DNA of 64,000 nt from Gonapodya prolifera JEL478 (Eukaryota > Monoblepharomycota > Monoblepharidomycetes > Monoblepharidales > Gonapodyaceae). The position numbers and the translations under genes were made by a program. The stretch is taken from the NCBI GenBank assembly GCA_001574975.1, contig KQ965817.1, positions 94,401 to 158,400 of the forward strand, written 5' to 3'. This document shows, piece by piece, positions 1-64,000 of this stretch. Position 1 is the stretch's first letter. Every line of letters starts with the position of its first letter. Under the pieces are notes generated by a model. That model made no database searches, was not told where the DNA came from, and saw nothing but the letters and a program-made list of their open reading frames with translations.

Positions 1-1048
1 GACATTGATCAGCTGTTTAAAGTGCAGTGCAGAAGCTGATCAGCTTTTGTGTGAGATTACGCGAATATGCAGCTCATGAACGCACCATTCTCGTTTCCAT
101 CGGCAGTTAGCTAACCTTCGACATTAGTCTAGTTGTAAACGGTGCGGATGAATGAGCAGACCGTTCCGTTTTACTAAATTAGCGAACGAAGTTCGGTTCA
201 CACCGTTTCACTCACCGGGGTCGTCGTACTCTCAGCAATCTGTAGAATAAATATGTGACTCAGTCTATGCGTTTCATCCTCCACGGCGAGGTTCGAAAAT
301 ACCTGGAAAGTTGGGATTGATTCTTTTCACAGTGCTGTTATTGTCCGTTGCGTCCTGGAAATCCGACTGAATCGATGTGTGAACTATTTCACGCGATTTG
401 GAGATTCGATTAGCCTCGTGTGGTCGTGACGGGGTCATTAACCACCGCCGCAGAAGTATCCCTCGGTGACATGTTCATCCAAGAGAACTATGTAAATGCC
501 ACCTTTGAGGTTGGTTGGAAGTCTTCCCTGCGATATGCGCGAGTACACTGGAAGACAGATAAGAGTGCTCCATTGCAACTTAACTCTGACAACGTTCGAA
601 TATGAATGTGACTCACCGATTCGTGAAATGTCGGAGTGCTGCAGGGCGTTCGGGGATTTCCCTAGCGAGTAGTTATCAGTTGACCGAAGGTCCCAGTGTT
701 ACGCTGGATATAATGTATTTCCGAATGGCGAGGTTTGTGTCGTTTGCTGTGTAATACCTAGCGTTGAGGTGGCGGAGCGGTCCCAATCAACGCACGTGGC
801 GACATTTTCTCAACATGAAAGGCAGTGGTGGAAAACACCCACATGGTGTTGATTTTCCAAAAGTCACTCGTGTGCAGCCCCTTGATAAAGTCACTTACGA
901 TCGCTCTGTCAGCGTCGGGCCATTGCCCGTACCAAACTATGGAGACGCGCCAAACTTCGTTAGACCATGTGCCTTTTGCATCGCCCCTTCCTGCGAGAGC
1001 GAATAAGGCCAAGGAAACAAAGAAGCTCAAAAACGCTCTCCGAGCCAT
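1..1048 (-). pseudogene. EXORDIUM/PHI-1-like secreted protein, decayed paralogue (continues past window start)
   Basis: This is a broken copy of the EXORDIUM-like gene at 30,022. The ATG is at 1,046-1,048 and opens a signal peptide (MARRAFLSFFVSLALFALAG). Next comes the segment WYGQWPDADRAIVSDFIKGL, matching the paralogue's WYGVWPDADKAIVTDFVKGL. The later exons can be followed down the minus strand: YYTANDTN near 750, ISQGRLPTNLKGGIYIVLLDEH near 500, VHTSIQSDF near 370, IAEST near 230, and a GAGAATG donor exon near 80. Introns lie at the same places as in the paralogue. The frame is broken: one extra base after GPSVN (near 685), a stop after EGYFCGGG (near 430), loss of most of the exon that holds the conserved core before the HExAE motif, and stops in the last visible exon. 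It is a host gene turned pseudogene; the 3' end lies outside the window. Confidence 0.85.
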
Positions 1049-2778
1049 TTCAGTGAGGGATACTAAAGACGGAGCATCAGCGAGATATAAATGGAGTTCC
1101 GAAATCAGCGTAAGGTAGTTCACCTGAAAAAGCAATAATCAGCGGCGATTTCAGAGTGAAAACGTCTACTTCCGTTACGCTGTTCCTCCCAAGCGACGGG
1201 TAAAGATTGGAATGAAATGACCGAAAGATTCGAGAGACCCGAATGACCCTGCCTTATGACCTGCCCGTCAGTCCTCGTCGTGACTCTTCGTGGCAAAATT
1301 CCGCGCCAAGATCACTGAGTCACTCTCGTGGCGGTTGGAGGGTATTGCTCTCTGAGAGAGATTGTTCGGACACACAGACAGGCGGACAAGCGGACAAACA
1401 GGGGGATTCTCTGACCGGTGCCATATTACGCTACCCTCTATGCCGGTGGATCACTGCGGTAGGATGTCAGAGAACCCACCACCGGCGGCAGCGTCGTCAA
1501 GTCTAAGTACACGTCAAATAAGTTAAACGCCAGTACCGCAGCTGGACCCTCTTGATGGTTGTAAAAGATGGAGTGTCCTCATCACCCGTTGCTCGTTTCG
1601 TGCTCCCGCAGACACGCGCATCATTGATTGGGGGTCGCAAGGCGACACCCGGCAAGGAGACTCGGCACGTTGACAGACCCAGCCCGCGCCCCCTTGTCGC
1701 TATTGATGTCTCCGGAGGAGTGGAGCCTTAAGCGATCGGGAATCTTGGTGGTGTTAGGGAATAGTCTGGTAATCCAGGCCCAACGGTGACCTTGTCCGAG
1801 CGCTTGCTGCGGTTGCACTCGCGGGCCGCGTTGGGTCTGGAACTTTGCGCGGGCACTTTTGTCGAAACCGCATTGCACACGACCGGCCTCCGGAATAACG
1901 GGGAAAAAAATTCACATTGAAGTTCAAGATCAGAAGCATCCTAGACGTCGGCCGGAAGCAATCCTCGGACTCTCTCTCTCCTTGTGCGTGCTCGTGTGTG
2001 GTCGAGTCCTCTCGTTCTCGCGATTTAACGCAGGAAACAACTCTCCGTCAGTGAAAAGGCATCCATCATCCTATTTTGGCGCGGAATTTTGGCGGAAAAC
2101 CGCACCAATCGCCGGTAGTCCCCACGGCTGCATGTTTCCGAAAATGTAAAGCAGAATCGTTTCGAGGGGCAATCCAATCTCCGAAGTCTTCGGTATTGCC
2201 ACCGAGCTGGATGATATAGTTCTTTTGTGTGGCGTGGATGTGTTTCGGGTGCTGGATATCATCTCGGACGGTTCGAATGATGGTACGGGAACCGAAACCC
2301 GTTTATTTATCACCCGCGAATGGTCTTCCATCTGCCTTTGCTCTCAGCTGGTTACGCCATGGCTTCTGGATCGTGGGGGACTGGATAAAAGCCTCGTGGG
2401 CTCTGGTCCGAGTGCAAAACAAGTTCTTGAAAGTTTGCGGAGCTCTGCCATTGCAAACGAACTGCAGACGGAATATCAATTATTTTTTTCCTTATAAATT
2501 GTTTAAATATATGTCATCGATGTGTACGCGGGCAAGGCTCATGCAATGCAGGACGAATTCATTCGCAATAAACTACCGCACCCGCATCCACCACCTTGTC
2601 ACCCTTCAACGACCTCCTCCTTGTGTCTCAGACTCGCAAACAATCCGTATTTCATCGACTGACGTTCTCGAGTAAGTGCTGGAATTGGATTTTGTGCCTT
2701 GAATGTATAGGTGCGCCCAACTACACCATAAACTTCATTGGATTCATTGTTGGCTTGACCAAGAGGTTACGCCACCCA
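1049..2778. other. Intergenic stretch, no gene supported
   Basis: Several short open frames overlap on both strands but none shows a recognisable motif or a consistent exon chain. The only structured element is the dispersed repeat at about 1,372-1,622, listed separately. Confidence 0.5.
1372..1622 (-). repeat. Dispersed repeat, copy 1 (inverted match to 46,530-46,780)
   Basis: Read on the minus strand, this block matches 46,530-46,780 for about 250 bases, with clear shared runs such as CATCAAGAGGGTCCAGCT, TAGCGTAATATGGCACCGGT and CAGAGAATCCCCCTGT, and scattered substitutions and small indels in between. It has no open frame of note and I saw no terminal inverted repeats. The family is unknown; it could be a SINE-like or MITE-like unit. 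Confidence 0.8.
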
Positions 2779-3078
2779 TCAGCTTGGGGGGAATTTTACA
2801 ACTAGCGTTTTTCCACTCCCGGTTGCGGTATTGAGACAGAAATCGCGACTCTCCAGGGCAACAACGTCGCAAATCGCGTCTTCCTGCACGCCAGTAAGAC
2901 TTTGAAACTCGAGCCGTGCACCAAACTCCTTCGTTATATAGGCGATCAGCGTTTCGCGATCGCGGGGGTACGCTCGAGGCATCCGGACTCGAAAATGCCA
3001 CAAACCGCCAATCAATGAGTCCGAGCTCGAGCACGAAAGAGACGATGCTCTGCACTCACATTCATTTACAGTCTCCAA
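2779..3078 (-). pseudogene. Helicase ATPase-domain fragment
   Basis: A 99-codon open frame carries a Q-motif-like stretch (FQSLTGVQEDAI) followed by a Walker A loop (ATGSGKT), the order seen at the start of DEAD/RecQ-type helicase domains. After the Walker A region the frame ends (VVKFPPS, stop), and I could not find DEAD/DEAH box, motif III or motif VI in the 700 bases downstream. It is therefore probably a fragment or dead copy. An intron at 2,780 leading to a missed exon is possible. The exact helicase family is not decidable from this length. Confidence 0.4.
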
Positions 3079-3567
3079 GTCCTTTGCGGGGCGGATGTCC
3101 TCGAACGAAGGGAAAATGATGTGTTTTGTGGACGCGGCGAGCTCAGACAGGTTCGGGTTTCACCCCGGGGCGGTCAAAAAGTCAGTCTAAATACACGCAA
3201 TGTACTCGACAAGAATAAATGCACAGTTCAAAGCCGAGAATCCGGTCAGTTCTTTCACAATTCAATTCTTTGTGTCGCTGCCCGCGGAAAGTTCCAGCCT
3301 CTAAGGTGCACCCTTTCAGTGCAGGTGCCAGCCGGATTCCTTAGAGAGCGGCAAACCAGCCTAGTCGGGAAGTGTTGTGGAAGAACTTTGGTCGCTCAGC
3401 GCACGCATCTTCGAGTCAAATCGTTTTTGCGTCGTGAATAAATGCATATCTTTGTGAGCACTAGCAACACCGCTATTCTATGATACATTCACATCAGTCC
3501 CAGCTTCATCGCAAGAAACCATTTTTAGTAAAGCTCTCTCTTGCACCGAACACCAACCACCAACTCA
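3079..3567. other. Intergenic stretch between helicase fragment and Prp17
   Basis: No supported gene. It should hold the Prp17 3' end. The stop at 3,568-3,570 overlaps a GTGAGT, so a further tiny exon here cannot be excluded, but the next plausible acceptor would also give a stop almost at once. Confidence 0.4.
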
Positions 3568-6129
3568 CTATTTGATTGTACCGTCCCACGAGCACGTCGC
3601 AACCTTCGAAGTTTCATGCGGGTGCCACTCCACTCCCATGACGACCTGCTCGTGCGCGCGCCATTTCCTAAAGAGATTCACCGAGTCGGCGAAAGTCGGA
3701 TCAACAGGCGGTCAACACTCTCTCTTCCAAAATTCCGCGCTCTGCTCTCCCCGCCCCAACTCACTTCAGAATCTTGGTCGTCTTCCAATCCCACGCCCAC
3801 ACCTTGCCCTCACCGTCGCCGCTCAGGATGAACCTGCCATCGGCAGAAAACGCCGGCTGGCACGCGTACCCGGCGACGACATGGCCCGCAAACCGCTTCT
3901 TGCGGTTCAGGCTGAACCGGTCCCGTGCAGAGTAGATCTGGATCTGGTTATCTAGGGAAGTGCAGGCGAGCCATTTCTCTGCGGAATTGTGGTCGAGGGG
4001 TTGATGATGGTCATGAAACAGATCCGAGGGACTTCTGCAGTACCGTCAACTCACTATTCGGCGACACCGTAACCGCTGGCATAGAATGCATCGTCGGCTC
4101 CGCAACATACTTGATCACGACCGGGATCCCCGTCTCCCACACACGCAGGGTCTTATCGTCCGACGTGCTGACGAACCGCCGCCCGTCCTCCACGAACGTC
4201 ACGCTATTCACGGGACCCAGGTGCTGGTCGTACTCCTGGATGATCGTGGGGGCGCCAGTGTTGGGGTCCAAGGCATTTAGGTCGTACTTGTGGAGAGTGT
4301 GGGGTGGGGTGAAGTAGGGTGAGGCGGGGTTAGTGATGGGGCGGAAAGAAGGTGAAGGAAGAAGAGATTGCACAACGCACTTGCATGATTTTCTTGTCCG
4401 AGCATCCCGCCAAGATAATGTTCTGCTCCTTGGGGTGGAACCGCACGCAGTAGGGAATCCGCGGGCCCGATATCCTCTGAATGCACTTCCCTAAACATCA
4501 TCACAACAATATCAGCCCTCGCACCTTCACAATCCCTCTCCCATGCCGACCGACACCCACCAGTCTCAGTATCCCACAACTTAATCCACCGATCATAACT
4601 CGCCGTGAGGAACTTTGTGCCCTCGTTATTGAACCAGATATCGCGGACGCCCTTGGCGTGGCCCATGTACGTGCGCAGGCAGCGGCGGTCGTTGTAGCAA
4701 TCCCACAGCTTGACCTTGCCGTCCATGCTGCATGATAGGAGCATGTGTCCCGAGTTGGGGAAGAACCGGATCGCGTTGACGCCTTTGGTGTGGCCCGTCC
4801 TGTGGATTTCCTGTGTCAGTCGAAATGCTGGGAGAACAACATCCCGCCCATCCCCCATCCCACGGTACCCTCGACTCCGGTAACGTACCACGTGTGAATG
4901 ACCTTCTTAGGCAAGAAGCACTCCTGCGACCCAGGATCTCCCATCAAATCGATGCCCTGATCCTTAGGCACGGCCATGTAGGTCCTACCGAGGTAGTCCC
5001 GCTCCTCCTTGCCATGAAACGTCGTCTTCTCATTACCCTCCTCTAACTCCGCCTCGGCGCCCGCCTCGGCTCTCCTCTTCTCCCACAGCTCCTTCCGTGA
5101 CGGCCGCGCCTTACCGTCCGATAGCGCCTCAGCGAGAGCAACCTCGTCCGGCGTGGGTCCGATCGGGGCCCGGTAGGTCTCGCCCTCGTAACCCGCCCAG
5201 GGCCCCAAATACCCTTCGACGTCGCCAGGGTCCCCACGTTCCTTGCGTTTGCGTTTGGCGGCGGCCGCGACGGGGTCGACCGGTTGCGGGAGGGACACGG
5301 AGGCGGGGACGCCCACGCCCTCGCTCTGTCGTGCCATTTCGCGCAGCTTCTCTGCGTCCTTGACGGNCACGTCCCACTCGCGGGCCTTTTGCAGGGTGTC
5401 CTTCTTGATGGACTGGTACACGTCTGCGCCCTCGAGCGCGTTGGCCTTGACGACGTCCCCGACGTATCGTTCCTCGGCGCCGTCGAGAATGGCGGTGGGG
5501 TCAACGGCGTACCCGAATGACATGTAGGTGCGTTGTTGGGCGAGGAAGATGTGGTCGGAGAGTTGGGTGGATTCGTAGGAGCCTGTGTGTCGCGCGGGTG
5601 TGGATATCAGTAGCAGGAGTGATGGGGGAAAGAAATGTGCCATGCAAAACAAGTTGTCAGTAGGGGAACGAGAATGAAAGGCGCCAGTGTCACTCACCGT
5701 TGACTGTATTCCCCCGCATCTTCTCCGCCTCGCTCTTGAAGGGGTTTTCCGGCCCGAGCACGGCACGCGACAAGTCCTCGTATGGAATGTTGTGCTTGAG
5801 CTCCTTCTGTCCCGTGCTGACAAGATGCCGGTTTGACGCGATGTCCTGCAGGAGAGAACACCCTTTGTCAACCAGGAGAACAGTGACACGCAGACCACGA
5901 GCGAGTCCTAGTCTCCACCAACACCACGCTCTGTTCCATTCCATCGCAAAACAGCTGAGTCTCTCCGCTCGTCCCCTTCCCCTTATCCCGTCCCGTTCTC
6001 CACACGCACCTCGACTGCGACTTCCGGCGCGGCGTCCACTCGCAGTCGTTTCAGCAAAGGACCAGAAGTCTCCGGTGCTGCGTCACTCATGTCATCGTCC
6101 GACGAGCCGTAGCGGGTCAGAACGTCCAT
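3568..6129 (-). CDS. CDC40: Pre-mRNA splicing factor Prp17/Cdc40 (WD40)
   Basis: Second-step splicing factor of the spliceosome, expected in the nucleus. Eight exons (6129-6010, 5845-5698, 5582-4889, 4799-4561, 4490-4381, 4286-4055, 3978-3765, 3667-3568) close in phase to 618 aa. The N-terminus is acidic ([13 protein letters not shown]). The middle has the family stretch LPKKVIHTW just before the propeller. WD repeats follow: [72 protein letters not shown], and a final [20 protein letters not shown]. Blades such as [19 protein letters not shown] are hallmarks of Prp17. The protein stops right after SWDGTIK, a few residues shorter than the usual IKLWD end. One ambiguous base (5,367) falls in exon 3. 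Identity is secure. Confidence 0.95.
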
Positions 6130-7399
6130 CGTTTTGGTGTTGCGGGTTGTTGGATTTCTGACCAAAGCTCACAATCCACTTCAACTCAAGTAGATATTAA
6201 CACAGAAGACTTGAAGATTCGGACTGCGATAACTGTGAAAGAGCGGAGTGGTTGCGTTGCTAACGTACCGTCGTCTCTCCTGAATATGAAATGAACTCCA
6301 AAAGAACTATGATCGCCCCTATTATGGACAGACAGCGGAGCACAATATCACGCTTTTGTCTTCAAATTTCTTGCGATGGTGAGAGAGTCTGAAAGAGAGA
6401 GGAAAATGGTTGCACAGTCGAATGGCAAAACTCTCGGCTGATTTCTGGAACACGACTCCATGTTACTCGGGCGATCCACCCGCGCGCTGGTCCCGGTCGT
6501 GCCAGCTCGCACGCTTCTCGCTGGTGCACGGTGCCTCTCCACCGAATGGGTTGCTCGCCCAAACCGCAACCCTGTCGGCGTCACAGTGAACAAGACTTCT
6601 GACGTGTAACATCTTGCACCGATTCCGAGCCCTTTTTTCGGAACACTCGCTGGTCGCACGCGCTGACGCGGACATGCTTTCTCTTCGGACATCGCTCGAT
6701 AGCCCACCGCTTCCGCTGGACATGTCCGCCGAAGAAGCGAACTGCCAACTTGGTGCTCCAAACTCGGCGTCGAACCCACACGTCGTCACAATAGACACGA
6801 AAAAGATATTCGTGATGGACCTGGATGAGTATCGTCGACCGACAGGGACGTTCACGGCTATTGAAGTCGCTTGTGATGATGATCTGAACAATATGAATGA
6901 GCACTCCCGGGTGTAGCTTGTGTTGATGGTAAGCCAATCATCTTTGTGGCATCAAGTTACGTGGAAAGAATCCGCGGACTAAAATCGCTGGATGACCCGA
7001 GCTAGTGCATAACGAGTATACACAAGTTAGTCGATGGTGCCAAGTACACCATTGATTTTGGAGTGGTCTTTTAGGGGACGGTTTTTGGTGATTTCTGAGA
7101 ACGCAGGGCGATCATATCGTGCCAAGATGCGTCGACGCGCTCTAGTTGAGCACCATCAAGAAGCAATGTTTCGCAAGTGGTTGGAGATTATGTTTCCGTC
7201 GGGGAGGCCGAAGGGCCGCTGGGGTAGTGCTAGCTGATAGATTAGCGCAAGTGTTGAGTTTGAAATCTTTTCCGAAATAAAGTGCAAGTGTTCCCTCCTT
7301 GTCTGAATGGACTCGACTCTCGGCTGGTGGCAACATGAAATTCCATTTTGTGAGCTAAAACGTCGAACTACAGTAATTACATGGCAAGGTGTTCATGGG
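6130..7399. other. Intergenic stretch upstream of Prp17
   Basis: Holds the Prp17 promoter at its left end and the Nudix 3' region at its right end. Overlapping open frames around 6,350-6,940 on both strands show no motif and no exon chain, so I call no gene. Confidence 0.4.
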
Positions 7400-8417
7400 T
7401 CACGTTGTGTCATTGTTGGTCGGCTCTTCTTGAGTTTTGGTCCCGCCCGTGGGAGCCTTCGTCTCTTCTTTGTCAGTCTTCACCACGTCAGCCGGGCCGA
7501 ATTTCGAGAACCATAACCGTACTGCCTGTTTGTTGCAAAGAGACGGACGTGGAGCATCAGCACACGACCCGCTCGAATCCCCCTCCCGCCCCGGTCCCCC
7601 CGGCACGTTCCTCTCACCTCTTCATGCTTCTCATACGCCATTTCTCCCCCCTCCGGCACCTGGGTCACGACGATCCGTTCCGTCGCTTCGCCGCTCGGCG
7701 TGAACTTTGGGAGATTGCTTTGCCGTTGGGCGTGGGCAAGACCGAATGTGAGGAGGAAGGATGAAGTGGGCGAGGTGTGCACGGAAACGATGTGGAAGAG
7801 CGTAATCTGGCCGTGTGACGGCGGGTGAGGGGTTGCGGTACTTGATTTTGCAACGAGATGGTGCTTCGGCACTCACTTCTTCAGGCCTGGTTCTTATCGA
7901 CGTTTCCTGCCCAGCAAAAATCAAACGACATGTCGTTCATCACCACCTCACCCCATGTGCTCGACCTGTCCCAATGCCCAAAGAACCGAACGCCCTCACC
8001 TCCCTCAGCTCCCTCGCCGCCGCCTGCTGCCACGTCTCGTCCACCTCCATGAACCCTCCAGGCACCGCAAGCTTGCCCGGCGTGTCCACGTTGGGCCCGC
8101 GGCGGATCAAGACGAGTCCCGTGGGTCGATCGTCCTCCTACAAATGGCACATGAAATCGAACGAAGCAATCGACAGTCAGCCAGCCGAGGATGGATCGCT
8201 TTGAATTGCCAGCGGTACTCAACGTCCCGCGACTCACATCCCCGACAATCACCGGAACGATCGCCAGTGCAACAGGCAAGGGGCTCTGGTCCGACTTGTT
8301 TGCGCATCGTTCGCACACGCGCGGGAATCGGGCCCGCGGGTCGGGCCATTTGGCGCCGCAGAAGCCACAGTGCGAGTTGCGGGCGGGTGCGCGGGCGGAT
8401 GTGGGTGGTTGGGACAT
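7400..8417 (-). CDS. Nudix hydrolase with N-terminal zinc ribbon
   Basis: Five exons (8417-8238, 8137-8000, 7906-7877, 7806-7618, 7525-7400) close in phase to 220 aa. Residues about 17-40 form a CxxC...CxxC ribbon (CGFCGAKW...VCERCA), as in NADH-pyrophosphatase-like Nudix proteins. The Nudix box is GGFMEVDETWQQAAARELRE joined across an intron to ETSI: it fits GX5EX7REUXEEXGU except that the late Gly is Ser. The catalytic REXXEE glutamates are present. The box is split by an intron, and the next exon is only 30 nt. The C-terminal tail is lysine- and glutamate-rich. It should hydrolyse a nucleoside-diphosphate-linked substrate; which one cannot be read from sequence. No targeting signal is obvious. 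Confidence 0.9.
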
Positions 8418-8577
8418 GAGGTCGTGATTGGAGGGTCTCTGCAAGCACGTCTTCACTTCGAGTAACATTACTACGGAATGAAATTGCAAATTTGGAGCTT
8501 TTGTTGCAAGAAACATATCACTGGAGACTCCGCCTATGAGATTATTTGCACAGGAAACCCAGACACACCGAGAAGAT

Positions 8578-10620
8578 CTATGCAGACGCCGCAACCTGCA
8601 CATCCTCCTCCGCCGATTCGTCGCTCGCCAGCACATGCCACCTGTTGACATTCCTCTCCTCGACGCGCGCCCGGTACCTCTTGATATGCTCCTCATACAC
8701 GCCCCCGCAGCTGGTGAAACTCCTCGTCAACGGCTGCAAGGAGCTTGCGCGCGTCTCCACGTGAGACCATGTACGGCCTGTCCTCCGCAAGAACCCTGTC
8801 CACGTCCACGACCATAGAGACGACGGTCTGGTTGCCGTAGGTGGTTATGCTGATGCCAAGGTGTGTTTGAAGGGTGAGACTATTCCCTGGATATAGATTT
8901 TGTTGCCTTTGAGTATTGTTCACAAATTTCAAGATTCTGGAGCTGATACTTACAATCCATTGCTGAATTGGTATTTGCACCCTCTGAAACTATTGTTTTG
9001 GGCCAGGCTGGGAGGTAACCAAAGTGTGAGCAGAGCATCCATGGCTATTTCAGTGCTGATCAACATTGATGATCACACCATGCATTTTCTGTGTTGCAGT
9101 CTGCACCAACCATTTCCTCACACTGAATCAAATATTAATCTGTTTGGTAGGTGATTTAATGTTTGCCACAATGAAGTTTTACCTTACCCTTATGGCAACA
9201 AAATTGTTGACAGCTGACAGTGCCATCCACATATACAAATGCAGAGCAATACTTTTCTTGGTGGTGTGCATTTCCTTGAAGACAACCTGCAGTCTCTTTA
9301 GTGAAGAGGTATTTCCTGATCTTGGGAATGAAACAGTCCAGTTTGAAGTTTGGTTGGACAGGCTTCTATCATCTACTTTGCGCTGAGATAAGGACTACAA
9401 ATGGGTAGCTGGGTTGTGCATGCTAGGTAAAGCAATGAAATGATTACAAGAAAGATACATCCTCATGAGAAAGACCAAAGTGAAACTTTCCTTTTTCAAC
9501 CTGCTGCTTTGCATTCAGGAACCTCTCCACACCTCCCACCACAAAAGCCACCAAGACATCATTTGCAGCAGCGCCAAACACATTGTTGCAAGCCTTCACA
9601 GTTCTGAGGGGTACCGGCTAAGACCAAGCAACCTGCTTTGTGGTCAGCTGAGCAATATTTACAGCCTTTGTATCATCTTCCACTTTCTGGCCTTTGCCTG
9701 GTTCAAGGTTCCTGCTGTGGGCCATAAACATGTTCTGGGTGGGGCCGGAATGAGCTGCAGGAGACTTGTAATAAAGACACAAATGCCCTGGACAAATGTG
9801 AAAAGCTGCTGCATTGAGGACAGCAAGCTTGTAAAATTGTTGCTGGACTGCTGAGAGAGTTTCCTTGAAGTCATGGGCCAGCCTTTTAGAAATGTCAGGG
9901 TATCCATTTGAGAAGTACTTTTCAGGTACTCTTCCCACTTGTTCTCTGTCCCAGTCCTGTATACCACATTTTGAGGGGCCACAGGGGCAGTCTTAGTGTG
10001 GTCAGTTGATGAAACTAACTGGAGCACTGAATAATAGTTCCATACTTTGTTAGTAAACATGTCTTGTGACTCTCACAGGTTTGCAAGAGTCCATCTCCAT
10101 CATTCAACCTGTGGTGTAATTTGACCAGAATAGCACACTTAGATCCCTTTCAGTCACAATGTTGCAATTTTTAAAGTATCCAGAACAGAACCAAAGAGGC
10201 TGAAATTTATACTCACATAGTCAAGTCCTGTGAGCAGGTATGCTTTCCAAAGAGGCTTATCCCATGTAAGAGGACTCTAAAATACTTCTGCTACCATATC
10301 TTGAAGCTCTTTGTTTGTGCCAGGTGGGGCCTTCCAGGGAGATGTCAATGCTGATGTCATCATCCTAACAACCAGCCAGAATGCAACACTCATCAGATCA
10401 ATCTGTTCAGTATGTTCACTGATATTCTCCACCTCATATGAGCATTGCAAACTTTGGTCTTCCAAATAGGCCCTTCCAATCATTCAGGTCCACATAATGT
10501 GACAGTCTTGCGTCAAGACCTGCAAAGTAATCTTGCAATTGAATTGTAAGAGTGTCCAGCATAATGTTGGAGGCCAAAATGAGGAGTGTGGCCAGATTGC
10601 CATAAAGTCCTGGTGGTTAA
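8578..10620 (-). pseudogene. Wax ester synthase/diacylglycerol acyltransferase (WS/DGAT) remnant
   Basis: Successive pieces on the minus strand follow the WS/DGAT order. There is a hydrophobic N-terminal part (LYGNLATLLILASNI, about 10,600), then PLWKAYLLTGLDY followed by GTGAGT, then the acyltransferase active-site motif HHRLNDG (HHxxxDG, 10,096-10,116). After that come VAWS...PVPLRTVKACNNVFG and AANDVLVAFVVGGVERFL (about 9,540-9,640), VTSQPGPKQ (equivalent of SNVPGP, about 9,015), and the C-terminal HLGISITTYGNQTVVSMVVD (about 8,850). Frames are interrupted by stops (for example TAG after VAWS) and shifts, including one in a G run near 8,707. Everything above 8,836 is CpG-poor while the last 260 bases are CpG-normal. 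The live enzyme would make neutral lipids at the ER; this copy cannot. Confidence 0.8.
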
Positions 10621-13600
10621 AGGAATATTAGTGTTTGACTAAAAGGATTGAAAGGACACACAGTTACCAACATCTCCATATTCTGCTATGAAATACAGGA
10701 ATCAACCCCAGTCAGGTACTGTCCAGCAATGGGAGCAGTTGGGCTTGCCATGAGTTTGCTGAATGTGTGTGTGTGAATTGGTGTCACCACAATAAATTTA
10801 AATTCCTGAATAACTAAAATAATTTTTGTGCAAAGGACAAAGTGGGCTTTGGAAAACAGCAATGCTCTTGCCTTTCTGTGTGATGATGTATGTTATTTCC
10901 CTCTTGTTTATTACCCAAAGCAAATTTATCATGTGTCCTCTTATTTTGCAATTGTATTATGCTTTCTTCCATTACACAAAGAGCTCCATAGATTACTCTC
11001 CTGGTTTTGCAAAAAAAATGCTAAGTAATGCAGATCCTGCCATCCATTCCTCTGCACTTGCCTATAGCATGGAATGCACTGAAGACAAGTTTCTAGTGTT
11101 TCTTTTGTCTTGGTATTGGTTGCTGATTTAGTCCTCTATATTTTTTCAGTGATGCTTCAGTGCTTTATTTACATTGCCAAAATAACCAATGAATCACCTT
11201 ATATAAGTATAAATGAGAGGCTCTCACAGTTCAATGAGGAATTCCTTCAGTTTACTGATCAAATCAAAAGAAACAACATCAAAACACAACAGTCAAAACT
11301 CATTAATACGTAAGAACTGCCAGCTAGCTGGACAACTCCTTGTTTGGAAAGTGCTTGTCCTGATTTTGTCTTTGTGTGTCACCCAAGAGGAGTTGGTTTG
11401 CTCTTGCTGTGAAGTGCTTGGTCAGACTCTCACTTTATGCATCACCCAAAGAGATCCCATGACATCTCTGCTAGTTTTGCAAATAGGAACTTGATGGCCT
11501 TTAAACAGCAAACACCTAGCTCTCAGAGCCTGAAGCTGGATTCAAAATGTTTTTACATAGCATGGACCTTGTGGCAGGTGGATATTGTCAGGGATCAGTG
11601 TGTTCATCATTGCCATAATACTACTGCTTTTGCAATCAGCATGTTAGTGCCTTAAATGTGCTCTCAACATGACAGATTGAACTGCCATCTGTGCCAACAA
11701 AGCTTCATGAGGAACTCAAATTGTTATATTTCCTTCAAACCTCAAACCTTTCCCCTCTAATAGCACATGCTGTGATTTGTTCTTTGTGCATCACTCTGAA
11801 AGATTATATGATTGATTGCTCTGCTAGTTTTGCAATGTTCCTGAAGCTCTTGATAACAGCCTTTCAACAGCACAAAAGGTGATGTCACATTCATTCTTCA
11901 TCTTCAAACAAAAAATGTGTCACAATACCAGCCTTGAAGTGTCCAGAGTGCTCTGCCTGGGGTCTAATTGAGATGAATATTGTTCAAGGCCACAATGCTT
12001 GCTGAAATGTCCTTCTTTTTCCCAGCAGTTGTCACATTCCATCCAAACTAATGCCCACTGAAGGCAGTACCATAGTCTAGCGGAGATGATTTTTAGTCAG
12101 GAAAGTACTTCTACAGATTTTGGCTTTGTGCATTGCCTGGAAAGATTCTTAGATTTCTTACAAGGTTTTGCAGATGGTCTTCATTCTTGGTGACAGCTAT
12201 TTTCATAAATAGTAAACAGATGCCATGTTGGCCATGCACAAAATGTATTACCTCACAGTATGACCTAGAGGTTCCTGTCCAGATTCTGCTCTATTGGGTG
12301 TTAATTGTTGCTTTTATCCCACCAACTTTGGTCAATTGTGCATGACCAGCTTTTATGTTGCAGCATTTTCCTCTATTGAAGGTCCATAATAAACTCTGAC
12401 AGTGTGTCCTTCACAGCTAAACTAGTGTCATGTCAATTACAAGGGGTACCAAATTATCATTTACTATAAACCTATAAACAAGGAAGGTCAACACCATATT
12501 GCAAAAGTGTGTCCACATTTCAACTTTCTGTGTGATTGCAGAAAGATTGTATCGCATCTCTCCTTTGCAGCCAAGAACTTGTCATAAGCTTAAAACAGTA
12601 AAGACATTTGTTATTCCTTGGTAACTGGTACTCACAATAACATATCAGTGCTTGGCTGTCACTGCAAAGATACCTCTTGAATCCATCATCTTTTCCATCA
12701 GTTAAGTGAGAAATGCTCACAGCTTGCATGTCACAACCAACATCTTGACCATAACATTGCAACTGGAGGGATGACTCCTTGTTGTAAAAGTGTTTTTCCA
12801 GACTCTGATTTTGTGCATCACCCAAAGAGATCATTTGATCTTTCTCTTGGTTTTGTGAACTATCCTCAGTCTTGATGACAGCCGTAGATGACCAATATTC
12901 TTCTGTATCAGCACATATTGTACTCCATGTAGAATACTACATCATAGCACATGTCTGGACACACATTTCCCAAGTTGAATGTTCTCATGGATGTTGGTTG
13001 TTGCTTCTGTTCTAAGTACTTTTTGTGGTTTTGCAACCAGAATCATCCCAGGATTCAAACAGCCAATACAGGTCATGCCATCCATTCCCCTGCATCTGCA
13101 CATTCAATAATTTTCTCAAAGTATTTACTGGCTGGCATCCAGAGTGTAGTCTCTTTGGTTTAGATATTGCTTGAAAACTGCTTATTTTTGTCAGCAGTTT
13201 GTTTGTGCTTGGGTTGTATTCTCAACATGACTGTTGGACCTGTCTTATAAAGTAGCATACATCAATGAAAAATCCTCACCATGGTTTTGTATGTCACACC
13301 CAAGGCAATACCCTCCAAACATGTAAATTACCAAAGTTTCCCACTGGAGTTTTATCATCCACTTGCTCCACAACTCCTTGGTTTTGAAAGTGCTTGTTGA
13401 TATTCTGAGTTCAAACTTTTTTGTGCATCACCTGAAGAGATCCTCTCATCTCTCTCCTGGTTTAGCAAATGGGTTAAGTCTGGTCAACAGCCTTCAAACA
13501 GCAAACACAAGTCATGTCACACAATTCTCAGCAATTGAATGTAGCATTATTGCATAGCAAGGCCTGGTGTATAATGCTGCTAAGAGTCAATTCTATTGCT

Positions 13601-14395
13601 TGTCAGTTGTCACTTTGCTCATTTTAGTCAATGGTGTGATGGTGCTTGGTTTACATCACCATAATTGACCATTGATTCATTGAATTGCAATCTTTTCTGT
13701 GCAAGCTCCAAAATGAAATCTCACCTTTTGGACATCACATTCCAACTGATACCTTAAAAACACTACATTTAGTTTTATAAATATGAACATGGTGGTTCAA
13801 ACAGCATACACAGGTCATATCAACTATTATTATGAACCTGCAAATAGAAAAAATTGCATGCCAGTGTTCAGAGTCTCTTCTGTTCACCTCTTGTTGATGC
13901 TTCAAATTCTTAGTTCCAATTTTGTGCATCACCCCCAAGGAGATCCTACAATTTTTCACTTGGTTTTGCAACTGTAAACCTCACAGACTTTATACAACCA
14001 ACACAGGTGTCTGGTCATGCAACCCATTCCTCTGTACCTGCATCTGGATAAAAATACTATTCACATAGTATGGACCTGGTGGGAGGTGGATGCTGTCCAC
14101 AGACTATCAGCATTGGTTGTTGCTGTGGTACTGCTTCTTTTTGTCAACTGTGCATTGGCAGCTGTGTTGCCAACATGACTGTTGAATAATCATCCTCTCC
14201 CTCAGCCCTCCTGTCTCAAGCGTGACCTGTAATTCAATTTCAAACTCTCACAGTCTGGTATTTGTATGAGTCACCTCAATGATTCAATTGATATAACCAG
14301 AAGTACTGCTGTGGTGTGAATTGCTCTCTATCACGTACTGATGGCCACTTGCAGACATCAAAATCCAAACCACTTACTTGGCAATGTGCATCACA
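8836..14395. other. CpG-depleted, low-GC tract
   Basis: By eye only about a dozen CG dinucleotides occur in 5.5 kb, against roughly two hundred expected from the base composition, while TG and CA are abundant. Flanking DNA on both sides is GC-rich and CpG-rich. The tract holds most of the WS/DGAT remnant and a degenerate tandem array. The pattern is that expected from long-term cytosine methylation at CpG followed by deamination. Repeat-induced point mutation as known in Neurospora favours CpA and would deplete CA/TG, which is the opposite of what is seen. Confidence 0.9.
10830..14200. repeat. Degenerate tandem repeat array (unit about 340-500 bp)
   Basis: A block containing the core TTTGTGCATCACCCAAAGAG followed by CTCTCCTGGTTTTGCAA, then CTTGATGACAGCC, AAACAGC and CATGCCATCCATTCCTCTGC recurs near 10,970, 11,440, 11,790, 12,130, 12,815, 13,425 and 13,925, with weaker traces near 10,910, 11,370 and 13,050. 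Spacings of about 340, 470, 500, 610 and 685 suggest a unit with insertions and lost copies. Copies are strongly diverged, so the array is old. No long open frame survives. It lies wholly inside the CpG-depleted tract. Confidence 0.75.
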
Positions 14396-15532
14396 TGTGA
14401 CGTGATGGATTAGGGAATTGCCGATACAGGGAAGGACAGTCGTTTGTCAGAGGACAGTGAAGGCGAGACCAGTCCTTTTGATATCAAAATATCGACGGAA
14501 AGAGAAAAATTGTTGAAACGGAACAAAAGCTGCAATTATTGCACAATGCCTCTTACGCGATCGCGCAAGCGAGTACAGGTAACAGTCAGGTCAGGGGTAT
14601 TCCTAAATCGCGCCACCTTCACTGCGCACCCCACCCCGGACACACAGTGGGACGAACCCTCCCCTCCCCCTCCTCCGACATCCTTTAGACCTTCGAACCC
14701 ACCGCCCTCGGACCAACCGTCGGTTCGGCTGTCGGGGAGAGCATATCAGGCATTCAGGAATCGAGGGGAGTGGGAGTGGAGTACGGAAGTACGGAACATC
14801 GACCACGACCGCGGATCAAAAAACGACCCCCACGTGATCGCGGCGTTTTTCTTATCGGGGCGCAAAGGGGCAGCAGGAGCATTTACCCCACGTGCGCAGC
14901 CACACCAATCGCTCCTCGGGGTCTCTCGTGACTTGACCTGCTGACTCGCCTGAATCGCTGCTTGGAGCGGGAGCTGCAAGAAGGTGGGTTGCGAGCGGGA
15001 GATGGGAGATCGCTAAGACGAAGATAATTCAATTATTTCATGAATGGGGGATGAGCCCTCGGAGGTTCGTTGCCCGCCCTCTCGGACGCTGTGATTGGAT
15101 ATGCGGGTCCCTTACCGCCCTCGTGGTGCTGCACGTGCACGTGTAGGGCGGGAGGTTTCTACGGCGGGACTTTCGGCGGAGGGATTTTGATTTTGTTATT
15201 ACTGTCGCACTAGGAATAATTGGGAGTGCGGTTCGGGATTGGGGCGCTGCTTGGTTGGATACCATATTGGGCAATATTGCGGAGGCATCTTCGGTAGCCC
15301 GCACCGAGTCAGAACACTGGGTTTTGCGTGCTGCGGGACTCTGACTCCGGTCTGGTTAGCGAAAGAAAACACAGGCTAACCGGTAACCGCGGATTAGGCA
15401 GCAACGCGAAGTGCGGAGTGGATTCAACTGACGGCGCGCGTGACGCTCGGCGTAACCTTGCCACGGGACGCGAGTCCTTGACGGTACACACCGGACGAGA
15501 GAGAGCCAAAGAAGAGCGTGGGAATAGGAGAT
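14396..15532. other. Intergenic stretch before the Ras-like gene
   Basis: Base composition returns to CpG-rich. A 166-codon open frame at 14,444 and shorter ones show low-complexity proline/arginine content and no motif; I do not call them genes. The promoter of the gene starting at 15,533 should lie in the right part. Confidence 0.4.
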
Positions 15533-18500
15533 ATGGCGTTTGTGGATGTGGACAAGCTGGACTGTCCCGTGATTGGGCTGCTGAGGTGAGTGGTCGGGTG
15601 GGCGAGGGCTGCGGGAGTTTGACGGGTGGAAATGGCGTGGGACTGGAGAAGTGAAGAGAGGGAATGGACTGAGACGGATGAACGGAGTGAGGTCAGATGT
15701 GCAGATGCGTGAGCGGGTGGTGACGGTGTGTTACAACGGTGGAAGGTGGACGAAAACCGAGGAATGGAATACGCGGAAGGGGAGAAGGATACGAACTGGA
15801 GTCTAGGAGAAAGAAACGGTGGAAGCTGGACGCATGAAAGACAGCTATGTTGGTTGGATAAGTGACGTTCATCTACCATGCCTGACACTCGTCTCCTTAC
15901 ACTACTCTTCATTTTCCTCACCTCACCCTCGTCACTCCCTTTCCACTTTCTCTTCCCTCTTCCCTCCACCCTACACTCTTTCCCTCTCCCTCTCCCACTC
16001 CACGTACGTCACCGTCCCCGCCCCCCCCACCCCCCCAGCTCACACTTCCCCTCCCAACAAATCCTCCTCCTCTCCTTCCTCTCCACCTCCCAAATCGACG
16101 GTCAATTCACACTCCTCCAAACGGCCGAGTTCCGGTGCTTCACCCTGCACCTCGTCCAAGACAACCGCAAAAAGTCGTGCTGGACCGACGCCAAGCCCGT
16201 GGACCAGCTCGCGGCGAGTCACGCGGCGAGGGCGGCGTCGGTGTCGCTTCCGAGACCGTCGACGTCGTCTTCACAACGCCGTGCGAGAGCAACCGCATCG
16301 GGGGTGGGGGCGGGGGCGGCAGGGGGCGCGGGGGGCGCAGTGGCTGCCATCACAACTCGAACCCGCCGCCACTCCTGGTTCGGCTTCCTCCCCTCCGACC
16401 TCCCCTCCACCTCGACTTCCACATCCACCTCTTCCTCCTCCTCCACTTCCCCGACACCAACCCGCGCACGCAAGCGATGGTCGTTCAATGCACTCGACCC
16501 TCCGAGGCGGAGCATTGCGCGGATCTCCGACGTGCTGGGCGGCGGCGCGGCGAGCGGGGGGACGGGTAGAGCGAGGAGGTCGTCACGCACACGCACCGCA
16601 TCCTCGACCCTCGCCTCGCTCTTTTCCTCCTCTTCCTCCCCCACCTCGCCGCTCCCAAACACCCCAAACTACCACGCCTCCAACATCTTCATCATCGTGC
16701 ACGTGCACATACCCCCCTCCGACCTCTCACCCTCCACCTCAGCCTCCCCCTCCCACTGGCACCCGCCCAACGTACCCATCCTCCGCGCGTGCCACACATT
16801 CATTGTGGCGTATTCGACGGCGGACGGGGGTAGTGTGGATGGGTTGTTTAGGAACGCGTGGAGTGTGTTGGTGGCGAATTGCTCGAGGGATCAGGTGCGT
16901 TTCACAGTGGCTGGGGGCGAGGGCGAAGGTGGTGGTGGTGGTGAGTGGTGGTGCAGGCGAAGGTGGTGACGAAAGGGTCGAACGGAGACGATGAGTCTGC
17001 GGCGCCTTGTGGGACGCGGACGGGCCGGGGACGACAAGGATGCAAGGACGGCAATCCGGCCGTGTGGCGTGGTACCTTATGTCATCCATGTGGAAGACGG
17101 GATGTGCGCATGGGTGCGCGTTTCCGGATGCGTGGAGGTGGACGTGCCGGGACGGAAGAGTAGGCGTTGCGTCATGCGTCACCAGATGCATCGTTCCTCT
17201 TAAATGATCCATCGATCTCTTTCTCACCGTGCTCAACCCGCCCTTCCACCTCCCACCACCCCCCAGTTCCCCTCCTTCATGCGCGCCGCCCCGCCCCCAC
17301 CCGAACCCGCCGCCCTCGCCGGTCTCCGCCCACCACCACCCGAACCCATCCCGACCGTCCTCGTCGGGCTCGTCTCATCCTCCCCGCGCGCCGTCCCACC
17401 TTCCCACATCGCCGCTCTCCGCGAGACCCTCGGGTGCGAAGGCGGGGAAGTATGGGCGCGGGACGAGGATGTCGTTCGGGGTGTTTTTGAACGGGGGTTG
17501 TTTTTGGCGCGCAAGAGACGGGGGTGGGATGAGCCCGTGGCGGTCAAGTGGGATGTGGAGAGAGAGGTTGAGAGGGAGAGGGAGGCGGAGAGGAGGAGGG
17601 AGGGTGAGCGGGCGGCGGCTGCCGTAGCGGCCGGCGGATCGCCCGTACCGGATCCTCCTACAGACCGCGTAGACCCGCCTGCGGACGTCTTTCCCGAGCA
17701 CTTCGCCGACTCACACCACACCGTGTCGGTGGTCGACACGGCCATGCTGCCCACGCACCCGGACGCGACCCGGCCCCCGCTCAGGGCACCCGTCGTGCCC
17801 GTGCCGGCAGTCAAGGCGCTCGAGGAGGTCATACAGGAACGAGCGAGGGCGCTCCAGGCGTCGAGTGAGCCCGTGGCGGAGGGGCCGGGGATGCCGCCGA
17901 GGAGGGGCAGTGGTGAGTGCGTCATGGGGGAGGTCTTGCGTCGTACCGTCGTGTGCTGACCGAACTCGATACCTGTGTTCATTCCAGACCCCAACATGCG
18001 ACACGCACGCGTCGCCGCTGCCGCCGCCGAGCAGTCGCGCCGGTCCCACGCACGCTCGGCGACGGGGCCCGTGGCCGTTCCGTCGCGAGAGGAGTTGGAG
18101 GGGTTGGTTGGGAAGAAGACGACGGGTGGTGTGGGTGAGGATGAAGGTGGGTTGAAGAGGAGGGGTGTTTGGTGATGAGTGCGGTTTGACAAGGGTTGCG
18201 GGGTATAGGGATTGTGAAGACGACCGAGCAACAAGAGGGCGATCAGACCGCTCGGCACGAATCGAGCCCCGTCTTTGCATCCACCCCCGAGGCTCTCTCA
18301 TCCACCGCCACATCCACACCAGCCACTCCCCCCCACTCGGCCAGCGCCACCTCCTCCGACCCACCCCACGCACCGCACCGGCCTCTCCGCGAGCGCCCAG
18401 TGCGACAACGACCCGCATCCATGGTCGTCTGGGCTCCTCCCGACGAACTTGTGCAAGTCGCGGACAAAGACCTTCCGAGGAGGGAGCCGCCGCCACGGAG

Positions 18501-20928
18501 CGCAAGTCCTGCGAAAGGAGTGGCGAAGAGGAGTAATAGTCCCGTTGGAGGAGGCAAGGTGACCGGGAGTGGGAATCCGTTGGGGCCGAGGGTGGGGGTG
18601 GTGAGGAAAGAGGAGGATGGGAAGGACGGGAAGGACGGGAAGGAGGTTTCAGCACCTCCAAGAGCTACGGAGCGGAAAGGTGGAAGGGAGAGGAAGCGAC
18701 GAGGGTCGACCCCCAATATGAGGTCCAGCCCGGCGCCCGTGGATCAAAGCAAGAGCGGGAATGAGCCTCCAACGGCGGTTGGGCGGCGGGCCTCCCCTGC
18801 TGCCGAGGATGTCTTACCGAGCGATTCTGCACCCCTGCAAGTGACGCAACGGCCTATCCCACCACCGCGCCCGAATTTGGGACCGCCCACGACACCGTTT
18901 TCGAGCTTGCAAGATCTGGACGAATTGCATCCTGTCGCTCCTCCACGGTGGTCGTCCCCGCGAAGGCCAGCTGGGGTGGAGGAGCAAGCTCCAGTTCGCC
19001 AAGGAGGAGGAAAGGTCGACTGGACGCCTGTGAGGAGGATGCAGTCGGCAGGGGAGGAAATCCATGATATGTACGACGGGATCTTGGATGGGTATGGGTA
19101 TGGGGGTGAGGAGGAAGCTGGCGACGGGGCTGCCGAGGAGAGTCGTGGTACCGGATATCGGAGAGGTGTTGAGGAGGAAGAAGACCGGCTGGCGAAGTCG
19201 TGGCCCTCGGCGACTGCACCTACCTCTACTTCGACGCCTCCTGCTCAGCCATGGTCGCCCGGGCGTGCCGTCGGGAGAAACAGGAGGAGAAGGTCTGTGG
19301 TGTCGATGGACGAATACGGCGGCGGGGATAGCGAGGCGAGCTCGGGGGACGCGGACACGGAGGGCGATGAAAACCCCGACTTTGGGTCCTTTATTGGGTC
19401 GATGGCGGTATGGAGGACGGATGAAGAACTGTCTGCGGATGACACCAGTATGCATACGCGCCCAGTCCAGCACCAACAACCGCCGGCACCATCTCCTGCA
19501 ACGGACCCACGAGCGCAACTAGAGAGCTATTTGGGCTCTACGGATTCGACTCTGGGCAGGCCGCCTAAGCGAACTGGGGGTAGGGACTACAAGCACGTAT
19601 CAGAGCTCTTCGCGCCTTCCCCGCCCGCGAATTCTACTCACTTAGAGGATACGGAAGCGAGCTACTCTGTAAACTACTACCAGGCCTTGGGATACAGGAT
19701 CGGTGGCATTGGCGAACTTCCCAGGCCTGCCCCCTTGATCAGGAGAGATTCGTCGGGCGTCTTGTCGGACAGGACGCTGTCAGAGTACCCTGCGAGTCCT
19801 ATCAACTGGGACGGGATCGCCGAAGCCGAATCTACACTGGAGCGGGAGCGGGCTCAACGAGAGGCGGGGGAATCTGTCGGCAATTTTGTGCGCAGTCCTA
19901 CGATGGACACAGTCAACAGCGACCTAATGCCGCATCTCTTGTTTGCGGGTAGAGCGTTTAGGAGCATGGAGGGAGAACAGGGTCACGAGCGGCTTTGGGA
20001 GCAGGCACAAGGGGATGCTCCGCTAGGAATGCAGTATCAATACGAAGGGCCGGCAGATAAGCCACCTGCGAGGCCGCCAAGGAAGAGGCCTGTTAGCACG
20101 CCAAGTGCCCGGGGGCAAGGGGGGGAGCACGTGCAGGATGGAGGGGTGTCTGACGGGCGCGTTGGAGGAGGACACAACAACTCGGCCAGAGATCGGCACT
20201 CGCACAACGGTGACGCAGCGCACTCCTCCAGCACATCAATGTCTTCATTGGATCAGCGCCCTCGTGCTCAAGGGAGAAAGGAACCCGAGGTGATCAGCAC
20301 GTATCTCGACATAAGTCTGCCCAAGTCCGTTTCAGACTTGTCCATTTCCTCTCTTGACGGAGGCTCAGAGGGGTCGAGCGGGAGCAGATCATTTCGGAGG
20401 AAAGTGCCCGATCAGGTCGGAAAAGCGCCGAGTGCACCGCAGGTGAAACTTGCAGGGGATGCGTATGTCGGAGGAGAGGGAGCTGTTCCACAACAGCCAC
20501 CCTCGGGACCATTGGGATTGCCGTTTGAGCCGATATCATGGAAGATTCCTGGATACCCGCCCCGAACTCACAAACTGAGTCCTTCGGATGATTCTGGTGT
20601 TCACTTGCCAAACCATATCCGAGAACAGCATGCTGCGATGCTTCAGCAGGGTGGCACGAACTTCTGCCTGGAAACCGTACAATTGCCATACCATACCGCT
20701 CAGTATGGAATGACCCAAGGGACCACCGGATTCCTCTACCCAAATACCCATCTGGTCCCCTTTGACCCTATCTCGCGTGGGTCTGTAAGCACCATCTCTC
20801 GTGGCCGCCGCAACGCGATTGAGGAGGAGCGGGACCGATACATCTTCGACTACGAGGAATCTTCTGATCAGCACCGCAAGTCGAACAACAAGCTCGCGGC
20901 GATTATACCGGGGTGGTTGCGACGCTGA
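15533..20928 (+). CDS. Large protein with divergent Ras-like core and long disordered tail
   Basis: Five exons (15533-15585, 16039-16894, 17267-17912, 17988-18146, 18209-20928) close to 1,477 aa. The second exon begins after a long C tract ending in CAG, a typical acceptor. The N-terminal third follows the later strands of a small GTPase: IDGQFTLLQTAEF, ACHTFIVAYSTADGGSVDGLF, then PTVLVGLVSSSPRAVPPSHI and ALRETLGCE...EDVVRGVFERGLFLARKRR. No GxxxxGKS/T loop and no NKxD are visible, and a Ser/Arg/Pro-rich insertion of about 200 residues splits the core. It may therefore be a pseudo-GTPase. The rest (about 900 residues) is disordered, rich in Pro, Ser, Glu and Arg, and ends in a conserved-looking YIFDYEESS...IIPGWLRR. 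The Ras relation is inference; no other family was recognised. Confidence 0.6.
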
Positions 20929-21606
20929 ATAGACGTTTGTGGGACGTTGGGGACGTTGAGATGTGTACATACCGTTGGACCAGTGGTGGCAAGATGACTT
21001 GCGACGTGACCTTTCTTTAATCTTCTTGAGCACGCATGTTTTGTGGGGTTTTTACGTAGATGGTAGCCGCGGGGTTTGCAATGAGGGTAATGTCTGCCAG
21101 ATGATCGATGTGTTTTTCAAGAATAGATGTAAATTTTAGTCGTTTCAACGAAACGTGGGAGTGAGCACGGTTGGGAAGTTCAAAACTAGTGTCAGGGGGT
21201 GTGGGTAAGGTTACGTTGGATCGACCGAGGGCACGCAACCAGCGTGCAAGAGAGAGAGACCGAGTGGAGTGAGAGACGAGAGAGAGTACCGGGGAGATCA
21301 CGCCTAGTGATCTGAGAAACGAGACGAGCGAGTGGAGACGAGCGAGACGAGTGGAGTTCCTAGGTTGTAAGCTTGTTTGATAGAAGTTCTACAACTTTAT
21401 ATAGTGGTTATTCTAGCTCAAGCTTTTCTTATCTCTGAGGCCTGTGGTTTCGTAATACGATCTAGAAAGTTCCAGAGACTTCCAGTGGTTCGGAGATCAA
21501 GTGTGGCGCAGCAACCTGTGAGGGCGAGCCCCAGCCCCTCACACTTGTGAATGACGAGTCTTGGTGTTGGAACTCGGACGGGCGGGGTTCGGATGAAATG
21601 TGGTCG
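20929..21606. other. Intergenic stretch with GA-rich block
   Basis: Contains a purine-rich stretch at about 21,243-21,356 built from repeated GAGACGAG/CGAGTGGAG motifs. No gene or RNA recognised. Confidence 0.5.
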
Positions 21607-23251
21607 GATTGAATATTCTGAACTATGACCTCTGAAATGGCTCCTTCGCTCGCCTCCTCTATCTCCCGAAATTCTCAATCGGATCTTCGGCAACCTCGAT
21701 CCCTCGTCCCCTCCAGACCTCCGTGCCCTCCTCGCGTGTCTCTACGTCAATTTGTCGTGTTCCATCTAAGCAAACATTCGTCTTCTCTCCCACGTGCAGC
21801 TCGCAACACCGACCAGTGTGATAAAGCAGCTCGACACGCTTCAGTCGTACGAGCTTGGTGCTCCCGGCGATAAAACGCCTGAGCTATCAATCCGGCCATC
21901 ACTTATGGACACCACCCACCACAGTCCTCATCTCACTTCCCCTTTCCCGTCGTTTTTTCGAACAAAGTCTCTCCTATTACCTTTTCTCTCTGTGCCTCCC
22001 CCATCGGCGGACCGTCGCTGACGCCGACGAGGGCAAAATATCCCAACTCCTCCAGATGGCGAAGAGGCTTCGACACCTGGACTTGGACGGGACAGTCGCT
22101 GTCTGATGAAATGATTGGAGCTCTACTGTCGTCGACCTGCCCAAAACTCCAATCCCTCGCTTTCTCCTCCACACAAGTCTCCGACAACAGACTCCTTTCT
22201 CTATTTTCTCCTCGTGAAGAGTCCCTCCCTTCCCACACGACCCTCATCAGCGATCACATCACAAGTCTTGACCTTGGCTCCAACCCTGCACTTCTCCCAT
22301 CCACACTTCATCGCCCCGTAACCCGCCTCCCAAACATTCGTCACTTCTCCGTGCGCTCCAACAACACCCTGTCCTCACCTAATGCCATCGACGACCTACG
22401 CGGCTTTTTTTAACCTAGTCGGACGTAGGAGTCATTTACAAACTCTCACCACCCGCTGCTCCCCCTCATTCATGGATGTGGACATAGTGACTACCATGGT
22501 GAGGTGCTGCGCCTCGTCTCTCACCAAGCTTGATTTTGGAAATCGCGCAGACGCAATGGACCGTAGTGCTGACCCACTCCATTATGGTCCTAGGTCTCGC
22601 ACACCAATTCCGAGTTGGGCGGCCCTGAATACTCTGACGGGGCTTACCAACCTGGCACACCTGCGTCTACCTGGCCTTCAAGGCGTTTTCGACACTGGAG
22701 CCATGTTGAAGCACATGCCCTCCTTGGTGGCGTTGGACGTGTCAGGATGTGAGAACTTGAAGGATCATGTCTTACTTGAGGTGTTGGAATTCTGTCCCCT
22801 CGTCAGGTGGATTGACGTGGCGGGGTGCGAGTAGATCCGAGATAAGCTCTTCTTGGCCTGGGGAAAGAAGGATCCGTGCCATACCTGACCGCGCTCGACG
22901 TTGGCGGCACAGATGTGTCAGTGGATCGACTTGGGTGGCTGGTGGGACGATGTCCCTCTTTGATCCGTGTTGGCGAACCAAGATGAAACCACGGACGCTG
23001 GGCTGGCGGACGTCGAGGACTTCCAAAGGGGTTTCTGGACATGCGTGAGGGCAGCGGGGACGGAGCGCAAGGTGTTGACGCGGGAGCGGTTGTTTTGGAA
23101 CCAAGATTGGGAGTTAGTTATGTCGCTCATCGCCCTGGGGAGTGAAGGCGCCGCAAAATACCTGACGGCGTTGGGTATAGGTGGCACGGAAGTGAGCGAG
23201 GAACGACTGGGTTGGTTGGCGGCACGGCGGACCTTCTTGATCCACGTCTGA
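21607..23251 (+). pseudogene. Leucine-rich repeat protein (F-box/AMN1-like), frame-broken
   Basis: LRR-like pieces run along the plus strand in changing frames: LLQMAKRLRHLDLDGT, LLSSTCPKLQSLAFSSTQVSD, LTGLTNLAHLRLPGLQGVFD, MPSLVALDVSGCENLKDHVL, FCPLVRWIDVAGCE, YLTALDVGGTDVSVDRLGWL and a second near-copy YLTALGIGGTEVSEERLGWL. The pattern (LxxLxLxGCxxLxD) is that of cysteine-containing LRRs in F-box proteins. I found no F-box itself. Shifts are needed near 22,100, at a run of seven T near 22,410, and there is a stop after VAGCE at 22,833, with no splice sites that rescue these. Either a pseudogene or an assembly with homopolymer errors. The start is uncertain. Confidence 0.6.
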
Positions 23252-23521
23252 ATGCGTGGGATTGACATGGTGCCACAAAATGCAGCAGTTGACGTGACGG
23301 GTGAGGCCGGTGAAATACATTTCGATTAGAATAAAGAGAAAAGTGGAAGACATTTTGGTGGTTCATGCCGTTGGGCGAAGTGAGCTTGAGACGTGAATAC
23401 GTTCCAAAATCTTTATCTTTCATGAGCGGATACACTGGCAACGAATGCAACACTTCTATGCATGCAAATCTATGAATTCTGGATGAACGCTGTAATTCTA
23501 GGTGAATGCTGTTTCAAATGA

Positions 23522-26500
23522 TTACTGGCCAAGACTTTGCTGTTGTGCAAGCTCCCAATACAGTCCCTTCTTAGCGAGAAGCTGTTCGTGTGTGCCAAAC
23601 TCTTCCACCTCCCCGGCTTTAATGACTGCACAAATACGAATGTCAGACGATTATATCGTGGTGAACGTCATGAAGTACCACCCACCATAAATTCCGTCGG
23701 CACTCTGGATACTTGCAAGTCGATGGGCAATCACGATTGTCGTTCGACCTTTCGAGGCATCATCAAGGGCGAGCTGCACAATTTTCTCCGATTCCGAGTC
23801 GAGTGCACTTGTCGCTAGACGGATGTAATAAGTTCATAATCAATGACAGGTTTGCGAATGAGTGAATGTCAATGTCAAAATACCTTCGTCGAGCAGAAGC
23901 ACTTTGGGGTCACGGATTAGTGCGCGCGCAATCGCAATCCTGAACAAAACAATGTAAGCCAAATGTGTAAGTCGCAAAAATAGTCGTCACAAACCTCTGC
24001 TTCTGGCCACCTGACAAGAGCGAACCAGATTCTCCAACGTCTGTTTCAAACCCATCCTTCTGTTCCATGATAAAGTTATAAGCATTGGCGAGCTTTGCAG
24101 CGGCTTGAATTTGCTCTTGCGTTGCAGTTTGCCCTTCGGGCAGTCCGTAGGCGATATTTTCAGTGATCGTTCCGGCGAACAAAACCGGTTCCTGCCCAAC
24201 GAGCGCCATTCTTTCACGCAGGCTTGGAAGGCTCCACGATTTGACATCCATCCCATCCAGAACAACAGATCCTGACGTGGTGTCATAGTAGCGCTACAAG
24301 TTTGGAAGTAGAATGATGGGTGCTATTGCGTTCATGAATGGGACGGGGACACTAAGACAGTATTCACCTGAATCAAGCCAATTGTAGACGACTTGCCACT
24401 TCCACTTGGCCCAACAAGAGCAACAGTCTGTGACGAAAACATCATTTGAGCAACCAGTAATGCGCTCGATCTTGGTTGTCGTTGGAACGTACCTCCCCAG
24501 GCTTTGCTTCAATGTTGATTCCTTTGAGAACAGGGAATCCGATACGCGTGGGATACGCGAAATGGACATCTTTGTAATGAGCCTCCCCAGATGCAGAAGA
24601 AGGTTTGCTTCCACCACTGCAAGACTGGTCCATCGCGGGAGATCGTTGCAAAATAGTGTATACGGAGCCCGCCGAAACTTGCGCGTCAGATAGAGACGGA
24701 GCAAATCCAACAGCTTTTTACATGTGAGTGAGAAATAGAGATTAATGAAGAAAAAGAAGAGAGGTTACTCACCATTACCGATCGTCAACGCCGTAAAGAG
24801 CATCGCAAACATGACACCCTGCAGCTGTTCACCAGTGTATTCGCCGTTCAGAACAAGGTTGATTCCTGCACAAGTTTAAGATTGTTCATGGAAGAGACAA
24901 AGCTTCAACACAGTCCCCCAACTCACCAATGAAGTACGCATAAGCCATGAACCACATCTGCATCGCTGCAGCGAATCCCGCGGGAATCGAAGACAAAAAC
25001 GATCCGTGAACGACTTCCTTGTAAGGCGGGATAAGATCGCGACGGTACAGATCCCAGAAGAGCCTTTCCTTTGTCAACATCGCAACAGTGCGAATCTGCG
25101 AGATCGACTCATTGGCAATCTTGTTGGTCTCGATTCCTTGATTTCTGGACATTGTACGGTGCTTCCTGTTGATTGATGCTTGGACAAACTGTGCACCAAT
25201 CAACAAAGGCACTCCGACCAAGAGAATCAGGGTAAACTTCCATCCGTTGCTGAATGAGATGGCGAGACCGGCGATGAGACATCCGAGAATTTGGAATCCT
25301 GCAGAAAGGACGTCGTTGAACAATCCCTTCACTTGCGTTGCGTCATCAGCGAGGCGTGCAGTAAGAGATCCCACGTTGTTATCAGGCTCGTCGAAGAATG
25401 CAACTGTTTCAGGTGTGAAGTTCAATCTCGCAGTTACATGGTCTTTTGACTTCATTGTCGCTCACCTTCTTGCCGAAGAACAGTGTCAAAGAACTCCATC
25501 CTCAGACGTTGGGAGAAGCGTTCTCCAGTCACACCCCAGGAGCCGAGATTTAGCGGAAACACGATAAGCTGTACAAAAGATGAGTTAACAAAATTCACGG
25601 GTCGCAAAGCAGTTGCTTTGGGTAAGCACCTGAACAATTCCAACCACGAAAAACTGCGATTGAGGAAGAGTATAATAATTCATATTGATAGCTCACCACA
25701 CAGCTCGGCCATTGTGATCTACTCACCAAAACGGAGAACATTTAGCATCGTTCATGAGTGCGTCGCCGGTCTTTCCGAAAGTTGTCAGTATCTTGGAGAG
25801 AAGAATGGAAACAACGGGCATGATCTATTATTTTGAGGGGTCCCAAAGACGAAATCAAGAACAAGAAGCTGTCCAAAGAGCAAGCTGCACTCACCACTCC
25901 AGCGACAGCGGCTGCTAAACTTCCCACTATCACAAGCTTCCAATCCACCATGGCGTTCCGGATCACCCGCATCCAGGGGATTGGCGCCTTCTTGTATTTC
26001 TTCTTCTCTAGCTTCGCCAGCCGTAGTTCCTCCCTGCGGGCCTCTTCGAGGGCCTTGGCGACATCGACATCAACTTGGCTGCCCTTGGCGCTACGTCCAA
26101 TAGATCGTGCAGATCCCAAGCGTTCCGAGACAGCTTTGAGCGACACGACGCGCGACAAGCGCCTGGGTCGGCCGGCACCTTTTTCCTCATCGCCACGGAA
26201 CGCCGCGATCTCGTCACCATCTTCCATTTCCGAGATCTGAACAAACTTGTCCTCCTCAGTGTCGTCGCCGTCCTGAGTGGTGTCGCTGTGCGCGTCGTTG
26301 ATGCGCTGGGCTTGAACGAGTTTGGCGTACTGCCCACCCTTGGCGAGGAGCTCGGCGTGCGTGCCTTGCTCTACAATCACCCCGTGCTTCATGACAACAA
26401 TGATGTCCGAGTTCATGATAGTGGAGAGCCGGCTAGGGAAGGGAACGGCAAGCGTGATTCCGTCAGTGAGCGTGCTTCTTATGTACCAATGTTCACAGAA

Positions 26501-28985
26501 CTCACTGGGCAACGGTAAACGAAGTTCTTCCTTTACTGGCGCTATCGATTGCGGCCTGCACGACTCTTTCCGATGCGGTGTCAAGCGCTGACGTTGCTTC
26601 GTCTTCAAAGTTTGAGAAAGGTCAGACACACGAGAGCCTTTCTTGCAGGGATTTCCAAGGAACACCCACCAAACAGCAAAATTTTGGGCTCTCCAATGAT
26701 GGCCCTTGCGATCGCAATCCTCTGCTTTTGTCCACCTGACAACATGGCACCACGTTCGCCGACTTTGGTGTCGAGTCCCTCGGGAAGCGTGAGCACGAAG
26801 TCGGCATTTGAGATCTTGATGGCCCTGTGGATTTTCTTGTCCAGTTCCGATGACGAGAAGGCCGAGGGGTCGGCGAGACCCATGAGGATGTTGGAGCGGA
26901 TAGAACCTTCGAAGAGAGCGGGCTCTTGACCAACCATGCCGATTTGTTGGCGAAGCCAGCGAACGCTTTGAGTGGGGCGGGTGCGGTGTATTCGATCAGG
27001 TGAGGTGGTGGTGAAGATATGAGAGCCGCCACTTACTTGAAGGAGTTCAGCTGGTGCCCATCAATGGTGACCGACCCAGCCCGAGGGTCGTAGAAGCGCA
27101 TCTACACCAAGGCAAGTACGCGCGTGTCAAACTCGACGAACGTCGGACACACAAGCAGATCGGCACGCGACTCACCAACAACTTGACGATCGTCGACTTC
27201 CCACTCCCACTCGCGCCGACGAGGGCCACTTTCGTACCGCGCTTGACAGAGAGGTTGAACCCATCGATGATTTTCTGGCCCGGGCGCGACGCGTACTCGA
27301 AGTCGATGTCGGTGAAGGAGACGTCGCCCTCGAGGCCGGATTCGAGGACGAGTCCGTCGTCTTTCCAGCTGTCGATGGGGCTTTCGCGGTCGATGGTGTC
27401 CCAAATCTCTGGAAGGGGGGGTGGTGGGATTGATTGAGAAATGGAGTAGGAGCTGGTGATAGCAACTCAACGTGAACCTACTTGCAGCCGCACCCTGCGA
27501 AATCGCGATCTGACTCAAGTCGCTGCCCATGGTAGCGATACCAAACATGCCGATCTGACGTTGAAAGAAGGTAATTCGGGATTTCAATAAGTTTTGCCCA
27601 GTTGAGCGCGGTAAGAATGAAGCTCACCTGGAGCGCCAAAAACACAGTCAAAGCTGTTCCGCCCGTCATGGCCCCAATATTGATCTGTGTCGCGGCGAAC
27701 CAGAAACCGAGACCTGGTGCGATTGGAAGAAATGCGAGTGGTCAGCTCAGCTCAGCTCCACCACATCGCTCAACTCATCAGCCCACCTTGGAACCCGTAA
27801 ATGGTAAAGAACAGCAATCCAACGCCCACCCCAGCCGTGGGGCCAACTTTGCTGCCGTGCAGCGTGGCTTTATCCAGAATGGCGCCGTAGCGGCGCACTT
27901 CCTTTTCGAAACCGCCGAAGGAATGGACTGTGCGGACAGCCGTGAGGGATTGCTGGAGTGTATGTGCATGTCATCAGTTGCCAAGGACACGAGGGCTAAA
28001 CTCTCGAGGAGGAGGAGAGGACCCACCTGCGCGACGCTGCCGGCCTTTGCGAGCCAGGCCTGCTGCCTCTCGACGGTCTTTCTGAGGAACACGCCCATGA
28101 GTCCCACAATCACAAGACCGAACGGCACGAGTCCCGAAATAACGAGGGCCATTTTCCACCCGCGGATGTAGGCCAGGACGACGCCCGCGAAGAACTGGGC
28201 GACGGACATGACGACGTTCCCAACGCGCTCGCCGAACCCGGACTTGAGAAGTGCCGTGTCGGCCTGCAGGCGGGATGTGAGGTCGCCCGTCATGTTTTCC
28301 TCGAACCAGCCAATGTCCTGGCGCAGAATGGCGCCAAAGTACTTCTCGCGGACGGTCTTGAGCTGCCGCTCGGCGGTCACGGTCATGCACAGGTTTTGCA
28401 AGTACCCGGCGACAAAGGCTGCGCAGCCGAGGATGGTGAACAAGAGTACGTTATGGTAGGCGGAGTCGCTGTTGAGTTGGGAGAGGGTGGAAACAAATAG
28501 TTTTAGTAAGTCTTGTCTTAGAAGGCAGAGAAAGAGGAGAAAACTCTAAATACACTCACCGGGCGGCAGCTGTTGCGGCGTCGACTTGGGCCTGTAGGTC
28601 GGGATTTGCTGCGAGAGTCGCTGCATCGTAGGTTGGTTGCGAGGAGTTGATGCCGTCGGCAAGGTTGCCGAGGAACAGGGTAGTGACTGAGGTGCAAGGA
28701 GGGGCAAGCCGATGAGGATCGATGCACTCGCGGAACCTTCCACAGAAAATAAAGTCAAACCGGTCACTCACTCGGGAAAATGACGCCACGAGCAGCGCTT
28801 CCGATGACTCCGATCGTGAGTAAGACCCAGTCGAAGGTGGTTGCGAACCGAAACAACTCCCAGAGCGAGACTTTGCGTTCGGACGCCACTGGTGCTTTGT
28901 CAGCAGCAGGTTGGCCGACTGGAATGGCAGATGCGTCGTTGTTGGGGAGAAGGATCTTTGACGCGGTTAGGTCTGATTCTTTCAT
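23522..28985 (-). CDS. ABCB-type full ABC transporter (P-glycoprotein-like)
   Basis: ATP-driven exporter with the order TMD1-NBD1-TMD2-NBD2 over about 22 exons and about 1,333 aa, full length for the family. NBD1 has Walker [10 protein letters not shown] (exon 27408-27176), signature LSGGQKQR and [12 protein letters not shown] split by an intron, then the H-loop AHRLSTI. NBD2 has GPSGSGKSS (exon 24427-24368), [20 protein letters not shown] and AHRLASI. The linker between the halves is long and charged (26,290-26,000), as in MDR proteins. Membrane-span exons include [20 protein letters not shown] and [19 protein letters not shown]. Start ATG 28,983-28,985; stop 23,522-23,524. One oddity: the junction of exon 25824-25727 with the 24-nt exon ending near 25,630 is one base out of phase. 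Substrate unknown; expected in plasma or vacuolar membrane. Confidence 0.95.
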
Positions 28986-30021
28986 GGTGATTGCGTAGAA
29001 AGCAGAATGGAGGATGTGCGACGGAGGGGAGTTGGAAAGAAGAAGAGGAATTGGTGGAAGCCAAGAAGACAGGTGCTTTAATAGACGAATTAGGCGGTAA
29101 AACTCTTATTATTCTGTGATGGCATCGCGATCAGCAAATTCCACTTTTCCCGAAAATTCCGCGATGGGGGCGAAGTCCGGGACTCCTCACCCGTCCCCAA
29201 CAACCGCCTGCTCCTTGGACCTCGAAGCCTATGCGTCACGCCCTACACGCTCTTGCGACCAGCCACAATACTCACACTCCGGCGACTTGACTGATGCCGC
29301 CACCGACTGCAACACCCCTCCACACCGCGTCACCAGGTGACTCAGCGGACGGTTGGGTGGACCCGCCCACCATGGCTTCGCACTCAGCGGAAGGGTTGAG
29401 GGCATCAGGCGGTCCCATTTGCCTCCGGGCCTCCTCACCCCGAAATTATACATGTATTTGCTTCCGACTTCTTTCTTTTGCGACTAACGCGAGTGCGGAA
29501 ATGGACGCATGATGAAGTGAGTGCAATTCTCCTTGATAAACCCCTCTTCAACTGAATGCGGTATCAACAAGAACAGATTACCGCGCATTCTATTCAAGAC
29601 CGACTCTGCGCGTCTACAATGGTCAAAAGCTTATCGAGCGATGCTTTCGTTCATGGTGAAGAGAGTTGGGTTGGCGGAGTTGACGGAAGTTCCTTCCCCA
29701 TCTTCCTTGACCGGTCACTGATGCCGGATCGCGGGAGAGACAAAACCACTTTAAACGGATGTCGCCCATCGACGTGCAGCGATGTGCGAGCGCATTGCAA
29801 CGCGGAAAGAGCGATGCGCGGAAGCGAAACAGAAGGAAGACGAGTCGCATCCTGCTGTACACCCCCCGTGAGGAGAACAAGACCGCATTGCCCTTCCGCC
29901 CTTGGACCCTGCCGATTCCTCGTGGTTTTGCAGGTTTACCTTGCGCTGAGCTCGCCAGGTCTTCTTAAACCTCGCCAAGCACCGCTTTCGTTCCACATAC
30001 CCTATCGCACACATTCCCACA
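28986..30021. promoter_or_regulatory. Divergent intergenic region between ABC transporter and EXORDIUM-LRR gene
   Basis: About 1 kb separates two genes transcribed away from each other, so it should hold both promoters. Short open frames here have no motif. No specific binding site was identified. Confidence 0.5.
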
Positions 30022-32507
30022 ATGGCTCGCAGCGCCATTCTGTGCTTCTTGGTCGCGTTGTGCTTGTCCCTCCTCGCTCACACTGGGGATGCCAGTTATT
30101 CACTAAACCCCTCGAGCACCAACATCACCTTCACTCCGGGCAGAAAATCACTGACTGCTCCATTGACTGTCTACATCAGTGAGTCGCCCCTTTCTGCCCA
30201 ATGAATCCCCTGTGGCCGCTTGGCTAACTTTCACGGTCCCCTCCCACGCCACTCGCTCTGCACTCTGCAGTATGGTACGGGGTCTGGCCCGACGCTGACA
30301 AGGCCATCGTGACCGACTTTGTCAAGGGGCTCAACACCAGCGCTTTCTGGAAACTCGAAACAATGTGAGTATCTGGGGACGAATGTCATACAAAGTGAAA
30401 CGTTCCGTGCATATCATCCTGACCCGGGACTCTGTCTTCCCTCTCCCCCCCCCAAACGTGCAAACGTGCCGCACAAGGTACTACACCGCCAACGACACAA
30501 ATCCAGCCGACCGGAAATACATTTCTTCCAGCGTCACTCTGGGACCGACTGTTCATGACAACTACTCGATGGGGAAATCCGTCGATGCCCGGCAACATTA
30601 CGACATCGGGAGAATCGGTACGTATGGATCACTGTTGAACTCCTTGTTTCCGAAGAGACGGGTCTGAAAAATTACTCAACGACGTATTTCTATTTCCATT
30701 TCTAGTATACAACCATATATCGCAGGGACTCCTCCCCGCCAACCTGGACGGAGGTGTCTACATGGTTCTCTTGGACGAGCACGTGCATGAGGGTGACTAC
30801 TGCGGTGGTGCTTACTGCGGATGTAAGTGGAACACATGATCGGTCGTGAGACGCACGGTGTGTCACAATAGCACCGGGCTGAATCTCGCTCTTCGCACAA
30901 ACAGTCCACACGTCGATACAGTCGGATTTCCTGGAGGCATCGCAGAACAATCGCACGGTCGTAGGTGTCCCTCCCGACTTTCCAGGTTCGTTCGCATGTT
31001 TTGACGACATCTTTAAAACGCTGCGTTTGACTCACTCGCTAACTACATAGACTACGCGTACGGGTGGGTACAGAACCCCAAAGCGTGCGGCCGCATCAAG
31101 GGAATGATTGGCTGCGGGTGGCACAACGCTCTCGTATCTCCAAATGGCAACCCGGGCGTCGACTCCATGTTGAGCGTCATCGCGCACGAGATTGCAGAGA
31201 GTGCGGTGAACCCGGTGAGTTTCAGTGGATGCGGTACTGCGCTGAGCGTTTATGTTGGGAGCGGACTCTGATAATGTTCTGAAACGGAACGCCGCCCTTC
31301 GCTCATGCTTCGCTCTTCCACAATACGTGTGCAACTAGGACGACGCCCGAGGTTGGAATACAACTGATGATAACGAGAATGGTGAGTACACGAAACGAGG
31401 GCGGACTTCTTGACGCGTGCTGATTCAAATATTACTTGGGTCCATCCTTGCCCAAACAGCCGACCAATGCGTCTGTGAGTATTCGAACAGGGGGATGTGC
31501 ACGCAGAAAGTATCACTGCGCCAGAAGTGATCTCACACCATTCTTTCCCAAGTCGTCTACGGCGCTTACACGAAGGAAGATCCGTCTGGATTTTGGTACA
31601 ACGCTCAATGGGGCGGCCGAAAGTACTTGATGCAGCAAATGTGGAACCCAACCAAGCAGCTCTGCGGCCCAGCTTTGAGCCCTGAAATCAGCGATTGCTC
31701 AAAACTGCAGTCGCTTATACCGGATTATTACCTCGGCGATGATTGCTGCAATTCTGGGTTTGTGCCACCGATTCGCCTATTCAAACGTCACAGCCGTAGA
31801 TACCAAACTCTCCGTCGTCACTTTGAAGCTTCGCCGATTGTGCCAATGAAGAGATTCGGAAGCTCGAGCTCAACGCCCTCAATCTAACGGGCGATCTACC
31901 AACATACCTCACCAAGATCGCCACCTACTTCCCCAACATCGAAGTTCTTTCACTCAGCTACAATTTTTTCACGGGCGCACTGAATGATGAAATCTGCAAG
32001 ATGAAGAAGCTCAAACTTATTTCCGTTGCTGGAATGTCCACTTTTACCGGAACGATTCCAACCTGCATCGGTGACTTGAAGAGCCTCTACGTTCTTTCAT
32101 TCCACGGCAACAGGGGCATTTCTGGACCAATTCCCACATCGCTGACGACTCTACCGCAGTTGGAGTTTCTTTCCCTCGGAGGCTGCAATCTCAATGGGAC
32201 AATACCCGACTTCTCAAAGGTCCCGAATCTTGCGTATTTTGTAGCGTCCGACAATCCGAACTTGAAGGGATCACTGTGAGTTTCAATGTTTACCAAATTA
32301 CCATGGAATATCTGGATCTAACAGGCCCCGCCCCCTCCACCTCCACCCTCTTCCAGCTGCTCCGGCTTTCCGGCTATCGACGCGCAAACGAGTGCTACCC
32401 CAGGCGGATACGACGGGCCAATACGCGCGTGCGACCTCAGCGGAACGAACATTTGCATCCCGAATGGACATCAAGGTCCAACATGCTTCGTTGACAAGAC
32501 GTGCTGA
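30022..32507 (+). CDS. Secreted EXORDIUM/PHI-1 domain fused to plant-type leucine-rich repeats
   Basis: Eleven exons (30022-30178, 30271-30364, 30478-30617, 30706-30822, 30905-30985, 31051-31214, 31339-31381, 31460-31474, 31553-31757, 31829-32275, 32357-32507) close exactly to 537 aa. Residues 1-25 are a signal peptide. Residues about 50-335 are an EXORDIUM/Phi-1 domain: WYGVWPDADKAIVTDFV, GVYMVLLDEHVHEG.YCG, CGWHNAL, the motif SVIAHEIAESAVNP and QMWNPTKQLCG. An LRR N-cap (DCSKLQSL...DDCCNSG) follows, then four to five repeats of the GxIPxxLxxLxxLxxLxLxxN kind (GTIPTCIGDLKSLYVLSFHGN, GPIPTSLTTLPQLEFLSLGG), residues about 340-490. A Cys-rich tail ends in CFVDKTC. Exon 8 is only 15 nt. It should be secreted to the cell wall or outside; EXORDIUM proteins are best known from land plants. 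Function here is unknown. Confidence 0.9.
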
Positions 32508-33644
32508 ACTGTAGCTGTACCAATCCTCCGTTGCAACGTAGCATGATTTTTTCATTAGTTCTTTTCAGTTACAACAAAATAGAACAGAACTGCATCTCGA
32601 ACGATGCTAAAAATCATTGTGACTTCAAGAGTCCTCCAATCTTGTTGATATCATCACTGGTTCGCGAGACATTCTTTCGAATTCTCGGTATTTTACTGGC
32701 CCAAAAGTGAGGGTCGCCTAAAATCAATGTGAAATACATTTACCTGGTGCGAATTTCGACCGCTTGTAGCCCAGTTCGCGACAGGAACCTCTTTAAATTA
32801 GTGAACCACGATTTCTATCTATAGATTTTGCCCGAGCGAATGGTTCTGGCCCGACTGGGCGAGGAAACAGACAACCGGATTCGGATGGTGGAACGTTCGA
32901 ACATGGCAGACAGTATCCTGACACCAGATGGCTCGACGGAATAAAATTTTCCTGTGTTGAATTCGGTATAGAGTACAAATATAGCGAACTTCGCCGCCCC
33001 AGAGAGGTCAGATCCCCTCTGAGACGTTGCCCAGGACACACCACGGGGAGGTTGTCGCTCGTGTCCCATAAACTAGCTCGCACACTTCCCATGCTGTTGG
33101 CTTCTTGGCGGAGTGGCCCATACCACCTGGCCCGAGCGACCGCGCCAGTCTGCGAGGAGACCGAGTCCGTCGGTTGTGGGATCCACCAGCAAACGCCACG
33201 CTCGACCCAATCGGCGACCGGTGAACGATCTTGGGTCATCGAAGCTAAAAGCTGCTTCGAGCGGGCGTTGCTGGCTGACTCCGCCGACATCCAATGGGAC
33301 AGTGTTGGAAGAAATGCGAAGCTACTCACCCCTGCCCTTGCACAACCGCAAGTGGCACAGCACCATTTAGATTTTTTAGATTAATTAATTCAATGTCGGG
33401 ATGGAGAGCTATATGCTCAAGTTCGAAATGTTTACGATTACTAGTGTCTGGTGCAGATTGAAAGTTCGAGTATCGGTGAAAACTACAGTAATTTTTTATA
33501 TTTGAGAAATCAAGTTCAACCGGAAGAAGACTTGTTCACAACACAGCGATATTTACTAACAGGCACTCGGGTTACTCATAAATATCATCATCAACACGAC
33601 CAATTGGGTCCTCTGAGTCACCATTACTGAAAATGTCGTACCAA
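32508..33644. other. Intergenic stretch
   Basis: A 178-codon minus-strand open frame (32,793-33,329) has no motif and no neighbours in phase, and I do not call it. Low-complexity A/T at 33,370-33,600. The minus-strand segment 33,568-33,622 could encode an acidic tail (DSEDPIGRVDDDIYE) of the next gene, but only through an intron too short to be credible. Confidence 0.4.
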
Positions 33645-36359
33645 TCACCGCGTCCCCGAGCCACTCCCACTACCGCCAGCCGCACCCTTCCTCATCAACG
33701 CATCGTTCAACATCCCCGGCACGGCACCTTGCCCCAGCGGCACCAACATACTCGTATCCACGTCGCTCGGCGGGCGGTACGCGGCCGGGTCGAGCCCCGT
33801 GGCTGCCTTCCACGTCGGTCGTGGCGGGGGAGGAGGAGGAGGCTGGTCCTTGACTTTGGCGGACGGGTCCGAACCGGTCGCGCGCAGTCCCTCCTGGTGG
33901 ATCTGCACGATACTCTTCTTCCTATGTGGGCGGGGAATCGGTGCCCCGGAATGACTGATCGTCCCTGACCCTGACGTAGGTGCAGTAATGGGGACCGGGT
34001 GGGCGTCGGTGCGTGTAGGACGCGGGTCGTGGTGTTGCTGCTCGTGCGAGGGGGAGTGTTCCCGGTAGCTCCGTGGGGAGTCGGTGGTGGCGGATACGGG
34101 GGAGTTGTCGAACCGCACCCCTGCGAACGAAACATTGGAGTGGGAGCCGCCAGATGCCGTAGCAACGCGGAGGCGGGGGTCCCGTGTGTTGGCGCGCACA
34201 GGTGGAGGAGACGGTCCTGACGCCCTGTTCGGCACATGTTTGGGAAGCTCTGGAAACGCCGGCCCATTCGACGAGTTCAAGCTCGTCTCGCTTCCCGTTC
34301 TCCTCGGCTCCGGTCTTACTGCTCCGGGTGGAAGTGGTGGTGGCGGCGGCGCGACGACGTTCCCCCTGCGTTCGCGTTCGGCAATTTCGTGGTACCTGAG
34401 GAACCTGTTCGCTTCCTCGGAGGTGGGGTCTTCGAAGAGGGGTGTTTGAATTTGAGCGACGACGAATAAAGCGTTGGGGGCTCGGGGATGCGCGAACCTG
34501 TGTCGTCGTGTTGTACGGTATCCGCAAGTGTGAGCAACCCCAGGGCAACCTCACCACCACCAGGCCCCCACGTGTGCCCCTAAGCACAAAACGCACCAGC
34601 TTCTCAACGTCGGTCCGACGCCTTCCTCCTCCTGCAAAGGCGGCGCAGGAGACGCTTCGAGGGCGGTGAGGGGAACGCAATGGAGCTTAGCGCTGTGCGG
34701 GGACGGGTTGGGCCAGGCCTTGAACCTCGAGTCTTGCGCGCCGATAGCGACGACGGGAACTTTGGGGTTGGAAGCATGCTGGGTGGAGTGGGGTGGGGTC
34801 GTGTTAGTCGTGCAATGGTACATTCAACGGTTTCTCCGGCTGAGGAGGAACGAGGGTGGAGAAGCCATGACGGTAGCACGGGATCACGCATATCGCTGTA
34901 ACGAGTTCCCCGTTGCTTCTCCTTCCATCTTGCTCTCGGCCTCTGTGTCCAGTACTTCGATCCCTATTCGTCTTGCCTGCCCCGTGCCCCAACCACACCC
35001 CACTCAAACCCACCTCATTTCCCACCAAATATCGACTGATGTGATCCTCAAATCCTACCCAGCCGGGCTGGATCCCGAGTTCGGGACACGGCACCATAAG
35101 CATGTTCATCGTGACGGCCTGGAAGTAGGGTGCAGGTTCCGGGCGTAAGTATTTGTCGGCGGTTTCGGAGAGTTTGGAGGTTAGGTCATAGGTGAGGGTG
35201 GGGGGTCTGAGTTCGGGTGGGATGGGTGTGGCAAGGATACAGTCAGGCCCGAGGCGGCATGACAACCTCCACAAAGGCATCAAGGCGCTGAGTACGCGTG
35301 TAGCGTGCTATGCGTCTGAGAAACCTGTCTTGCCCACGAGACACTGGGGTGCATTCGCGATGCCCCCGACACGACTTCATTGCAGTCTCGACGTCCCCGT
35401 CCTCCCAACTCACAGTCTCAACCTCACGCCCATCGCTGACGCCGAGGCGGGGATATACAGCCTCGCGCGACCGATTGGGTACGTCTTTTGCTGATCCTCG
35501 GATTTTGTGAGCCGGATGAAGTCGCCTTCCCAGATCATACGGCCGTATTTGGACCTTGTGGGACGTTGAGAAAGAAAGCGTTAGTATGAGCGGCGCCAGA
35601 ATTGGTCGAGTCTGTCGTACAACGTCCACCACGCCTCCCCCGTAACTGGTGCAGAACCTCCAGCCCTCCGAACAAAACCAGACTCACTGCTCGACAACCC
35701 TCGTCTGGGCCCCTGTACGTGCCTCTCTCGCTGTCTTGTACTGCTTGGTAGCTTGGGCGACGTGGTCGATTGCTTTTTGGCGGAAAGTCTCGAGGAGCAC
35801 TTGGGGCTGCATGAAATGAACAAAGTCAAGGTAGGGTCTCGCCATCCTGAAAGACCGAAAACGGAAACGTACCGGGAGCGGGTACCCCTCCCTAACCTCT
35901 CCAGCACCCTCGAACGATCTCGCCGCCGCCATCATACCCTCCACGTTATCAACTCCCAACTGACTCTCATCCGCATGCTCCAACCTTTTCGAAAACACCA
36001 CCGCGACATTCCTCTCCAGCTCCCTGACGTACTCCACATGTGTTGTCCCGCGGAAACTCGCGGCTGCGCGCTCTGCGTCGATCACGGCCCGGCGGGGTTT
36101 GAGACTGGCGAGCTGCGCGCGGTGTGCGTTGAGTTGTGCGGGGTCGAAGAGGACGGAGGAGCTGGATGCGGAGGTGAGTATTGAGGATTCGTCGTCGCTG
36201 GGTGTGTGGCGGGTTCGGAAGGTTTTAGATAGAGGGTTTGTATTGGGTAGGTTAGCGGCGGGCGGAGAGAAAGATGGGGCGCGCAGAGAGTCACCTGATG
36301 AAGATGTCGTCAATCGCAACTCCCTCGTCTTCAAGCCGAATCAAGGGCTCCCGTGTCAT
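33645..36359 (-). CDS. Unknown 652-aa protein
   Basis: Seven exons (36359-36295, 36197-35873, 35806-35688, 35554-35414, 35287-35014, 34778-34597, 34497-33645) close in phase. The N-terminus is MTREPLIRLEDEGVAIDD, followed by a Ser-rich stretch. A helical charged region comes next (AHRAQLASLKPRRAVIDAER; LLETFRQKAIDHVAQATKQY), then a short beta-like stretch (YGRMIWEGDFIRL, vaguely like the start of a BAH or similar chromatin fold). A region with YLRPEPAPYFQAV and VPVVAIGAQDSRFKAW follows, and then a disordered Pro/Ser/Gly-rich tail of about 250 residues ending in GSGSGSGTR. I do not recognise the family. The consistent splicing and conserved-looking middle argue that it is a real gene. Confidence 0.7.
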
Positions 36360-36634
36360 CGTGTCGGGGGTGAAGGATGGAAGAGGCGGGTGAATTCGGT
36401 ACAAGTTCTGCCGTAAAGCCAAAGTCCAAAATCAAGTCCTTCTGAACGGACCCACGAATGGCGTTTTTAGAACAACCCTTCATTTTTCATATTTTGTCAA
36501 ATCTCTCGAATCTTAAAACACATCATTTTCGTGGGAAGAAGAACCCCTCGTCCAGTCGAATCTAGAACTTGATCCACCTTACGAAAATGGGTTCAATTAG
36601 CTGATATCTTCGATGCATTCACAGGAAAGGCAGC

Positions 36635-37694
36635 TCACTTGTCCATGCCCAACTGAATTCATTGATCCAGTGACCGAACAAAGATTGGAAAATGCAAAAA
36701 TCAACATCAGTTGTTTTCGGAGTACGGTAATCCCCAAGAAACAATAACTCACGCCCTTGAAAATCGCGCCGAGACCGGTTGCGTTGACAAGCCCCTTGAG
36801 CAGCGAGTCCAGACCGAGACCGGAGAGAATTCGTCCGAGGAGGTTGAGGACTCCCCCGAGAACCATGCCGACGCCTCCGACGACTAAACAAGAAGTGGAC
36901 GGGCATATTAAAAAGGGCACATGCTTCTCGCGATAGGAGCAGAGCACACTCACTCTGAACAAGCGGTGTCGCCAACGCATCAAGAAGTGGGCTGAGGTTT
37001 TTCTTAGCCTTTGGGAATGACTCGAGCTTATCCTTTGCCCACTCGATCGTCCCGCCAACTTCCTGCACAAGCACGCGCAAGGCGGCCGCGAGTCTCTGCT
37101 CCTCGGGTGTCGCCGTGTGGTCTTGCGTGGCCTGCTTGGCGCGGTTCGCAACCTTGCCGTCGGGGTCGGCGCCCTTGATGGCTCCGAAGCATTGGTTGAG
37201 CTCCTTCTCCGCTTGTTCGAGGAGGGGCTTAACGGCTTCGATGAGCTGGGACGAGGGGACGGTGAGAGGGTCATGCATGAGAATTCACGTGGTGTTGACC
37301 ACCAACCTCGCGTCGGGGTGAAGAAACTCACTTCGTCTTCGCTGCGGTCCTCCTCCTTGGCGGCCATGAAGTTTTCAATGTGATTTCTGATCATTTTGCA
37401 GACGGGGACCAGTCTAGCGAGTACGCATACGCATCGTCACCATTTCGCAACCTTCCCCAAATCGACCTGGAGACCTCGCCGGCTTACTCACTTCTCACAC
37501 GCACCCTCGATAATCTCGCTCATCCGAGTTGCGATCTCCTTGTTGTGCTCCAGGTCCTCTTCTGTCTGTTCCTGCTTCTCCTTGGCCTTGTTCTTGTCAC
37601 CTTCTAGCGCATCGCCCTTCTCCTTGCCTAGTTCAGCATCACCCTTGGTTGTCTTGACGGTGGGAGCAGTGTTTGGGTCGACGTCCGAAAGCAT
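36635..37694 (-). CDS. DUF6987-like fungal protein
   Basis: Five exons (37694-37492, 37413-37332, 37245-36954, 36883-36753, 36652-36635) close to 241 aa; an in-frame ATG at 37,736 would add 14 residues. The N-terminus is a Lys/Glu-rich, LEA-like helix (KGDALEGDKNKAKEKQEQ). The middle holds the stretch LLEQAEKELNQCFGAIKGAD followed by TPEEQRLAAALRVLVQEVG. The C-terminus is a glycine-rich hydrophobic segment (VGGVGMVLGGVLNLLGRIL; GLGLDSLLKGLV) ending in GLGMDK. This resembles a fungal domain I recall as DUF6987; the name is from memory. The last exon is 18 nt. Function unknown; the glycine-rich segment could contact membrane. Confidence 0.75.
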
Positions 37695-39475
37695 GTTTGG
37701 GTGTGGCTTGGTATGGTTGCGTGGGCGGGGAAACATCGGGTAAAGTCCCAGTTTGTGACGTCAATGCACGCCGCGAACACCACTCCAAACCAACCTGTCA
37801 GTAATTCCATACATCACTGACTGTTTATTTCACCTTGGTTCAGCTGCCAAAATACACTGGTGGCTTTATTTCGTTGTCTATGATCAACTTTACGTTCGTC
37901 TTTACAAAATATTAAAATCTACATGACACAAAAACTTCCACTGGGATCCTCAAATCACCACATAACCCTGAATGATGACGTAGACGTTACAATATTGTAT
38001 GTCATAAACATGTTAAACAATCTTCTATCCCACTGAGTTTTGTATCTCACAATACCCCAGTGAAGCAGCAGACACCTCACCTCTTTGTTTTTGGAGTTGG
38101 TTTTGGTGTTGCTCTCTGTGACCTCAAACAAGTTCATCTCGGTTAGTGTTGTGCACTAGCCGAGCCGAGCCTTGACCAATTCGAGCCGGCTTGCCTCGAG
38201 TCGAGCCCGAAATGAAGCCGGCTCGCCTCGAGCAGGGTGTTGCCTCGGCTCGGGTCTGACCACCAAGCACGGCAAAACGATTGGTGTGACAGTTTGCCTA
38301 AATGTTGTCAAATGGTCCGAATCCTGATGTTTTGTTTGGCGACAGTGATCAACGAATATGGGACGACGTACCACTGTATGTCAGAAATGGTACTGCGTGC
38401 CGGCAGGGGGAATAGGTTATCGATTTGCCCACCGGATACTAATTTCATGAACGGGAACGGCCGTCCTGACATTAACGCGGAAGACGGGCGCCACATTCAT
38501 TGGTCACGTCAGCCAAAACATTTGAGCTTCGCACCGCCACACAACACTCGAAAGGTTAGGGTTTTGCTTCGCGGGAGTGCTATGGAGGCGGGGAGAGTGA
38601 GAGGCGCTGCGAGGTCAGGGGGGTCAGCCATTCGCGTTGGTGGCTGAGAGTGGGAAGAGGGGGGCGTGCGGGGGATCGGAAAAAACTCGGAATACAGGCA
38701 AACCTATGATAGTACTTCTACCCTCGAACGCTGTAAAATTCCGAAATTCATAGGGGATTCTTTGCGGGCGGAAACGCCGAGAAGTGCACGGACCAGTATC
38801 CCAGCATGTGGCGCAGCACGCCTGTTATCTCTGCGACTTTCCCCATTTGGGCAAAAAGGAACGCAGACAGGGCACACGACATCCGAGCAGCGAGACCGGG
38901 AAGCATTGGAAGGCGGGAGACAGGATAAGGTGAGCGTCGGAAAGAAGAGGACGAGGCGGAGGCGGAAGCAGGGCGGTGGCTGCGTGGTGACGCTGAGGGG
39001 ACGTCGGCAGGTCTGGCGAGATCCGGAGACGAGGAGGAGGGGAGAGAGGAGGGTGACGGCAGCGGAGGCGAGGAGGGAGAGGAGAGCGAAGGAGAAAAAG
39101 AGCGGGGCCGGATGTGGAGACAGCAACGGGTCGGGAGAGGATTGGTAGGGGGGATTCGGACCCGTGCACACCGGCATGGGAGACGGAGACGGAGACGTGG
39201 GAGTGTAGTGTAAGAAAGAGCGGATTTGCGTGTGGGAGAGGGGGAGGCGACCGGGTCTGGCGGGTGTCGGATGCTATTGTTGTTTGCCTGTCTCGCAGTC
39301 TGCCCGGACTTTCCTTCCAGGTTGCTCACACACTCTCATTAACTTTCCTTTCCGCCCTTCGCTCCCACCTTCCTCTCTTTGCCTCAACACCCCTTCCTCC
39401 ACTCTCCTCCCACCCAGTACACTAACACTCATCGGCCCCACACCTCCCGACGACCGACACTCCAGTACACAGACA
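37695..39475. other. Intergenic stretch with GAGCCG-rich palindromic block
   Basis: At about 38,150-38,260 a block rich in GAGCC and GGCTC motifs (for example TAGCCGAGCCGAGCC, GAGCCGGCT, CTCGAG) begins after TTAGTGTTGTGCAC. Such blocks occur at hAT-type transposon ends, but no matching second end was found. The rest (38,600-39,470) is purine-rich then pyrimidine-rich leader sequence of the MADS gene. Confidence 0.4.
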
Positions 39476-40718
39476 ATGTACTCCCCCATGGGAACTCAAT
39501 ACCACCCACAGGACCACCACCACCAACAACAACAGCAGGCGCTCTACGCCACGCCCACCTCTCCCCCGTACCCTGCCTCGATCTCACCGGCGGACTCGTC
39601 CATGTGCTCCCAACAACCCCACCACCACGCACCGCACACCACCACCCAAAACCACGCTTCCCACCCAAACTCCCACCCCCACACCACCGCGGCACCCGGT
39701 TCTGAAGACGACGAAGCCGACCCCGAAGCCGACCCCGAAGCCGACCCCGACCCGACCCAAGACGAGGACTTTGACGACGACGACCCGGCCGACCCAGACG
39801 CCGACCCTTCCCTGTCCGACGACGGCGTGTCCGAGGCCGACTCCGATTTCACGGCTCCCCCACGCGGGCGGGGGTCGGGTGGTGCGGGGGGTGGTGGGCA
39901 CGGGGGGGAGGGAAGGGAGGGAAAGGGAGCAGGAGGAGGGCAAGGAGGAACAGGGGGAAGAGGAGGCAAGAAAATGAACGGGAGGCGCAAGATCACGATC
40001 AGGTTCATTGAGGATCGGAATAAACGGCATATTACGTTTAGTAAGCGCAAGGCCGGGTTGATGAAGAAGGTGGGTTTTGCGTGTGATGGAGGTGGTGGTG
40101 TGTGTGAGGGCGAGCGAGTGGGCTCGCGGAGGAAGTGGGACTGTGTGTAGGGTATGTGGGATTCGCTCGGTTTCTGATTGTTGACGTTTCTTTGCTCTTC
40201 CACCACGCCTTGACTCGACTCGACTCGGCGGCTTCCCCCTTGTTCACCTCTACATTCGACTTCTTCACTTGACTTTCCTCCCTCACCACGTGTCTCGATT
40301 CCGTTCTTCACCGCGCCTCGACTCGACTCGACTCGACGTCCATCTCCACCTTCGTCACCCTCCTCTCACGCGGCACTCAACTCGCCCTTTTCCTCTCTCT
40401 CACCGCCAACCACCTCTCCCTCCATCTCATCTTGCTCCTGCCCATGCATCGTGCATCGTCACCACCAACCTCCCCCACACACAGGCCTACGAACTATCCA
40501 CCCTCACCGGAACACAAGTCCTCCTCCTCGTCGCGTCGGAAACCGGGCACGTGTACACATTCGCCACGCATAAACTGCAAGCGCTCATTTCTCAACCTGA
40601 GGGCAAAAACCTCATCCAAACCTGTCTCAACGCACCCGACGAGGAGGGAGCGGAGGGACGGGGTGGTGGGGAAGGGAGTGGGGGCAGGAGGGAGGAGGCG
40701 GGTGGAGGAGGGGCGGGG

Positions 40719-40804
<86 letters not shown>

Positions 40805-42212
40805 GGAGGGGAAGGGGGCGGGGGAGGCCGCCCAAACATGCGGGGGTGGAGCGGAACGGGCTCGCGTCGGCGCAGGGACAAGGGTCTTCGAGCGCGAGTG
40901 GCCACGGGAGTGGGAGTGGGGCGGGCTCTCCGACGGGGGGCAAATCGACTCCCGCCTCCAAACCCACCACAACCGTCTCCGCGCCCCAAATGCACACGCA
41001 AATCCACCTCAAATCCGAACCCCGCGACACAACCACACCCTCTGGCACGCGCAGGTCAGGTCGTAAACCCGTCCCCGTACGCGCGGGACCGTTGACGGAT
41101 GACGCGTCGAGCGACGGGGAGCGGGACGGTGAGGAGGAGGACAGTTATGTGGATGGTGGGGAGGGTGGGGAGAGCAGGGACGAAGAGGAAGAGGAACTTG
41201 TTCCCGCGCCGCCGCCACCCCCGCAGCAGCAGCAGCAGCAGCAGAGGAGGTTGAAAAGGAAGCATGCGGCGGATGAGAGTGAAGGACAGGGAGGAGGAGC
41301 ACAAGGACAGGGGCAGGGCAGCAGGTCGGTCAGTCAGAGGACGTCGGCGCAGCATGTGTCGGCCTCGGCTGGTGGGTCGCGGTCTCCGCCAGACGGGGAG
41401 TACGGACACGGACAGCATGCGCAAGCTCACACTGCATTACCGACCCCGCTCGGCACTCCCTCCGTTGAAAACCACGCGCACCTCCTTCCTCCGCCCGCCG
41501 ACCCGCCCCGTTCCGCCCCCGCACCAGCCCCCGCAACAGCAACCGCCTACTACGACCCCACAACAGGCCAGACCCACATGGCGCCCACCGCTGCAGCCGG
41601 GTACGCCTACCTCCCGCCCACGTCCACCCCCAGCGGGTACCAGCTGTCCTATTCATACCCCGGCGTCATGGCGGCTCCTTACTACGTCACGAACAACGGG
41701 CAAGCCTACGCGGTGTACAGCGGGGGTGTTGGTGGGATGGGTGTAGGCGGGATGGGTGTTGGAGGGATGAACGTGCAGGGCGGAATGGGCGTCATGGGAG
41801 GTATTATGCAAGGCGTGCAGGGGATGGCGAGTGTGGGCGGGCAGGCGGTGTATGTTGTGGGTGATGGGTCGGGGATGTAGTGAGTTTTCTTTTGTTGGGG
41901 GATGTGTTCGTTTGTGTGGTTTCTGACGTGATCTACCTGCCCTCACCGAACAATAGCAAACCCCAGTCCCCCGCCCTCACGACATCCGCACTCCCCCACT
42001 CGGTCGGACAAGTGCAGTACGGCTACATCGCGGCCGCGAGTCCCAACATCATGGCGCAGGAGCTCGTTGGGATGCAAGCTGCGGGCGCGCAGGGCGTGCA
42101 GGGTGTGATGGTCGCACAGGACCATCAGGGAGCAGTTGGGAATGGGGACGGTCAGGAGGTGGTGCATCAGCAGCATGGGAGCGGCGAGGTCAACGTGCAG
42201 GGGACGGCGTGA
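39476..42212 (+). CDS. SRF-type MADS-box transcription factor
   Basis: DNA-binding regulator, expected in the nucleus. Exon 1 (39476-40069) encodes a His/Gln-rich start, an acidic stretch of repeated EADPEADPEADP, a Gly-rich segment and the MADS box GRRKITIRFIEDRNKRHITF...SKRKAGLMKK. Exon 2 begins at 40,485 after a 415-nt intron and completes the box (AYELSTLTGTQVLLLVASET) with the SAM-like extension GHVYTFATHKLQALISQPEG. This matches type I SRF/MCM1-like proteins almost residue for residue. A G tract (40,715-40,803) follows, and the frame after it differs from the frame before. Downstream, a Gln/Pro/Gly-rich tail runs to 41,879, and exon 3 (41957-42212) ends it. About 750 aa if the tract is read through. 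The intron holds two near-copies of a (TCGAC)n element. Confidence 0.9.
40715..40803 (+). repeat. Near-pure G tract (polyglycine coding, frame-changing)
   Basis: Eighty-nine positions of G interrupted only by A at 40,721 and 40,751; the longest pure run is 52 G. It lies in exon 2 of the MADS gene, within a longer G/A-rich region. The reading frame entering it (codons starting at positions divisible by 3) is not the frame of the coherent C-terminal part, so the assembled length is off by one or two bases from an in-frame value. Confidence 0.95.
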
Positions 42213-42626
42213 TTTGGAGAGATGTTGCGTGTGGAAGGTGAAGGTCGAGCGAGCTGATCAGGAGCAGGAGGAGGAGAAAGCGGTGTCCCGGGCCGTTGGA
42301 GCAAAGTCTTGAAAAAGGTACCACAGATTGGGTGCTCGGTACGTACGGGACACCAAAAGGTGTGATTATGTTGACGACTGGCGCTGGAGCGCGGTCGTTG
42401 TTGGCCTACCAATTGTTTTTTGCAATTTTGCGTCGTCTGTTGTTTCCCCCTTTTGCCCAATCCCCATCCTCCCACCCCTCACCCCAACAACCAAACTCCA
42501 AACTCCAAACTCCAAAAGCCACAATCCCACTTTTCTGTTTGTGCGGGTAGCACACAAAGTTTAATGTAGATTTGCCATCTGTTCATATACATAATGTGTC
42601 AGTCTTTAGAAGCCTTGAAAACAGCA
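42213..42626. other. Short intergenic region between convergent MADS and 2OG-oxygenase genes
   Basis: 3' regions of both genes. It contains a small direct repeat of CCAAACTCCAAA units at 42,485-42,515. Nothing else seen. Confidence 0.4.
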
Positions 42627-43760
42627 CTAGTAATCCGGTACTTCATCCCTCGACCCGCTCTCGTTTGCATCGCCGCCTACCCGTTCCCACACTGCGCCGG
42701 GCATCTTGACAGGGTCGACGAGAGTGAACTTGGACGCGTCGAAGGACGGCAGTTGCCAGCAGGCGTAGGAAGGATCGTGTCGTTGGTACCACGTGTGCGA
42801 GGAGTGGGCGGGTGGGAAGGGCATTGACGCAGAGGGCTACGAGGGGTGTAAAAGAGGACCGCGCGAGTGGACACTTCGAGTACCGAGGGATTACTACATC
42901 ACTCACTCGTGCCCTTCCGTCGGGCAGGCAACACGGGCGCCTCACGCCCCCTTGATTCCGTCTCAGAAGGCGACCATGAACGACACGCGGCGAGCTGAAA
43001 AGGTCGGGTTTTCGGCGGAGGAAACGGGCGTTTCGTGGTTTGCCGGGGACGACACCTGCAGGAACGGCGATGTGGTGATTAGAAATACAAAGCATGGTGG
43101 GTACGAGTCGACAACGTACCGTGCAGCACGCCAGCGCGGAAGATTGTCACTCGACCAGGCGCAGGACCGACAGCAAAGGCCGAGTCCGCCAGCCCAGTCT
43201 TCGTCACGTCCTCAGACTCCTGCTTCCCTTTCGCCTTCTTGCCATTCTTCGCGATCGGTCGCAGCACCTGCTCCGTAACCACCGTCGGTCCACCCACGTT
43301 CCCATCGCTAAGCACCACAATCGCCATGCACGGAGGGTGCCTCGGTCCTCCACCCGGCCCAACACCTTCGTTCTCCGAGTCGAAGTGAAATTGGCGTCCC
43401 GACGTGTGTGGGCGACAGTGCGCCTAGAACTCAGCATGGGTGACGCGAGACGCTCTGGTGGGGAAGAGGTGAGGCGTGGAACAGCGTGGGCGGGAATTTA
43501 GAAGATTCAAGTGTGAAGTAATGGGCGCAAGTCGACAACGTAGGAGAAGTACCCGTTGGATTGGTGTTCGTAATACCTGTGTGCCGTCCAGAAGGTGCTG
43601 GATGGGCGGAACACGTCCCGGAGGTGAGTGAGGACGGCTGGGGGAAGGGAATTGTCGACGGCGCGTACGAGTGAGGTGGGGAACGACTGCTCTCTCCCTG
43701 GTTCTGCAAGAGCTGGATTGGCTTTATGGGAGAATTACAACGACACGAGAGACAATGAGA
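42627..43760 (-). pseudogene. 2-oxoglutarate/Fe(II) oxygenase-like gene, frame-broken
   Basis: Pieces on the minus strand follow the 2OG oxygenase order: FWTAHRYYEHQSNGYFSYVV (about 43,560), then HCRPHTSGRQFHFDSENEG with the iron-binding HxD (HFD), then MAIVVLSDGNVGGPTVVTE. PGRVTIFRAGVLH follows with the distal His, then RRVSFMVAF, and a C-terminal piece LPSFDASKFTLVDPVKMPGA ending at 42,627. Breaks: a TAG sits where a conserved Trp precedes AHCRPH (43,431-43,433 region), a one-base shift follows GVLHGVVPG, and a TGA stands where Trp should follow MVAF. Upstream exons could not be placed with confidence. It could be a live gene only if splicing avoids all three, which I could not arrange. Confidence 0.6.
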
Positions 43761-43924
43761 CGCGTGAAATGGTCGAAATGCTTTCGGATAATGGAGCAAT
43801 CCTGACATTGAATGACATCATGAAATGCAACTTTACTGGCGTGGACTGAAGTGGAGGTTTCTGTGGAAGGGGCTGACACAATCCGCAATTCTCTAGCTCA
43901 GCTTAGTTTAGAGTTTCAACTTAA

Positions 43925-44901
43925 CCCATTCACGACGGAGTAACCGCTCACGGTCCCCCACCGTACTTAAACTTGAATTAATTCTAGTGCCATGAATTAC
44001 GAGTGAATTCCTCTCAAATAAATTTCATTACTATCTTACCAACTAATCTAAGCGGTTTTGGTCCAGGTATGCTACCAACCGAGCGAGTTCGACCTGCTCT
44101 CTATGAGCCTCCCCTATCTCTCCATGACAGGACCGATGATAAAAACCGATGCACCGATCATGCTACAAGTCCCTTCACGTCTCTGCTGGCCGCAAGGGAC
44201 GGGTTGGGGTCTCGATGGAAGAATATGTTTCGACGATGACATCCAGTATTCCGCGAGCCGGATTCTATGAATCACTCGTCGAAACAGACGCACTCTCTGT
44301 TGAAAGTCTTTGCCGAGCTGCGAAGGTCGTCCCCGTGTGTCCAAAGGCTCAAATCAATGTGCCCGAGCTCCATCGCGTATCAGTCTTTGTCGGAAAAGCA
44401 GGAAGATGCAAAGAGAGGGGCGCCATGTCCGTCGTACCAGAGGCGATGGTGGTCTGAATGAAGCTTCGAGGCCTTTTTTTTCGTGAGGGCAGTGCCGAGA
44501 GCCCTCACAAGCGCATAAACCAATTGAAGCTAAGTTTTTAGAAGACTGGCCATCAGCACCGTGCGAGCATATATTCTTCGACCCCGCTCAGCCCTCCCCA
44601 CACCTACCAACGATTCCCTGATTTTTTGAGCAAGACCGATAGTACTGGCGATGCAGGAAATGAACTGCCGCATCGCAAATGCTGTCGTTATGCCCTTGCA
44701 GACAGACCCAAAGTCAGGGACCGCTGACGGTCCCCTACCTGCGATTTCGACCAATACCGCTCCAAAAATCACGGAAATCTACCGAAAAATACTTCTCATA
44801 CTATTCTTTCAGACACGTTTTTTTACTCAGTGGATTTACAACGTATTTCGTGCTGGGGAGGTCTTAATGTTGAGATGTCCCTAATCGCCGTCGTGAATGG
44901 A
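43925..44901. mobile_element. Non-autonomous piggyBac-like DNA transposon
   Basis: The element is flanked on both sides by TTAA (43,921-43,924 and 44,902-44,905). The ends are inverted: left CCCATTCACGACGG, right (read inwards) TCCATTCACGACGG, one mismatch at the first base. TTAA target duplications with CCC-starting ends are the piggyBac signature. Subterminal GGTCCC motifs appear near both ends, including a hairpin-capable GGGACCGCTGACGGTCCC at 44,716. No open frame inside resembles a transposase, so it would depend on one supplied elsewhere. Length 977 bp. Confidence 0.75.
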
Positions 44902-44972
44902 TTAAACGTTTCGTAAGGAGTGGGGAGTCTTGGTCCGACCACATCCACCACGTCACTTTCATTACCAACTCC

Positions 44973-46360
44973 ATGACGGGTAAGAAGCCCACCATAGGAA
45001 TCCTGGGTGCAGGATCATGTGGCCTCTACACCGGTGCGTGCTACCTCCCTCCAATCCGTCTCTTTAACTCATCGGAAGCATTTTCGAAACTCGAACTCCG
45101 ATCCATCGCTCGGAGGAATCCTCCTACAAAAGAGAGCAGGTACCCGTGTCATCTTCATAGGTCGCGAGAGACTCGGAAAGATTCTCAAGCAGCGAGGAGT
45201 TGTCGCAGAAGAGTTTGACGGAACTTTGGACCGATTGGAACCATCTGTAGGTAACTGCGGGCTGTTCCGGGGCCCTTCATCGTCCAACGTCTGAAAATAC
45301 CATCCATAAAGGAAATTGAGTACTTCACAACCGATGAAATCGACCGTATCCCCTTCCGCGACATGGACTGCCTCATCGTCACACTCAAATCCACCCAAAC
45401 CGCGGACGCCGCCCGCCTCATCGCCCCATGTCTCACCGCCACCAACCTCCCCGTGTTCTCCCTCCAAAACGGTGTCGAAAACCCGTCCATCCTGCGCTCA
45501 CTCCTTCCATCCACATGCCCCGTCTTGGGGGGAGTGTTTCCGTTCAACGTCGTCCCGGATCCGGAAGACCACATCCACTTTAGGCAGTGCACAAAAGGCG
45601 TTATTGTTGTGCAGAAGTCGGTGGATGGTACAACTGAGAGGCTCAAGGCGGTGCTCGAGGCGGCGACGCTGCCGACCACGATTTCCGAGGATATTGATGT
45701 CGACTTGCACGGGAAGCTGCTCATCAACCTTACCAACGCGTGAGCGGGCGTTGTTTATTGCTTCTGTGGTTCTGCAAAGTGACGGACCGTTGTAAATACC
45801 ACTAGGCTCGGAGCCCTTGCAAACATCCCAACTGCAGACCTTCTCAGAGACCCAACCCTTGCCACTGTCTATTCGACGTGCAGGAGCGAAGCCATCGCAG
45901 TATTTCAAGCTGCTGGTTTACGCTCCGATGCAGCGAAAGTTGCTGCGAGTGCTGGAAAGTCGACCTCAGGATCAGGAGCTGATGGCACGTTGAATGGAGG
46001 CGAAGTTCGGTCGAGCAATAAGGAAAATGAAGCGGGCGCCACGCAAGCAGCGGCGAAACTGATTCAAATTAGCGAGCATTCGCGGACGAGTATGGTACGT
46101 TCCTCTTTCCACGGAACCGAAGCCACCGTTCCCAGTTTTCGCAATCCACCTCACATGCCCTCACCCACCCTCCGCAGTTCACCGACTTCCAACTCGGTCG
46201 CCTCTGAAATCCGCTTCCTGAACGGGTACACATCACATATTATCTATTCGATGGGCTCTCATCCTCTTCCAATGTTCCTCGTCAGTGGCTTATAGCACGA
46301 AACAAAACCATTGCATCACATTTACCTGTTCCCAGTCATTCTCGCAAAATGGAGCGTGAG
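44973..46360 (+). CDS. 2-dehydropantoate 2-reductase-like (ketopantoate reductase) gene, 3' part disturbed
   Basis: NADPH-dependent reduction of ketopantoate in pantothenate/CoA synthesis, or a related reductase. Exons 44973-45033, 45116-45246, 45312-45739 and 45806-46094 are in phase. The Rossmann motif is GILGAGSCGLYTG. The middle carries CLIVTLKSTQT, FSLQNGVEN and VLGGVFPFNV, and the catalytic Lys/Asn helix region is DLHGKLLINLTNALGALANI. In the next exon FTDFQLGR and SEIRFLNGY lie in different frames (near 46,185), so one base is missing or extra. The C-terminal helix piece LPVPSHSRKMEREW ends at about 46,360. Beyond that the dispersed repeat begins. The gene may be dead or the assembly may carry an indel. 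Confidence 0.7.
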
Positions 46361-46529
46361 TGGATGGAACACCTTACAATGTCCGCAGCATCCTTCCACA
46401 CCACCATGATTACCGCTCGCTCGCGTCTCCTCTCCTGCAAGAGACATCATTTGGCTGAAGGGTTCAAGCTGAGCCGGTCTCTGTTCCGCGCTCGATGCCG
46501 GGCGCACTATGGCGTCCTCGGAGATGCTG

Positions 46530-46780
46530 CGCACTTGTCTGCGGGAGCGCTAGCGAGCAACGGGCGATAAGGACACTTCATCTTCTACAACCATCAAGAG
46601 GGTCCAGCTTCACTACTGGCGCGTAACTTATTACAATGTACTTAGACCTTTTGGCGCTGCTGCCGGTGGTAGGTTCTCTAACATCCTACTACTTACAATG
46701 ATCCACCGCCATAGAGGGCAGCGTAATATGGCACCGGTCAGAGAATCCCCCTGTGTGTCCGCTTGTCCGCCTGTCCGCTC
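46530..46780 (+). repeat. Dispersed repeat, copy 2 (inverted match to 1,372-1,622)
   Basis: This is the second copy of the 250-bp block described at 1,372. It lies directly downstream of the ketopantoate reductase gene and may have replaced its last exon. No target-site duplication was evident by eye. Confidence 0.8.
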
Positions 46781-47087
46781 TTTCCATCATCCGTTTATCC
46801 AATCACTCTCTTCGCCGAGTCCATACCCATATCCCGTCGCTCCTCGCTTCTCCCTCCTCAATTTCATGACTTAGAACTTGAGATCGGGCAGGCTTGGTAG
46901 TCTCGTGAAGACAGGAGCATGTTCTCGCTTTGAAAGACGAGCAATATGGAAGTCCCGGCCACCATCACTTTGCGGCTCTTCTTCTCTCCGAGGCGTGAAC
47001 AGGAGCAGAAGAAGTTGCAAATGATAAAACAAGTAGAAATAGAATTGCGTTTTTCCTTAACACAAATAACTCTTGAAAGGCGCCCTC
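46781..47087. other. Intergenic stretch
   Basis: Between the dispersed repeat and the WD40 stop. No gene or element recognised. Confidence 0.4.
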
Positions 47088-49504
47088 TCATCGAAACACC
47101 CGCAACACTCGATCCGAACCCGCGCTGACCAGAACCTTCTTCCCTCCCCTCGCCCCCACTTGTTCCTTATCCCCCTGAGCCGCAACCCACCGACACGCCC
47201 CAACTCCCACTCTCGCACCTGCCCCCGTTTCCATCGCCATCATCTCCACCCGCTCAAGTTTTCCCGTATGCACTCGCCAGACAAACACCCCTGTTCCAAG
47301 AGGCGAGTGGTACTGTGACGTTTCTGAAGGTGGCAGAACGGACTCTGGAGGACCCGAGAGTGTCGGGCGGGGGAGACCGTATCGTTGTGAGTAGGTCGGG
47401 GATGTGTTTGAGGGTTGCAATCCAGGCGTGTGCTGAGAGAGCGTCCGCGGGTCCAAACTTCCCGCATATACGAAGGCGCCACAGGGAGAGAAATGAGCCT
47501 CGATGCGGGTCTTTTGTTGTCATGGAGAAGATAAGTTCTCGGGAAATACACACCATTCACCCTCGCTTGGCATCACTCACCCCGGGCCCAATCTCTCTTG
47601 CATTGTAAACCTTGAGGGTCGTCATGCCGGCGAGCTCCACAAGTCGCACCTGATTATCGCAAGACACGAGTGCGAAAGAGTCGTGGGCGGGGTGCGACGA
47701 GATACACGTGATTGGCGTCTTACTGAGTCAGGACGAAGTGAATCAAAATGAGCCACACATGTAACATTCCTCGCTTCGGAGCGGACTCTCACCTGCCCCT
47801 CAACTCCCCAAAAACTACCGTCCTCAACACCCCCATCGTCCTCACTCTATACACCCTCACCGCATACGCCATCGCCACCACCATCATCTGTCCCACTCCC
47901 TGTCCACTGAACACCACCCCGACGAACGGTTCCGTCCCATGCACCCTGGCAACGTCCTCGTCCCCCTCGTCGCCCGTCGCGTCCCACACTTTGACGCTCT
48001 GGTCACCCGAGCACGTCCACGCCCGAGCATCCGTGTGCGGAACCCACCCACACCTATGAACGACCCGCGTGTGCCATTTGCGCCACGTGCGGAGAACAGC
48101 GCCCGAGTCGACGTCCCAAAGTTTGACGCAATGGTCCATGTCGGCCGTAAGGAGCCAGGACGGGTTCGAAGGGTGGAAGGATAAGGCGACGACGGGGCGG
48201 GGCGTGCCCGTATCGAGGGACCGCATGAGGTGGGGTCCTGGAAGAGTGAGGAGGTGGATGGAGATGGTTCGGTCGAGGTGAGGGTCGGCGGGGCAAGTGG
48301 CTGAGATGATACTTGTGGGATGAAGGTGAGGCTTACGGAACTTGCAGGTAGAAGATCGGACCGTCTCCCGAAACTCACCTCCCGTCGGGTCGGACAGCAA
48401 CGTCTAATGCTCTGGCTGCACTCACGAAAGGTCCGCATGATCCTGCAAAAGCAAATTCGGCAGATTCTGGCCGTGAAGGAGCCGGAGGCAGGAGTGGAGA
48501 GGTCTGGAAGAGAAGTCATGAGTACACGGGTATCACACTGTGTGCTCTATGTGAATCCACGCTCACATCAAACTCAGCAAAGGAGACCGAAGATACCGCG
48601 CTTCTGCCGTCCGAGGCTGGTGGGTGTGCGTGGTGTTGAGGTCCCACAGTCGAAGGAGGTGTTCGTGGGCGGCGGGGTGACGACGGGTTTGTAGGAGGTT
48701 TCAAGGACGCTTGAGGATTTGAGTCCACATGTTTCCCAGCACTTGGCGTCTTCGAGCCCAGATTTGATCTTTCCGCGCTACTGCTCAAAGCCCCATCTTG
48801 GTCCACTTTCGCCGGCGTACTCGGAGCCGGTACCACAGAAACTTTGATGTGCTCAACCTCGTCCACAAGCAAACCAGAATTCTCCTCCGTGTTTTCTGCA
48901 CCTTCACCCAAACCTCGGACAGGTCGCACAGAAACGGCTCGTGTCACCTCGGCAATAACCTGAGAGAGTGTGAGAAGGTCCCATTCCGGCCAGTCACTAT
49001 TCGTCTCCCCACTGTCTTGCTCCACGTCACCGAGCTGGCCCTTGCCGTCACTTCCGACCATCCACCCCACCGCATCCCCGAATGTCCCACCGCTGCCCCC
49101 ACTCCTCACGGCATTCCAAAAGCCTCCAACCTCCTTATCCCAGTCCCATGCTTTCAGTTCGTTCGGGGCTGGAGCGGAGCCGGGGGAGGTTGAGAGGTGG
49201 GCGGCGAGGTGAGTGAGACGAGTGAGGTCTTTAACAGAGCAATGAAAGCAGGTAGGTAAGCCACTTTCGAGAAAATGTAAAAGGAATACCCACTATCTTC
49301 ATACCATCGCCTCCTCGTACTTTCACCGTCATCGTCCTCCCCCGGATCTCCGAAAACACCGGGGAGCAACGACCTCATCCTGTCGCACTCCAGCCTAGCC
49401 GCAGTTCCATCCCCACGAAGGAGGTGCGAGACGCAAAGGTACCGGCGGAGAAGGTACAAGAGGTCGGAGAAGCCTACAAGGCGTCGCATTAGCTGAGCAG
49501 TCAT
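47088..49504 (-). CDS. WD40-repeat protein (C-terminal part of a probable larger gene)
   Basis: Six exons (49504-49294, 49228-48567, 48503-48379, 48311-47793, 47722-47581, 47432-47088) close to 667 aa from the ATG at 49,504. The first exon is helical (MRRLVGFSDLLYLLRRYLCV). Exon 2 is a disordered acidic/proline linker. The propeller begins at ALDVAVRPDG and continues DRTISIHLLTLPG, FHPSNPSWLLTADMDHCVKL, WDVDSGAVLRTWRKWHTRVV, CSGDQSVKVWDATGDEGDED, VVAMAYAVRVYRVR, ITCISSHPAHDSFALVSCDN and LVSAGSDRVLRVF. It acts as a protein-interaction scaffold; the exact orthologue was not recognised. The ATG is preceded by a strong acceptor-like TTTGATTTTTCCAG, and the upstream frame (49,501-51,342) can be joined through an 84-86 nt intron, so this is probably the 3' half of one gene. 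Confidence 0.8.
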
Positions 49505-51342
49505 CTGGAAAAATCAAACCCACCTGGATCTATCCAGTCACCTCCGCCCTCGCCGGAATCCTCAGCCATGTACCCTTTTCCTTGCTTCACATCCTCCCTC
49601 GCCACTTTCCACGCTTCCTTTGCCGTCTCGACAGCGTCGCTGAAGTCCCTCTTTGCCATTGCCCGTTTCAAACGAGAACCTAGCCGGCGTCGTGTGAAAT
49701 TGCACTCGTGGTCGAGAATGGACGCTGTCTGGTGGAGGTTCGAGAGCAACAGCAGCTGGTGGAGAAGTTCGAGGGGTCCAAGTGGGAGAGAGTTTGGGGG
49801 AAGTTCGGAGTTGTTGATTGAACATGGAAAACGCTTCCCGGATGAGCTCTTGCGACCCCGTCCGCCCACTTCACTACCCGCCTTTGCCACGACACGGGCG
49901 GCAGTTTCCAAAGGTGCCCATCGCTTGTCAGTTTCGCGGAGTTTGGACTTGGTCGTTCGCAGAGACAACTCGAGCGCAGCGATTTTGGACCGGGAATGTG
50001 AGAGAAGGCGCGCGAGTTCGAGGGAGTGCGGGTCTGGGAGTGTTGGTTCCGGAGGTTGCGAGGAGGATTGAACGGTAGGAGGGGGAGGAGGGTCGCCAGA
50101 AGTGCGTTTGTCAGCTGATTCATTTGCGCAACTGGATCCATCTATCGGTTGCGGATCAGCGCGTGTACCAGGACCTTGAGTGCTTCCGTTGCCTCGAGCT
50201 TGCAAATCTTCAACATTCGAAATACTCGAAGGCGGTGGAGGATCAGCAGAAGGAAGCGGTGGCGGTTTCTCATCCTGCAAGCTCGCACGTGCAAGCCTCG
50301 GCGACCTTCCTCTCCTTGACGGCGGGAGCGAGGGTGGATGTGGAAGTAGCGGAGGGTGGGGAGCTAGCGAAGGTGCAGGTAGGTCATGACCTCGAGGAAT
50401 GGGTGGGATAGAGGAGACGGAGTTCGTTCGGTTGACTTCGGCGGCTGGAGCGGCGGGGGGTGATTGGTGTGCGGGTGCTTGCATTGTAGAATGAGTGATG
50501 GCTGTATCTTGGCCCGGTCTGGCCTGTGGTGCCACCCCAAACAGGGCTCCTTGCAGCTGACTTGAATCGTTTCTGTTTCTGTTCATTCGAACGGGCGGTT
50601 GCACCGCGGCTTCATTGTTCGACTCCGCCATCTCAGGAGCAGAGTCAACGTGTGTCGCTCGAACAAGCCGTTTGACTTCTTCACGGTACTCCGCGTCGGC
50701 AGTGTTAGCGCTCGTGCCGTGCACGGGGCGGGGGAGCCAGGAGCGGCGGCGACGCGGAGCGGGTGTGGGTGTTGGCAAGCTTGAAGTATTCTCGACTCGT
50801 CCACGAGGGGTGAGAGACTCGGGAGCCCCTGTGTGACTGGAATGGCTCACTGCCACGTCGGGTTTGCGCATTCGGTCATGCCGCCTTGTGTTTGGATCGC
50901 CAACTCGCTCCGCATCTCTCCTTCCTCCATCCCCCACGAACGACTGTTCAGGGCCTCGTCCAATCCTCTGTTCCTCTCCGCCACGTATTTCCATCACCGT
51001 GTTCTCTCCAAATCCAATCGGCGGAAGTCGAACCGGCGTCGCTCGTCCGCCTCTCTGCCACTGTCTCTGCTGCTCATTCCCTCTGTACTGATCCACCGCT
51101 TTCTCCCTCCACTCGCGCCCAAAGCTCCCCTCATCAACATCCCTCTTCCACGTCACGTCTACTTCACCACCGATAAACCCGCTGTCCCTCCATCGACCGC
51201 TCTTTCGCGTTTCCACGGTGTGCCCATCCAAAGGACGTCGCGAATAATGCCCAACAAGCGTGCGACCGCTGCCGGACACGATGGAAGGGAGATGTCTGGG
51301 TGTTGATGCCGCGAAAGACGCGGCAGGCGGGGTTCGTGGCAT
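49501..51342 (-). CDS. Disordered/helical protein, probable N-terminal part of the WD40 gene
   Basis: A long open frame from ATG 51,340-51,342 (MPRTPPAASFAAS). Most of it is disordered and rich in Arg, Pro and Ser. The last 200 residues are helical: a heptad-like stretch (LARLLSHSRSKIAALELSLR), LGPLELLHQLLLLSNLHQTA and AMAKRDFSDAVETAKEAWKV. Its stop (TGA 49,501-49,503) overlaps the ATG of the next frame. A donor GTGAAG at 49,590 in phase 0 and the acceptor before 49,504 would join ...AWKVARED to MTAQLMRR, giving about 1,251 aa in all. An in-frame ATG at 51,501 is also possible as start but its extra residues look non-coding. Family unknown. Confidence 0.65.
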   Translation of the reverse strand: MPRTPPAASFAASTPRHLPSIVSGSGRTLVGHYSRRPLDGHTVETRKSGRWRDSGFIGGEVDVTWKRDVDEGSFGREWREKAVDQYRGNEQQRQWQRGGRATPVRLPPIGFGENTVMEIRGGEEQRIGRGPEQSFVGDGGRRDAERVGDPNTRRHDRMRKPDVAVSHSSHTGAPESLTPRGRVENTSSLPTPTPAPRRRRSWLPRPVHGTSANTADAEYREEVKRLVRATHVDSAPEMAESNNEAAVQPPVRMNRNRNDSSQLQGALFGVAPQARPGQDTAITHSTMQAPAHQSPPAAPAAEVNRTNSVSSIPPIPRGHDLPAPSLAPHPPLLPHPPSLPPSRRGRSPRLARASLQDEKPPPLPSADPPPPSSISNVEDLQARGNGSTQGPGTRADPQPIDGSSCANESADKRTSGDPPPPPTVQSSSQPPEPTLPDPHSLELARLLSHSRSKIAALELSLRTTKSKLRETDKRWAPLETAARVVAKAGSEVGGRGRKSSSGKRFPCSINNSELPPNSLPLGPLELLHQLLLLSNLHQTASILDHECNFTRRRLGSRLKRAMAKRDFSDAVETAKEAWKVAREDVKQGKGYMAEDSGEGGGDWIDPGGFDFSR

Positions 51343-51679
51343 GGTTTCCGCCAGGCTGGAATAAAAGGTTGGCCTGGATGAACATCGGCTAATTTCAACT
51401 ACAAACAAATATATTCGTCGTCGGTGATGATGTAACCTCAAATCAGCGAAACTATCATACCTGGGCTTCGAATTGATGATGTCACAAGTACAGTTTATCA
51501 ATGAGCGACAACCTCTTTCATTGTCAAACTAAGCAATGCCCGTAGCACTCGATCCATTGAGGTTGCAAGTGTATCGAAAAATGATCGTGAATTCGGTTTC
51601 GGTGCCAAGACGAAATCAACGAGCCATGCTATGGCCGGCACTTCACCAAGCTCCTCACCACACACGAAACAAACAAGCA
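51343..51679. promoter_or_regulatory. Divergent intergenic region
   Basis: About 340 bases between two genes transcribed away from each other; expected to hold both promoters. No defined site recognised. Confidence 0.4.
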
Positions 51680-52650
51680 ATGAAAGTCAACAGACCAAAT
51701 CTCGCAGTTCTCGACGATTATCTCAACATTGTGAGACAGCATCTGGCGCACATTCCCTCGTTGTCCATCTCGGTCTTCCACGACACACTCCCTCCATTCT
51801 ACCACCCACCAACAACCCAATCCCAACGACAATCGCTCATCGACCGCCTTCTCCCATTCCAAGCAATCTCCGCAATGCGCGAACGCACGCCATTCCCCGC
51901 CGACCTGTTCCGCGCTCTTTCCGACCTCCGACTCATCCTGGTAACAGGGAGCCAATTCGAATCATTCAACCTCGCCGCCGCCAAGGAACTCGGCATCACG
52001 GTCGTTGCTGCACCGGGAAATGGGACGGACAGACGGCAAAACGCTCCCCGGCCGGGTCGTCCGCCCCAAAGTCGACATCCGCAACGGCGGTGGCCACCCG
52101 ACCACGCAGCACATCTGGGCGCTCATCCTGGCCCTGGCACGTGGCATTGCTCGTGACGACGCGGCCATGAAGGGCCCCGACAGAGCATGGCAAACGACCC
52201 TCGCATTGGGCCTTCCCGGATCCACCCTAGGTGTCGTCGGACTGGGCCGGCTAGGCGCCGGGAGCGAGAACTTGACGCAGGAAAAGGCGGACCAAAAGGC
52301 CGGCGAAAGCATCCGCTTTCCTCGTCAACACATCCCGCGGCCCCCTCATCGAAGACTCCGCCTTACTCCACACTCTCACCCAAGGGAAAATCGGAGGCGC
52401 GGTCCTAGATATATTCGACATCGAGCCGCTCCCCGCAGACAGCCCTTGGAGGTCCACCGAGTGGGGCACAAATGGGAAGAGAGATCTCATCATCACCCCG
52501 CATATGGGGTACATTGAAGAGGGCCTGATGAATACGTGGTATGAGGAGACGGCGGAGAATGTGGAGCGGTGGGATGGAGGGGAAGGAGTTGTTGCATCAG
52601 TTGCTGTGTTTATTTCGGCATTTGTGTTGGCTAGCTGGCCGACTTTGTGA
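51680..52650 (+). pseudogene. D-isomer-specific 2-hydroxyacid dehydrogenase, broken
   Basis: The start MKVNRPNLAVLDDYLNIVRQ reads well to VTGSQFESFNLAAAKELGIT, then the frame shifts near 52,020. The family text continues in the second frame: HIWALILALARGIARDD, then the NAD-binding loop TLGVVGLGRLGA (GxGxxG). Directly after it comes SENLTQEKADQK, so the expected strand between them is missing. Another deletion removes about 50-60 residues before SAFLVNTSRGPLIEDSALLH in a third frame, which carries on to VLDIFDIEPLP, DLIITPHMGYIEEG (active-site His region) and a stop at 52,648-52,650. The intact enzyme would reduce 2-keto acids with NAD(P)H; this copy lacks essential parts. Confidence 0.75.
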
Positions 52651-52933
52651 CTCATGATTTGTTGTGAAAGTTATATTGCTAACCTTACTGAACTCAATGA
52701 CAGACAAGTGGTATTCCCGAAAGCAGGCGGCTATTGCACAATCGACGTTTCGCTAATTCGGTTTCAAAACGTGTTGGATCAAATGGAATGGGGACACTGG
52801 AGCTTGGTAACGATACCACTACCAAAAGTCATATTAAATAAATTAAGTACACCCTCGCTAAGAAGTTGCCTCGACCTGTTGTTTATGTGGTAAATGGTGT
52901 TCGAAGTACGCTTCATCAACCTCCCCCGCAAAG

Positions 52934-53434
52934 TCAGTGAGACGTACAGAACGCCATCGTGGTACACTTCTTGCTCCTATCCGAGTACGCTCCCATCTTC
53001 ACACTTTTAAAACATGGCACCTTCTTCCCATTCAGCGGCCCACCATTGATCGCAGCGTACCCCACCTGCCCACCAATCGCCAACCCCTGCCACCTCGCCG
53101 CAAAGTCCAAATTCACCGTCTCCCCTAAATCCTCATAATCCTCGTAGATGCAGTTCCCGCCCGCCCTGGCCGGATCTGGGTTCACGCAAGTCATTGACGA
53201 GAACACGGCGCGCGGAGCCGACGTCGAGGTTCGCGGGCCCGTGGAGGTGTCGTACATGGTCACTTCGTGCCACTGCTTTGATGTTCCGGTGGCCGCGCAT
53301 GAGTCCAAGTGGTACAGTCGGCTCGTGGGGCCACTGGCAGTGGATGTGGATGTGGATGTGTTGCTGTATCGTAGCACGCTGAACAGGCCGAGCACGGCGA
53401 GGGCAATTGACGGTATGAGGAACACATAAAGCAT
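52934..53434 (-). CDS. Small single-pass membrane or secreted protein, unknown
   Basis: An intron-free frame of 166 codons. Residues 1-20 (MLYVFLIPSIALAVLGLFSV) form a signal anchor or signal peptide. The rest is a polar domain with several Cys (LDSCAATG, SMTCVNPDP, NCIYEDYED, KKVPCFKSV, SKKCTTMAFC), suggesting disulfides and an exported position. A Thr/Ser run (STSTSTAS) follows the hydrophobic segment. No family recognised. An open frame continues upstream to 53,704 but without coding character, so I start at 53,434. Confidence 0.6.
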   Translation of the reverse strand: MLYVFLIPSIALAVLGLFSVLRYSNTSTSTSTASGPTSRLYHLDSCAATGTSKQWHEVTMYDTSTGPRTSTSAPRAVFSSMTCVNPDPARAGGNCIYEDYEDLGETVNLDFAARWQGLAIGGQVGYAAINGGPLNGKKVPCFKSVKMGAYSDRSKKCTTMAFCTSH

Positions 53435-53913
53435 GGTCTTGGGTGTTTGAACGAGTCGATGGTCAGTATGGCCCGGGACTAACGCGATTCGATGATATGA
53501 AGGAGGGATATTTACCTTTCGATCACACTGCCCGAGACATGATGCTGCAGAACGAGAGGTCCGAGTCGATCCAGGTTTCAGCTTTCCGCGCGTTTGTTGA
53601 CCTTTGGGCATCGATCGTAGGTCGGTTTGGAAGGAATACTTGCCGGTACGAATAGTTGGCACTGCTGTGAATTCTCTCTTGGCCTGTGAGTACTGTGGAG
53701 ACATGCATCACAACATACACATTGAAACACTTTGTAGTAATCTAAGTACAATTCGCTTCATCGTAACTACTTCTCCTTGTGTGTTTCTATTTGGCACTAC
53801 GGTGCCCATCGGCGGGAAACAAGTCCAGATGAGATTATCATCTCTTTTGCGAGTTCTTCGTGCGGTGGACGAGGTAAAACTTCACTAGAATCCAAGTCAT
53901 TTTGGAAGTCAAA
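53435..53913. other. Intergenic stretch
   Basis: No gene supported; presumably holds the promoter of the small membrane protein gene and the 3' end of the next small ORF. Confidence 0.4.
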
Positions 53914-54117
53914 TCATGTTGATACGAAAGAATTCTCGACTTGCCCATCAAGGGTGTTCTGTCCGACGTCTCTGAAGATTGTGACTTGTTCCTCCAACTT
54001 ATTGATCTTATGTTCGAGAGCCTCTTTCCTATCATCCTTGCCACCTGCGATGGAATTGATAAGCGCAACGAGTTCTCTCCGAGTTTGAGGTAGGTCTGAC
54101 ATTGCATTGTGAGCCAT
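53914..54117 (-). CDS. Small coiled-coil protein, hypothetical
   Basis: A 67-codon frame with clear helical, charged character (LPQTRRELVALINSIAGGKD; RKEALEHKINKLEEQVTIFR), predicted coiled coil over its middle. The start could be MAHNAM or the second Met (MSDLPQ). No family recognised, and the competing 257-codon frame on the same strand looks non-coding. Small kinetochore or scaffold proteins look like this, but so do chance helices. The call is tentative. Confidence 0.4.
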   Translation of the reverse strand: MAHNAMSDLPQTRRELVALINSIAGGKDDRKEALEHKINKLEEQVTIFRDVGQNTLDGQVENSFVST

Positions 54118-54276
54118 ATAGAAAGACGGTGGCGGCGAAAAGAAAATAAGAAAGGATCGGTTTGATATTGAGAAATGTCCATGAGTCGGGGAATTGCCGG
54201 ATTATGCGTGGTTCCCAGGCAAGTTTTGGGATTTCCGCGTTGCTGTGGCCATTTCCAGTTCGCACTCAAACATTCC

Positions 54277-55276
54277 ATGTCTAGGTCCGTGAACGCATCG
54301 AACCGGCGGTATCGGAAATCTGAACAATCCATTCTCGTTGCAGCGTCGATCCACTGACCGCGTTGAACCTGCTGGTCCAGAGAAATCCTCGATACGCTCC
54401 ATTCCCCGAATTCAAATTCGCACCGATCGCAAGAGGCGCCGGATGGATCTGCCACGGCACCTTCTGCGGGGAGAGGTTTTCCGTCGAGATGTCGGGAACC
54501 GCGTTGAAGAAGCAGGACGTGAAGAGGGAGTGCGCGAGGAAGATGTTGGAGTGGATTGAGGCCTCCAGGGGTGAGCGTGGTTGATAAAAATAGGATTATT
54601 TCACCTCTCATTTGCTTTAACTCTCTTCGATTGTCCTATAGAGCCTGGTGCTTCCACGACAACCGTCCCAATAACCCAAAGCACATCTCCCTCAACTCTC
54701 AGTCCAACGACTCCACCTCAAACTCCCCCGCAACCTCCATTGTCACCCAGCGAATCCCCCTCACAGTCATCCGCATTCGCCCTCCACGTAAACCCCATCT
54801 CGCTCCTACAGGAGCACCTCCAAGCCCAGGGCTTCCCCGCTTCCTGCATCCGCTACGAGACTGAAGACACATGGAACCGCTACGTATCGCAATTCAGGGT
54901 GCGTGCTGTGGTGCAAGATCGCAACGGAGAGGTGGTACACGGATGGTCTAGATGGAAGGGAAACAAGAAGATGGCGAAGGAGGAAGCGGCGATGATTGCA
55001 ATTGGGGAGCGTGAGGGAGTGCCGTCGGCGAGTGGCTGCGAACCAGTGGTCTCCACTGCTATTATAGCGTCCTCTGTGGCGAATGGGACAACCAGTACTT
55101 GCGCGTTACCAACATTCAGTACTCTCGCAGATGCCGTAAACGGACCGGCACCGACGACACCACTGATTCCCGCGAAGTTTATACCTCAAAATAACACGTC
55201 TCAAGAGGATCTCGATGCGAAGAGAGCGTGGGAGGACCTGGACGAAGCTTTGAAGCTTGCGAACAGCGCTTGTTAA
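54277..55276 (+). CDS. Protein with two double-stranded-RNA-binding-like domains
   Basis: Three exons (54277-54284, 54344-54570, 54642-55276) close to 289 aa; the first exon holds only two codons and part of a third, so the start is the least sure part. Domain 1, residues about 5-75: LNLLVQRNPRYAPFPEFKF, then GWICHGTFCGERFSVEMSG and LKKQDVKRECARKMLEWI, the alpha-beta-beta-beta-alpha pattern with a basic start to the last helix. A Pro/Ser/Thr linker follows. Domain 2, residues about 125-195: NPISLLQEHLQAQGF, YVSQFRVRAVVQDRNGEVVH and GNKKMAKEEAAMIAIGE. No RNase III or deaminase domain is attached, so it may act as an RNA-binding partner. Family-level call only. Confidence 0.7.
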
Positions 55277-55609
55277 TGTTGTCGTAGTCTCGAGAAGCCT
55301 GTTCGACGTCAATCTGCTGACCTCATCGCACGCGAACGTCCGCTTATCGTTGATACGGTTGAATCTTTTTCGTCTCATCTTTTTCGGAATTGGTTGGGGT
55401 GCGCAAGAATGCAAGCGTAGCATGTATGAAACGTTATATTTTTTTCACATCATAAATGTATCAACCGTAAACGTAATAAGTTATAAACGCATAAAGAGGT
55501 TAAGTGGACCACCATTCCCCAAAAAAAAAAATAAACAACAGCCTGAAGTCCACAAAAGTGCCATTGTCCCCGTCAAACTCCCACCGCAACACCAATCCCT
55601 CCCTTTACC
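55277..55609. other. Intergenic stretch between convergent genes
   Basis: A/T-rich, with an A run near 55,520; terminator regions of both genes. Nothing else seen. Confidence 0.4.
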
Positions 55610-58338
55610 TCACACCGCCCCCGGCGTTCTCCTGGGCCCGAGCTTACTCCCGGTCCTCCCCAATTTGCTCTGCGCCCTGCCCAACTTACTCGGTGGCCTG
55701 TTTGTCCTCTCCGACTGGAACATCTTCCACAACGGCGTTGTTCCCCTAATCGGCGGGAGCAACCACTCCTCGCCGCTCTCGCTCTTCTTGGCGCCCCGCA
55801 TGCTCCCCTTCTTGCCCAGCCGATAGGCCTTGCCAAGCTCTTCCGAGTCATCGAACCAGGCATCCATGATCTTCTTGGTCTCCTCTTCGGACAGGCCCAT
55901 CTCGCGGAGGTAGTCGCGGACTTTTGGGTCCCGCCCGAAGTTAAGGAACCATTTGAAGATGGTCATGTTGGTCGAGTTGAGGTGGTACAGGACGGCGGTC
56001 CACAGGCCGTGTTGGTCCCACACGTTTAAGAACATGTCGTCAGGGCTGCAACGTTGTTAAAGCGGTGTTGGAGGATCAGTGAGAGGGGGAAAGGCGAAAG
56101 TAATAACGGATTGATATTGCTTAATGAACGGCGATCATCGCACGAGGCGAAGTCGATGGAAATGTGAAGGAGACCACGTACAGAATTTGAGCATGGTGGC
56201 CATATGTCATTCCGAGGTACTCCCACACGTAGTTCGTCCCCGCGAGTGATGCGACCGTCCACATCAAAGTCAACTGCGACGTGAAGGGACCTGTTAGTGT
56301 CCAGACCAGGACCCATGTCGTATGGTGACCGCGAAGCTGCTCACAAAGTTGAGAATAAAGCTGTACTTCCCGTCACGGATGTCGGTAAACCATTCTGAAG
56401 GAGAGTGCATTGGTATAAGATTGACAGGGACATCAGCGAGCATAACTCACGATCGATAGGATGGATAAACTGAGGCGCAATCTGTACGAGCTTCGCGTAG
56501 AAAGCAAAGCCTCCCAGTCCGACGATTCTACGATGGGGTTCAGATCACGAAACACGTGATGAGCACGTGGAACCCAACACGATGCTGCAAAGACCCACAT
56601 AGGCATGACAAAACCCCAATACACCACATTCGTCCCAATTGTGACTGCCTGCTTATACTCTTCAAAGTCGTCCTCCTGGTCCAAAAAGTGCGTCATGGGG
56701 TCAGACCCGCCGAGCGAAAACGCGGCCTCGATGACCGTCAAGATCTGCCGCAAGAGGAGCGTGTGGATCGGTGTATCGTGCTGCATTGCCCCCTGGAACA
56801 TGAAGTATTCCTGTTCACGCTCCTGTTGCAAGGCCGCACCGGGAGTCTCGGGGTCCACGCCAGGGTCGCCCATTTCGAGAAGCTCTTGCCGCCGGTTAGT
56901 CAGCCATTCCATCCAGCGCGTCATGAGGTAGCTGGCAGTGCGGTAGGAGTAGTCGAAGTTGAGGAAAGAGAGTAGGGAGAGGGACGAACTGTCCGAAGGG
57001 GGGAAATCAAAGAGATACGTTCAGGTGTCGAACGTAGATACCTATCGCGCCGAGAAGCTCACCCATATCGCAGCCATTCAAACGCTCGCACGACATTGTA
57101 CACGGCCAACTGCCGTCTTCTCCGAATGTATCTGTACTTCCGCTTCCGCTTCTCGCGCTGGCTGAGGTTGGATCCTGCCTGTCCACTGTCTGCAAAAAAG
57201 TCCACGATGGCCACGTGTTCCAGGTTGTCCCGCTCGAGGACTCTCACGAACTGGTACTCGACCCAGAACAGCCAGATGCATGTAATGACGGCACCGGCAA
57301 AGATCAGCAGCACAATGAAAAATATGACAGAGTCGGCTCCGAAGACGACGGACCCGGCGTATCCAAAGCTGGTAAAGAGTTTCTGCCGAACTTCGGGGGT
57401 GACGTTTGCAGTGATGTCGTTCCATCCGTCCGTGTACCAGTTGGATTTTCCTTCTTGAATTTGCAAAAAGGTGATGAAGTTGGATGTGTGAGTGAAGAAG
57501 GTGAGACCGAGTCCGACATGGAACATGACCGCGCCAAGAATCCTAACATGTCAAGGCGTGAATCGCAGTGATAGAATAAGTGCAATTCACATAACCGAAC
57601 TTACCATGCGGTAGACGACTTGCACTGGGTTTTTATGAGAAGATACAGCTGAAGTTGCTGAGCAACATCCAGAATGTCCCTCCTCTCAAGCATCGTACCA
57701 GAGTGTTGATTGAGCTGGGGACTGAGGATATCCTGCTCCATCTCGTCGTCTCCAAGAACTTCACAGAAGGGCCTTCTGAGAGTGCATAGATGAAGCTGTT
57801 GTGCATTCGTCCCGAAGGTCGCCGAAGATGGAAATAAGAAGAATGATGGAAGAGTCAAACCACAATATATTATGCGCCACCACAGACAACTGTCGACGAC
57901 ACTCACCGGCCGATACAGGTAGTGGCCGTTAGGAAACTTCGGCTTTCCTCTTCCCTCGGGCCAGATGGCAACTCCCTTGGTCTGATTCGGGTGTGCGCGG
58001 CCTTCTGCTCCCTCCGTGAACTCTTCGAAGGCGCGGTCGACCTTCGCTGCGGCATTGGAAATCTTGTGGCTCACGGTTGTGACGGAGGGCAGTCCGATAT
58101 GGTCTCCAACTGATACCCGGGCGGACGGTCTCCTGGATGGGGCCAGCCTGGCTGCGGGTGGCAGCATCGGGATTTCCGACCATCGTCGCGGGTCGAAGTT
58201 CTGCTCCTCTGGCGTGAGAGTGCCGTCTGATTCCTTCTCCGTCAGCCCGGAGGCCGAAAACGAGTGCTTCATGCAAAGACTCCAATTGTGTGGGGTCCAC
58301 ACGTGCACATGAGGTTTAGTGCCATGATCTTTGTACAC
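55610..58338 (-). CDS. Multi-pass membrane protein of unknown family
   Basis: Eight exons (58338-57907, 57795-57605, 57542-57063, 56988-56581, 56527-56451, 56394-56345, 56273-56182, 56045-55610) close to 721 aa; an in-frame Met at 58,272 is an alternative start. The N-terminal 140 residues are soluble. Membrane spans include WILGAVMFHVGLGLTFFTHT, VIFFIVLLIFAGAVITCIWL, YWGFVMPMWVFAASCWIVGL, FILNFLTLMWTVASLAGTNY and WTAVLYHLN nearby. Between the second and third lies a basic loop (REKRKRKYRYIRRRRQ). The C-terminus is soluble, with YLREMGLSEEETKKIMDAWF and a tail repeating SKLGR three times (SKLGRAQSKLGRTGSKLG). It is rich in Trp near membrane edges. I do not recognise it; a channel, transporter or receptor are all open. 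Confidence 0.75.
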
Positions 58339-58606
58339 TGCCTTTCCAACCCTCGGGGAATCTCCTTGTCATTGCTTCACGTGCAGGTAGGCCTTGGGCA
58401 ATTAGATGAAAAAGGTGTCATTTCTGTGACTGGTGATATTTTGTTACAACAAACTAGGTTAAAGTCGAGAAGCGCCATGAAATATAAAATGTTTGTGCCA
58501 TCATCAATGAAATCGTGTTCGTAAATTGTGATGACGTGTGCCGTAAAAGTATTCGCCGCAGCCAGTGAAAATCAGTCACCACACTTCGACCAAGGATAAC
58601 ATCGCA

Positions 58607-59991
58607 ATGACCATCCGCGCTGTCACCCAGCTCGCAGTCTTGTGCATCCTACCCCTCGGCTTTCTTTCGACTGACGCTACAACTCTCCGACGAAGGTCCA
58701 TCTACTATCAACTCATAAAGAGGCAGGCACCACTTGCAAGTCATGGCTCCATTGTCGATGCTCTGACGGCCAATCGAAACTTCTCGACGTTTTTATGTGA
58801 GCGCTTTGAGTGGGTAAATGTTTCTTGTTGTCAATATGCGCTCATGACGTCGCGACAAAACGACTTTGCGTTTTCTCAAACTGGACAGCTCTGCTCCCAG
58901 CTTTGGAGACAATCGATCCGAACTTCACTTCGCTGATTTCCGCTCCGGAAGCAAACGTGACCGTACGTTGCGAGAGCCTTCGAGATTGCGGTCTCTCTCG
59001 AACTCATGACATTATTCTGAACTTTTGGTCTCTCAAAATTTCCTGATTCCACCCCAACAACTACACGCGACTCACTCAAAGATATTTGCTCCTATTAATA
59101 GCGTCAGTTTTCTCTCTTTTTTATCAGTCATTATCATCGATGTCAAGCTGAACAACTTTTTTGAATGCATACTTTCTAGGCGTTTCTCAGTCTTGATCCC
59201 AGTCTCATTTCGGTGATCAATAGTTCATCCGGCTTCACACTAATGGGCACAGGCTTGCTTGAACACCACGTCGTAAACGGGGTGAGTTTGAATGACATCA
59301 GCCGTGAACTAATTGACAAAACCTCGAACATCGACTTTGAACCTAGACCTACTTCAGAGAGGATATCCCCGTCGGGACGACATCTCTTCAAGACATTTTA
59401 GGTCTCCCTCTCGACATCACAAAGTTCCCTGGTAAGATTTCCGCGCTCAATCTATCGCGCACTACTTCATCTTATCGCCTCTGGCTACAATTCAACCCCC
59501 AATCCACCACAGACAACGCCACGATATTCGTCGGCGGTGCTCGTGTCGTCGTACCCGATGTCAACAGCTCGAGCCAGCCTGGCGTCGTGGTGCACGGTAT
59601 CGATTACGTGCTGGACCCCTTTGCTGGCCTAGGGCTTGCCAGCGTGTTGCCTAATGTGACCTTAGTTACCGGTGAGTACCGAAAGCAACAATTCTCAAAC
59701 AAGTTTGAGAAGATGGTGCTAATCAATAAATCGTTTTCATTCGCTTCAGCGACTCCAACGATCACGTCAGGAGTCATGACTCCGCCGACCGCCCCGCCGA
59801 CTCCGATGATTAGCTTCACGACACTTCCTCCTACGCCAACAGTCGCGCCCGAAAGTCTGCCGATGGGAGGGGGTCCAGGATCAACGGGAGGTGGACCGGG
59901 ATCGATGGGTCCTGGCGCTGGGCAAACGGAGGGCTTTAGACCAGTGACCACAGCCACCCTGCCCACTGTCGTGACGACCGTCACTCAGTGA
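58607..59991 (+). CDS. Secreted fasciclin (FAS1) domain protein
   Basis: Seven exons (58607-58796, 58889-58962, 59082-59102, 59180-59281, 59347-59431, 59513-59671, 59750-59991) close to 290 aa. Residues 1-24 are a signal peptide (MTIRAVTQLAVLCILPLGFL). One FAS1 domain follows, residues about 40-215: SIVDALTANRNFSTFL, LLPALETIDPNFTSLI, the H1-type box VTIFAPINSAF split by two introns, LLEHHVVNGTYF, and the H2-type box VVVHGIDYVLDP. The tail is Pro/Thr/Gly-rich (GGGPGSTGGGPGSMGPG) and ends in VVTTVTQ without an obvious GPI signal. Exon 3 is only 21 nt. FAS1 proteins mediate adhesion at the cell surface; the role here is inferred from the family. Confidence 0.9.
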
Positions 59992-60362
59992 GCGGCAGGC
60001 CCGACTGTGTGAGACCCGGGGACTGCAATTCTCATACTGAGGGAGCTTGCGAATGGTTTAGTGATTGCGTTGAACTTGTACTTTTTGAGAAAATTGCCAT
60101 TTGTTCGGAAATCCCGGTGTAACCACTTGACACAATATCGGACCAATCTCAAAGACGTAGCCATTTAGCAAGTCATTGTCATTATACGTTTTCTATTCAC
60201 AAGCGGGGCCTGCCCTGCCACCTCTCCCAATTACACACATCAAAAGAATAAATTATCTAATGCAACCCCCCCGCTGACGATGATTTACACACAATATGCA
60301 AAAAGAAGAAGGTAACAAAGTCCCAAACCCACGAAGGCAAAGAAAAGTCCAAGATGTCACGG
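59992..60362. other. Intergenic stretch between convergent genes
   Basis: 3' regions of the FAS1 and HMG-box genes; no gene or repeat recognised. Confidence 0.4.
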
Positions 60363-62457
60363 TTATCGACACTGCCACTGGTATCCCTCCGCCAACGACC
60401 CAGCGGACGCAGACCTCGCCGCACTCTTCGCCGCCACCGCCTCCTTCTCATCCCGGTACCGCTTCTTATCCCTCGCCGACAACTCCTCGTACACCGTCTT
60501 CTCCTCGGGCGCCATCGTGTACCACACATCGCGGATCATCTTGGAGCGCGCCGGTAGGCTGAGGCCGGGGTAATTGGACATCTGCTCCTGCTGGAAGAAC
60601 AGGTACGGCGAGCGAGGGTGTTTTGGTGCCGTGGGGTCCCGGGTCTTGCTCTTGCGGGTGCTTTTGCTCCGGGACGGACCGCCGCCACCTGAGGTGCTGG
60701 AGGCGTCGAGGTCGTCGCCTACAGCGGAGTGAGACTCCGCAGAGGAGGATTGCGAGTGGCGACGGCGGTGGGAGCGGGAAGGCGGCGAAGGGTTCAGCGT
60801 GATGTAGGGGATGTTGGGTGCTTGGGATTGGGCGAAGGGGTCTGGGTAGGTCAAGTTGTAGTCCATGCTGGCGTAAGGCGAGGGAGCACCGAGTTGGGCG
60901 AGCGAGTCGCTGTGCGAGCGGCGCACACTGCGTTGGGCAAGGATGGAACCCACGTTGTACTGCCCGTCGAAGGTGTTGTTGTATGCTGGCATCGAGTTCG
61001 AAGGCTGGCTGTAGAAGCCGTGCTGACCGGGAAATGTCCGCAGCTGGGGTGCGAACTGGGAGTGCTGCATCCCCATGCCCATGTTGGGAGCGCCAGCGCC
61101 ACCGTTCAACATCGCCATTCCCGATGGGTCCATTGTACCCAAGATCCCACTCGACGAGTCCGACCCCGCACCTCCACCAACATCCGTCATGAGCATTCTA
61201 GCACGCTCCGCATACGCACTTCTTTCATTATCGCTCATCCCGCGCCATCGCTTCAGCAGGTGCTTTTTGACCTCGGCCGGTGTTGTAATGGCGTAAGAGG
61301 ACTCAACGACCGCGCGCTGTTCCCCGAAGAAGAGTACATATGCGGCGGCGTAAAGGTCGCGTACCACGGGCATCATCTGGGTGAGCGCAGCGGGGTCACG
61401 ACGGAGTGCCACAGCTTGGTTCGACGTTTGGGCCTGAGGGAGATGGGAGCATGTGGGACGGGTGAGCGTCAAAGGGAAAGAGTGTTTTTGCTTAGCGCGT
61501 CACACTTACCGGGGTAGGCACCATACTAAGCAAAGCGGATGTGTTGATGTGATCAAACGAAGCGCCCGCGCCCGCACGATTGCCCGATATGTCGTGGTAC
61601 GATAGGGTTGATGTCACGGAGGTGGTAGGTGCGGGGGTGTGCATGCCTTGGAACGGCGCGGTGTGGAAGAAGAATGATGGTGGTGTGGCGTTGTTGGTGT
61701 GACACGGGGTCATCATGACCTCGCTGAGATGCGGGGCGCCAGTGCTAGGGAGTCCAGGACTCGGCGTAATAGCTCGCAGCTCATCGTCTACTTGGGGAAC
61801 CGATGAACAGTTTTCGGTCAGGTCAGTACAGTGGCGGTGCTTGTCAACACTTCGCAATTTTCCCGACATACCTCGGGAATCCGATGTGCTTTGGCGTGAA
61901 TGAGGGCGAGTTTGGCGTTGTGATGTAGCGAATATTGGTACTTCAAGAGATTCCATCCCGGTCGGACCGCCAACGCTGGCACGTGACAGTGACCGTTGAA
62001 TGCTTTGGCCAACAGCGTCCATGAGGTCCGGGCTTGCTGAGCGACTTCCGTAGGCTGTTGCAGCTGCAGCTACGAGTGCAGCGTTGTCCAGTCCGTCAGT
62101 TCCGGGGGGTGTCACCATGTTGCTAAGAAGGTATTCGAGCGGATTAGAGTCCGCCACGTGGAACTGATGGCTTGAGTCGAAGAGAGACGCGTTGAGCTGT
62201 GACGATTGGCTGTAGACGGTCGATGCCGGGCTTGGGGGGATGGGAGTTCCGGGGATTGGCGCGGCGATGCCTTCGAGAGCGAGGATGGCAGTCTGCGCGT
62301 CGTCGAGGTCTGGTGGGCTGACGACGAGATTGAACTTTGGGTGGGTAGCGTCCTCGGAGTTGCGAGAGAAATCCAGCGTAGCAGCGATGTCGATTGAGTT
62401 GAAGAAGTGGGAGTGCTCGTCGAAGTCTCGGAGGAGGAGTGCGGTCATTTCGGGCAA
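60363..62457 (-). CDS. HMG-box protein
   Basis: Three exons (62457-61872, 61787-61510, 61433-60363) close to 644 aa; the first intron is 84 nt and in frame, so it could also be retained. The N-terminal half is disordered. A degenerate HMG-like segment (AAYVLFFGEQRAVVESSYAI; VKKHLLKRWRGMSDNERSAY) lies around residue 310. A clear HMG box is near the C-terminus: KHPRSPYLFFQQEQMSNYPG, then LPARSKMIRDVWYTMAPEEK and YEELSARDKKRYRDEKEA, preceded by a basic SKSTRKSKTRD patch that could be a nuclear signal. It should bind DNA as a chromatin or transcription factor. The start may instead be the Met three codons later. Confidence 0.85.
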
Positions 62458-64000
62458 ACTGATGAAGGGAGCTAATAAGGTTCCAAGCCAGAACGGTTCT
62501 TCAACAAGCTCCCGTGAGCAATCCCTTGTATCAACAGCACGGGGCGTTGCTTAAGAAGAGTTATTACTTGTAACTGTTGCTGGAAAAAACCTGCAGGACT
62601 CGGAATTCTGCTGAGCCGGAACCGTATACCAGATATACTCTGCAATATATTATTGTTCCGGGTGGGGGCGTGGATATAGAATCACGCGCGGACTAGCAAA
62701 ATTCAAATGAATTAACTCTTGGAAGTAGTGATTAGACCTGGAAAAAGAGGCCGGTGAGTCGGTGGGCGGAAAAGGGCCTGGTGTGGCTGGCTCCAGTTTT
62801 ATTAGGAGTCCGTTTTCTCTCTCCGTCGCAAAATCACAACCATCTACGCCTTGAGGTGAATCTTTTCCCCGTTGCCTATTTCTAGTCCCAAACGTAAATA
62901 ACATTTGCCTGTGGCTTGTCCGCACTATGTCCCTGAGCTGGAACCTCGGAGACCCAGGAGCCACACCTCCGAGAAACACCGGCATCCGCCGAAATTTCAG
63001 TGTTCCCAGTGCGCAAGACGAAAAGGGAGTGAGCGGGCGCAAAAGGAGTGAGGGTCGTGCACTGTCGGTGCTGTGAGGGTCCATCGGCCCCTTCCGCGGT
63101 GAGCTCACGGCCGGACTGGTGAGCATCACAACAGTAACAATGCAAAAATCACAGGTATAATACTAGTATAAACTTCGACGTATATCCAAGCTTTATATGA
63201 GAGCAGACGTCAAACACCAAAACAGGCCGAGGGGGGTTGCCTCCGCCAGCGGGATTGGGCCGACCTTTGAAAACAAACCTGGAATCTCCTGGAATTCAAA
63301 CACCGCATGCTTCATTTATCGTTTCCGCTGAAAGTGTCCCGTGGAAATTACCTGAAATATTAAATAATGGGCCTTTCTTCCTGTCCCAACTTGCACTGCC
63401 CCCCAATGGATGGAGGGCCACCTCTCCTCCACCAGGTTCCCGCAAACAATTCAACGGCGATACCAACAGCATCTGACACGTGCAAAGCTACTTGGCTATC
63501 AACTACCTTGGAAACCGTTCTCCAGGAAAATTAATACGGTTACACTGCTTGAGTACTGTCCTCACTCTGACCAAAAAACTGTTCCAAGGCCGAACCCGTT
63601 CCTGTTCCACACCCGATCGCCGATAGCGAGCGGCGTCTACGCCAGGCAAAGCGGTCTCGGTGTAGAAGGCAGAGAAAATATGGCGCATGCACGGATGAAA
63701 AAGGGTGGGGCAATGTCCGTCGGTCCGTGTTGGTCGGTTTATTTTTTGGGCCCATTTGCCTTTCCACTGCGCCGTCACGATAGCATTGGCGTCATTAAAT
63801 TGACAGCACTGAAAATTTTAGGCATGAGTTTTAAAGGGGGTGAACGGGGTCCGAAGTAGGAATTGCATCCGGATTTCTGAAACTTCATGCCACCTACCGG
63901 AGAGGAACTTCGTGAGCAAAAAGATGGAGACTCCAACGATCAAGGGAACACGTAACAAAATTCGAGTTGAATGGCATAGATATGGTGCGCCTCGCAATAT
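62458..64000. other. Right-hand flank, no gene supported
   Basis: Overlapping open frames at 62,650-63,145 and 63,237-63,860 have no motif, no exon chain and no coding bias I can defend. The HMG-box promoter should lie just right of 62,457. Confidence 0.4.

Follow-up and report, generated by a model that had tools for sequence, protein, structure and literature searches.

Extent and edges of the CpG-depleted tract

Why a few kilobases of a CpG-rich contig of Gonapodya prolifera JEL478 should have lost nearly every CpG, and what limited the loss, is the question raised by positions 8836 to 14395 of the 64-kb stretch of contig KQ965817.1 that was analysed (the window). The first-pass annotation had described about a dozen CG dinucleotides in 5.5 kb, with abundant TG and CA, inside CpG-rich DNA, and the counts bore this description out. 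Dinucleotide counting gave 12 CpG in this interval, with an observed/expected ratio (O/E) of 0.052 and a GC content of 0.406, against 705 CpG in the left flank (O/E 1.09, GC 0.54) and 3758 in the right flank (O/E 0.98, GC 0.555). In 500-bp windows from 9001 to 14500, TpG O/E was 1.28-1.79 and CpA O/E 1.37-1.79. All 51 sliding 500-bp windows inside the tract had a CpG O/E of at most 0.153, and the minimum among the 573 sliding windows outside was 0.57. The eight longest CpG-free gaps of the whole window (191-1338 bp) all lay in the tract; the longest elsewhere was 155 bp. GC content was ruled out as the cause: the 16 outside windows with a GC of 0.46 or less kept a CpG O/E of 0.72-1.20, and the CpG loss therefore does not track GC. 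The CpG depletion of the tract is thus confirmed as real.

Change-point analysis placed the left edge at 8837 (2-lnL interval 8837-8860) and the right edge at 14401 (14325-14401). The tract so delimited, 8837-14400, is about 5.6 kb long, carries no strand of its own and contains 11 CpG, the CpG at the edge (8836) being excluded. Sharp edges had been claimed on both sides, and this held for one of them. At the left edge a step fitted better than a 200-bp ramp by 3.2 lnL and better than an 800-bp ramp by 10.4 lnL. At the right edge every ramp from 1 to 800 bp was within 1.7 lnL of the best fit; the data there hardly distinguish a step from a ramp as long as 800 bp, and this edge is not demonstrably sharp. 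A search of 14400-17300 in three plus-strand frames gave no protein family, so no gene start was recognised at the right edge.

Kind of base change

The pattern of the tract had been attributed to loss of CpG to TpG and CpA, unlike classical RIP, and the dinucleotide indices agreed. CpA/TpG O/E was 1.58 inside and 1.08 outside the tract, and TpA O/E 0.57 and 0.54. The (CpA+TpG)/(ApC+GpT) index was 1.63 in the tract and 1.09 in each flank; TpA/ApT was 0.62 in the tract and 0.56 and 0.57 in the flanks. Classical CpA RIP, which needs a depletion of CpA/TpG and an enrichment of TpA, was rejected, since CpA/TpG was in excess and TpA was hardly raised for the composition. What methylation and deamination of CpG would leave, a fall in CpG with a rise in TpG and CpA on both strands, was found, TG (539) and CA (522) being equally common. 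Their order along the tract was slightly clustered (503 runs, 532.7 +/- 16.2 expected), and their lag correlations resembled those of a flank stretch.

Pure CpG decay was simulated on 32 stretches of flank DNA. The simulated sequences matched the tract in CpG O/E (0.018-0.068) and in the CpA/TpG index (1.58-1.71). Their GC content (0.449-0.53) and TA O/E (0.31-0.47) did not: the tract lies below all 32 in GC and above all 32 in TA O/E. CpG decay alone therefore does not make the tract: either the sequence was richer in AT at the start, or there was additional change towards AT.

The depth of the loss was examined in a second simulation from flank DNA, a simple one with one run per setting and an assumed starting sequence. 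Seven of 14 settings never reached an O/E of 0.052 (final O/E 0.087-0.249), namely a CpG factor of 30 without bias and, under both AT-bias settings, factors of 10, 15 and 20. A factor of 30 with bias and factors of 50 or more did reach it. Factors of 10-20 stalled at an O/E of 0.11-0.25, so that in this simulation the depth of the tract would require CpG mutation at least 30-50 times as fast as ordinary transitions, and ordinary slow decay may not be enough. Human CpG is about five-fold below expectation according to the available part of a review; a depletion of this size was the outcome of factors 10-15 in the same simulation, and the tract is stripped deeper. In species with measured methylomes, the rate figure could separate passive decay from an active CpG mutator.

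A broken acyltransferase gene in the tract

The left third of the tract is a broken gene of the WS/DGAT acyltransferase type on the minus strand, as judged from matches that are weak but collinear. Neither this gene nor the repeats described below had been noted in the first-pass annotation. The piece at 10220-10327 matched positions 90-125 of the NCBIfam acyl_WS_DGAT profile (TIGR02946; E 1.1e-6, 27.8 bits) and gave a Pfam WS_DGAT_cat match (PF03007; E 1.3e-4, 22.3 bits) just under the curated cut-off of 23.6 bits. A second piece at 9489-9653, which includes NDVLVA, matched positions 232-286 of the NCBIfam profile (E 4.3e-5, 22.6 bits). The two profile matches are collinear and in different frames. 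Neither score comes anywhere near the whole-protein cut-off of 310, which fragments would not be expected to reach. Between them, translation of 10096-10116 gave HHRLNDG, an instance of the HHxxxDG catalytic motif.

A custom HMM built from 76 bacterial relatives was scanned against 1806 pieces of the window. Ten pieces had an E of 5 or less; five of these lay in the tract in profile order (E 1.5e-5, 0.076, 0.54, 0.59 and 4.4) and the remaining five outside it (E 1.3-4.6). Among those in the tract were 9447-9617 (E 1.5e-5), 10018-10149 around HHRLNDG (HMM 128-145, E 0.54) and, in another frame, a weak match at 9182-9394 (HMM 307-355, E 0.59). A tblastn search against plasmids gave ten weak matches (E 0.4-7), seven of them in genes annotated as members of this acyltransferase family.

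The reading frame is not open through the conserved domains, as it would be in a working gene. TAG codons at 10277-10279 and 9618-9620 each lie within a profile-matched segment; by our reading the frame also shifts near 9390 and meets a further TAG near 8990. Both in-segment stops are TAG and not TGA, the product of CpG decay from CGA.

The probable last exon of this gene, with its TGA, lies at 8693-8878 on the minus strand, and the left edge of the tract thus probably falls inside it. The assignment of the exon to the family is weak: only one of the 1806 pieces ranked above it in a scan with a C-terminal HMM, but its E was 3.1, it was outscored by 25 of 5000 shuffles, and it had no Pfam match. 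It contains 15 CpG in 8693-8836 and none in 8837-8878.

Beyond it a NUDIX gene begins, also on the minus strand (8000-8417), with a PF00293 match at about 8125-8000 (E 5.6e-7, 30.1 bits, cut-off 21.1). The start codon at 8417 is our reading, and the reading frame was checked over 19 codons from this start. The left edge of the tract is about 420 bp upstream of the gene start.

Old repeats and probable loss of CpG in place

The part of the tract from 10960 to 14186 (plus strand) carries old degenerate repeats whose copies are 58-76% alike; there were 22 pairwise matches, and no copy is CpG-rich. An ungapped lag scan gave no clear peak for a single repeat period. Six-frame translation of the tract matched no transposon family or element protein domain, and comparison of the two 200-bp edge zones showed no terminal repeats; 20 of the 27 direct-repeat families were examined.

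Of 64 double-transition dinucleotide differences between repeat copies, 29 were CA in one copy and TG in the other, with 1-9 in each of the seven other classes; 19.0 were expected from dinucleotide frequencies (tail 0.006). Under stricter alignment scoring the count was 7 of 8, with 2.4 expected (tail 0.001). Both tail probabilities are too small, since the repeat matches overlap. A C/T difference with an A/G difference directly after it occurred 30 times, whereas 12.6 were expected by independence; the other three orders of adjacent transition differences occurred 16, 9 and 9 times (expected 12.6, 16.9 and 9.4). In four nearly non-overlapping matches, which share few bases, the excess was small, with 5 cases of the C/T-then-A/G order where 2.3 were expected. 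Two CpG-rich repeat pairs from the flanks showed 0 and 1 CA/TG differences. A TG in one copy facing a CA in another would most simply derive from CG. The over-representation of this difference is good evidence, though it comes largely from overlapping matches, and in all probability the repeats arose first and then lost their CpGs in place.

Origin of the tract

We lean, though not strongly, towards a native silent domain whose CpGs were methylated and then decayed where they stood, with its left limit close to the NUDIX 5' region. Silencing and CpG methylation would most likely have started from the repeats, CpG would have changed to TpG and CpA on both strands, and the acyltransferase gene inside the domain would have died. 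Such a left limit would explain why the last exon of the dead gene kept its CpGs. The CpG-specific decay in place is well supported; from it and from the layout of the locus we infer the methylation, the nucleation at the repeats and the boundary at the NUDIX gene. Against the proposal stand the GC and TA values off the pure-decay range, the small TG/CA excess in the nearly non-overlapping repeat matches, the two TAG stops, the weakly assigned last exon and a right edge with no recognised gene start. In the consulted part of a review, gene-body methylation is described as largely lost in fungi, which also counts against it; in truffle, methylation is reported to cover much the same extent as the transposon and to fall off close to the starts and ends of genes, which counts in favour. 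If the proposal is true, a host gene was lost inside a silent domain of which one edge can be placed to tens of bases, and simple counting of bases is enough to recognise such an old domain, methylation data not being needed.

The same decay could have been triggered by duplication, through a MIP-like process or RIP acting on CpG. There would once have been two copies of 8837-14400, homology-sensing machinery would have struck the whole block, and the edges would be the ends of homology. Such an end would account for a left edge that falls within an exon and is defined to tens of bases, the depth of the CpG loss calls for a strong CpG mutator, and a MIP-like process is the cause proposed for the CpG signatures of basidiomycete transposons (PMC4352252). 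However, no second copy of the block was found within the 64-kb window, where only internal repeats matched. CpG is not depleted in the window's two other repeat pairs (O/E 0.93-1.08), although their copies, with 74-77% identity, may have diverged too far for such machinery to act on them. A 2025 survey (PMC12543289), in its accessible text, found RIP-like signatures enriched in ascomycetes alone, with CpA favoured, and does not support RIP of a CpG type. We regard duplication-triggered change as possible but rather unlikely; within the 64-kb window it is not separable from spreading from the repeats. Doubtful, and to be entertained only tentatively, is an active CpG-selective mutator in place of passive methylation decay. 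It would have needed no duplication, would have removed the CpGs in and around a single-copy host gene at a rate 30-50 times that of ordinary transitions or higher, and its halt upstream of a working neighbour gene would have come within tens of bases, in effect a boundary-limited CpG form of RIP. Two further origins would make the tract unrelated to its surroundings. A CpG-poor foreign insertion, named by the first-pass annotation as a reading that would overturn its own, would account for the GC and CpG content that differ from the flanks. It is not favoured, because the probable last exon spans the left edge and the TG/CA differences between repeat copies point to lost CpGs; moreover, the two 200-bp edge zones share no word of 9 or more bases, direct or inverted, and an O/E of 0.05 is well under the human depletion cited above. 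We consider an insertion very improbable. An assembly chimera that joined unrelated DNA at one or both edges would fit the abrupt left edge, and the assembly is not flawless, with one N (5367) and a G-rich run in the window. Neither of these is near the tract, though, and the probable last exon is continuous over the left edge, so that a chimera seems just as remote.

Comparison with known systems

CpG-type decay is already known in fungi, and the comparisons that follow rest on those parts of the reports that were available. A bias from CpG to TpG is described in Heterobasidion parviporum. In Ganoderma sinense (PMC4457147), CpG methylation and CpG-preferring RIP with CpA as the second target are reported in transposons, together with at least ten low-GC regions in which RIP-like change and methylation are both abundant. 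CpG-specific transitions are common to that system and the tract. There, however, transposons with measured methylation are concerned, whereas the tract holds a gene relic and unnamed repeats known from sequence and has no CpA loss beyond composition. The basidiomycete transposons (PMC4352252), with MIP-like methylation and deamination, share the decay of CpG to TpG without a CpA mark, but are transposon copies. In Rhizoctonia solani AG8 (PMC4014442), CpG-biased hypermutation likewise affects genes in addition to repeats; it is genome-wide and between nuclei there, in contrast to one bounded 5.6-kb tract of a 64-kb window. Neurospora-type CpA RIP (PMC4165359, index formulae) has in common with the tract the C to T change killing a gene and the presence of repeats, but lowers CpA/TpG and raises TpA, the opposite of the CpA/TpG excess found here. 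A literature search for CpG-depleted gene relics or boundaries gave nothing closer than these systems, and is the sole basis for any statement on rarity.

Other features of the window

No RNA family at gathering score, no tRNA (ARAGORN, bacterial setting) and no DNA relative among plasmids was found in the 64-kb window. The G-rich run lies at 40710-40824 (about 115 bases, 87% G) in very GC-rich DNA and is possibly a sequencing or assembly artefact. An inverted pair of diverged copies was observed at 301-938 and 30269-30987, with 73-77% identity in pieces; these gave Phi_1 matches with an E of 1.2e-4 (below the cut-off) and 1.4e-8 (above it), and neither is CpG-depleted (O/E 1.08 each). A second inverted pair, at 1377-1754 and 46398-46775, is CpG-rich and 77% identical over 385 columns, with no Pfam family at either copy. 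The plus-strand open reading frame at 18190-20925 (912 codons) had no Pfam match. On the minus strand, an exon at 60366-61499 contains two HMG-box stretches (PF00505, E 2.1e-16), and 27781-28545 encodes part of the membrane domain of an ABC transporter (PF00664, E 2e-33), with ABCB4 and P-glycoprotein as its closest solved relatives.
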